Source of the DNA: Porphyromonadaceae bacterium | GTDB taxonomy: Bacteria; Bacteroidota; Bacteroidia; Bacteroidales; Paludibacteraceae | Length of the DNA: 39,693 nucleotides | NCBI GenBank assembly: GCA_012523295.1 | Contig: JAAYIT010000154.1 | Span: forward strand, 1-39,693 | Reading direction: 5' to 3' | Shown: piece by piece, positions 1 to 39,693 of the stretch | Position numbering within the stretch: the stretch's first letter is position 1 | How the letters are laid out: each line of letters begins with the position of its first letter | Translations under genes and position numbers: made by a program | Notes under the pieces: model-generated | Told to the model about the DNA's origin: nothing | Seen by the model: the letters and a program-made list of their open reading frames with translations, nothing else | Databases searched by the model: none

Positions 1-37
1 GACTTTTTTTGCTTCGTTTTTTGTGTTAAGTGGAACA

Positions 38-92
38 TCCCGATTCTTTATCGGGAACAAAAAATGAAGTGGGGTTTGGGGCAAAGCCCCAA
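38..92. repeat. Two intergenic palindromes downstream of ansA
   Basis: Two perfect 7-bp stems lie side by side: TCCCGAT/ATCGGGA (38-56) and TTGGGGC/GCCCCAA with an AAA loop (76-92). They sit beyond the 3' end of the leftward asparaginase gene. The second stem lies inside a longer imperfect inverted repeat, AAGTGGGG...CCCCAACTT. There is no U-tract directly after either stem, so I call them palindromic repeats rather than terminators. The rest of positions 1-218 shows no gene. Confidence 0.5.
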
Positions 93-218
93 CTTGCTTA
101 ATTCCTCTGATAATCAGCATATCTTTTATCAAAAACAGCTTTAAAACTGGCTGTAACAACTTGCGAAAGTCAAATTTAACTTATTGTCATTACGATGCGA
201 GTTTTTTTATCTTGAGTT

Positions 219-1256
219 TTACGGAGTAACCGTCATCTCGCCGCATAGACTTTGCGCCATTAATTTTTTTACTTTTTCAATATCACCATTTTCTCCGAGC
301 AGATACATTAATTTTGCTACTAAAGCTTCCGTTGTGATGTCATAGCCGCCGATAACTCCGGCATTCAGCAGGTTTAAGCTTGTTTCGTAAAGTCCCATTT
401 CTACTGTCCCGGTGCTGCATTGAGATTTGTTTACAATAATGATTCCTTTTTCTGTGGCTTTTTTCAATGCCTGATAAAACCAATCTCCGCGCGGTGCATT
501 TCCCGCTCCGAAAGTTTCGAGTACTATTGCTTTCAATCCCGAAATATTCAAAACTCCACAAACGGTTTGCTCTGTAATTCCGGGAAATATTTTCAAAATA
601 GCGATATTCCGATCGGTTTTTGTTCGGACTCGGAGCGTGCATTCAGAGTCCGGTTGATAAATATTGGAATGAAAATATTTGATATGGACACCTGCTTCAG
701 CAAGAGCCGGATAATTGTATGATTCAAATGCGCTGAAATGCTCTGATGTTTGTTTCGTTGTGCGATTGGCACGATATAGCTTATCTTCAAAGAATATGCA
801 TACTTCAGGCACAATTGCTTTTTCGCCTTTTTTTGCTCCCGCGATTTCAATAGCGGTAATCAGGTTTTCTTTTGCATCGGTTCGAAGCACACCAATAGGA
901 ATTTGCGAACCCGTGAAAATAACGGGTTTTGTCAATCCTGATAACATAAAACTCAGTGCTGAAGCGGAGTAGGACATTGTGTCCGTACCGTGGAGAACTA
1001 CAAAACCGTCAAATTTTTCGTAATTCTCCTGAATGGTTAGCGCAATCCGATACCAGACCTCCGGGATGATATCCGACGAATCGACAAGTGGCAAAAGCGG
1101 AATTCCTGAAATTTCGATACCCAATTCCCTTAATTCGGGCATGAACTTCTCGAAAGTTTCAAAATCTGCCGGACGAAGCGCGCCGGTTTTCGGATCGGGT
1201 GTCATACTGATTGTTCCGCCAGTAAATATCAATAAGACAGAATTGACTCGTTTCAT
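219..1256 (-). CDS. ansA: L-asparaginase, type I (cytoplasmic)
   Basis: Hydrolyses L-asparagine to aspartate and ammonia. The 345-residue length fits the type I family. The N-terminal glycine-rich strand FTGGTIS (about residues 11-17) carries the nucleophilic threonine. The second active-site segment, HGTDTMSYSAS, follows near residue 90, and the C-terminal domain has the family-typical GAGNAP turn. No signal peptide is visible, which fits a cytoplasmic type I enzyme rather than a periplasmic type II one. The gene is transcribed leftward and stands alone, divergent from the shikimate kinase gene. A TAnnTTTG box lies about 25 bp upstream of the chosen ATG. The family call is firm; asparagine as the main substrate is inferred from the family. 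Confidence 0.93.
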   Translation of the reverse strand: MKRVNSVLLIFTGGTISMTPDPKTGALRPADFETFEKFMPELRELGIEISGIPLLPLVDSSDIIPEVWYRIALTIQENYEKFDGFVVLHGTDTMSYSASALSFMLSGLTKPVIFTGSQIPIGVLRTDAKENLITAIEIAGAKKGEKAIVPEVCIFFEDKLYRANRTTKQTSEHFSAFESYNYPALAEAGVHIKYFHSNIYQPDSECTLRVRTKTDRNIAILKIFPGITEQTVCGVLNISGLKAIVLETFGAGNAPRGDWFYQALKKATEKGIIIVNKSQCSTGTVEMGLYETSLNLLNAGVIGGYDITTEALVAKLMYLLGENGDIEKVKKLMAQSLCGEMTVTP

Positions 1257-1280
1257 TTCTTATTTTAATAAATTATATTA

Positions 1281-1288
1281 CAAATATA
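1281..1288 (-). promoter_or_regulatory. Candidate -7 box for ansA
   Basis: On the minus strand this reads TATATTTG, an exact match to the Bacteroidetes -7 consensus TAnnTTTG, 24 bp upstream of the ansA start codon. No clear -33 TTTG was seen. Confidence 0.5.
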
Positions 1289-1382
1289 AGCCATAATATT
1301 GACATTATGATATAAAATCGGTGTGATTTAACAATTTAATTTTGACCCAAATCTAATAAATTGATTCTTGGAATAAATATTG

Positions 1383-1390
1383 TAATTTTG
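1383..1390 (+). promoter_or_regulatory. Candidate -7 box for aroK
   Basis: TAATTTTG matches TAnnTTTG exactly and lies 19 bp before the aroK ATG. This implies a leader of roughly 12-15 nt. The -33 region has only a weak TTGG. Confidence 0.55.
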
Positions 1391-1409
1391 CAATTTAATT
1401 ATAGTACTT

Positions 1410-1937
1410 ATGAGAATATTCTTAATCGGATATATGGGTTCCGGTAAAACGACAATCGGTCGCGTCGTTGCGAAGCGGTTGAATATGAACTTTGTGGATT
1501 TGGATGCTCAAATTGAGAACAAACATTTCAAAACAGTGGCTCAGATTTTTGCCGAAATGGGTGAGGAGAAATTTCGAGAATTGGAGAGAAACTGCTTGTT
1601 AGAAGTTGCTGATTTTGAGAATACCGTGATTTCTACCGGTGGAGGCACGCCTTGTTTTTTTGACAATATGGAAGTCATGAATGCAAAAGGAGTAACTGTT
1701 TATATTGACCTTAGTGCCAAGATATTGAGCGACAGACTCAAAACCACCAAAATCTACAAACGACCTATTTTAGCAAAATACAAAGGGAATGATTTAAAGG
1801 ATTTCATAACCGAAAATTTAGAAAAAAGAATTCCTTTTTACAACCTCGCAAAGCTCAGATTCAGCGGCACGGACGAGGAGATTGAAGAGAAGATTGTAGC
1901 CTATTTTATAGAAAACAAAATGGAGGTGTCAAACTGA
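1410..1937 (+). CDS. aroK: Shikimate kinase
   Basis: Phosphorylates shikimate to shikimate-3-phosphate with ATP in the chorismate pathway. The 175-residue length is normal for the family. The Walker A loop GYMGSGKTT is at residues 7-15 and the substrate-binding Asp in VDLDAQ lies near residue 32. The GGGTP shikimate-binding turn is near residue 77, and KRPIL near residue 118 belongs to the lid region. The first ATG lies just behind a good -7 box and starts directly with the beta-strand before the P-loop, so the start is secure. The gene is monocistronic and convergent with the redoxin gene; its stop codon sits in the loop of a hairpin. Confidence 0.95.
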   Translation: MRIFLIGYMGSGKTTIGRVVAKRLNMNFVDLDAQIENKHFKTVAQIFAEMGEEKFRELERNCLLEVADFENTVISTGGGTPCFFDNMEVMNAKGVTVYIDLSAKILSDRLKTTKIYKRPILAKYKGNDLKDFITENLEKRIPFYNLAKLRFSGTDEEIEEKIVAYFIENKMEVSN

Positions 1938-1950
1938 ATGATACCTCCAT
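1920..1950. terminator. Hairpin overlapping the aroK stop codon
   Basis: ATGGAGGTGTCA pairs with TGATACCTCCAT (11 of 12 as Watson-Crick pairs, one possible G-U). The aroK TGA (1935-1937) lies in the loop. Read on the minus strand, the stem is followed by TTTGTTTTC, so it is better placed to end the leftward redoxin transcript. On the plus strand there is a hairpin but no U-tract. Confidence 0.55.
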
Positions 1951-1974
1951 CTCACGATAAAAAAAAGACAGTAT

Positions 1975-2577
1975 TTATTTTTTCACTTTTATAGTACAGC
2001 CAATCGCCTTGGTAGTTGCCGGATTGGGAGTTTCACCTTTCATAGTTGCTTTTACGGCGTTCGCGGCAAATTTTTCCTTCACTTCGCTTTCATCTTTGTA
2101 GTTATCATCAATTGTACCGGTATAAACCACTATAAACTCATCGTTTACCTTTTTTAGCAAGAATACTTCAGGTGTTCGGGTCGCTCCATATTTTGGAAAA
2201 ATCTCCTGTTTTTCATCAAATAAATAAGGGAACGGGAACGATTTTTCTTTAGCTCGTTGCTGCATGGCTTCATAAGAATCCCCCTTAGATAGTTCCGGAT
2301 CATTCGGATTGATAGTTACTACCGGATAACCTTTTGGGGCAAATTTATTGTGCAACGCAATCATTCTGTCTTCATACGCAACAACATACGGACACGTATT
2401 GCACGTAAAAATAAGGATTACCCCTTTACTGTCATTGTAATCCGAAAGGGAAACTGTTTTTCCATCGACTCCTTTTAACGAAAAAGATGGTGCTTTTGCT
2501 CCGGGTTGGAGAGCCTGCGCGTTAGCCGATAACATCGCCATGGCGATAAATGCGAATGCAAAAATAATTTTTCTCAT
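1975..2577 (-). CDS. Exported redoxin / peroxiredoxin-like thioredoxin-fold protein
   Basis: The protein has 200 residues with an N-terminal signal peptide (about residues 1-20, ending in ANA-Q). A redoxin domain of the AhpC/TSA-like family follows. The opening LQPGAKAPSFSLKGVDGK and the central FTCNTCPYV segment (a CxxC redox pair around residues 59-62) are typical of small exported peroxiredoxin-like proteins in Bacteroidetes. A role in periplasmic thiol or peroxide redox chemistry is inferred. It lies downstream of a TlpA-like gene on the same strand (62-bp gap), so the two may be cotranscribed as a redox pair. The exact substrate cannot be read from the sequence. Confidence 0.8.
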   Translation of the reverse strand: MRKIIFAFAFIAMAMLSANAQALQPGAKAPSFSLKGVDGKTVSLSDYNDSKGVILIFTCNTCPYVVAYEDRMIALHNKFAPKGYPVVTINPNDPELSKGDSYEAMQQRAKEKSFPFPYLFDEKQEIFPKYGATRTPEVFLLKKVNDEFIVVYTGTIDDNYKDESEVKEKFAANAVKATMKGETPNPATTKAIGCTIKVKK

Positions 2578-2639
2578 TACTGTATTTTGTTAAGTTATTA
2601 GATACCTGAATAATATAATTTCAATAAACAACGAATTCG

Positions 2640-3167
2640 TTATTCTGCAGAAACTGAGTCATTGATAAATTCTTCTACTACAGTATGTAACTCGTTTGAT
2701 GTAAATTCATTCGGATAGAATTTTCTTTTACAATCATTGTATATCAAAGTCGCGGGGATTGCGCCGGACCAATCTTTATCGACCAGAGGAATCCATCGAT
2801 TTGAGTTTGGGTCGTCTAACAGTACAACCTCATTTTTCATATTTTCCTTCTTCATAAAGGGGATTAATCGACTTTTGATATGGGATGGAAAGTCGAGACT
2901 TACCATCAATATTTTCAGTTTTTTATCCTTATACTTTTCTCCAACTTCCTCAAAATAAGGTATTTCAGCAATGCATGGAGCGCACCAGGTTGCCCAGAAA
3001 TTAACCACATACGTGGTATCGGTCTTTTTGTCCAGCAAAGGTTTCAAGTCTTCAAAAGTCATCACTTTTATTCCTGAGTTTTCATTAGGTGCGTTTTCAG
3101 CCGATGCAATAATGAAGAATGTAAAAACTGAAAAAATCAACGAAGAAATAATTTTTTTATATAACAT
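2640..3167 (-). CDS. TlpA/ResA-like thiol-disulfide oxidoreductase
   Basis: The protein has 175 residues with a hydrophobic N-terminal export signal (about residues 6-22). A thioredoxin fold follows, with the active site NFWATWCAPC near residues 55-64 and a GAIPATLI cis-proline segment further on. This is the TlpA/ResA type of periplasmic reductase, which keeps exported cysteines reduced, for example for cytochrome c maturation. No cytochrome genes are nearby, so its partner is unknown. It is followed by the redoxin gene in the same orientation. No exact -7 box was found upstream. Confidence 0.8.
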   Translation of the reverse strand: MLYKKIISSLIFSVFTFFIIASAENAPNENSGIKVMTFEDLKPLLDKKTDTTYVVNFWATWCAPCIAEIPYFEEVGEKYKDKKLKILMVSLDFPSHIKSRLIPFMKKENMKNEVVLLDDPNSNRWIPLVDKDWSGAIPATLIYNDCKRKFYPNEFTSNELHTVVEEFINDSVSAE

Positions 3168-3578
3168 ATTTATTGATGAATATGATTAAATCGGAGCTGA
3201 TATATGATTTTTTTATAAAAAGAAAACACAAATAGCTGATGGTTTGTTCTTTATGTAAAATTATTTAACAAAATTTTAAAATTTGATATGTCATGAATGA
3301 ATTATTAAATGATTCAACACTACTCGTTATGTTTTGAATAAAATAATTTTAACACACTTATATCTAATTCATTATCACTAAATCAGAGTTGATAGAATCA
3401 AATTGTTCGTAATTATTCATTCAAAAATTTTACTTCCAATAAAATTTCCACTATCTTTATAAATCGATGTATGTAAATTAATAGTGCTGATAATCAGCGT
3501 GATACAGTTTGTTTTTTCGACAAATAATAAAACCACTAATCCAAAATTGATAATTATTAAATTGTAAATCAGAAAAAG
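3168..3578. other. Divergent intergenic region, tlpA-like / dnaE
   Basis: This is 411 bp of AT-rich sequence between the divergent tlpA-like and dnaE genes, and no coding sequence is seen. It contains the 13-bp palindrome GCTGATAATCAGC at 3486-3498. A near -7 box (TATCTTTA, one mismatch) at 3452-3459 could serve dnaE. Confidence 0.5.
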
Positions 3579-6500
3579 ATGTCTTCATTTGTACATTTGC
3601 ATGTTCACTCCAGTTATTCCGTACTCGATGGGATGTCGAGTGTTTCAGGGTTGATTGATAAAGCGATTGAACTTGGGATGAATTCTATCGCGTTGACCGA
3701 TCACGGCAGTATGTTTGGAATCAAAGAATTTTATAACTATTCTAAAAAAGTGAATTCCAAAACCAAAGGAAAAATCAGCGAACTGAAAGAAAAACTAAAA
3801 GATGAAGGACTTTCTGAAGAAGAAAAATCGGTAATACTTGAAGAAATCAGTCAAACAGAGAAGAAAATATTTAAACCGATTTTCGGTTCTGAAGTGTATG
3901 TGGCACGCCGTTCGCGCTATGATAAAGACCAGAAAGAAGACAGAAGCGGCTATCACTTGGTACTTCTTGCAAAAAATGAAACGGGGTATAAAAACTTGTC
4001 GAAAATTGTTTCTCTTGGTTGGATTCAAGGATTTTACTATCGTCCGCGAGTAGATCACGAGTTGTTAGAAAAATACAGTGAAGGGATTATTGCAAGCTCG
4101 GCCTGTCTGGGTGGAGAAATTCATAAAATTGTAGAAACCGGAGATTTGGAAGCTGCCGAAAAAGCGGTATTGTGGTATAAAAAGGTTTATGGAGATGATT
4201 TTTATCTCGAACTGCAACGGCATGAGACAGATAAACTCGGCGCGAGTACTGAAACTTTTGAAAAGCAGCAACAACAAAATGCCGAATTGATAAAACTTGC
4301 CCGTAAAACAAATACGAAATTAGTCGCGACCAACGATGTTCACTTTATAGAAGAAGAACACGCAGATGCCCACGAGCATTTGATTTGCTTAAGTACAAGC
4401 AAGGATTTGGATGATCCGACACGGATGCGGTACACCAAGCAAGAGTATTTGAAATCTCCGGAACAAATGGCTGCGATTTTTTCCGACTTACCCGAATGTA
4501 TCGAAAACACGATTGAAATTGCCAATAAAGTAGAGATTTTTGACTTGGATTCTCCTCCCATGATGCCTGTTTTTCCAATTCCGGAAGAGTTTGGCACTGA
4601 AGCGGAGTATAGGCAAAAGTACGATGAAGAGGCGTTGAAAGCCGAATTTGAAGAGGCATATGAACGTATCGGAGGCTACGACAAAGCCGTACGCATAAAG
4701 TTGGAGGCTGATTATTTGTCAAAATTGACTTATGAAGGCGCCCACAGGCGATACGGTGAGAAACTATCTGATGAGACCATTGAGCGGATCGATTTTGAGC
4801 TGGGAGTCATGAAAAAAATGGGATATCCCGGTTACTTCCTTATTGTTCAGGACTTTATCCGGGCAGCACGTGATATGGATATTTCGGTTGGACCCGGACG
4901 TGGCAGTGCGGCAGGTTCTGTTGTGGCTTACTGCCTGAAAATTACCAATGTGGATCCCCTGAAATACGATTTACTGTTTGAGCGTTTCTTAAATCCGGAT
5001 CGGGTATCTTTGCCCGATATTGATATAGATTTTGAGGATGATCAACGCGGAAGAGTAGTACGCTGGGTAACAGAAAAGTACGGGAAAAAGCGTGTTGCCA
5101 ATATTGTAACTTACGGCAAAATGCAGACTAAATCTGCCATTAAAGATGTGGCGCGAGTTCAAAAACTCCCTTTAAGCGAAGCAGACAGACTTTCAAAATT
5201 AGTTCCGGCAAAATTTCCGAAAGATAAAAACGACAAGGATATAAAAGTAAATTTAGCCAACTGTTTCAAATATGTTGATGAACTACGCGATGCGCGTGAT
5301 TCACCCAATCCGATGCTTGCAAATACGTTGAAATTTGCTGAAATGCTTGAAGGTACCGTACGCCAAACAGGAGTACATGCTTGCGGTCTGATAATCGGTT
5401 CAGATGATTTGATAAACATGGTGCCGTTAAGTACGGCTGTTGATAAAGAGACGAAAGAGGATAAAGTTATCACACAATACGAAGGGAACGTAATCGAAGA
5501 TATCGGTTTGGTAAAAATGGATTTCCTCGGACTTCGCACCCTTTCCATTATCAAAGATACACTCGCAAATATCAAAAAGTCTAAAGGAATTGACATTGAT
5601 ATTGATAATATTCCACTCAATGATAAAAAGACTTACAAACTTTTTAGCCGAGGAGATACGGTAGCTGTTTTCCAATTTGAATCTGCCGGAATGCAGAAAT
5701 ATCTGAAGGAATTGAAGCCGTCTCAATTTGAGGACTTAATAGCGATGAATGCGCTTTACCGTCCCGGTCCAATGGATTACATTCCTCAGTTTGTGAAGAG
5801 AAAACACGGGCAGGAAAACATAGAATATCCATTTCCTGAAATGGAAAAAAGGCTGAAAGAAACCTACGGCATCACGGTTTATCAGGAGCAGGTCATGCTT
5901 TTGAGCCGAGATTTGGCAGGATTTACCCGAGGTCAGTCGGATGAATTGCGAAAAGCAATGGGGAAAAAGCTGCAGGACAAAATGGAGGCGCTTCATGCTA
6001 AATTTATAGAAGGAGCTACAGCAAAAGGTTTTGGACCCGTCGATAAATTGGAGCATATTTGGTCCGATTGGGCAAAATTTGCGTCATACGCTTTCAATAA
6101 ATCTCACGCGACGTGTTACTCGCTGCTCGCCTACCAAACAGCTTATCTCAAAGCGCATCACACGGCTGAATTTATGGCTGCCAACCTGACCCGGAATAAA
6201 GATGATATCACCGAAGTCGGGAAACTGATGGATGAGTGCAAGGCGCTTAAAATGAAAGTGCTTGGCCCCGATGTGAATGAAAGTGATCTGATGTTTACCG
6301 TGAATGAAGAAGGCAATATCCGTTTTGGTCTGGGAGGAATAAAAAATGTAGGAGGAGGCGCGGTTGAAGCTATTATTCTTGAAAGAGAAAAAAACGGAAA
6401 ATTCAAAGGAATATATGATTTTGTGGAGCGAGTAAATATGACTGCCTGCAATAAAAAAACGATTGAGAGTCTTGCTTTCGCCGGCGCTTTTGATGCTATC

Positions 6501-7361
6501 ACAGATATAAAAAGAGAGCAATTTTTTGCCATAAACACCAAGGAAGAACAAGTGTTAGAATCGCTTATAAAATATGGAAACTTATTCCAGCAAGACCAGC
6601 TTTTCAATCAAAATTCACTATTTGGATCACTTGAAAATGCCATTGAAATACAGAAACCGGAAATTCCGTTTGTTGCCGATTGGTCGTCGTTAGTGAAGCT
6701 CAACCGTGAGCGCGAAATGATTGGGATGTACCTCTCCGCGCATCCGATGGATGAATTTGAATTTGAAATAAATAATATCTGTAACGCGAACACCAATGAT
6801 TTACACAATTTCGCAAATCTGCCTTTAGGAAGAGGTTTGAAAATTGGAGGTATAATCACTTCAACCCGTACCGGAACAACTAAAAACGGAAGACCGTATG
6901 GAATGATTACGCTTGAGGATTATTTCGGATCGTATGAATTCCCGCTTTTTGGCAATGATTTTGAAGAGTATGGGAAGTACATGATTAAGGATTTATTCAT
7001 TTATATTCATTTTATTGTACAGGAAAGACCATCTCGCTTTCAGTCTGAAGGTCAGCCTCCCATCGAGTTGAAAATAGCCAATATGATGTACTTCAAAGAT
7101 GTAAGAAGTCTGATAAAAGGATTGAGAATTTCACTTTCGCTTCAAGCGTTGACGAATGATATTGTAGAAGAGCTTTCGGAAGTTCTGTTGAAAAATAAAG
7201 GCGATGTGAACGTATATATTGACATAAAGGATTTCTTCACCTTTGAGCGAGTATCGCTTTTTTCGCGACCCAATCGTGTGAAAATCAATTCCGAAGTTTA
7301 TCGTTACTTAAAAAGAGCTGTAGAAGCTGATATTTTACAGTTCAAAATTGATATGAAGTAG
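3579..7361 (+). CDS. dnaE: DNA polymerase III subunit alpha
   Basis: This is the catalytic subunit of the replicative polymerase. At 1260 residues it is a full-length DnaE1-type protein. The N-terminal PHP domain opens with HLHVHSSYSVLDGM (residues 6-19). It is interrupted near residues 60-105 by a charged, probably helical insert. The polymerase core shows GPGRGSAAGS near residue 440 and the catalytic aspartates in PDIDIDFEDD (from residue 479). The fingers/beta-binding part follows, and a C-terminal OB-fold region is marked by GLKIGGIITSTRT. No frameshift is seen. The thioredoxin gene follows after 142 bp on the same strand. Confidence 0.97.
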   Translation: MSSFVHLHVHSSYSVLDGMSSVSGLIDKAIELGMNSIALTDHGSMFGIKEFYNYSKKVNSKTKGKISELKEKLKDEGLSEEEKSVILEEISQTEKKIFKPIFGSEVYVARRSRYDKDQKEDRSGYHLVLLAKNETGYKNLSKIVSLGWIQGFYYRPRVDHELLEKYSEGIIASSACLGGEIHKIVETGDLEAAEKAVLWYKKVYGDDFYLELQRHETDKLGASTETFEKQQQQNAELIKLARKTNTKLVATNDVHFIEEEHADAHEHLICLSTSKDLDDPTRMRYTKQEYLKSPEQMAAIFSDLPECIENTIEIANKVEIFDLDSPPMMPVFPIPEEFGTEAEYRQKYDEEALKAEFEEAYERIGGYDKAVRIKLEADYLSKLTYEGAHRRYGEKLSDETIERIDFELGVMKKMGYPGYFLIVQDFIRAARDMDISVGPGRGSAAGSVVAYCLKITNVDPLKYDLLFERFLNPDRVSLPDIDIDFEDDQRGRVVRWVTEKYGKKRVANIVTYGKMQTKSAIKDVARVQKLPLSEADRLSKLVPAKFPKDKNDKDIKVNLANCFKYVDELRDARDSPNPMLANTLKFAEMLEGTVRQTGVHACGLIIGSDDLINMVPLSTAVDKETKEDKVITQYEGNVIEDIGLVKMDFLGLRTLSIIKDTLANIKKSKGIDIDIDNIPLNDKKTYKLFSRGDTVAVFQFESAGMQKYLKELKPSQFEDLIAMNALYRPGPMDYIPQFVKRKHGQENIEYPFPEMEKRLKETYGITVYQEQVMLLSRDLAGFTRGQSDELRKAMGKKLQDKMEALHAKFIEGATAKGFGPVDKLEHIWSDWAKFASYAFNKSHATCYSLLAYQTAYLKAHHTAEFMAANLTRNKDDITEVGKLMDECKALKMKVLGPDVNESDLMFTVNEEGNIRFGLGGIKNVGGGAVEAIILEREKNGKFKGIYDFVERVNMTACNKKTIESLAFAGAFDAITDIKREQFFAINTKEEQVLESLIKYGNLFQQDQLFNQNSLFGSLENAIEIQKPEIPFVADWSSLVKLNREREMIGMYLSAHPMDEFEFEINNICNANTNDLHNFANLPLGRGLKIGGIITSTRTGTTKNGRPYGMITLEDYFGSYEFPLFGNDFEEYGKYMIKDLFIYIHFIVQERPSRFQSEGQPPIELKIANMMYFKDVRSLIKGLRISLSLQALTNDIVEELSEVLLKNKGDVNVYIDIKDFFTFERVSLFSRPNRVKINSEVYRYLKRAVEADILQFKIDMK

Positions 7362-7503
7362 ATTGTCTTATTCTTTTTGTATTGAGACCGGAAGTCTTTG
7401 TTTATAAACCAAACTTATACATAAATAGATAACCAGAAATGAACTAATAATTGAAAAAGAACGTTATTTATACATTGAAATAATTAAAAAAAATTAGAAA
7501 ATT

Positions 7504-7818
7504 ATGGCTTTAGAATTTACAGATGAGAACATCAAAGAAGTAATCAATTCCGGAAAACCGGTTGTGGTTGACTTTTGGGCGGAATGGTGTGGACCTTGCC
7601 GCATAGTTGGACCTTTTATTGAAGAATTGGCTGAAGAGTATGCCGGAAAAGTAGAAATAGGAAAATTAAACGTAGATGAAAACGTAGATACTCCAAATGA
7701 ATACGGTATCCGTAATATTCCTACCATTTTATTTTTCAAAGATGGAAAGTTGGCCGACAAACAAGTTGGTGCAGCACAAAAGACAGTATTAAAAGAGAAA
7801 ATTGACGCATTGCTGTAA
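7504..7818 (+). CDS. trxA: Thioredoxin
   Basis: This is a cytosolic protein disulfide reductase of 104 residues without a signal peptide. It has the canonical WCGPC site at residues 28-32 and the cis-proline segment NIPTILFF near residue 73. It is distinct from the two exported thioredoxin-fold proteins at 2-3 kb. Convergent with serA, it ends before a small palindrome and a strong bidirectional terminator. No reductase gene lies in the window. Confidence 0.95.
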   Translation: MALEFTDENIKEVINSGKPVVVDFWAEWCGPCRIVGPFIEELAEEYAGKVEIGKLNVDENVDTPNEYGIRNIPTILFFKDGKLADKQVGAAQKTVLKEKIDALL

Positions 7819-7840
7819 TATTTTAACATCACTTTTTTCA

Positions 7841-7859
7841 CCCCTCTTAAAAAGAGGGG
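7841..7859. repeat. Small CCCC/GGGG palindrome
   Basis: CCCCTCTT pairs perfectly with AAGAGGGG across a 3-nt loop, directly after trxA. It resembles a short member of the CCCC..GGGG element family seen at 24.1, 31.3 and 8.95 kb. Confidence 0.5.
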
Positions 7860-7896
7860 GAATTTTACAATATTTGAGTTAAATTTAATTCATATA

Positions 7897-7930
7897 CAAA
7901 AAAGCAGAACCATTTTGGTTCTGCTTTTTG
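7897..7930. terminator. Bidirectional rho-independent terminator, trxA / serA
   Basis: AAAAAGCAGAACC pairs perfectly with GGTTCTGCTTTTT around a 4-nt loop. There are A-runs on the left and T-runs on the right, so it can work in both directions. It lies between the convergent trxA and serA genes. Confidence 0.85.
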
Positions 7931-7994
7931 TATTGTGTTATGTGCTTTATAATTAGTCAGTTACTTCACGTCCATCTACTTTATTCCACGTAAA

Positions 7995-8915
7995 TCAATC
8001 GTTAACCCGATATCTGTGATTCCCGTTTCGCAGGTAATCCACGATTTGGTGTGCAGCGGCTATTCCGGCGTTTACATTCGCTTCGGAAGTTTGTGCACCC
8101 ATTTTTTTTGGAGTTGTAAAGTATTGACTACCAACTTTTTCAACAAACTGATCGTGCATATCGGGTTTGATATCGGTCAGGTATTTGAATTTTGGATGAG
8201 CAATCATAAAATCCAATAAATCCTGCTCGTTAATCACCTCTTTTCGTGCAGTATTGACCAAAACAGCATCACTTTTCATGTTGCTGAGAAGGATTTTTCC
8301 AATCAATCCGCGAGTTTTATCTGTCAGCGGCACGTGTACTGTCACGATATCCGAATGGCGATAAAGTGTTTTTACGGAAATAGTAGGATCGATTCCATCC
8401 GAATTGATAATTTCAGCACGGCTGTAGATATCATATGCCAATATTGGCATTTGAAAACCTTTTGCGATTCGCGCTACATTTTTTCCGATATTACCGTAAG
8501 CGTGGATTCCGAGTTTCTTCCCGCGAAGTTCGGTTCCGGGGGTGCCGTTATAGAAATTTCTTACACCGTATATCAGCATTCCAAATACGAGTTCTGCCAC
8601 AGCATTGGCATTTTGACCGGGTGTGTTCATCACACAGATTCCGGCTTCTGTTGCGGCTTTCAAGTCGATATTGTCGTATCCGGCTCCGGCACGAACAACA
8701 ATTTTCAGATTTTTTCCGGCTTTAATCACCTCTTCATCCACTATGTCGCTTCTTACAATCAAAGCATCTACATTGGCCACAGCATCAAGTAGCTGTTGCT
8801 TTTCAGTGTAACGCTCCAAAAGGACCAACTCATAATCAACGCCATCAAGCTCCTGACGAATTCCATCAATGGCTACTTTGGCAAATGGTTTATCGGTTGC
8901 TACAAGTACTTTCAT
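7995..8915 (-). CDS. serA: D-3-phosphoglycerate dehydrogenase, short form without ACT domain
   Basis: Catalyses the first step of serine synthesis, oxidising 3-phosphoglycerate with NAD. The ATG at 8915 is chosen because it opens with MKVLVATDKPF and has GAGGG upstream; the in-frame ATG at 8936 would add seven residues encoded by that Shine-Dalgarno region. The protein has 306 residues: a substrate domain, a Rossmann segment GIHAYGNIGK, the catalytic Arg in NTARKE, and no C-terminal ACT domain. The usual catalytic His in the HIGA motif is replaced by Lys271 (PKKMGAQT), as known for the lysine-type PGDHs. The gene lies downstream of serC, forming the serC-serA pair. Confidence 0.92.
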   Translation of the reverse strand: MKVLVATDKPFAKVAIDGIRQELDGVDYELVLLERYTEKQQLLDAVANVDALIVRSDIVDEEVIKAGKNLKIVVRAGAGYDNIDLKAATEAGICVMNTPGQNANAVAELVFGMLIYGVRNFYNGTPGTELRGKKLGIHAYGNIGKNVARIAKGFQMPILAYDIYSRAEIINSDGIDPTISVKTLYRHSDIVTVHVPLTDKTRGLIGKILLSNMKSDAVLVNTARKEVINEQDLLDFMIAHPKFKYLTDIKPDMHDQFVEKVGSQYFTTPKKMGAQTSEANVNAGIAAAHQIVDYLRNGNHRYRVND

Positions 8916-8950
8916 ATTAAGAAACCCTCGTCCCATTTATCTATAAACAG

Positions 8951-8970
8951 CTAAAGGGGATAAGAGGGCA
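8951..8970. repeat. Fragment of the CCCC/GGGG element
   Basis: CTAAAGGGGATAAGAGGGCA closely matches the left end of the element at 24120-24251 (CTAAAGGGGATAATACAGGG). It lies between serC and serA. Only this half is clear. Confidence 0.45.
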
Positions 8971-9060
8971 TTGTATAAATAGTTCAAATTTTTTAGTTTA
9001 TTTTTTTGGAATCAAGCAAATAAAAATACCTCTTCCTTACAGAATTTTTTACGGTATAGG

Positions 9061-10143
9061 TTAAGGGTTCATTTTCTCAAATTCCTGCATGCAAGCCACC
9101 AGCGCTTCTACACTTTCTGTAGGGCAAGCATTGTAAATAGACGCGCGGAAACCGCCTACTGAACGGTGACCTTTGATTCCGACCATTCCTTTTGATTTTG
9201 AAAATTCAAGGAAATCAGCCTCTTTATCTTTGTATTCATCCGCCATAACAAAACAAACATTCATTATCGATCTGTCTTCTTTCGCAGCGGTTCCAACGAA
9301 CATTTTGTTACGGTCAATTTCTCCGTAAAGCAATCCTGCTTTATGTTTGTTGATTTTTTGCATGGCTTCTACACCACCAAGTTCTTTCACCCATTTTAGT
9401 GTTTCATGCATTACAAAAATCGGGAATACCGGAGGCGTATTGAACATCGAGCTGTCTTTCAAACTTGCGCCGATATGCGTACGATAATCCATAATCGTAG
9501 GAAGTTGACGATCAACTTTTCCAAGAACATCTTTACGTACGATTACAAATGCAACGCCGGCTGGTCCTACGTTTTTCTGTGCGCCACCATATATCAATGC
9601 GTATTTGCTCAAATCAATGGGGCGCGACAAAATATCGGATGACATATCGGCTACCAATGGAATAGGACTGTCTATTTCTTCATGTATCTCAGTTCCGTAT
9701 ATGGTATTATTGGTTGTAATATGCAAATATTCAGCGTCTGTAGGGATAGAGAATCCTTTTGGAATGTACGAGTAATTTTTATCTTCGGAGGAAGCTACGA
9801 TTTCCACTTCGCCATAAAATTTTGCTTCTTTGATAGCTTTTTTCGCCCAAACTCCGGTTTGCAGATAAGCTGCTTTTTTATTCATCAGATTGGCAGGCAC
9901 GAGATTAAACTCGGTTGATGCACCACCGCCTAAGAAAAGTACGGCGTAATCTTCCGGTATATTCAAAAGTTCTCTCCAAAGTTGATTGGTTTCCTGCATA
10001 ATGCGTTCCCATCCCGGTGTGCGGTGTGAGATTTCAAGAATCCCAATTCCTGTTCCATCAAAATCACGAATCGCGTCGATTGCCGATTCTACTGCTTGTT
10101 TTGGAAGTACACAAGGTCCTGCATTGAAATTATGTTTTTTCAT
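9061..10143 (-). CDS. serC: Phosphoserine aminotransferase
   Basis: PLP enzyme that converts 3-phosphohydroxypyruvate and glutamate to phosphoserine; it may also act in pyridoxal phosphate synthesis. The 360-residue length is standard. The N-terminus [13 protein letters not shown] and the PLP-lysine segment [12 protein letters not shown] are family hallmarks, and the C-terminal [12 protein letters not shown] carries phosphate-binding residues. It is first in the leftward serC-serA unit; the 145-bp gap to serA contains a repeat fragment. The transcript probably starts near 10268, giving a long leader (about 125 nt) that includes a 70-bp palindromic repeat. Confidence 0.96.
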
Positions 10144-10168
10144 ACGGTTATATTTTATTTTTTAACAC

Positions 10169-10238
10169 TAAGGTCGTATGGAACACGCCATTAACCATTA
10201 TCTTGGGTTTAAGACTTATCTTAAATGGCTGTTTCATA
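10169..10238. repeat. 70-bp palindromic repeat, copy 1 (serC leader)
   Basis: About 90% identical (63 of 70 positions) to a second copy at 31232-31301. The ends form an imperfect inverted repeat, ATGGAACACGCCATT versus AATGGCTGTTTCAT. The inside holds a perfect stem, TTTAAGA-CTTA-TCTTAAA. It lies between the serC -7 box and start codon, so it should be transcribed in the serC leader. Confidence 0.8.
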
Positions 10239-10274
10239 ACGATGATTTTTATATGATAAAATTTAATTTGAGTG

Positions 10275-10282
10275 CAAAATTA
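10275..10282 (-). promoter_or_regulatory. Candidate -7 box for serC-serA
   Basis: On the minus strand this reads TAATTTTG, an exact TAnnTTTG match. It places transcription start near 10268, about 125 nt upstream of the serC ATG. Confidence 0.5.
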
Positions 10283-10507
10283 CAGAAATTTTTCTGTATA
10301 TGGGAATAATTTTTTGATTATTTAGTGGAATTTGGATTTTTGGATAAATATACGAAAATGTTTCAAGGTCTGACATATGTTAATTGAAAGAATAATACAG
10401 GTAAAGTTGAAAATGTAGTTTTTGGCATTTTTTATCCTATGAAAAAGATTTATGGTGACTTTTTTTATTCAATTTAATATTTTTATAAATCTGAAAAACT
10501 AAATGAC

Positions 10508-10515
10508 TATATTTG
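10508..10515 (+). promoter_or_regulatory. Candidate -7 box for the SDR gene
   Basis: TATATTTG is an exact TAnnTTTG match, 28 bp upstream of the ATG at 10544. Confidence 0.5.
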
Positions 10516-10543
10516 TACCCTGAGTACACATAGTTTATAAAAT

Positions 10544-11359
10544 ATGAAATCAATTCTTCTTACAGGCGGTAGTACGGGAATCGGACTTTCCACAGCTATA
10601 TTATTGATGAACAAAGGTTATCGTGTCTATTCCGGATCGAGACGTGGTGGTGGTGAGGCAAAAAAGTCAGATAGTGGCGGCGAAATTATCCCCATTAAAA
10701 TGGATGTAAATGATGAGGAAAGCGTGAAAAGTACCGTTCGCCAAATTATTTCTGAAAGCGGGGAATTGTACGCGGTTATCAGCAATGCAGGTAACGGAAT
10801 TGCCGGTTCTATAGAAGATACCGGATCAGAAGAAGCTAAATATCAGTTGGAGACCAACTTTTTTGGTTCGGTGAAAGTGATTCAAGCTTGTCTGCCTTAT
10901 TTTCGTAAACAAGGTTTTGGTAAAGTTCTTGCGGTAAGTTCGGTTGCCGCCATTGTTCCCATTCCGTATCAAGCTTTTTACAGCTCAGCCAAATCAGCAT
11001 TATTAATGCTGATGGAAGCTTTGGCAATGGAAGTAAAATCGTTTGGTATTCAGTGCTGTACGATACTTCCCGGTGATACAAAAACCGATTTTACTGATTC
11101 CAGAAAATATACGGCACTGTGTGTAGATGAAAATTCTCCTTACAAAAAGAAGATGACTGCAGCACTTGAAAAAATGGAAAAAGATGAGCGAAACGGTATG
11201 TCACCCGAATTAATTGCACAGGCCATTGTGAAGCAAATTGAAAGAAAAAAGATGAAATCTCGTGTTATTCCCGGCATGCAATACAAGGCTATTTGTCTGT
11301 TAAGTAATTTACTGCCAAATAGTTTAAGATTAAAAATCATAGGTATGGTTTATTCTTAA
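10544..11359 (+). CDS. Short-chain dehydrogenase/reductase (SDR)
   Basis: A 271-residue classical SDR. The NAD(P)-binding TGGSTGIG is at residues 7-14, the structural SNAGNG near residue 85, the catalytic Ser in SVAA, and the YSSAK Tyr/Lys pair near residue 150. A basic SGSRR segment after beta-2 suggests NADP preference (inference). The C-terminal extension with hydrophobic stretches resembles SDRs acting on lipids or other hydrophobic substrates, but the substrate is unknown. The gene is monocistronic and divergent from serC. Confidence 0.88.
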   Translation: MKSILLTGGSTGIGLSTAILLMNKGYRVYSGSRRGGGEAKKSDSGGEIIPIKMDVNDEESVKSTVRQIISESGELYAVISNAGNGIAGSIEDTGSEEAKYQLETNFFGSVKVIQACLPYFRKQGFGKVLAVSSVAAIVPIPYQAFYSSAKSALLMLMEALAMEVKSFGIQCCTILPGDTKTDFTDSRKYTALCVDENSPYKKKMTAALEKMEKDERNGMSPELIAQAIVKQIERKKMKSRVIPGMQYKAICLLSNLLPNSLRLKIIGMVYS

Positions 11360-11803
11360 TTGTGACTGATTTGTAATCTATTTGATACAGTATTGAAACT
11401 TTGTTCATAACTTTGTAACAACTACCGAAAGAAATATTACAACTTTATTTGGAATATTGAAAAAAAATTTCGATAGCTTTTCTAAATTTGAAAAAGCAAA
11501 TTTTTTAGCCGGAATTATCGCTCATTTTTTAACGCTTTATCAATAGCAATTTTTCAGGCTTCAAGAGAAAAAATATGAACGATACCGATATCAACACGAT
11601 GTTAATAAAGTCTCTAAAACACTTAAAATAAGAAACTTTTCATAAAAATAATTGTTTATAAAATACAGCAAAATTTTGATATCGTTATTTCCAAATTTTA
11701 AGCAAACTATTTATCAACGCTATCAACAGGCTAATATCATTAACATATAAGTTTTTAAAAAATAAAAATATTAATATTATATAGTTTTGAAAGGTAAAAA
11801 AAG
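11360..11803. other. Gene-free AT-rich spacer before nadA
   Basis: These 444 bp are strongly AT-rich, with only short spurious reading frames. I see the nadA promoter box near the right end and no repeat or RNA-like structure that I can support. Confidence 0.5.
11782..11789 (+). promoter_or_regulatory. Candidate -7 box for nadA
   Basis: TAGTTTTG is an exact TAnnTTTG match ending 14 bp before the nadA ATG, implying a very short leader. Confidence 0.5.
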
Positions 11804-12739
11804 ATGGATAAGCAATTTTATATAGATGAAATAAATCGCCTGAAGAAAGAGAAAACCGCAGTCATTATGGCCCATTTCTACCAAACAGGAGATATTCAGG
11901 ACATTGCCGATGTTGTAGGCGATAGTCTTGCATTAGCTCAAAAAGCAGCTGAGACCGATGCTGATATTATTGTGCTTTGCGGTGTGCATTTTATGGGTGA
12001 AACTGCCAAAATTCTTTCTCCAGACAAAAAGGTACTCATTCCGGATATGGAGGCAGGTTGTTCATTAGCAGATAGTTGTCCTGCGGATGAATTTGAAAAA
12101 TTCGTGAAAGCCAATCCTGATCATACGGTCATAACCTATGTAAATACTACCGCGGCTGTTAAGGCGCTGACAGACATAGTAGTTACTTCTACAAATTCAA
12201 AAAAAATAATAGATCAATTACCTGCAGATGAAAAGATAATTTTCGGTCCGGACAAGAATCTAGGTGATTATATCAATAGTGTAACGGGTAGAAATATGTT
12301 GCTTTGGGATGGTGCTTGCCATGTTCATGAGCAATTTTCGGTAGAAAAACTGATTCAACTGAAAAAAGAAAATCCCGATGCGCACATTATCGCTCACCCG
12401 GAATGTAAAAGCGTAGTCTTGAAAATGGCAGATTTTGTTGGTTCTACTTCTAATTTATTGAAATATACATCAAATCCTGATGTAAATAAATTCATAGTTG
12501 TAACTGAAAGTGGCATCATTCACCAAATGGAAAAAATGAATCCCGATAAGATATTTATCCCCGTTCCTCCCGAAATAGAAGGTCAGACTTGCCATTGCAA
12601 TGAGTGTGTATTTATGCGTAAAAATACGATAGAAAAGCTTTATCTCTGCTTGCGTGACGAGACTCCTGAAATTCTAATTGACGAAGAAGTTCGCCTAAAA
12701 GCAGTGAAACCAATTGTAAGAATGTTGGAAATGTCGTAG
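11804..12739 (+). CDS. nadA: Quinolinate synthase A
   Basis: A [4Fe-4S] enzyme that condenses iminoaspartate with dihydroxyacetone phosphate to quinolinate in de novo NAD synthesis. The 311-residue length is typical. Substrate-binding AHFYQ is at residues 23-27. The likely cluster cysteines are in EAGCSLADSC (Cys86), WDGACHVHE, and the C-terminal CHCNEC segment. NadB and NadC, often adjacent in other genomes, are not in this window, so nadA is detached here. Confidence 0.96.
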   Translation: MDKQFYIDEINRLKKEKTAVIMAHFYQTGDIQDIADVVGDSLALAQKAAETDADIIVLCGVHFMGETAKILSPDKKVLIPDMEAGCSLADSCPADEFEKFVKANPDHTVITYVNTTAAVKALTDIVVTSTNSKKIIDQLPADEKIIFGPDKNLGDYINSVTGRNMLLWDGACHVHEQFSVEKLIQLKKENPDAHIIAHPECKSVVLKMADFVGSTSNLLKYTSNPDVNKFIVVTESGIIHQMEKMNPDKIFIPVPPEIEGQTCHCNECVFMRKNTIEKLYLCLRDETPEILIDEEVRLKAVKPIVRMLEMS

Positions 12740-12876
12740 GATGGTGATAGGTTGAATTAGGGAGAGATTATGCTTTAGCGTGATGATAAAAATTATATAT
12801 TATTCCAATTTAGAAGAAGAATTGCTAAATTAATCTACATAAAATACTTGAAACTGAAGAGAACTTTTACAGTTAA

Positions 12877-13269
12877 ATGACACAATTTTACAAAGGGCAA
12901 AAACGAACAGAAATAATAATTTTATCCGTCGCTATCGCATTTGCAGTGATAGCGATGGTTATTTTGCATCATTCCGTATGGTTAATTATACCTTATTTTT
13001 TATTGGAAATAGGAGTCCTTTATTTCTATTTGAACTATGGGTATGTTATTGAAAATAAGATTATTATAATAAAATATGGTTTCGTAATCTTCAAAACCAT
13101 TCCTATACATTCAATTAACAGAATTTTTATTCGTGAAATTTTAACGAATGGTGTACATCAAGTAGAAATTCATTATGAAATGAAAAAAATGCAGGTAGTT
13201 ACTCCAAAAAATACGGTTGGTTTTATTGAAAATATTGAAAAGGTAAATCCAAGAATAGAAATAAGTTGA
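12877..13269 (+). CDS. Small membrane protein, PH-domain-like
   Basis: A 130-residue protein with two predicted transmembrane helices (about residues 13-32 and 34-53). A soluble part of alternating hydrophobic strands follows (YVIENKIIIIKYGF, then the basic region NRIFIREI). This layout matches small bacterial PH-domain proteins (YdbS/bPH type), where the strand region faces the cytoplasm. The assignment rests on this layout, not on a catalytic motif. It follows nadA by 137 bp without its own clear promoter box, so read-through from nadA is possible. Its function is unknown. Confidence 0.6.
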   Translation: MTQFYKGQKRTEIIILSVAIAFAVIAMVILHHSVWLIIPYFLLEIGVLYFYLNYGYVIENKIIIIKYGFVIFKTIPIHSINRIFIREILTNGVHQVEIHYEMKKMQVVTPKNTVGFIENIEKVNPRIEIS

Positions 13270-13287
13270 AAAAATTACAGAAATCTC

Positions 13288-14316
13288 TTAAAGATTTTTT
13301 TCAATGGTCAAAAATCTACCGGTTTCGGGACTAACATAAGCTCGGCTTTTTTTATCCATTGTTTTTAATGGAAGCGGCATTAGATCTCCAAGCTGTGGAA
13401 TAATTAATTCCGAGTTATAAAATACTTTATCATTATTAAAAAGCGAAACTTGAGCCGACACCGGAATAATCGTTAAAACTTCTTCCTTTACTCTTCTCTT
13501 TTTTTCTACCGGTTCTACTTTTATCGGATTATAATTGATAGAAATGTAGTAGGGTTCACCGCTCAAGTCGTCAGCCGATACAACACCTTCAAACGATGAG
13601 AACCGGAACAATATTTTATCATTTACACCTTCAGTTGGTACAAAAGTTATTTTTTGAGTTATGTTTTCTACCGTAGTTGTACCTGTAAAAAGATTGGTCA
13701 GTTCTTTTTCCTGCTCGTCCATTTGCTCTATCATAGTTTTCATGGAAGCACCGTCGGTAGGCACATATTCTACATCGCCCGCCAATAAATCTACTTTGTT
13801 TTCACGAATACGGTAAATATGACGTGCAGCTCCTTCAGCCATTTTTGCAACAGATCCGGCGAGCATGTATTCTTCGGTTAATGGGAGTAATTTTTTTGTT
13901 GATCGTACAGGTTTATTACTTTTCCTTTCGATTTGTACATCTTTTTCAATTTTTGAAGGCGGTACATTGATTCCGCATAATATTCCTTGGTCATTCACTG
14001 TAAGAAGCGATATAAGCGATCGTTTTGAAGGAATAATAGTATATGTCCGATCCGGGTCTGCAACTGTTTTTGGGGTAAGCTGCAGGCTTTTCAGGCGAAA
14101 ATAAACACGCTTGGATGTAATCACATCCGAAGTAGCAAGATAACGTTCTGAATATTGGTAAAATTCGCCCGGAGTTTCAGTAATTCGCTCAACATCTGCA
14201 GTAATTTCGAATTCTGTTTTCGGGAGAGAATAAATAAGTGTAAATTGCCCTTCTGTAACTGTTTGAGCAACTGCTAACAATGGAAAAAATAATATTACAA
14301 AAAGTATTTTTTTCAT
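13288..14316 (-). CDS. Exported protein, DUF4831-like
   Basis: A 342-residue protein with a clear signal peptide (MKKILFVILFFPLLAVAQ, cleavage near residue 18). The rest is beta-rich and resembles the Bacteroidetes-specific DUF4831 family. Segments such as FTLIYSLPKTEFEI at the start and repeated strand patterns suggest an envelope protein. It begins 8 bp after the topA stop codon on the same strand, so the two are almost certainly cotranscribed. The functional link with topoisomerase is unknown and may be only positional. The family assignment is from memory of sequence style and should be treated as likely, not certain. Confidence 0.65.
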   Translation of the reverse strand: MKKILFVILFFPLLAVAQTVTEGQFTLIYSLPKTEFEITADVERITETPGEFYQYSERYLATSDVITSKRVYFRLKSLQLTPKTVADPDRTYTIIPSKRSLISLLTVNDQGILCGINVPPSKIEKDVQIERKSNKPVRSTKKLLPLTEEYMLAGSVAKMAEGAARHIYRIRENKVDLLAGDVEYVPTDGASMKTMIEQMDEQEKELTNLFTGTTTVENITQKITFVPTEGVNDKILFRFSSFEGVVSADDLSGEPYYISINYNPIKVEPVEKKRRVKEEVLTIIPVSAQVSLFNNDKVFYNSELIIPQLGDLMPLPLKTMDKKSRAYVSPETGRFLTIEKNL

Positions 14317-14324
14317 AATTATCC

Positions 14325-16667
14325 TTAGCTTTTTTTCTTACCTCTTGAGTATCCTTTTTTCTTTTTGCCTACCGTATCAGCTTGTGAAGCGATTATTTCA
14401 CGACATTGCTCTTCAGTCAATGTTGTGGCATCTATTTTTTTCGGAATCTTATAGTTGTTTTTTTCAAAAGCAATGTACGGTCCGTATCTGCCGTTCAAAA
14501 CTTGAATTTCTCCATTTTCCCCGAATGTATTTATCAATTTATTCCTATCGACTTCTCGTTTCTCTTCAATGATTTCAATAGCTCTTTCTGCCGTAATTTC
14601 CAATGGATCTTCCGATTTTGGAATAGAATAAAACTTCGAATCATGCCGAATGTAGGGTCCGAATCTACCCACAGCTACGGTCATGTTTTTTTCTTCAAAA
14701 TCACCGATTTCACGTGGCAGTTTGAATAATTCCAATGCTTCTTCCAACGTAATACTCTCAATGGACTGAGTTTTTCGAAGCGATGCAAATATCGGTTTTT
14801 CTTCTTCTTCCGAAGTACCGATTTGAGCGATAGGGCCATATCTTCCGATTTTTACGGAAAGTTGTCTTCCGGTTTTTGGATCGGTTCCTAATATTCTTTC
14901 ACCCACCTGCCGCTCCGAATGCTTCAACGTATCTTCCACAATCGGGTGGAAATTCTTATAAAAACGGTCGATTGAGTTATTCCACTTGATTTTTCCTTCG
15001 GCAATTTGATCAAACTCCAATTCTACATTTGCCGTAAAATTATAGTCCATAATATCCGGGAAATGTTCTATCAAAAAGTCATTTACCACCATCCCGATAT
15101 CGGTAGGGAATAGTTTTGATTTTTCGGCGCCCGTATTTTCGGATTTAATCGCTTTGGATAATTTTTCACCCTTTAGTTTCAGCTCGTTGTAAGATCTTTT
15201 CACAGCCGGTCTGTCGCCTTTTTCTACGTAATTTCTGTTTTGAATAGTAGAAATAGTTGGTGCGTACGTGGAAGGACGACCAATGCCCAATTCTTCCATT
15301 TTTCGAACCAAACTTGCTTCCGTATAGCGCGGAGGACGTTGAGAGAAACGCTCTTGTGCTAATATTTCATTGTAAGTGAGAGATTCTCCTTTTTTCATGG
15401 ATGGCAAAATACCGCTTGCTTCTGTATCTTGTTCATCATCGGTTGATTCGAGATAAACTTTCAGAAAACCATCAAAAATTATCACCTCGCCCGTAGCCAC
15501 AAACTGATATTTACTTCCCGAAATATTAATGTATATATTGGTTTTTTCCAATTCGGCATCGGCCATTTGGGATGCAATAGTGCGCTTCCAGATCAGATCA
15601 TACAGACGTTTTTCCTGTGCCGTTCCTTCTACGGTATGAGCGTTCATGTAAGTCGGACGTATGGCTTCGTGAGCTTCTTGCGCTCCTTTTGATTTAGTTG
15701 AAAATTTACGGATTTTTACGTACTTTTCACCTGCCATATTCTGAATTTCTGCTTTGGCTGTATTAATGGCAAGACTCGAAAGATTCACAGAATCGGTACG
15801 CATGTAGGTGATTTTTCCCGATTCATAAAGTCGCTGTGCAACCATCATTGTCTGCGAAACAGAGAATCCTAATTTTCGGGACGCTTCCTGCTGCAATGTA
15901 GAAGTTGTAAATGGCGGTGCAGGAGATTTTTTAATCGGTCTTTGCTCTATGTTGTCAACAGAAAATTGTGCACTTTTACAAGTTTCAAGAAATGCATGGG
16001 CTTCTTCAAGGGTAGAAAAACGTTGTGGTAGTTCGGCTTTCAGCTCTATCGGTTTTCCGTTACTGTCTTTTGAAGAAAAAACCGCGGTTACTCTGTATGA
16101 AGCTTCCGGTTTGAAATTATTAATCTCTCTTTCACGCTCCACAATTAGTCTTACAGCAACCGACTGAACACGCCCTGCCGATAACGAAGGACGAACTTTT
16201 CGCCAAAGTACCGGAGATAATTCAAAACCCACAATGCGGTCAAGCACGCGGCGGGCTTGCTGCGCGTTAACTAAATCTAAGTTGATTTCACGCGGATTTT
16301 TTATTGCTTTAATAATGGCATCTTTTGTGATTTCATTAAAAACAATCCGTTTTGTATTCTGTTTTTTGAGGTTTAATTCTTCAGCTAAATGCCAAGCGAT
16401 AGCTTCACCTTCACGGTCCTCATCGGAAGCGAGCCAAACGGTATCAGCAGTTTTTACTGCTTTTTTAAGTTCGGATACAATTTTCTTTTTATCCGGTGAA
16501 ATCTCGTAATGCGGCTGATAATTATTGTCAAAATCAATTCCCAATCCTTTATCCACCAAATCACGAATGTGTCCCATGCTTGACTTGACTTCAAATTCTT
16601 TTCCGAGAAATTTTTCAATGGTCTTTGCTTTTGCAGGAGACTCAACGATAACTAAATTTTTTGACAT
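14325..16667 (-). CDS. topA: DNA topoisomerase I (type IA)
   Basis: Relaxes negative supercoils by single-strand passage. The chosen ATG at 16667 gives the canonical N-terminus MSKNLVIVESPAKAKT; the ATG at 16697 would add ten unlikely residues. The protein has 780 residues. The TOPRIM domain shows SPAKAKTIEKFLG and the metal-binding DEDREGEAIAWHL. The active-site tyrosine lies in ITYMRTDSVNLSS. The C-terminus carries repeated GRYGP / GRFGPYI motifs of the topoisomerase C-terminal repeat type instead of zinc ribbons. A lysine-rich tail ends the protein. The DUF4831-like gene follows with 8 bp spacing. Confidence 0.96.
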   Translation of the reverse strand: MSKNLVIVESPAKAKTIEKFLGKEFEVKSSMGHIRDLVDKGLGIDFDNNYQPHYEISPDKKKIVSELKKAVKTADTVWLASDEDREGEAIAWHLAEELNLKKQNTKRIVFNEITKDAIIKAIKNPREINLDLVNAQQARRVLDRIVGFELSPVLWRKVRPSLSAGRVQSVAVRLIVEREREINNFKPEASYRVTAVFSSKDSNGKPIELKAELPQRFSTLEEAHAFLETCKSAQFSVDNIEQRPIKKSPAPPFTTSTLQQEASRKLGFSVSQTMMVAQRLYESGKITYMRTDSVNLSSLAINTAKAEIQNMAGEKYVKIRKFSTKSKGAQEAHEAIRPTYMNAHTVEGTAQEKRLYDLIWKRTIASQMADAELEKTNIYINISGSKYQFVATGEVIIFDGFLKVYLESTDDEQDTEASGILPSMKKGESLTYNEILAQERFSQRPPRYTEASLVRKMEELGIGRPSTYAPTISTIQNRNYVEKGDRPAVKRSYNELKLKGEKLSKAIKSENTGAEKSKLFPTDIGMVVNDFLIEHFPDIMDYNFTANVELEFDQIAEGKIKWNNSIDRFYKNFHPIVEDTLKHSERQVGERILGTDPKTGRQLSVKIGRYGPIAQIGTSEEEEKPIFASLRKTQSIESITLEEALELFKLPREIGDFEEKNMTVAVGRFGPYIRHDSKFYSIPKSEDPLEITAERAIEIIEEKREVDRNKLINTFGENGEIQVLNGRYGPYIAFEKNNYKIPKKIDATTLTEEQCREIIASQADTVGKKKKGYSRGKKKS

Positions 16668-16998
16668 AATTAATTTAAATTTTGAAATTGGGTGCAAAAT
16701 AACAAAAACAAATAGGTATCAGCCAAATTTTCAGGCATTTATTTTTGTTTTTTATGAAATTAGTGGATAAAACACCCGAAAGTACAGAAAAATAATCAAA
16801 CAAAACTTTGAAATGAATAATCGTTCAACCAACTCATTATTTTTAAATAACTAATGGGTGTAGCGATTGAAAATCGTTGATTATTATTGCGGTTGAAAAC
16901 CGCAACACCCGTAAGTGAAGCAAAATAATTTGACTTTATTTTTATAAAGATAAGCTTCTTAAATTTGAGTATTTACAAATCGGAAAACACCATATTTC
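16668..16998. other. Intergenic region topA / copZ with junction palindrome
   Basis: A gene-free stretch of 331 bp upstream of topA and downstream of copZ. Its main feature is the palindromic element at 16855-16910. A near-consensus -7 box for topA (TTATTTTG on the minus strand, one mismatch) lies at about 16695-16702. Confidence 0.5.
16855..16910. repeat. Three-way-junction palindrome
   Basis: The outer arms GGGTGT and ACACCC pair perfectly and enclose two hairpins: GCGATT-GAAA-ATCG and TGCGGTT-GAAA-ACCGCA. The two hairpins resemble each other (both have the GATTGAAAATC or GGTTGAAAACC pattern). Only one copy was found in the window. Confidence 0.6.
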
Positions 16999-17208
16999 TT
17001 AGCTTTCTTTGAAAGTAAATTCATATCCAACATTATCCATTGCTTCCCGAATCACATCATCCGAAACAGGTTTTGAAAGATTTAGATTGGCTGTGCGAGT
17101 TGCTAAATCAACTTTTGCTTCTACACCATCTATTCTATTTAACGCTTTCTCTACGCGTGCTACACAATGTCGGCAGCTCATTCCATTGATTATAATTGTT
17201 TTTTCCAT
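16999..17208 (-). CDS. copZ: Copper chaperone, heavy-metal-associated domain
   Basis: A 69-residue single HMA domain with the metal-binding GMSCRHC (Cys12 and Cys15), the length of CopZ/Atx1-like chaperones. It would carry Cu(I) in the cytoplasm to the ATPase encoded just upstream. The start is supported by TTGAGGAAAAATT in front of the ATG, a good ribosome binding site. It follows copA by 149 bp on the same strand. The metal is inferred from the neighbour and the motif. Confidence 0.88.
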   Translation of the reverse strand: MEKTIIINGMSCRHCVARVEKALNRIDGVEAKVDLATRTANLNLSKPVSDDVIREAMDNVGYEFTFKES

Positions 17209-17357
17209 GATAATTTTTCCTCAAGTCATATTTATATTTGAAAGTTTTTTTTAACAGATAATTATTGTAAAACGTCTCACGAATCACTCTTAAAGTACCT
17301 TTTGTAATCCAGAAAGCTCGTCAGGATAAGGGTTTTTAGATAGATTTAGCGGAGATA

Positions 17358-19616
17358 CTATTTCCTCAATCTCAGTGCATTCATAACCACTGTTATCGAA
17401 CTTAGACTCATTGCCAATGCCGCGAACATCGGGCTTAATTTCCAACCCAACATGGAATAAAAAACTCCCGCGGCAAGCGGAATTCCGATAACATTGTAGA
17501 AAAATGCCCAAAAAAGGTTTTGTTTGATATTAAGAATTGTTTTCCGGCTTAATTTTATTCCGTAAACTACATCCAAAATATCATTTTTCATTAACACCAC
17601 ATCGGCTGATTCTATGGCTATATCGGTTCCGGAACCGACAGCAAAACCGATATCGGCTCTTGCAAGTGCAGGTGCGTCGTTGATTCCATCGCCTACCATC
17701 GCTACTTTCAGTCCTTGATTTTTCATATTTTGAATTACTTGGTCTTTATCTTGCGGAAGTACATCGGCTATTACCTCATCAAATCCGATTTCTTCTTGAA
17801 TTGCCAATGCTGTACGTTCGTTATCACCGGTAAGCATCACCGTTTTCAAACCCATTTCTTTGAGAATTTCAATGGCTTTCCGGCTTGTTGGTTTCAGCAC
17901 ATCCGCCACTCCGATAACTCCAAGCACATTTTCATCATCAGAGATAAATAGTGCCGTTTTGCCTTGTTGAGAGAGTTGGTAAAGAAAATCTTCAACCGGC
18001 TCAATATCAATTATTTCTGAAATAAAAACTTTATTTCCAACACGATAAACCTCGTCTTTTATTTTTCCGGTAATTCCTTTTCCGGGAACGGTTTCAAATT
18101 CGGAAACAGGATAAAGTTCTAAATTTTTCTCTTCTGCTTCTTCAATAATTGCTTTTGAAATGGGGTGTTCAGAATATTTTTCCAACGAAGCGCTTATTTT
18201 CAAAATTTCTGTTTCATCAAGATAGTGAAATGCATCGATATCTGTTACTTTCAGATTTCCTTCGGTGATTGTTCCTGTTTTATCAAATACGACCACATCA
18301 ATTTTATCTCCTGTTTCAAGCGCTTCGGCAGATTTGAACAATATTCCGTTTTCCGCGCCTTTACCCGTTGCTACCATTACTGCTACGGGAGTTGCAAGCC
18401 CAAGTGCACACGGGCAAGAGATAATCAGCACAGATATTCCGATTGTCAAAGCAAACTCAATGGGATAGCCCAAAAGCAGCCAAACCACAGCAGCCACAAT
18501 GGCAATGGCTATCACAATGGGAACAAAAAACCGGCTGATTTGATCAGCCATTCTCGAAATCGATGCTTTTGAAGCGGAGGCTTCTTCGAGCAGTTGGATT
18601 ATCTGAGCGAGTGTGGTGTCTTTTCCAACTTTTGTTGCCCGGAATGTGAAAAAACCGGTTTTGTTGATACTGGCAGATAGAACCGTATCACCTACCTGCT
18701 TCAAAACAGGTACGCTTTCACCCGTCAAAGCTGACTGATCCACAGCGCTGAATCCTTCCTGAATCACTCCGTCAACGGGAATTTTCTGACCCGGACGAAT
18801 GCTGATTAAATCATTCAAGACCACATCGTCAACGGGAATTTCCATCTCCTTGTTTTCCCGAATCACCGTCATGGTTTGTGGAGCGGAATCAATTAATTTT
18901 GAAAGGGCATCCGAAGTTTGGCGTTTTGAACGAGCTTCAAAATACTTTCCAAGAGTAATCAAGGCAAGGATAGTTGCTCCCGATTCAAAAAATAAATCGT
19001 GCATGTATTGATGCACTACTGACATTTCACGACTATATATTCCAACGTAAATTTTGAAGATAGCAAAAATCCCATAGACAAGCGCGGCGGACGATCCGAT
19101 TGCCACAAGCGAATCCATAGTGGGTGATAACCGGAATAGGGAGCGAAATCCATTTGTGAAAAATTTCCGATTGAGAATGTAAATAGGCAGTGCAAGTATA
19201 AATTGCAACGAAGCGAAATAAAGTCCATTTTCTGCTCCTGATAGAAATTTCGGTAAAGCCAATCCGATCATCGGACCCATTGCGAGATATAATAATGGTA
19301 TCAGGAAAACGAATGAGCCGATGACGCGTTTCTTTAAAGATTCTTGCTCATGAAGTGCGTAATCCACTTTTGCCGTATCTGATTTTACTGTATCCGATTT
19401 CAAAAAAGCTTCGTATCCGGCATTTTGTACAGAATGGATAATGGTATCCGAAGTTACATCTCCCTCAAAATCTACCGACATGCTGTTGGTAAGCAAATTG
19501 ACGTTGACATCTTGCACGCCCGGCACTTTTCTGACGCTTTTTTCCACGTGTGCTACACACGAGGAGCAGGTCATTCCTGTAACATCAAATTTTTCTGTTT
19601 TTATAGTTTTTTTCAT
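17358..19616 (-). CDS. copA: Copper-translocating P1B-type ATPase
   Basis: Exports Cu(I) (or Ag(I)) from the cytoplasm with ATP. The 752-residue protein has one N-terminal HMA domain (GMTCSSC, Cys17 and Cys20). The transmembrane metal site CPC lies in SCPCALGLATP, the phosphorylation motif is DKTGTITEG, the TGES dephosphorylation loop is LTGESVP, and the hinge is GDGINDAPAL. The CPC motif together with the C-terminal MSLSSITVVMNALRLR helix fits the Cu+ (P1B-1) subclass. copZ follows downstream. A TAGATTTG box lies only 2 bp upstream of the ATG, too close to serve as its promoter. No CueR- or CopY-type regulator is in the window. Confidence 0.95.
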   Translation of the reverse strand: MKKTIKTEKFDVTGMTCSSCVAHVEKSVRKVPGVQDVNVNLLTNSMSVDFEGDVTSDTIIHSVQNAGYEAFLKSDTVKSDTAKVDYALHEQESLKKRVIGSFVFLIPLLYLAMGPMIGLALPKFLSGAENGLYFASLQFILALPIYILNRKFFTNGFRSLFRLSPTMDSLVAIGSSAALVYGIFAIFKIYVGIYSREMSVVHQYMHDLFFESGATILALITLGKYFEARSKRQTSDALSKLIDSAPQTMTVIRENKEMEIPVDDVVLNDLISIRPGQKIPVDGVIQEGFSAVDQSALTGESVPVLKQVGDTVLSASINKTGFFTFRATKVGKDTTLAQIIQLLEEASASKASISRMADQISRFFVPIVIAIAIVAAVVWLLLGYPIEFALTIGISVLIISCPCALGLATPVAVMVATGKGAENGILFKSAEALETGDKIDVVVFDKTGTITEGNLKVTDIDAFHYLDETEILKISASLEKYSEHPISKAIIEEAEEKNLELYPVSEFETVPGKGITGKIKDEVYRVGNKVFISEIIDIEPVEDFLYQLSQQGKTALFISDDENVLGVIGVADVLKPTSRKAIEILKEMGLKTVMLTGDNERTALAIQEEIGFDEVIADVLPQDKDQVIQNMKNQGLKVAMVGDGINDAPALARADIGFAVGSGTDIAIESADVVLMKNDILDVVYGIKLSRKTILNIKQNLFWAFFYNVIGIPLAAGVFYSMLGWKLSPMFAALAMSLSSITVVMNALRLRK

Positions 19617-19748
19617 GCAAATCTAAGTTAGATTAGTGAAAAAGCTATGGCGAAGCCATCACCTTTTCCACTTGCGCTGAACCATCCATGTCGAACTTTT
19701 TCAGCAGATTCCATTTTAATAAAAACAAGTATGTGACCTGATTGGTTC

Positions 19749-19799
19749 AAAATAAAACGTCTAACAAGTTTTCTTCTTGTCAGACGTTAGTTTTATTTT
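19749..19799. terminator. Terminator for the leftward envelope operon
   Basis: AAAATAAAACGTCTAACAAG pairs with CTTGTCAGACG..TTTTATTTT; only a CTAA insertion and one mismatch interrupt it. On the minus strand the stem ends in TTTTATTTT. It would end transcription of the 20010-21480 genes before copA. Confidence 0.75.
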
Positions 19800-19842
19800 A
19801 AGATTATCCGTTTTTGTCCCCAATCTTAAATATGTTGTTTTT

Positions 19843-19990
19843 TTAGATTGGGACTAACCGCTTCAAGTCGGTTTGTCCCGTTGTTAAGCGACGTAAATAT
19901 GCAACCATCCCGATATTCGGGATGGTTGTGGTTCAACAATTTAAAATTGCAACAAATAGGAATGATTGCGGATAATCGTATTTTATTTTC
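19843..19990. repeat. Mosaic intergenic repeat, copy A
   Basis: It shares a left module (GGGACTAACCGCTTCAAGTCG) and a right module (AGGAATGATTGCGGATAATC) with copy B at 34709-34893. The centre differs and here contains the hairpin CCATCCCGATATTCGGGATGG. A GTCCCCAATCT / AGATTGGGAC inverted repeat (19816-19854) flanks its left edge. Confidence 0.65.
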
Positions 19991-20009
19991 CATTAAAATT
20001 TCGATTGTT

Positions 20010-20849
20010 TCACCATTTAACAAATACTCCTATATCCCATTTCAAGTGATTAACATTATGCTTTTTGAAATCAGTAAAGATTGTTTCTCTGTTCTGATAA
20101 GTCCATTTGAATTGAGTTCTTTCGTAATCAAGTGATTTTTGCATTAGTGTATGGTTCAGATTACCCAAAATCCCTAAAGTGGAATTTCCGATAGTAAAGC
20201 AATCGTACGTAAATTCAATTGAGGGTTGAACAAACCATGTGTTGTCAGAACTAATATTATACTCGTATTTACGAATTTCATTTCCGTTTATCTTTTTCTC
20301 AAAAATTGGAATCTTAATGCTATTTGTAAAGTTTAAGCCACCTGTGAAAGCAATTTTAGCATTTAATCGATTGTACGAAACCGGGAAAAATACTCCCGCG
20401 AATAGATTGTTGGAGTGAAGCGTGTTTTCATAATAATCTCGGCCATTTACATTGTAATCAGGATTTTTTAATTTATGGAAAGCACCGTAATCTTTAAAAT
20501 AAACTTTATCATTGCAATATCCGCCTAAAACCCCCATGTATTTTAATGGGGTATAAAATGCTTTTAATGTGAAATTATAAGGTTTTAGATTTGATCCCAT
20601 ATCGGTTTGAAGTGATATGTCAAAATTTTTTTTCAATTCAAATAGCACACTTAAGTTGACGTAAATATTCTGATTGTTTCCAATGTTGTAATTCATAAAA
20701 TCAAGCATATCGCTTTGTGGTGTTTTTTCTATTTTCAGATGATTGTTGCCAATTGATAAGGAACCTCTCACTCCTTCGATGAATTGTCCGTACGAAATCC
20801 AAATTGTGAATGAGCAAAGAAATACTATTAATAAAAAAATCTGTTTCAT
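20010..20849 (-). CDS. Putative outer-membrane beta-barrel protein
   Basis: Unrecognised family. From the ATG at 20849 the protein has 279 residues and opens with a clean signal peptide (MKQIFLLIVFLCSFTIW, cleavage near GQF). The upstream ATG at 20873 would place eight polar residues before it and overlap the previous gene. The mature part is rich in alternating hydrophobic strands and aromatic residues, with a C-terminal GVFVKW, suggesting an outer-membrane barrel. It follows the lipoprotein gene by 10 bp, so the two form an operon ending at the terminator 19749-19799. The function is unknown. Confidence 0.6.
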   Translation of the reverse strand: MKQIFLLIVFLCSFTIWISYGQFIEGVRGSLSIGNNHLKIEKTPQSDMLDFMNYNIGNNQNIYVNLSVLFELKKNFDISLQTDMGSNLKPYNFTLKAFYTPLKYMGVLGGYCNDKVYFKDYGAFHKLKNPDYNVNGRDYYENTLHSNNLFAGVFFPVSYNRLNAKIAFTGGLNFTNSIKIPIFEKKINGNEIRKYEYNISSDNTWFVQPSIEFTYDCFTIGNSTLGILGNLNHTLMQKSLDYERTQFKWTYQNRETIFTDFKKHNVNHLKWDIGVFVKW

Positions 20850-20859
20850 ATTTTCCGAA

Positions 20860-21480
20860 TTAAATGATTTCAATTAGGTTTGTATCTACTGTTAATTCCT
20901 TATCATTAGATAGCTCTACAACAAATCTAAATTTAGCTTTGGTATTTTCTACCTTTGTTTTTAAAACCAAATCAATTTGCATTTCATATCGATCATATGC
21001 TGGTTTTGTCGGTACTTTCAAATACTCATCTATTGGTACGTACAAGTCATAAAGTGATATTGATACCAAAAAATTATCGGTAACATTAGTTCCAGCAGAA
21101 ATTTCTGCAGATAAATCTTCTAATGTGATAATGCTTATTTTACGGATTGTTTGATTTGGAATAATTTCGGGTTCAGCCGGACTTTTTGCGCTCATTGGGG
21201 TGAATTCAAAGGAAAATGATTTTCTTTTGGAAGCATAATATTCTTGCTTGCTAAACTGTTTGGAAAGAAGTTTTAACTGAAAAGCAACGGCTTCACTTTG
21301 CATTTTGTCAACTTTATTATAAGTGAGATACTCGCCTGCATTATCCATATTTAAGACTGTAATACTATCAATATCGTAATAAATTTTTACAATTTCACCT
21401 GTTTTAGGTTCGCAACTATTAACCAATTTGATGAAAAAAATGATGAATAACAGCGTAGTTGCTTTGGTAAATATTTTCAT
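20860..21480 (-). CDS. Putative lipoprotein of unknown function
   Basis: A 206-residue protein with a hydrophobic leader and a probable lipobox LVNSC (Cys about residue 23), so likely a lipoprotein. The body is beta-rich, ending in FVVELSNDKELTVDTNLIEII, and no catalytic motif is visible. It is the first gene of a two-gene leftward operon with the barrel-like protein, suggesting an envelope pair. Base composition is AT-rich, like the downstream gene. I do not recognise the family. Confidence 0.6.
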   Translation of the reverse strand: MKIFTKATTLLFIIFFIKLVNSCEPKTGEIVKIYYDIDSITVLNMDNAGEYLTYNKVDKMQSEAVAFQLKLLSKQFSKQEYYASKRKSFSFEFTPMSAKSPAEPEIIPNQTIRKISIITLEDLSAEISAGTNVTDNFLVSISLYDLYVPIDEYLKVPTKPAYDRYEMQIDLVLKTKVENTKAKFRFVVELSNDKELTVDTNLIEII

Positions 21481-21887
21481 TTGTCTAAATTTTTAATTTT
21501 CTCATTGTAAGATGAAACTTTTGACGATAAAATAATCTTTATTTGAATCCTTTCTGTCACTTATAATTTTTTTGATGCTGACCTTTCAGGGCAAAGACCT
21601 CCATTCTCAGTATTTAACCAAATTACAGACATTTATTAAAATGCTAAATGGGAGTGAGCAGTTACCCTTTTTGGATTTTATATTTAAGATAGATTTAAGT
21701 CTCGAAACGCAACTATATCAAAGAGTATTTAAAGTTCGTTAACAATTCTGAAAGTCTATCAATAGAAAAATTAACATTCATTTTTGAGAGGGGATATAAA
21801 TAATAAAAACAGCCCTAACAAGTTTTCAAAAAAACCTGATAGGGCTGTAAATCCATAAGTCAGTTGTCTTCTAACTTTCGACTCAAA
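21481..21887. other. Gene-free region between envelope operon and FKBP operon
   Basis: A 407-bp stretch without coding capacity. It contains the FKBP operon terminator on its right side; the remainder shows no exact -7 box for the leftward lipoprotein gene. Confidence 0.5.
21801..21848 (-). terminator. Rho-independent terminator of the FKBP operon
   Basis: ACAGCCCTA pairs with TAGGGCTGT across a 22-nt loop. On the minus strand the stem is followed by TTTTTATTA. It lies 40 bp after the last FKBP gene. Confidence 0.8.
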
Positions 21888-22757
21888 CTATTTTACTATT
21901 TCCAACAATTCCACATCAAAAATCAATGTAGAAAATGGAGGAATGTTTGGGTGGTTTTCCTGCGCTCCGTATCCTAAGTTTTGTGGTACGTATAAGCGGT
22001 ATTTTGAGCCAACAGACATCAATTGAAGGCCTTCGGTCCATGCGGGGATTACTTGATTCAAAGGGAATTCAGCAGGCGTACCTCGTTCTACCGAACTGTC
22101 AAAAACAGTGTCGTTGGTTAGTTTTCCCACATAGTGAACTTTCACCACATCGGTCGCGGTAGGTTTGGCTCCGGCACCTTCTTTAATTACCTCATATTGA
22201 AGTCCACTTTCTGTACTTTTCACACCATCTTTTTTCGCATTTTCAGCCAAGAATTTTTCACCGGCTTCTTTATTAGCACCGTATTTTTCTTTCATTTTTT
22301 CTTCCTGACGAAGCTGCATCACTTTTTGTACATACTCTTGAGCTTCTTCTGCTGTCATTTGAGTTTTTTCACCTTTAATAGCATTGATAAGAGCTTGTCT
22401 GATAAGCGAATAGTTTACGCTAACTCCCGAATCACCTAACAAACCGGCAGTTTTTTGTTGATTCAGCCAACTTCCTACTTGTCCGCCAACTTCTGCAAAT
22501 TCAGGATTTTCTTCTACTTTTCCGGATAATCCTTCAGTAAGACCGTCAATGAATTTTTTGATTTTATAATCTACAGAATCACTGTCTTGAGCCAACATCA
22601 TTTTCATATCATTTCCGTTGGCTAATCCAAAAGCATAATTCAAACTGTCAGCTTCGGATTTCAGTTGAGGTACTTTTGTGGAAACTCCACCACTACAAGC
22701 AGCCAATGCAAAAAGCACGGTTACAATTGTTGCTAAAAATATATTTTGCTTTTTCAT
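21888..22757 (-). CDS. FKBP-type peptidyl-prolyl isomerase, lipoprotein
   Basis: A 289-residue Mip/FkpA-like envelope chaperone. The lipobox is LAAC (about residue 21). An FKBP N-terminal dimerisation region follows, with the DSLNYAFGLANG signature near residue 38 and a long charged helix. The C-terminal FKBP domain (about residues 185-289) shows [26 protein letters not shown] and GYGAQ. It would assist folding of envelope proteins. It is last of four leftward FKBP-family genes, 32 bp after the truncated paralogue. Confidence 0.9.
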   Translation of the reverse strand: MKKQNIFLATIVTVLFALAACSGGVSTKVPQLKSEADSLNYAFGLANGNDMKMMLAQDSDSVDYKIKKFIDGLTEGLSGKVEENPEFAEVGGQVGSWLNQQKTAGLLGDSGVSVNYSLIRQALINAIKGEKTQMTAEEAQEYVQKVMQLRQEEKMKEKYGANKEAGEKFLAENAKKDGVKSTESGLQYEVIKEGAGAKPTATDVVKVHYVGKLTNDTVFDSSVERGTPAEFPLNQVIPAWTEGLQLMSVGSKYRLYVPQNLGYGAQENHPNIPPFSTLIFDVELLEIVK

Positions 22758-22789
22758 TTTGTTTTTCGTAATTAAATATTTGACATTGA

Positions 22790-23305
22790 CTATTTTACAC
22801 TATCTGCGTTTAAGCTTTCGCTCTCCACTTCCACAGGTGGCTGCGGAGGCATATTTCTTTCCTGACGTTTTTGCATTGTCGTTTGCAAATACATTTGAGC
22901 TTCTTCTCCGGTCATACCTTCACCGAAGCTTTTCATACCGTTGATTAAGCCTTGTTTTATCAATGCTTCGTTGAATACAAGCGTAGAATCAAAGATTAGT
23001 CCGTTCTTTTTTTGTTGTTTAAGCATTCCGCCTACTTGTTTTCCGTAGTTGTACATTTCGTCTTTACTGTCGCTTTTGAAAGCTTTATCAGCTGCAGCTA
23101 AGAAAGTTCCAAGATTTTTTGCTGTAGAGTCAGTTTGAAAATAAGAAGCTTTAATTCCTTCGCCATTGATAATTCCAAGGGCGTAATTCAAACTGTCTTC
23201 CTGATTCTTTAGGGAAACTTCTTTCGCTCCTGTTCCACCTGTACAAGAGGTGAAAATGAGAATAGCGGCAAATAGCGCTATTGATAGAAAATGTTGTTTT
23301 TTCAT
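22790..23305 (-). CDS. FKBP N-terminal-domain-only lipoprotein
   Basis: A 171-residue paralogue of its neighbours that stops before the PPIase domain. It has the lipobox FTSC (about residue 21), then DSLNYALGIINGEGIK and the helical N-terminal region with the MTGEEAQMYLQTTMQKRQE helix. It ends with a proline/glutamate-rich tail. No remnant of the catalytic domain is visible in the 32-bp gap to the next gene, so this is a clean shortened form, not a frameshift. It may form heterodimers with the full-length FKBPs next door (inference). Confidence 0.8.
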   Translation of the reverse strand: MKKQHFLSIALFAAILIFTSCTGGTGAKEVSLKNQEDSLNYALGIINGEGIKASYFQTDSTAKNLGTFLAAADKAFKSDSKDEMYNYGKQVGGMLKQQKKNGLIFDSTLVFNEALIKQGLINGMKSFGEGMTGEEAQMYLQTTMQKRQERNMPPQPPVEVESESLNADSVK

Positions 23306-23383
23306 TTTATTTTTATTTTTCTGTATTATTTTTTTTCTAATTTGAAAATAGATTGTTTATTTGGTTAAACTCTTCACAGCAAG

Positions 23384-24106
23384 CTACTTTACTATCTCAA
23401 GTAATTCCACTTCAAAGATCAACGGAGCAAACGGTGGAATATTCGCTTGCGGAACTCCTTGTTCGCCGTACGCCAAATTGTATGGAATAAATAGTTTGTA
23501 TTTTGAGCCGGTGTTCATCAATTGAAGTCCTTCTGTCCAACCCGGAATAACTTGATTGAGCATAAATTCGGTCGGTTCGCCACGCTCAACTGAGCTGTCA
23601 AACACGTGTCCGTCAATTGTTGTTCCGGTGTAATGCACTTTCACCATGTCAGTTTCAATCGGTTTTGCTCCGGTTCCTGCTTGCAAAACCAAATATTGAA
23701 GACCGCTTGGAGTTGATTGTACTCCATCTTTCAGTAAATTTTCGGCTAAAAATTTTTCTCCTTCAGCTTTTTTGGCTTCGTTTTCTATTTGTTGAGCTTT
23801 TGTCAGGTAGCTTCGGAAATAGTTTTGTGCAGTTTCATTGTCCATCAACACCATACTGTCACCTTTCATTGCCTGAGTAAATCCTTTGATAACCAATTCT
23901 TTGTTGTATTTTCCTCCGGGGATATTTTCCAAGTCTTTTCCAAAACTTGTACCCACATTCACGCCAAGCGCATAACTCATGGAGTCTATTTCGTTGGTTA
24001 AAATGTTGATAGGAACGGCAGGAATTGGTTCAGGTTGCACTTTTTTAAAAGTCGAACAGCTGATTATGGAAAATACTATTATTGTGAGAAAATATATTTT
24101 TTTCAT
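23384..24106 (-). CDS. FKBP-type peptidyl-prolyl isomerase, lipoprotein
   Basis: A 240-residue FkpA-like protein with the lipobox IISC (about residue 17), the N-terminal [12 protein letters not shown] motif and a full C-terminal FKBP domain ([32 protein letters not shown]). Compared with the 21888 gene, the N-terminal region is shorter. It is second in the four-gene leftward array. A 130-bp inverted-repeat element separates it from the upstream FKBP gene, so transcription may be partly independent. Confidence 0.9.
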
Positions 24107-24119
24107 AAAATTTAAGACA

Positions 24120-24251
24120 ACCCCTAACCCCTAAAGGGGATAATACAGGGCAGTCATGTTTTTATTAGTTTTATTAAAAATTGTTCTTTATTAACTAATG
24201 CTGAATGAATTTGACTTACTCACTCAATGTTCCCCTTCAGGGGTTAGGGGT
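24120..24251. repeat. CCCC/GGGG inverted-repeat element
   Basis: The left end CCCCTAACCCCTAAAGGGG and the right end CCCCTTCAGGGGTTAGGGG are a near-perfect inverted repeat (one mismatch in about 21 bp). They are about 90 bp apart. The element lies between two FKBP genes. The same end motif recurs partly at 8951-8970 and 31317-31478. Confidence 0.75.
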
Positions 24252-24258
24252 GAATTAA

Positions 24259-24843
24259 TTATTCTATTCCTAACAGTTCCACTTCAAACACCAATGTAGT
24301 GTGTGGTCCGATTTGCTGTCCGGCACCTTGTGCTCCGTAAGCTAAATTGGAAGGGATAAAAAGTTTCCATTTTGATCCAACAGGCATCAATTGCAGTGCC
24401 TCAACCCAACCCTGGATTACTTGCGTAACACCGAATGTTGCCGGTTTGCCACGCTGTACAGAGCTGTCAAACACCGTTCCGTCAATCAGAGTTCCGTGAT
24501 AATGTACTTTTACGGTATCGCTCGCTTTTGGCGTTTTTCCGTCTCCTTTTGTTATGATTTCGTACTGGAGTCCGCTCGATGTCGTTTTCACTTCCGCCCG
24601 TTTTCCGTTTTCTTCAAGAAAAGCTTTTCCTTCGCTAATGTTTTTCTCCTGCGCTTTTGATTGCAAATCTTCGAAATAGCTATTAATCAGTCGCTGTGCT
24701 TCCTGATAGGTTATTTTAGGCTGTTTTTTGTTTAATACATCTTGAATGCCCGCGGCTAATTCCGCTACGTTAAGCCCGGAAACTCCGCTGCTTAATAAAT
24801 TATTTCCTAAACTTAACCCTAAGGCATAACTTATGTTATCCAT
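24259..24843 (-). CDS. FKBP-type peptidyl-prolyl isomerase, no export signal
   Basis: The start at 24843 (MDNISYALGLSLG) is preferred: a -7 box overlaps the alternative ATG at 24873. The protein has 194 residues, with the N-terminal FKBP helix region and a full FKBP domain (VKVHYHGTL, VFDSS, VIQGWVEALQLM, AYGAQG). It lacks a signal peptide or lipobox and so appears cytoplasmic, unlike its three neighbours. It is the first gene of the leftward FKBP array. It probably accelerates proline isomerisation during cytosolic folding. Confidence 0.88.
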   Translation of the reverse strand: MDNISYALGLSLGNNLLSSGVSGLNVAELAAGIQDVLNKKQPKITYQEAQRLINSYFEDLQSKAQEKNISEGKAFLEENGKRAEVKTTSSGLQYEIITKGDGKTPKASDTVKVHYHGTLIDGTVFDSSVQRGKPATFGVTQVIQGWVEALQLMPVGSKWKLFIPSNLAYGAQGAGQQIGPHTTLVFEVELLGIE

Positions 24844-24870
24844 TTTACTTTTAAAATTTAAAATTAGGTG

Positions 24871-24878
24871 CAAAGATA
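24871..24878 (-). promoter_or_regulatory. Candidate -7 box for the FKBP array
   Basis: On the minus strand this reads TATCTTTG, an exact TAnnTTTG match. It gives a leader of about 20 nt to the ATG at 24843 and excludes the earlier ATG at 24873. Confidence 0.6.
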
Positions 24879-25037
24879 GAGTAAAAAAACTAAAAATAAT
24901 GACAAAATGGGTTGAATTTAACGAATTTAAGGAAACTAATCCTTACACTTAATAAGAAAAGGAATTCTCACACTTGAGTTAGTTCAGAATTTTCTGATTA
25001 AAAATGATACCAAGCAAGACGAATTGGTATGGAATTT

Positions 25038-26870
25038 CTACCTTGCAGATACTACGACCGGCATTTTTTCAACTTTTTTCTGACCAGAACTTGAATTTAC
25101 CAATTCCACGTAAAGCACATAAATTCCGGGATTTACATTTAGCCCGCGATCCGTTTTTCCATCCCATATCATAAATCCATCAGATCCAAGTAGTTGATTT
25201 GTAGCTATTTGAGTAATCTTTGCTCCAACTGCATTAAAAATAATAACATTCGCTGTAAATCCTACAGCATCTGTTTTGTAACGTATAAATAAAACATCGT
25301 CTCTGCTATCGTTGTCGGGAGTGAATGCCTCAGGATCGGGATAAAACCAATTTTCGGTGTTTTTCGGTGTTTCGGCAGCTATTTCTCTGAATTGCGAGTT
25401 TTTATATCCGGGAGTTCCGTAGTTGACTTCAGAAGCTGCTGAATGCCAACTGCTTGGATCTTGTGAGTTCAATTCAGGGTGGATTCGTTCCAAAGAAACA
25501 CCTTTTACATTTCGGATAAGTGAATGATGCCATTTTGCACTATATCCTACTTCATCCAAAATAAGCGTATCGCCTTCTATGTAGCTTCCTATCAGAAAGT
25601 TGGCACCTGTATTATTTAACGCGTTCCATCGTTCTGAAAAAATTATATTAGCTTCATTTGGTGCTTTGTAAGCTTCTCTGACAAGATCGGGTTGTCGGGT
25701 TAGAGCCAAATACGAATGTGGAAGAACAATGGAATTTGCCGGAAAGAAATTATTGAGGTTAAAGTTGCCTGCCGTATTCCTAACTCCAAAGAAGACATTA
25801 CTCAAATCAATGGCTTTTGCCGAGTTATTATAAATTTCAAAATATTCATCTGAGTTTTCAAGATTATCGAATAATATTTCATTGATTACCAAATCCCCAA
25901 TTTCGGGTTTCTCATAAATCCCAATCTGTTTTTCGGTTTCCTGCAGCAAATTGCCCGCTAAGTCCTTCACGTTATTTGCCTGGACGGTATAAATTACACT
26001 TCGAGCAAAATTTTGAGAAAAAGTGAGCGTCGCCATAGTATTTCCTTGAGATAGTTGAACGGAAGTTGGGTTGCCTATTCCATTATCTACCTGAAAATCA
26101 GATGTAGAAAGATCTACTTCTTCAGAAAAAGTAAGTATCAGTTGATTTGGTTCTACGATTTGTAAGTCGGTCCATTCGGGTGGAATTTCATCGATAAATT
26201 TATCTCCTGATACTGAAATATTATCAAAAAAATAGGCATTACCGGTCGTTCCTGTATTAGCAAACAACACCCCGAAATACTTACTGCCTTGCACATGATT
26301 GTCCACAGCTACGGCATTTTCTTGTACAAAATCAGCATCGTTGAAGTCCGGATTTTCTGACTGACGCTTTCTGAAAAGTGAAAAAGTACCATCTTTAGAA
26401 CGTGTTACACGTATAGTTACAATTACCGGATTAGTGTCAATCGATTTATCCGCACCATCAATTATTTTCGTCCGGTTATTGCCTTGCTGACGATAAAGTG
26501 ATATTTCATCCGCCGTGTTCCCGATATGGACATAGTAGCCATTCAAATCGCCAGAAATATCAGCACGGTCGGAAATAATGTAAACCATTGCATAATTGTT
26601 GCTTGATGTAGTATAATTTATTCTAACCCAAAATTCCCAAGTAGCATCCTCAAAAACTTCTGATGGTGTGGATAGATATGAACGTGAAGTTGTAGAAGCG
26701 TTGGATTGAAGCTGATTAGATGAGTTTACGATAAAATTATCTGTCATGCCGCTCCAAACAGGATTTTGAGTAAAATCTCGATCCGAGAAATCCTCAGTCC
26801 AATGTATCGAATTTTGAGAAAAAGTCCATATCGGGAGAAAAATTAATATAAAAAGCAATGATTTATTCAT
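25038..26870 (-). CDS. Exported multidomain protein with lamin-tail domain
   Basis: A 610-residue protein with a signal peptide (cleavage near residue 18, TFSQ). An N-terminal beta-sandwich region (about 20-225) resembles LamG-like folds. A Big_5-type Ig domain follows (DLQIVEPNQLILTFSEEV, about 230-320). The lamin-tail domain (LVINEILFDN..DEYFEIYN, about 325-480) is next, and the C-terminus is a FlgD-like Ig module (IIFNAVGAKI...GIYVLYV). Such proteins are common at the Bacteroidetes cell surface, where the lamin-tail domain is thought to bind or anchor. The gene is divergent from asd. The ligand is unknown. Confidence 0.85.
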   Translation of the reverse strand: MNKSLLFILIFLPIWTFSQNSIHWTEDFSDRDFTQNPVWSGMTDNFIVNSSNQLQSNASTTSRSYLSTPSEVFEDATWEFWVRINYTTSSNNYAMVYIISDRADISGDLNGYYVHIGNTADEISLYRQQGNNRTKIIDGADKSIDTNPVIVTIRVTRSKDGTFSLFRKRQSENPDFNDADFVQENAVAVDNHVQGSKYFGVLFANTGTTGNAYFFDNISVSGDKFIDEIPPEWTDLQIVEPNQLILTFSEEVDLSTSDFQVDNGIGNPTSVQLSQGNTMATLTFSQNFARSVIYTVQANNVKDLAGNLLQETEKQIGIYEKPEIGDLVINEILFDNLENSDEYFEIYNNSAKAIDLSNVFFGVRNTAGNFNLNNFFPANSIVLPHSYLALTRQPDLVREAYKAPNEANIIFSERWNALNNTGANFLIGSYIEGDTLILDEVGYSAKWHHSLIRNVKGVSLERIHPELNSQDPSSWHSAASEVNYGTPGYKNSQFREIAAETPKNTENWFYPDPEAFTPDNDSRDDVLFIRYKTDAVGFTANVIIFNAVGAKITQIATNQLLGSDGFMIWDGKTDRGLNVNPGIYVLYVELVNSSSGQKKVEKMPVVVSAR

Positions 26871-26938
26871 AAATTGAAAGGTTTAATGATAAAAAGAATT
26901 ATTTTTGCAAAAATTTTTTATTTTGAACAATAGGCTGA

Positions 26939-26946
26939 CAAATATA
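26939..26946 (-). promoter_or_regulatory. Candidate -7 box for the lamin-tail gene
   Basis: On the minus strand this reads TATATTTG, an exact TAnnTTTG match, about 68 bp upstream of the ATG. Confidence 0.45.
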
Positions 26947-27019
26947 GTTATTTATTTTGAACAATCCTTTGTTAATCAGTTGATATATAAGAAAGAAAGT
27001 TTTATTTAATAATATAAAA

Positions 27020-28030
27020 ATGAAAGTAGCAATTGTTGGCGCGAGCGGCGCCGTAGGTCAAGAGTTTTTAAGGATATTGGCACAGCGGAAATTTCCGTTG
27101 ACCGAGTTGGTTTTGTTTGGTTCTTCGAGAAGTGCCGGAAAAGAGTATGAGTTTAATGGTAAAAAGCTGGTTGTAAAAGAGTTGGTACACGGCGATGATT
27201 TCAAAGGTTTTGACATTGTATTTACTTCGGCCGGAGCATCTATATCTCGCGAATTTGCCGATGATATAACCAAGCATGGAGCCGTGATGATTGATAATTC
27301 AAGTGCGTTTCGCACGGATGACGATGTTCCCTTGGTTGTACCGGAAGTGAATGCCGCCGTTTCGAAAAATCGTCCTCGAAATATTATTGCAAATCCAAAT
27401 TGTACAACAGCCATTATGGTAGTTCCGTTGAAAGCCATTCAGGAGCTTTCTCCGATTAAGCGTATTCATGTGGCTTCTTATCAGTCAGCAAGTGGTGCCG
27501 GAGCAGCGGGAATGGAAGAGTTGGAGAATCAATATAGACAAATCACAGAAGGAGAGGAGCCGACTGTGGATAAATTCGCTTATCAGTTGGCTTACAACGT
27601 CATTCCGCATATTGATGTATTTACAGATAACGGATACACCAAAGAAGAGATGAAAATGTATCACGAAACACGTAAAATAATGGATACAGATGTAGCTGTG
27701 AGTGCAACATGCGTTCGTGTTCCTACACTTCGGGCGCATTCTGAAAGTGTTTGGGTGGAAACAGAAAGACCGATAAGCGTTGAAGAAGCTCGTGAAGCTT
27801 TTTCAAAAGCTGAGGGTGTAATTCTGATGGATAATCCGGATAAAAAAGAATATCCAATGCCGCTTTTCCTTTCAGGTGAAGATGCTGTGTATGTAGGTCG
27901 TGTGCGTAAAGACATTGCAAATCCGAACGGGTTGACATTTTGGTGTGTCAGCGACCAAATCAAAAAAGGCGCTGCACTGAATGCAGTGCAGATTGCAGAG
28001 TATTTGATTAAAGAAGGCGATTTGAAATAA
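27020..28030 (+). CDS. asd: Aspartate-semialdehyde dehydrogenase
   Basis: Reduces aspartyl-4-phosphate to aspartate semialdehyde with NADPH, the branch point to lysine/diaminopimelate, threonine and methionine. The 336-residue length is typical. The nucleotide-binding GASGAVGQE is at residues 7-15, the catalytic cysteine in NPNCTT lies near residue 128, and the [10 protein letters not shown] loop follows. The active-site His/Arg segment [12 protein letters not shown] is also present. The gene is monocistronic, divergent from the lamin-tail gene, and followed by a strong terminator. Confidence 0.97.
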
Positions 28031-28056
28031 ATTCATTTACAAAACAGATAATCAAA

Positions 28057-28097
28057 AAGGCACAAGTAAACTTTAAGCTTGTGTCTTTTGTTTTTTT
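28057..28097 (+). terminator. asd terminator
   Basis: AAAGGCACAAG pairs with CTTGTGTCTTTT and is followed by GTTTTTTT. It lies 27 bp after the asd stop codon. Confidence 0.8.
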
Positions 28098-28109
28098 AAA
28101 ACGAAGTCG

Positions 28110-28257
28110 TCTTGACTTATAAAATTTTGTTAGTCAATAGGGCACTGACGCTTTCAGCGGCATTGACCGTTGTGATTTAAAAATGCAAAATGTCGCTATA
28201 AGCGTCAGCTCCGATAAATCGGAATTTTCAATTTGCAATTGCGAGAAAAAGTCAAGA
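28110..28257. repeat. Nested palindromic element
   Basis: The outer ends TCTTGACTT and AAGTCAAGA are perfect inverted repeats 148 bp apart. Inside is an 18-bp stem (28145-28162 with 28191-28208; 15 of 18 pairs), plus a small TCCGAT/ATCGGA hairpin. Only one copy is in the window. Confidence 0.6.
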
Positions 28258-28300
28258 TCACCTCAATGTAATTCGGGCATTTTATGTAACGTTGTTTTGG

Positions 28301-28582
28301 TAAATTATGCGAATCAAGGGTTGATAAAAAAAATCGAAAAAAGTTAATAAGGTTATAGTTTGATAGTCGCAATAGTTATTAAGGTTAAAGATAAAACCGA
28401 AATAAGGTTTTTGTGAAATAACCAATAAAAGATGTGCTTTTGACAAGAAAATTCTCATCTATCTGACTAAAAATTAACCTTAATAACATGTATAGTCTGA
28501 ACTAAATTCACCTTATTACCTTATTTTCAGTTAGATATAATGTTTTGTTGTAAAGTATTGAACTCTTAATTCGCATGATTTA
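28301..28582. mobile_element. MITE-like element, copy 1
   Basis: Inverted ends TAAATTATGCGAATC and AATTCGCATGATTTA match at 13 of 15 positions. The left half has AATAAGGTT-type words (28346, 28377, 28400) and the right half has AACCTTAAT/ACCTTATT words (28475-28525), so the whole element is roughly palindromic. It shares its ends and right-half words with 38358-38748. It carries no reading frame, and the right end lies 10 bp before the ATG of the next gene. Confidence 0.7.
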
Positions 28583-28592
28583 AAAAACTCAT

Positions 28593-29477
28593 ATGGAAAT
28601 AAAACAAATATTACGTAAAGTTAGAGCTGGCATTTTTAATTATTACGCAAAATATGTCTTTTTTTTATCAACAAGAAGAGCAAATGCAAATACTTTTTTG
28701 AATTTGAGCTTGAATGAAAAATTAAAAGATGGTCACATAGACTTGATAACTGTTGCCTTCAATTCAGAAGTTTTAATCAACAAACAAATAGATCTGCTCC
28801 GTACACATCTAAAAGAAAAAGAATTTACTCATATCATAATTGACAATTCAACATTTAGGGGAAAACGTAAAAATATCAAAGAAATCTGTATTCAAAAAGG
28901 TGTTTCCTATGCTCCTGTTCCATTATTCATCAATCGATTAATATCAACTCGCCTATTTAACCACGGAATTTCTCACGGTGCCGCTATAAATTGGGCTTTT
29001 TATAATATCGTATCTTACCGTAAACCAAGTTTTTTCGGTACTTTGGATCATGACATATTACTTACCGGAGAGTATTCAATTACTGACAAATTCAAAAATC
29101 AGGATTTTTATGGAATAAAACGAGACAGAATAAAGGGCTGGTATCTCTGGCCGGGATTTAGTTTTTTTAAATACGACGTTTTAAAAGACTTAAAAATCAA
29201 TTTTTTACCCTATCAAATAAAAGACATCTATCTGGATGCCGGCGGCTCCAATTATTTATGCCTTTATAAAAATTACAACATAAATAGCATTCAATTTGCC
29301 AACGATAAGCTTATCAGAATACAAGAAACCAAAGGACTGAAAAACTACAACGACATTTTTCATACTGATTGTATTGTCAGGATAGATGATGTCTGGGTGC
29401 ATATTATAAATGGTTCAAATTACACAAAACAAGAAGGAAAGGATATAATGATGGAAAAAGTGCTGAACAGATTTTAG
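28593..29477 (+). CDS. Glycosyltransferase-like protein (GT-A type), orphan
   Basis: A 294-residue protein. The pattern DLITVAFNSEVLINKQIDLL, then IIDNS, and an acidic LDHDILL motif (Asp152 and Asp154) resembles the GT-A fold of family 2-like glycosyltransferases, where the DxD metal site binds the sugar nucleotide. Later aromatic segments (WYLWPGFSFFKYD) also fit. The catalytic base is not certain. The gene is visibly AT-richer than its neighbours, has no operon partner and begins right behind a MITE-like element, so it was probably acquired by transfer. Acceptor and donor sugars are unknown. Confidence 0.6.
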   Translation: MEIKQILRKVRAGIFNYYAKYVFFLSTRRANANTFLNLSLNEKLKDGHIDLITVAFNSEVLINKQIDLLRTHLKEKEFTHIIIDNSTFRGKRKNIKEICIQKGVSYAPVPLFINRLISTRLFNHGISHGAAINWAFYNIVSYRKPSFFGTLDHDILLTGEYSITDKFKNQDFYGIKRDRIKGWYLWPGFSFFKYDVLKDLKINFLPYQIKDIYLDAGGSNYLCLYKNYNINSIQFANDKLIRIQETKGLKNYNDIFHTDCIVRIDDVWVHIINGSNYTKQEGKDIMMEKVLNRF

Positions 29478-29563
29478 TTTGAGTTGATTATTTTAACGAA
29501 AATAAATTCTTGTAAGTTATGGACAAAATTAACAGTAAATCGTTGTAAGCTTCAATTATAAAA

Positions 29564-29581
29564 GTGTAACCCAAGTTACGC
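29564..29581 (+). promoter_or_regulatory. CRP/FNR-type palindrome upstream of the cupin module
   Basis: GTGTAAC-CCAA-GTTACGC is a 7-4-7 palindrome with one mismatch. The spacing matches CRP/FNR-family operators (5-4-5 core GTAAC-N4-GTTAC). Its centre lies about 41-43 bp upstream of the start predicted from the -7 box, the class II activation position. Confidence 0.6.
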
Positions 29582-29601
29582 TTTGCGACTTATTTAAGAC
29601 T

Positions 29602-29609
29602 TATTTTTG
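29602..29609 (+). promoter_or_regulatory. Candidate -7 box for the cupin-DUF438 unit
   Basis: TATTTTTG is an exact TAnnTTTG match. A TTTG lies at 29582-29585, 16 bp before it, slightly closer than the usual -33 spacing. The leader to the cupin ATG would be about 35-40 nt. Confidence 0.55.
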
Positions 29610-29652
29610 TACTCAATTTCAATTATAACTAAATTAATTAAAGGTAATTTTT

Positions 29653-30000
29653 ATGAAACTTTCTTACGACAAACCGGTAAATCCATTTGAAAAAGGGACA
29701 GTTTTTTCGCTTGAAAATTCAGTTGAATATTCTCAAGGAGGCGTTATTAGCAAACAAATCACGAAATCTCCTGCCGGAAATGTGACTTTATTTTCATTTG
29801 ACGAAGGACAGGGCTTGACCGAGCACACTTCACCTTTCGATGCTATGGTGCATATACTTGATGGTGAGGCTGATATTATTATAGATGGCAAATCAAACAT
29901 TGTGAAAAAAGGAGAATGTATCATTATGCCTGCGGGAATTCCTCACGCACTTCATGCTGTGAAGCCTTATAAAATGCTTTTAACAATGATAAAAGGCTAA
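29653..30000 (+). CDS. Small cupin-domain protein
   Basis: A 115-residue single cupin. The first motif region reads GLTEHTSPFDAMVHILDGEADI, with possible metal-binding His residues; the second is CIIMPAGIPHALHAV. Such small cupins often bind a metal and act as sensors or dioxygenase-like enzymes, but the reaction is not readable. It is 6 bp upstream of the DUF438-hemerythrin gene and shares its CRP/FNR-type promoter, so it is probably part of the same redox or nitric-oxide response. Confidence 0.85.
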   Translation: MKLSYDKPVNPFEKGTVFSLENSVEYSQGGVISKQITKSPAGNVTLFSFDEGQGLTEHTSPFDAMVHILDGEADIIIDGKSNIVKKGECIIMPAGIPHALHAVKPYKMLLTMIKG

Positions 30001-30006
30001 TATTTT

Positions 30007-31215
30007 ATGAATAACAAAAAAGATTTATTGAAACATATGCTCCTTCAGCTTCACGAGGGAGCACCTGCCGAAGTTTTACGAAATAGAATTGTAGAAACTA
30101 TGAGCAGTATTCCGTACCACGAAGTAGTGGAAGTGGAACAAGAACTTATCAGCGATGGAGTCCTTTCTCCGGAGGAAATTCTCGCATTTTGCGATTTACA
30201 TACGGCTGTCTTGGAGGGAAGCATTGATTTAGAAGATGCAAAATCTATTCCTGAAGGTCATCCGGTAGATACATTCAAAAAAGAGAATATCGCTATTCAA
30301 AAAGAAGCAGATAAACTACACGTATTATTCAACAAAGTAAAAGAGATAACAGATGAAAATGTAGCAGATTACATTATCAAAATCAGAACTGTTTTCAATA
30401 CTCTTTGGGATATCGACAAGCATTATAAGCGTAAAGAATACCTACTTTTCCCCTATTTGGAACAACACGGAATTACCGGACCTCCCAAAATAATGTGGGG
30501 AAAACACGATGAAATTCGTGCTTTGCTGAAAGATGTGTACGAAACACTTGACACGCCTAATATCGAAGCTGCTGAAATGGTCCCAATTGTTGATTTGGTC
30601 TTAAAACCTGTGATAGAGCTAATAGAGGGAATGATTATGAAAGAAGAGGAAATTCTCCTCCCAATGTCTATGGACACGCTTACCGAAGAAGAGTGGTATA
30701 AAGTTTATCAAGAAACTCCTGAATTTGGGTTCTGCTTGGTAGATCCTGAAATAGAGTGGAAGCCTGAAGGAATTGTAAAAGAGGAAGTAGCTTTTGTTCC
30801 GGGAGATGCTATCAGATTGTCATCGGGTAATTTTAATTTAGAAGAACTCGAATCATTGTTTGTTAATTTACCGATTGATATTACCTATGTAGATAAAGAT
30901 GATAAAGTAAGGTTTTTCTCCCATAGTCCCAATCGTGTTTTCGAGCGAAATCGCTCTGTTCTCGGGCGTGATGTGCGACTTTGTCACCCACCGGGAAGTG
31001 TCCACATTGTAGAGCAAATCCTGAATGATTTCAAAAGCGGTAAAGAAAATAAAGCTGTATTTTGGATGTCCAATTTTCAAGGAAGATTTATCTACATTGA
31101 CTATACCGCTCTTCGTGATAAAGAGGGGAATTACCTTGGTGTAGTAGAATTTACACAAGATATAACTGAATTACGAAAATTAGAAGGTGATCAACGATTG
31201 CTTTCATACGATTAA
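30007..31215 (+). CDS. DUF438 / hemerythrin / PAS protein
   Basis: A 402-residue protein with three parts. An N-terminal DUF438-like helical region covers about residues 1-90. A hemerythrin-like bundle (about 95-240) carries candidate di-iron ligands in HPVDTFKKEN, HYKRKEYLLFPYLE, KHDEIR and KEEEILLPM. The C-terminal PAS domain (about 275-395, DITYVDKDDKVRFFS...GVVEFTQDITELR) probably senses a ligand or cofactor. Hemerythrins of this kind bind O2 or NO, and this layout is known in anaerobes. With no output domain visible, it may act as a sensor or scavenger. The DUF1858-DUF2249 gene follows. Confidence 0.85.
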   Translation: MNNKKDLLKHMLLQLHEGAPAEVLRNRIVETMSSIPYHEVVEVEQELISDGVLSPEEILAFCDLHTAVLEGSIDLEDAKSIPEGHPVDTFKKENIAIQKEADKLHVLFNKVKEITDENVADYIIKIRTVFNTLWDIDKHYKRKEYLLFPYLEQHGITGPPKIMWGKHDEIRALLKDVYETLDTPNIEAAEMVPIVDLVLKPVIELIEGMIMKEEEILLPMSMDTLTEEEWYKVYQETPEFGFCLVDPEIEWKPEGIVKEEVAFVPGDAIRLSSGNFNLEELESLFVNLPIDITYVDKDDKVRFFSHSPNRVFERNRSVLGRDVRLCHPPGSVHIVEQILNDFKSGKENKAVFWMSNFQGRFIYIDYTALRDKEGNYLGVVEFTQDITELRKLEGDQRLLSYD

Positions 31216-31231
31216 AATTTATTTTTTACAT

Positions 31232-31301
31232 TAAGGTCGTATGGAACACGCCATTAATCATATCCTTAGGTTTAAGATTTATCTTAAATGGCTATTTCAT
31301 A
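31232..31301. repeat. 70-bp palindromic repeat, copy 2
   Basis: About 90% identical to copy 1 at 10169-10238 (same length, seven differences). It lies directly behind the DUF438 gene, next to the left end of a CCCC/GGGG element. Confidence 0.8.
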
Positions 31302-31316
31302 CAGTAAATAACTCAG

Positions 31317-31478
31317 CCCCTCAATCCCCTAAACGGGAAGTATATAAGGGGTAGAATTTAGCTTTGTAAAATTACAATGATTTGAGAAATAAAATCTTCA
31401 TATTATTTGACACGAACCTGAATGAAGCAAAACAGCTCTGAAAATCGAACAGAATTCCCCCTTCAGGTGGAAAGGGGG
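31317..31478. repeat. CCCC/GGGG element spanning the DUF1858 start codon
   Basis: The left end CCCCTCAATCCCCTAAACGGG and the right end CCCCCTTCAGGTGGAAAGGGGG follow the same pattern as the intact element at 24120-24251 when one is reversed. The right end lies inside the reading frame of the next gene. Confidence 0.5.
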
Positions 31479-31985
31479 CAATTATCTATCACTCCCGATA
31501 CAAAAATTAGTGAATTACTGAAGAATTATCCTCAGTTGGAGTCCGTGTTGATAAAGTTTTCTCCCACATTTTCTGCGCTTAAAAATCCGGTGCTTCGTCG
31601 AACTGTAGCCAAGGTAACATCGTTGCAACAAGCTGCTAAAGTGGGAAATGTCTCTGTTGTTGATATGGTTGATAAGCTTCGTTCTGTAGTAGGACAACCA
31701 CCGTTATCCGAAGAAATAGAGATGGGCGAAAATTCAGAATATTCTCCGGAGTTTACTCCCGATAAAATTACACATCACTTCGATGCAAGACCAATTATCG
31801 AAGCCGGTGACCATCCGAAAGATGCCATTTTAGATTTGGCAAACACCATGAAAACAGATGAATGTATAGAAATATTGACACCATTTCCTCCTGTTCCCAT
31901 CGCCGATTTATTGAGAAAGAAAGGTTTTTCGGTTACCATGCTTCAACCGAAAGGGGGTGTTGTGAAAACCTATGTCTCTCGTTAA
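31422..31985 (+). CDS. DUF1858-DUF2249 protein
   Basis: A 187-residue protein. A DUF1858-like helical domain (about 21-85, ITPDTKISELLKNYPQLESVLI) is followed by a DUF2249-like domain (about 115-187, HFDARPIIEAGDHPKDAILDLANTM). Both domains are found with hemerythrin/YtfE-type proteins in nitric-oxide and redox responses, matching the gene upstream. The first 20 residues (MKQNSSENRTEFPLQVERGQ) have no family look; residues 12-20 are encoded by the GGGG end of a repeat element, so the N-terminus seems newly acquired. The true start might lie later; translation from the ATG at 31422 is the open option. Confidence 0.8.
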   Translation: MKQNSSENRTEFPLQVERGQLSITPDTKISELLKNYPQLESVLIKFSPTFSALKNPVLRRTVAKVTSLQQAAKVGNVSVVDMVDKLRSVVGQPPLSEEIEMGENSEYSPEFTPDKITHHFDARPIIEAGDHPKDAILDLANTMKTDECIEILTPFPPVPIADLLRKKGFSVTMLQPKGGVVKTYVSR

Positions 31986-32095
31986 TGCGTTGAAAGCATT
32001 TCATAAGCAGATGACTCATAATCCTGTTTTTTGCTTTTAATATAAACACATCAACAGTTTGTCTCAATAATTAATAAATATTCGCTTAAAATTCA

Positions 32096-32103
32096 TAACT
32101 TTG
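32096..32103 (+). promoter_or_regulatory. Candidate -7 box for the small membrane protein
   Basis: TAACTTTG is an exact TAnnTTTG match, 57 bp upstream of the ATG at 32161. Confidence 0.5.
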
Positions 32104-32160
32104 CGCTTCTAAAAGGCGACACATAAGTAGAAATTTAACTTTATTGGAGATTAGAAAATT

Positions 32161-32412
32161 ATGGATGCATCTATCTGGACAAATATTATAGGCTATATTG
32201 CCATGACATTATTGGTTATTTCCTTCATTCCCAAGCAAATAAAAACCGTACGGATTGTCAATCTGATTGCTTGTATGTTTTTCGTGGGATACGGTATTTT
32301 ATTAGGCTGGGCATGGCCTATCATCATTTCCAACGTGGCGGTGTGCTGTGTGCAAATTTATCACTTGTTTTTTGCGAAACAAAAACCGAATGTTGAGGTT
32401 ACAGGAAAGTAA
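32161..32412 (+). CDS. Small three-helix membrane protein, PQ-loop/SemiSWEET-like
   Basis: An 83-residue protein with three transmembrane helices (about residues 5-22, 32-50 and 53-72). A P-x-Q-like turn FIPKQIKT follows helix 1. The size and layout fit SemiSWEET sugar transporters or YgjV-like inner-membrane proteins. The turn reads PKQ instead of the usual PQ, so I cannot choose between the two. It has its own promoter box and no operon partner. Sugar transport is a family-level guess only. Confidence 0.65.
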   Translation: MDASIWTNIIGYIAMTLLVISFIPKQIKTVRIVNLIACMFFVGYGILLGWAWPIIISNVAVCCVQIYHLFFAKQKPNVEVTGK

Positions 32413-32510
32413 TTCTTGCTTTTCAATAATTTGATTAATTTAATGAGTTCCTCCTGACTTTTCCTTAAACTTTTAGGCTTATTCCACATACGTTAAATCT
32501 GACATTTTAT

Positions 32511-33575
32511 TTACCTCCAAATCAAACTGCTGCTACAAGCAACACCTTGTGTGGTTGATCCCGGTTTACGCAGCCAAATAGCGCCGCTGTTTTTATCTTC
32601 TAAATTATAAAGTTTGCCATCTGCCGGAATAACTATAATGTAGCCAAATTTCCCGCCCGTAACGGAAACCCACGAGCCGTCAGGATAATCGTGATCGCTC
32701 CACGGTGTGCCCGAGCGTGTGGCGCCGGTGAAAGCAATGTATTTGCCGTCGGGCGAAAAAGTGGGTCGGTGTTCGCCGTCGTGGTCTATAAAGTCGATCG
32801 TGTAGCTGGTTGTGATTTGTTGCAGATTACTCCCGTCTATATTGCTCATCCACAGGTGCTTGTCTTTTCGGAAAACAAATTTTGTTCTTTGCGGATTGAC
32901 GGTTACGTAACTAATGCCTTCGAGCGAAAACACGTGAGACGCTGATTGGTAACCATCAGTCGGGCTGCATTTATAAACCGATTTTCCGATTCTGAAATAG
33001 AGCGTGTTATCTGCCGTCCAAACGGGAATGCCGTATTTTAGAAAGCTTACTCCTTCCTCGTACCATTGCGAAACCGCTTGTCCGGTTGCCGTGTTTACGA
33101 TAGTCATGGGCATATCCGAAAAGTGCTGTGCTTCCAGCGCTAGATATTTCCCGTTAGGAGAAATGTGAGCATCGGTCGATTTTACATCGTCCCATTCATA
33201 CGTAATATCAAAAATGTTGTTGCCATCGGTGAGTGATTTATATTCAAGATTTGTATTTTTTCCACGTAACACAAATCGCCTTTCGTTAAAATTGTACGTT
33301 CCTTCCACATCCATCGTCAGGAGTATGTTTTTGTTGTCCCACGTGATGTCGTAGCTGTCGAATCTCGAGGAACCGGGTCCCATTTTCATTATTTTGAGCG
33401 AGGATGTTCCCGATGCGAAATCCATATATCCCACATCGCCTGCAAAATACCAATAAATAGTACCGGGTAGATTTTTCGTTGAGTTATTGCTCATCGAAAT
33501 GTCATCTTTGCTGCACGATATACACGAAATGCACAGTCCGAGTGCTAAGAGAGAAAGAAATTTTATTGTTTTCAT
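32511..33575 (-). CDS. TolB-like beta-propeller lipoprotein (paralogue 2)
   Basis: The ATG at 33575 gives MKTIKFLSLLALGLCISC, a lipoprotein leader with candidate Cys in ISCISCSK; the ATG at 33584 would add MTT. The protein has 354 residues with several propeller-blade motifs of the PD40 type, the clearest being PTFSPDGKYIAF. It is a paralogue of the gene directly upstream: both have KNLPG after the lipobox, ISPN, KHL-M, SPDG and IIPADGKLY motifs in the same order. The two are 27 bp apart and clearly cotranscribed. No catalytic residues are visible, so a binding role at the envelope is inferred. Confidence 0.8.
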   Translation of the reverse strand: MKTIKFLSLLALGLCISCISCSKDDISMSNNSTKNLPGTIYWYFAGDVGYMDFASGTSSLKIMKMGPGSSRFDSYDITWDNKNILLTMDVEGTYNFNERRFVLRGKNTNLEYKSLTDGNNIFDITYEWDDVKSTDAHISPNGKYLALEAQHFSDMPMTIVNTATGQAVSQWYEEGVSFLKYGIPVWTADNTLYFRIGKSVYKCSPTDGYQSASHVFSLEGISYVTVNPQRTKFVFRKDKHLWMSNIDGSNLQQITTSYTIDFIDHDGEHRPTFSPDGKYIAFTGATRSGTPWSDHDYPDGSWVSVTGGKFGYIIVIPADGKLYNLEDKNSGAIWLRKPGSTTQGVACSSSLIWR

Positions 33576-33602
33576 AGTTGTCATTTTTTTTGATGTGATA
33601 TT

Positions 33603-34649
33603 TTATTTCCAAAACAACTCTCCATCCACCGCAATCAGCTTGTTTTTCGCGTTTAACGGAAAAATTACGCCGCTCTCTTTGCTGTCCATATCGTAAAGTT
33701 TTCCGTCGGCGGGAATGATGGCGAGGTAACCATAATGACTTCCGGTGCCTACAACCGAGCCGTCGATGTGATTTTCCCAACTTGCCGCGGCGCCGATGGC
33801 TTTCGTGCTGAACGCGATGTATCTGCCGTCGGGACTGAAAACCGGAAGCCTTTCACCGTCTTCTGTAAGTGATTCTATGGTTTTGCTTTGGGTGATTTGG
33901 CGTACGTCGCTGCCGTCTGTGTTGCACATAAAAAGATGTTTCTCCGCCCTGAAAACCACTTTTGTTCCCTGCGGATTGATGGTGGCGTGCAAGGACGGGA
34001 TTTTCAGTAAACCGTTTGGCTCCCAATTTCCTGCTTCGTTGATTTTGAAAATACTTCCATCGACATTCACAATCAGGCTGTTGTCGGCTGTCCATCCGAT
34101 AATTTTGTGGTTCCTTAAACTCACATTCGCGTCTCTGAAACTTTCAACGGTTTCATCTTCGCCGGCATGAACGATAGTAATGGGATGATTGCCGGAGCTC
34201 TCGGCATTGATGGCAATGAATTTTTCGTTAGGCGATATATAACATTGTGTGCCACTGCCAATTCCAATGTTTCGCCACTGATACGTGAAGCTGAAAATGT
34301 TGTTGTTGTCCGACAGCGTTGTAAACGCAATCGAGGGGCTAAGTTCCCTATAAGCAATGCGTTGATGGTCGGTGCCGCTTATTCCCTTTGTAGTTACAAG
34401 CAAAATATTTTTACCGTTTTGAGCTATATCGATTTTTCCGAAATCACTTTTCGTGGCATACGCTTCCACAAATCTGTTTTCCCCGAATCGGATATAGCTG
34501 TATTTACCCGCAAATTGAAAATAGATGGCTCCCGGCAAATTTTTTACCTTTTGCTTATTTCCACTTATATCTACATGTTCATTGCTGCACGCCGTGCAAC
34601 TCACAAAAAGAGCGAGTGCAATGTGTGAAAAAAGTTTTATCGTTTTCAT
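33603..34649 (-). CDS. TolB-like beta-propeller lipoprotein (paralogue 1)
   Basis: A 348-residue lipoprotein (lipobox SCTAC, about residue 20). PD40/WD40-like blade motifs such as PVFSPDGRYIAFSTKA repeat along the length, giving a probable six-bladed propeller. It is about as long as its downstream paralogue and shares the order of motifs, so the pair arose by tandem duplication and then diverged. A mosaic repeat (about 34709-34893) separates it from the upstream lipoprotein gene on the same strand. Confidence 0.8.
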   Translation of the reverse strand: MKTIKLFSHIALALFVSCTACSNEHVDISGNKQKVKNLPGAIYFQFAGKYSYIRFGENRFVEAYATKSDFGKIDIAQNGKNILLVTTKGISGTDHQRIAYRELSPSIAFTTLSDNNNIFSFTYQWRNIGIGSGTQCYISPNEKFIAINAESSGNHPITIVHAGEDETVESFRDANVSLRNHKIIGWTADNSLIVNVDGSIFKINEAGNWEPNGLLKIPSLHATINPQGTKVVFRAEKHLFMCNTDGSDVRQITQSKTIESLTEDGERLPVFSPDGRYIAFSTKAIGAAASWENHIDGSVVGTGSHYGYLAIIPADGKLYDMDSKESGVIFPLNAKNKLIAVDGELFWK

Positions 34650-34708
34650 TTCCTGTCATTTTTTTATTATTTATTTATATGGTTATCTGCATTTGTTCCT
34701 ATAGTAAA

Positions 34709-34893
34709 CTTTAGATAGGGACTAACCGCTTTAAGTCGTCCACGATATCTATCGGGATGTCCCGTTTTGCCTAATACTTTAATAATGTAACAAGTGAACT
34801 TTGATCTGCTGCTTGCCCGCCATAGACGGAGTTGCCGTTTGGCAGTTCAAATTTGTATCGAATTAGGAATGATTGCCGATAATCATTATTTAT
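34709..34893. repeat. Mosaic intergenic repeat, copy B
   Basis: It has the same left module (GGGACTAACCGCTTTAAGTCG) and right module (AGGAATGATTGCCGATAATC) as copy A. The centre is different, with a notably GC-rich block (CTGCTTGCCCGCC...TTTGGCAG) able to fold. It also contains CGATATCTATCGGGATGTCCCG, absent from copy A. Its right end overlaps the stop of the neighbouring gene. Confidence 0.65.
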
Positions 34894-35539
34894 TTATTTC
34901 AAACGCGCATACCTTATCTAACTCTAACGTTGAAGGCGAGGAGTTTTCCCACATCGTTAGTCCTAATCCGAAGTAATCTAAATTCGTAATGTCTGAATCG
35001 TTCCATTGATACAGTTTCTTTCCGTTCATAATGAAATTAACAATTCCGTTTTCTAATTCAATTCTTAAAATAGACGTCTGAGTTATATTAATCAACGAGC
35101 TTTCAGTCCATTCGGTAATTTCTTTCAACGTATTCGTTGTCGCGTTGTATCGGTTAATTTTAAAATAATGATTTTCTGTCAAATAAAACGATGTTTCTTT
35201 GATCTTATCCGCATTTAAAACGACAACTACACTACCGGTGCCGGCAGTAAGTCGGAACGTGAATTCCAAGATTTGTTTCTTCTCGTTACCCGTGAATTGT
35301 TTTTTCGCGTAAGCGTAGTAATAATTTCCATCACTTTCAGTTCTTTTTTGAATAAGTTTGCCTCCCGCTTCCGAAACAATATAATTTGCCTCGTCTTTTA
35401 GGTACATCCACCCCGAATTTCCATCGAAATTTTCTTCATACACTACATTTTCTCCTTTGGAAATATCGGTTTCATGGTTACAAGCAGCGAATAGTAAAGT
35501 TGCTGTCATTGCTATAATAATTGCTTTTTTTGTTTTCAT
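34886..35539 (-). CDS. Putative LamG-like lipoprotein
   Basis: A 217-residue protein with the lipobox FAAC (about residue 20). The mature part looks like a concanavalin-type beta-sandwich (NFDGNSGWMYLKDEANY at the start, later strands FEFTFRLTAGTGSVVVVLN and YFGLGLTMWENSSPSTLELDKV). This fold is typical of carbohydrate-binding or DUF1080-like domains. No catalytic residues are evident. It is the gene nearest to the divergent histidine kinase, 215 bp away, with two candidate -7 boxes in that gap. Confidence 0.65.
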   Translation of the reverse strand: MKTKKAIIIAMTATLLFAACNHETDISKGENVVYEENFDGNSGWMYLKDEANYIVSEAGGKLIQKRTESDGNYYYAYAKKQFTGNEKKQILEFTFRLTAGTGSVVVVLNADKIKETSFYLTENHYFKINRYNATTNTLKEITEWTESSLINITQTSILRIELENGIVNFIMNGKKLYQWNDSDITNLDYFGLGLTMWENSSPSTLELDKVCAFEINK

Positions 35540-35583
35540 AACTTTCTGTTTTTAAGTAGATTAAAAATATTTTTTCAATTAGA

Positions 35584-35591
35584 CAAATTTA
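35584..35591 (-). promoter_or_regulatory. Candidate -7 box for the lipoprotein genes
   Basis: On the minus strand this reads TAAATTTG, an exact TAnnTTTG match. A second exact box (TATCTTTG) lies at 35631-35638. Either could drive the leftward lipoprotein genes. Confidence 0.45.
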
Positions 35592-35741
35592 TGTATTGCA
35601 TTAATTTTTGGATGATACTTAAGTTTTTTACAAAGATAAATTGTCGCAACTCCGAAGTCAATACTCATTAACGAGTAATTATTTCTACTGGTTTTCCGGT
35701 ATTTTCAGGGAAAAATAGGCAGTTAATACACGGTATTTTAC

Positions 35742-35749
35742 TAACTTTG
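35742..35749 (+). promoter_or_regulatory. Candidate -7 box for the TPR kinase (near leaderless)
   Basis: TAACTTTG matches TAnnTTTG exactly and ends only 5 bp before the ATG at 35755. The transcript would start at or next to the start codon. Confidence 0.5.
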
Positions 35750-35754
35750 CCGAT

Positions 35755-37659
35755 ATGAAACTCCGAAAAATATACGTCCTATTGGCTTTATTTATCGTAT
35801 CCGTTTTTAGCGCCGGGGCGCAAGAGATTCAAGACCTGACCGAGCGGGTGGAAAATTCGCGCACCAACGTGGAGAAATTTCACGCGCTGATGAAGCTGTC
35901 TGATTACTGGTCGTATCGCGATACCGCCAAAGCCATCCAAACCCTGCGTGAAGCCAAGCCACTGATTGATGGAGATAATTTTCTGCAAGGTGTCCATCTT
36001 TTCTTCGAAGCGGGCGTGTATTACGGTTACGACAACCCCAAAAGTCAACGGTTTTACATGGAAGCTGATGCGTATTTAGAGAAGTTTGAAACGCCCGAAG
36101 CATACCGATACAGAGCACGACTTTGGCACAATTACGGTGCGTTGGAGCAACAGGCAGACAACGACCAAGCCTTTATGGATATTACTTTAACGCGCTGCAT
36201 TCCCTATGCACTAAAATCCGGCGATGATGATCTGCTGATGGGCTATTTCACGAATGTGGGCATGATTTTTTACAACCACAAGGAATACGACAAAGCGCTG
36301 GAATATTATGAAAAAGCCCTCTCTTTGGTTCGCTCAACGCGGCATGAAACCGAGAGTTTGCTATGGACATTTCTGAACATGTTTGATGTTTATTTCTATA
36401 CGGATAATAAGGAAAAAGCTCGCCGAACACTTCAGAAAGCGGAAGATTTGCTGGCGCGTATCCCTGAAAAGAAATTAGCGGGTGTGTTTTATAAAAACAA
36501 AGCCAAACTATTGAATTTGGAAGGAAATCCGGAAGAAGCATTGCGAAGCATTGAAGAGGGGATGCAGGTGGCGCAAGAATACAATTTCACATGGGATTAT
36601 ACTACGTTGAAATACGAGAAAGCGCAGATTTACAAGATGTTGGGTAATTGGCAATCGGCAAAAGACGTGCTGGACGAACTGCTGCAAGATCCGCAAAGTA
36701 ATCTATTGGGAAAAAGCCGACTCGCGCTAATGTACGAGCTGTCCGAAATTGAAGCGCGCTTGGGGAATTTTCGCAGAGCGTTTGACCTGATGCAAAGCTA
36801 CAAAACGTTGAACGACAGCATTGGTTCAACAGATTTCAAGCAGCAGCTTGCCGATATGGAAACCCGCTACCGCACGGCGGAGAAGGAGCAAGAAATCGTG
36901 CTGTTAGAAAGTAAAAATCGGCTGCATCTTACCTTGTTTCTTGGCGCGGTTTTCTTTGCTGTTTTGTTGGGTGCGTGGATTTGGTATGCCTGGCGAGCAC
37001 GTAGAAAGCAGGCTGCAAAAGACGCCTTGATGCTCCGTCAACAACGAGAAATTGACATTTCCAACGCTTTGATGGAAGGCGAGCAGCAAGAGCGTACACG
37101 CTTGGCACGCGACTTGCACGACGGCTTGGTGGGACGAGTTACCGGTCTGAAAATGAACGTGGAACGTATTTCCCGTGATAACTGCCGAGGCGAATTGCCC
37201 GACGTGGTGGCTGAATTAGATACGGTAATCGCCGAACTGCGCCTAACAGCGCGTAATTTGGAACCTTCCGTGCTGAACAAACAAGGCTTGGAAGAGGCAA
37301 TCCGCAGCTTTTGCCAATCGCTTCAATCACCTGAAACCGCCATTCTATTTTATGCCAACGGGCTATCGGACGTAACGGATAAAAACTTGCAACTTTCTGT
37401 TTATCGCACTGTACAAGAGTTGGTTACAAATGCCGTTCGTCATGCTGACGCCACGCAAATCATGTTGCAATGTTCAGTAGAAAATCGGTTTTTGCTAATA
37501 GAGATTGAAGACAACGGGAAAGGCTTTGACCCACGTACCGTAACCCGAAATATGGGACTGAACAACTTGGAAGCACGCGTAAAATCCATTGGCGGCACTC
37601 TAAAAATCGACTCCCGACCGGGCGACGGTACTCAAATTCAGATTGAAACACAGCTATAA
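35755..37659 (+). CDS. TPR-containing sensor histidine kinase (NarX/HisKA_3 type)
   Basis: A 634-residue protein with a signal peptide (cleavage near residue 22). A long TPR-rich sensor region covers about residues 25-380 and includes NHKEYDKALEYYEKALSL. A coiled linker, one transmembrane helix (about 387-408) and a cytoplasmic kinase follow. The phospho-acceptor is His455 in ARDLHDGL, followed by the ATPase domain with N-box Asn559, DNGKGF from residue 586 and GDGT near the end. The periplasmic TPRs probably detect a protein or peptide. The response regulator starts 3 bp after the stop, forming a complete two-component pair. GC content is visibly higher than in most of the window. Confidence 0.93.
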   Translation: MKLRKIYVLLALFIVSVFSAGAQEIQDLTERVENSRTNVEKFHALMKLSDYWSYRDTAKAIQTLREAKPLIDGDNFLQGVHLFFEAGVYYGYDNPKSQRFYMEADAYLEKFETPEAYRYRARLWHNYGALEQQADNDQAFMDITLTRCIPYALKSGDDDLLMGYFTNVGMIFYNHKEYDKALEYYEKALSLVRSTRHETESLLWTFLNMFDVYFYTDNKEKARRTLQKAEDLLARIPEKKLAGVFYKNKAKLLNLEGNPEEALRSIEEGMQVAQEYNFTWDYTTLKYEKAQIYKMLGNWQSAKDVLDELLQDPQSNLLGKSRLALMYELSEIEARLGNFRRAFDLMQSYKTLNDSIGSTDFKQQLADMETRYRTAEKEQEIVLLESKNRLHLTLFLGAVFFAVLLGAWIWYAWRARRKQAAKDALMLRQQREIDISNALMEGEQQERTRLARDLHDGLVGRVTGLKMNVERISRDNCRGELPDVVAELDTVIAELRLTARNLEPSVLNKQGLEEAIRSFCQSLQSPETAILFYANGLSDVTDKNLQLSVYRTVQELVTNAVRHADATQIMLQCSVENRFLLIEIEDNGKGFDPRTVTRNMGLNNLEARVKSIGGTLKIDSRPGDGTQIQIETQL

Positions 37660-37662
37660 ACT

Positions 37663-38292
37663 ATGATACGAACCGTTATTTGCGACGACCATCCCGTTAT
37701 TACCCAAGGACTGACGAGCTACCTGTTCGAGCACGAACAGATAGAGGTGATAGGCGCCGCGGCGTCGGCACAAACCCTTCGAGAGCTGCTCCCCGTAGCC
37801 GAAACGGATGTGTTGCTGCTCGATATCCAATTGCCCGACGGAAGTGGCATCGAGTTGTGTGGTGAAGTGAAACGGAACTATCCGCATATCCAAATCTTGG
37901 GATTAAGCAATTTAGACGATCGTAACGTCATTCTCCGTATGCTCAACGAAGGCGCTTCGGGCTACGTGCTTAAAAGCGCTCCGATGGAGGAAATCGTAAA
38001 AGCAATTCTCAATATTTACGACGGCGGTGTTTACTTGGGCGAACACGCCCAAAAAAGTTTCGCTTCATCAAAGCCCGATGTATCGGAAGAGATACCGCCT
38101 GTTACCCGTCGTGAAAAAGAGGTGCTGCGCTACCTTGCACAAGGATTAAGCTCCACGGAAATCGCCGAAAAGATGTTTGTCAGCCCGCTTACCGTCGATA
38201 CCCATCGGCGAAATTTACTCCAAAAATTTAACGTCAATAAAACCGTGAATTTGCTGCAAAAAGCGAAAGATGTGGGATTGATAGATGGGTAA
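37663..38292 (+). CDS. NarL/LuxR-type response regulator
   Basis: A 209-residue protein. The receiver domain has acidic Asp8-Asp9, the phospho-acceptor Asp54 in LLLDIQLPDG and a conserved Lys near residue 104. The C-terminal LuxR-type helix-turn-helix (about 145-205, TRREKEVLRYLAQGLSSTEIAEKMF) binds DNA. The 3-bp spacing to the kinase gene shows cotranscription. By position it may control the divergent lipoprotein genes (inference). Confidence 0.95.
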   Translation: MIRTVICDDHPVITQGLTSYLFEHEQIEVIGAAASAQTLRELLPVAETDVLLLDIQLPDGSGIELCGEVKRNYPHIQILGLSNLDDRNVILRMLNEGASGYVLKSAPMEEIVKAILNIYDGGVYLGEHAQKSFASSKPDVSEEIPPVTRREKEVLRYLAQGLSSTEIAEKMFVSPLTVDTHRRNLLQKFNVNKTVNLLQKAKDVGLIDG

Positions 38293-38804
38293 AGGAGGTT
38301 TTGAGAGGAGGGTTGTATTGATCGTGGTGTATGAATTGTTTGATTCTTAGTATCTCCTTAATTATGCGAATCTGGGGTTAAATTGAAGGTAACAAGTTTA
38401 ATATCAGCGAGTTGAATTTTCTATTAAGGTTTAATTCTTATAAGAATGAGCCTGCTCCGAAAACCTTGTTTTTTCACGCAAAGACGCAAAGTCGCCAAAT
38501 TACATTTTTGGAATAGGCTGATTTCCAATGCGTAATTTTAAATTCGCAAATATCAAAATCAAAGAATTTATTAATTCTCACTTTTTGGTGTGGACTCAAG
38601 AATAAGGTTTTACATGAAAAGAACCTTATTGTTCAAAACAACCTTAATAAAAAAGGATTATATTTCCTAATAGAGACCTTATTCCCTTATTTATTAGTCA
38701 GTTACGTCATTTATAGAATCGGATTCAATTCCTGATTCGCATTGTTTATTTTTGAGTTTATGAAGTGCAAATCTACGGAATGATGTCCGTCAACTTTATC
38801 ATTT
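38293..38804. other. Gene-free region between regulator and ATPase
   Basis: A 512-bp region dominated by the second MITE-like copy (38358-38748). No small gene, promoter or terminator could be supported outside it. Confidence 0.6.
38358..38748. mobile_element. MITE-like element, copy 2 with internal insert
   Basis: The ends ATGCGAATC (38364-38372) and GATTCGCAT (38734-38742) are perfect inverted repeats. The right half has AATAAGGTTTT, AACCTTAATAA and ACCTTATTCCCTTATT in the same order as copy 1. The copy is about 100 bp longer, which can be explained by an inserted stretch including CACGCAAAGACGCAAAG near 38476-38492. No reading frame. Confidence 0.65.
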
Positions 38805-39693
38805 TTACCAATTCTCTCTTATCCACAATCCAAAAAACTTGTCGTAAACCGTAAAAACGCCGTTATCACTGGTTATATAGTCTTTTTCCAAAAGCACACG
38901 CTGAGCCGCTTGAACAGAACTTGCCGATGAAAGACTATACTTCTTTATGAATTCTGCCGATTTGATACCTGCTGCTTTTCCGGCTTTTGCAATCGCAATT
39001 AATAGTTCTTTTTGTTTTTCGGGCAGGCGAAACATTGTTTCTTGATAAACATAGCGGTAGGAATTAACCACCTGATTAACGGCTTGGATAAGCATTGCTT
39101 CATCGCAGGTTTCGCCGGCAGACGTGTTTGCAAATAATGTATTTAATACCTTTTGCATGTACCATGTTATGCCTTCAAATTGATTGTAGATAGCAATAAT
39201 TACATCTTTTGGAATGGCTTTTTTGTTTTCATCGAAGTGTTTTTGAGCAAAAGCTGCGTATTCATCGCGTGAAATCGCTTCCAATTGCATCATCGAGACG
39301 CTCTGATAAAATGGACGAGACGCGCTCAAAAACATATTTCCCATGACGTGACGCTGGCTACCGGCAAAGATAAATCGTCCATTTCGACAATGTTGAATAA
39401 ACGTTCGCAGCGTGGCTTCCACATTTTTTTCAGGATACAACGCTATTTGCTGAAACTCATCAATGGCAATCATGCAGGGCTTTCCGGCTAATTCTATAAA
39501 TTGAAAGATTTCATCCAATGTCGCTTGCTCATTTTTAATATCATTCAGACCCAAATGAAAACTCGGCACACCCGCCACGTCAAAAGAAATTCCGGCTTGT
39601 ATCGATTTTACAGTCGATATAAAAGTCTCATATGCCTTTCTACCAAACGGTTTCAGTCCTTCCACTATTTCCTTGCTCAGAGCGAAGATAAAC
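38805..39693 (-). CDS. AAA-family ATPase, partial (cut by window end)
   Basis: The reading frame stays open to the last base (codons FIFALSKEIV precede the GTG at 39665), so the N-terminus with the Walker A loop lies outside the window. The visible part has Walker B (CMIAIDEFQQI), a sensor-1-like IFAGSQRHVMGNMF and a C-terminal winged-helix-like region. This matches the archaeal-type ATPases common as orphans in Bacteroidetes. Their role is not established; some are linked to mobile loci. It lies 62 bp from MITE-like copy 2. Confidence 0.85.
   Translation of the reverse strand, partial: FIFALSKEIVEGLKPFGRKAYETFISTVKSIQAGISFDVAGVPSFHLGLNDIKNEQATLDEIFQFIELAGKPCMIAIDEFQQIALYPEKNVEATLRTFIQHCRNGRFIFAGSQRHVMGNMFLSASRPFYQSVSMMQLEAISRDEYAAFAQKHFDENKKAIPKDVIIAIYNQFEGITWYMQKVLNTLFANTSAGETCDEAMLIQAVNQVVNSYRYVYQETMFRLPEKQKELLIAIAKAGKAAGIKSAEFIKKYSLSSASSVQAAQRVLLEKDYITSDNGVFTVYDKFFGLWIRENW

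Follow-up and report, generated by a model that had tools for sequence, protein, structure and literature searches.

The window analysed here is a stretch of 39,693 nt from a Porphyromonadaceae bacterium (GCA_012523295.1, contig JAAYIT010000154.1), with the focus on positions 29564-31985. Three consecutive open reading frames lie there on the + strand, encoding a cupin of 115 aa as first gene of the putative operon (29653-30000; Pfam Cupin_2, E 4.4e-11), a DUF438-hemerythrin-PAS_10 protein of 402 aa (30007-31215) and a DUF1858-DUF2249 protein of 187 aa, gene 3 (31422-31985). The Pfam matches agree with the original prediction of three adjacent genes with these domains. In the 402-aa protein, a DUF438 domain (residues 8-74, 30028-30228; E 4.6e-19), a hemerythrin-like domain (residues 85-220, 30259-30666; 1.5e-15) and a PAS_10 domain (residues 281-387, 30847-31167; 1.4e-25) follow one another in that order, all on the + strand and each exceeding its own Pfam cut-off. 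In gene 3, DUF1858 matches at 1.7e-17 and DUF2249 at 2.4e-05, the latter with 24.5 bits and so below its cut-off of 29.5. Between genes 2 and 3 lie 206 bp, partly occupied by a copy of a dispersed repeat of ~86-95 bp (31216-31310), which has at least 56 matches in the genome including the query (40 of 211 candidate places scored) and a second copy within the window at 10154-10238. From the sequence we infer that gene 3 is cotranscribed with the cupin and DUF438 genes; TAGCTTTG at 31359-31366 is a possible promoter of its own.

Upstream of the cupin, a Bacteroidetes-type -7 element, TATTTTTG (29602-29609, + strand; consensus TAnnTTTG), implies a transcription start site near 29614, and the operator GTAACCCAAGTTAC (29566-29579) is centred at -41.5 relative to it, the class II position. 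Given this implied start, the operator agrees with the CRP/FNR-family site at a class II position that had been proposed; the distance of 42 bp quoted for it holds for the transcription start and not for the ATG, from which it lies ~80 bp away. Similarly, the 7-4-7 palindrome first described has a perfect 5-4-5 core, GTAAC-N4-GTTAC, but a mismatch in one of its seven pairs. GTAACCCAAGTTAC is identical to the HcpR2 operator consensus, GTAACnnnnGTTAC, given in the excerpted text of the published regulon analysis (PMC1274295). The core palindrome alone is not enriched in the genome (6 sites, four of them inside other reading frames, versus 11 for a reverse-read control) and therefore carries no weight by itself. 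Judged by sequence, it is the operator's position, its spacing from the predicted -7 element and its conservation that go beyond chance. TAnnTTTG has a background of 618 occurrences in 1,185,212 bases, and the composite promoter of box and -7 element occurs exactly once in the genome (control, 0). Two composites have at most one mismatch, that of the cupin operon and another upstream of BFD-like and RIC/YtfE genes, the latter bearing out the expectation of further motif sites in the genome. Shuffled upstream regions gave such a composite in 0 of 1600 cases. At three mismatches, composites were commoner in the control (12+7) than in the genome (4+2), so the analysis was limited to composites differing at one position at most.

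Orthologous loci were compared in relatives, using the best 80 of 467 found. Exact boxes number 36 in these 80, compared with 3 for the reverse-read motif and 7 for the next best of 60 letter orders. Among the same best 80 of 467 loci, 28 of the 36 precede hcp, frdX, cupin or DUF438 genes, and in 27 of those 28 TAnnTTTG stands at the identical spacing (-41.5). A composite with at most one mismatch was absent from the scanned stretch in 56 of the 80 (best of 467); two of those 56, L059 and L098, nevertheless have an exact composite outside it. A promoter-first survey of 295 genomes found 50 exact composites, spread over 41 of them (control, 1), with FrdX (10), Hcp (8) or NrfH (1) as the first recognised gene among the 30 loci listed. 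As for the genes, whose lack of co-occurrence in relatives had been named as grounds for dropping the idea, the cupin lies directly upstream of the DUF438 gene in 26, and DUF1858 downstream of it in 59, of the best 80 of 467 loci. In some relatives the module genes adjoin hcpR-hcp or lie within an frdX-hcp operon, as in G060, where the order is box-FrdX-Hcp-cupin-DUF438-DUF1858-...-NrfH-NrfA, and in four genomes (G001, G004, G007, and G036) a RIC-type gene adjoins DUF438. Proteiniphilum acetatigenes DSM 18083 (L044) also has an arrangement like that of the window. Eight genomes with close orthologues were compared. A strong HcpR match occurs in each of the four that have the box (at 1 mismatch in one of them); the four lacking it have only weak CRP matches and an Rrf2 gene upstream. 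Cupin and box are associated across the best 80 of 467 loci (counts 16/10/8/46, Fisher p 4.6e-05). After ancestry was taken into account this linkage was not significant (independent pairs on the tree, median p 0.25), and we therefore make no claim that cupin and box were gained together. Literature searches in an open-licence library found no publication on the cupin-DUF438-DUF1858 unit.

The genome encodes an HcpR on contig C17 (L010:3042-3764; GVQRPSLARTL), with the recognition helix AEYFGVQRPSLAR, which recurs in 15 of 17 HcpR-like genes of the relatives' loci (best 80 of 467). At what we take to be position 181, assigned by alignment to the CRP helix, this protein has a proline. The residue fits the P181 rule, by which Pro at position 181 goes with the HcpR2 operator in the excerpted account (PMC1274295). 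A second CRP-type gene lies on contig C181, the same contig as the RIC gene, and its helix region reads NMTTSNAIRTL. The RIC assignment is strong (TIGR03652, 235.7 bits, cut-off 204.7), and the same type of promoter stands upstream. Among the NO-defence targets of HcpR in anaerobes, Hcp is the best known. No Prismane match was found in this genome or in seven genomes of the same genus, and the predicted HcpR regulon here is thus without its usual core gene. A reading based on hcp was rejected for this genome, no hcp being detected; the missing gene has no bearing on whether the cupin operon carries an HcpR operator.

On this basis the three genes probably form an HcpR-activated nitrosative-stress operon. 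What the sequence contributes is the promoter architecture, its conservation, the matching recognition helix of HcpR and the gene neighbourhoods; that the organism's signal is NO, like all the biochemistry that follows, we infer. NO would bind the haem of the HcpR encoded on C17, which would then bind GTAACCCAAGTTAC and, acting as a class II activator, recruit RNA polymerase. In NO defence the products would act beside RIC: the DUF438-hemerythrin-PAS protein would handle NO or metal centres damaged by it, its PAS domain serving to sense a ligand or for docking, and the cupin and the DUF1858/TusA-like protein would be its probable partners. The gas or redox stress unit with a cupin as first gene, as originally envisaged, agrees with the sequence and narrows to HcpR and NO or nitrosative stress rather than O2.

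The DUF438-hemerythrin-PAS protein was compared with RIC, whose iron ligands are H84, H129, E133, H160, H204, and E208 in the excerpted description (PMC9268430). The six positions read N94, H139, K143, H167, M209, and E213 in all 81 rows of the alignment. Only three of the six ligands (H139, H167, and E213) are kept, which makes canonical di-iron chemistry doubtful. When RIC was aligned by hhalign to the hemerythrin region of the DUF438 proteins, only 17 columns matched (probability 20.9%), with helix B of RIC paired to helix D of DUF438, so the correspondence was placed by motif anchors and spacing. The 402-aa protein scores 19.7 against the RIC model (cut-off 204.7), and Pfam finds DUF438 at its N-terminus in place of ScdA_N (DUF542). 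C62 and H65 of the DUF438 domain and C326-H327 of the PAS_10 domain are present in all 81 alignment rows. The 402-aa protein is probably a divergent YtfE-like protein binding iron or another cofactor. It could instead be a genuine equivalent of RIC, with a di-iron centre and a role in Fe-S cluster repair such as that proposed for Ddes_1165 of D. desulfuricans, a hemerythrin-PAS protein put forward as a YtfE equivalent in the excerpted report (PMC5701242); the cupin would then be accessory. The three kept ligands, the invariant E144 and the spacings 94-139 (45) and 209-213 (4), equal to RIC's 84-129 and 204-208, speak for this. We nevertheless consider it rather unlikely, given that N94, K143, and M209 occupy the positions of H84, E133, and H204 (as placed by those anchors) in 81 of 81 rows, that paralogues lose further ligands, and that the genome already has a RIC under the same promoter type.

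PDB sequence matches of the cupin include 3rns and 1yhf. For gene 3, a Foldseek search with the predicted model found nothing at E <=0.001, while the VIA list for the same model is led by six TusA/SirA-like chains (Z 8.6-10.4 over 69-75 residues), two of them TsuA-TsuB chains; the next unrelated row has Z 6.6, and the DUF1858-type rows 2fi0, 2k53, and 2k5e have Z 7.1-7.8, below the tool's safe level. The DUF2249 label is supported by this TusA/SirA-like predicted fold, a fold that shows no function. The conserved sulfur-carrying cysteine of TusA carriers was not found in gene 3; its single cysteine, C148, is common to 9 of 44 alignment rows and 15 of the 44 have none, and the DUF1858 part of gene 3 is free of cysteine. 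A more speculative possibility, which we regard as unlikely, is an Hcp-independent NO defence in lineages with HcpR but without hcp, combining a protein with a non-di-iron cofactor (mononuclear iron or haem), the cupin and a DUF1858/TusA-like protein without the usual redox cysteines. Candidate cofactor ligands in such a protein are H139/H167/E144/E213, M209, C62-H65, and C326-H327.

Returning to the HcpR-activated operon, another CRP/FNR regulator such as the C181 protein might bind the operator, and the unit would then answer O2 or the general redox state rather than NO. Hemerythrin and PAS domains also occur in O2 sensing, the predicted DUF438 protein model has FixL haem PAS domains among its Foldseek matches, and the second CRP-type gene does exist and shares a contig with RIC. 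Against this, the box is identical to the motif published for HcpR2, as excerpted (PMC1274295), and precedes hcp and frdX in relatives, making such control quite improbable; regulation by the C181 protein was rejected, its recognition helix being NMTTSNAIRTL and not RPSLAR. That the box is a chance palindrome before a constitutive or otherwise controlled operon could appeal to the unenriched core, but is exceedingly improbable given the excess of composites over controls here and across the 295 genomes and the empty shuffles.

With HcpR encoded but no hcp detected, the regulator's predicted targets in this genome are a few uncharacterised proteins and RIC, so that DUF438, DUF1858, DUF2249 and a cupin family become testable as NO-stress functions. 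Additionally, a promoter rule for HcpR targets in Bacteroidota is suggested, with the box centred at -41.5 from the start implied by TAnnTTTG.

The system shares with the HcpR/HcpR2 regulon, as excerpted, the operator consensus, the P181 helix and, in some relatives, modules that adjoin hcpR, hcp, and frdX (PMC1274295). It differs in that no hcp was detected here and the promoters precede the cupin-DUF438 module and the BFD-like/RIC operon; in the same excerpts, hcp is the sole member of the HcpR2 regulons predicted for most Bacteroides species, P. gingivalis and some others, and hemerythrin-like genes are mentioned in extended HcpR regulons, those of delta-proteobacteria and clostridia (PMC1274295). 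In D. desulfuricans, Ddes_1165 is NO-induced (log2FC 1.98), as is Ddes_1828, a cupin beside hcp (4.4), according to the excerpted report (PMC5701242). By published description, Ddes_1165 has the hemerythrin-PAS architecture, and its H234/E239/H262 have the spacings (5, 28) of H139/E144/H167; that account, as excerpted, describes no operon with a cupin and a DUF1858-DUF2249 gene (PMC5701242). RIC/YtfE/ScdA shares the hemerythrin-like four-helix domain (PMC9268430, in excerpt), whereas the 402-aa protein replaces three of six ligands and has DUF438 and PAS instead of ScdA_N. Thermus DrpB (DUF1858-DUF2249-DUF2249) likewise joins DUF1858 to DUF2249, in a nitrate-respiration cluster, but has two DUF2249 domains, and the excerpted source links it to neither a cupin nor DUF438 (PMC6282519). 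PDB entry 3cax, the Pyrococcus furiosus protein PF0695, matches the family profile with E 5.3e-81 and is the best Foldseek match of the DUF438-hemerythrin-PAS model. The match starts after the DUF438 domain, and K143 of the Bacteroidota proteins is a Glu in 3cax, but it shares the hemerythrin-like and PAS domains, and its residues aligned with N94 and M209 are likewise Asn and Met.

The cupin (29653-30000), DUF438-hemerythrin-PAS (30007-31215) and DUF1858-DUF2249 (31422-31985) genes, all on the forward strand, and the palindrome before them stand where the original prediction had placed them, as open reading frame, domain and sequence checks confirmed, and on sequence grounds they very probably form an HcpR-type, NO-responsive operon. 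The first two genes are 6 bp apart, and the DUF438 gene and the third gene 206 bp. The GTAAC-N4-GTTAC core of the box upstream of the cupin (29566-29579) is perfect, and TATTTTTG (29602-29609) fits TAnnTTTG, the Bacteroidetes -7 consensus; the palindrome centre falls 41.5 bp before the start implied by this element, in agreement with the predicted distance of about 42 bp. The box matches GTAACnnnnGTTAC exactly, a consensus described for HcpR2, upstream of hcp in genomes carrying that regulator, and tied to a proline at position 181 in the recognition helix (PMC1274295).

Conservation of this promoter was assessed in 80 loci retrieved with the DUF438 protein as the sole query (the best 80 of 467 encoding a relative; all Bacteroidota by record title). 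These loci total 1,185,212 bases and contain 36 copies of GTAACnnnnGTTAC, against 3 of the reverse-read control motif and 7 of the next commonest of 60 letter orders. In 28 of the 36 cases hcp, frdX, cupin or DUF438 begins no more than 450 bp downstream of the box in the same orientation, and in 27 of these 28 (the exception being locus L088) TAnnTTTG is placed so that the box lies at exactly -41.5, as it is in two of the other eight. From the 618 occurrences of TAnnTTTG in the same bases, chance would place about 0.02 of them at one given position across the 36 boxes. If one mismatch in total is allowed, the composite of box, 22 bases and TAnnTTTG precedes the module, or the operon holding it, in at least 24 of these best 80 loci, a lower bound because the exact composites of L059 and L098 fall outside the scanned range; it appeared in 0 of 1600 shuffled upstream regions. 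A box and a nearby HcpR gene occurred together in 17 loci, a box alone in 7, HcpR alone in 1 (L098) and neither in 55, and the box was found in 0 of 8 loci with an upstream Rrf2 gene. None of these counts is corrected for kinship. On the tree, cupin and box were both clustered by ancestry, and independent pairs showed no significant link between them.

The exact composite was found 50 times, in 41 of 295 genomes of the order, and its control once. Of the 30 loci listed for these matches, 10 have FrdX as the first recognised gene downstream and 8 have Hcp, and NrfH, the window cupin and a DUF1858-like gene (behind a 62-aa frame that was not recognised) come first in one locus each; in 9 no downstream gene was recognised. 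In two loci (L144, L145) FrdX is followed by a cupin of the window cupin's family. A search for other sites in the same genome had also been suggested, and two composites were found there at one mismatch or fewer: that of the window operon and one at C181:23451 (box at -41.5, with TTACTTTG), which heads Fer2_BFD and RIC genes (L009:11798-12777), a predicted second HcpR target. Prismane (hcp) had no match in this genome or in the seven others of its genus; within its family, 4 of 37 genomes have it. With HcpR encoded and hcp not detected, the window unit and RIC would, by prediction, be under HcpR control.

Two genes in this genome, which is 98.69% complete in 417 contigs, match the cNMP-binding family. 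The HcpR, on contig C17 (L010:3042-3764; HTH_Crp_2 and cNMP_binding above cut-off), carries the recognition helix AEYFGVQRPSLAR; the cNMP-family protein on C181 does not. Among the best 80 of 467 loci, AEYFGVQRPSLAR is found in 15 of 17 HcpR-like genes, the remaining two being one cut by a contig end and one (L103) with FGVARPSLAR. In a separate set of 20 loci with HcpR-like matches, scanned in this genome and its relatives, 15 show the pattern GxxRPSxxR, its own counted. The helix reads FGVTRPALAR in the regulator of relative G060 and FNIPRPSLAR at the G009 locus. We regard assignment of the window operon to the HcpR regulon as strong as a prediction. The N-terminus of this HcpR has four cysteines (CPDC...CTTC), of which most aligned HcpR-like proteins of relatives have only the last (CPLF); this region could house a metal or redox site in addition to the haem. 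An HcpR relative in G003, of the same genus (L156), is split between two reading-frame fragments and has altered residues in its recognition helix; it is apparently a decaying regulator, in a genome with neither a close module orthologue nor hcp.

The cupin, singled out originally as an unusual first partner, was indeed immediately upstream of DUF438 in at least 26 of the best 80 loci of 467, with a DUF1858 gene downstream in at least 59 and hcp nearby in at least 15, all lower bounds because of contig ends. Four loci (L039, L042, L043, L049) have the order hcpR, box, hcp, second box, cupin, DUF438. In G060 a single box heads genes for a 4Fe-4S protein, which we take to be FrdX, Hcp, cupin, DUF438 and DUF1858, followed further on by NrfH and NrfA; Hcp, NrfH and NrfA exceed NCBIfam equivalog cut-offs. 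The four genomes with the box (this one, G058 with one -7 mismatch, G060, and G013 with one box mismatch) gave HcpR hits of 4.9e-35 or better. In G001, G004, G007 and G036, the stretches fetched held no exact or one-mismatch box, CRP hits were weak (best E 1.7e-5 to 5.3e-5), and an Rrf2-family gene lies upstream of RIC-DUF438; G001, G007 and G036 have a second cupin type, and a hemerythrin gene is present in G004, G007 and G036. Seven of these eight genomes have an intact DUF1858 gene downstream; the eighth, G001, showed none. Downstream of a presumably pyrF-like gene there is a DUF438-hemerythrin-PAS paralogue (35-38% identity) in L028 (this genome, C314:7393-8304) and, in related genomes, in L022, L026 and L027, loci with no exact HcpR box.

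The DUF438 gene and the third gene are separated by a copy (31216-31310) of a repeat that is dispersed in the genome and about 86-95 bp long. It has at least 56 matches there, this copy included, from scoring 40 of 211 candidates; some copies adjoin one another, and a hairpin fold is predicted. Further copies lie at 10154-10238 in the window and at C181:23658-23743, where the repeat separates the RIC operon's HcpR-type promoter from its BFD-like gene. Two relatives have two small genes in the same gap (L046:3478-4181, L050:9168-9839), and the second of those in L050 scores 50.0 bits with YoeB_toxin (cut-off 27), which makes the pair look like a toxin-antitoxin system; given these genes and the window repeat, this junction may be a hotspot for insertions. 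The -7-like element TAGCTTTG (31359-31366), about 55 bp upstream of the third gene and with no HcpR box at -41.5 relative to it, may give that gene its own promoter. At 32161-32412, an 83-aa small ORF has a sub-threshold SemiSWEET match (18.5 vs 80 bits).

The DUF438 protein (AlphaFold mean pLDDT 85.9, pTM 0.68) has a relative in PDB 3cax, which spans the hemerythrin and PAS parts. RIC ligands are H84, H129, E133, H160, H204 and E208 (PMC9268430). Placed by motif anchors and spacing (45 residues in both 84-129 and 94-139, 4 in both 204-208 and 209-213), their counterparts are N94, H139, K143, H167, M209 and E213, all six found in every one of the 81 aligned orthologues; with N94, K143 and M209 at ligand positions, the canonical di-iron site, as judged by this correspondence, is incomplete. 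Gln replaces H167 in L016, outside the 81 rows. Eight paralogues keep N94 and H167, with Tyr for H139 in four and Ile for M209 in six. C62 and H65 occur in 81/81 orthologues and 0/8 paralogues, and C326-H327 of the PAS domain is retained in both; cupin H58 and H98 are kept in 28/28 rows. The third protein is modelled as a DUF1858 domain and a TusA/SirA-like domain (pLDDT 84.6, pTM 0.48; Z 8.6-10.4 for six leading chains). Its sole cysteine, C148, is common to 9 of 44 rows and a cysteine within the DUF1858 part to 1 of 44, which makes both the redox disulfide attributed to the related TIGR03980 domain and a conserved TusA-type persulfide unlikely. A sub-threshold DUF1858 match of RIC's ScdA_N domain (20.7 bits, cut-off 32.2) is a hint of kinship with the first domain of the third protein.

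In the open-licence literature searched, no description was found of the three genes as a unit, of its fixed promoter geometry or of its occurrence without hcp; hemerythrin-PAS as an NO protein and a cupin adjoining hcp are already in print. In D. desulfuricans under NO, the hemerythrin-PAS protein Ddes_1165, proposed by the authors as the YtfE equivalent, was induced (log2FC 1.98), as were the cupin Ddes_1828 (4.4) and hcp Ddes_1829 (3.17), and transient nitrite induction of DVU2590 is cited there (PMC5701242). P. gingivalis HcpR is a haem-binding, NO-responsive protein (PMC12750200), and the genes that nitrite induces most in B. thetaiotaomicron include hcp and nrfA, hcp expression depending on HcpR (PMC13370916, preprint). 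A C. difficile HcpR study reports a putative site, among its changed genes, only before frdX-hcp (PMC12915319). The tabulated NnrR regulon of Bradyrhizobium includes a DUF1858 protein (PMC6710368), and Thermus nitrate respiration clusters encode DUF1858-DUF2249 proteins (PMC6282519).
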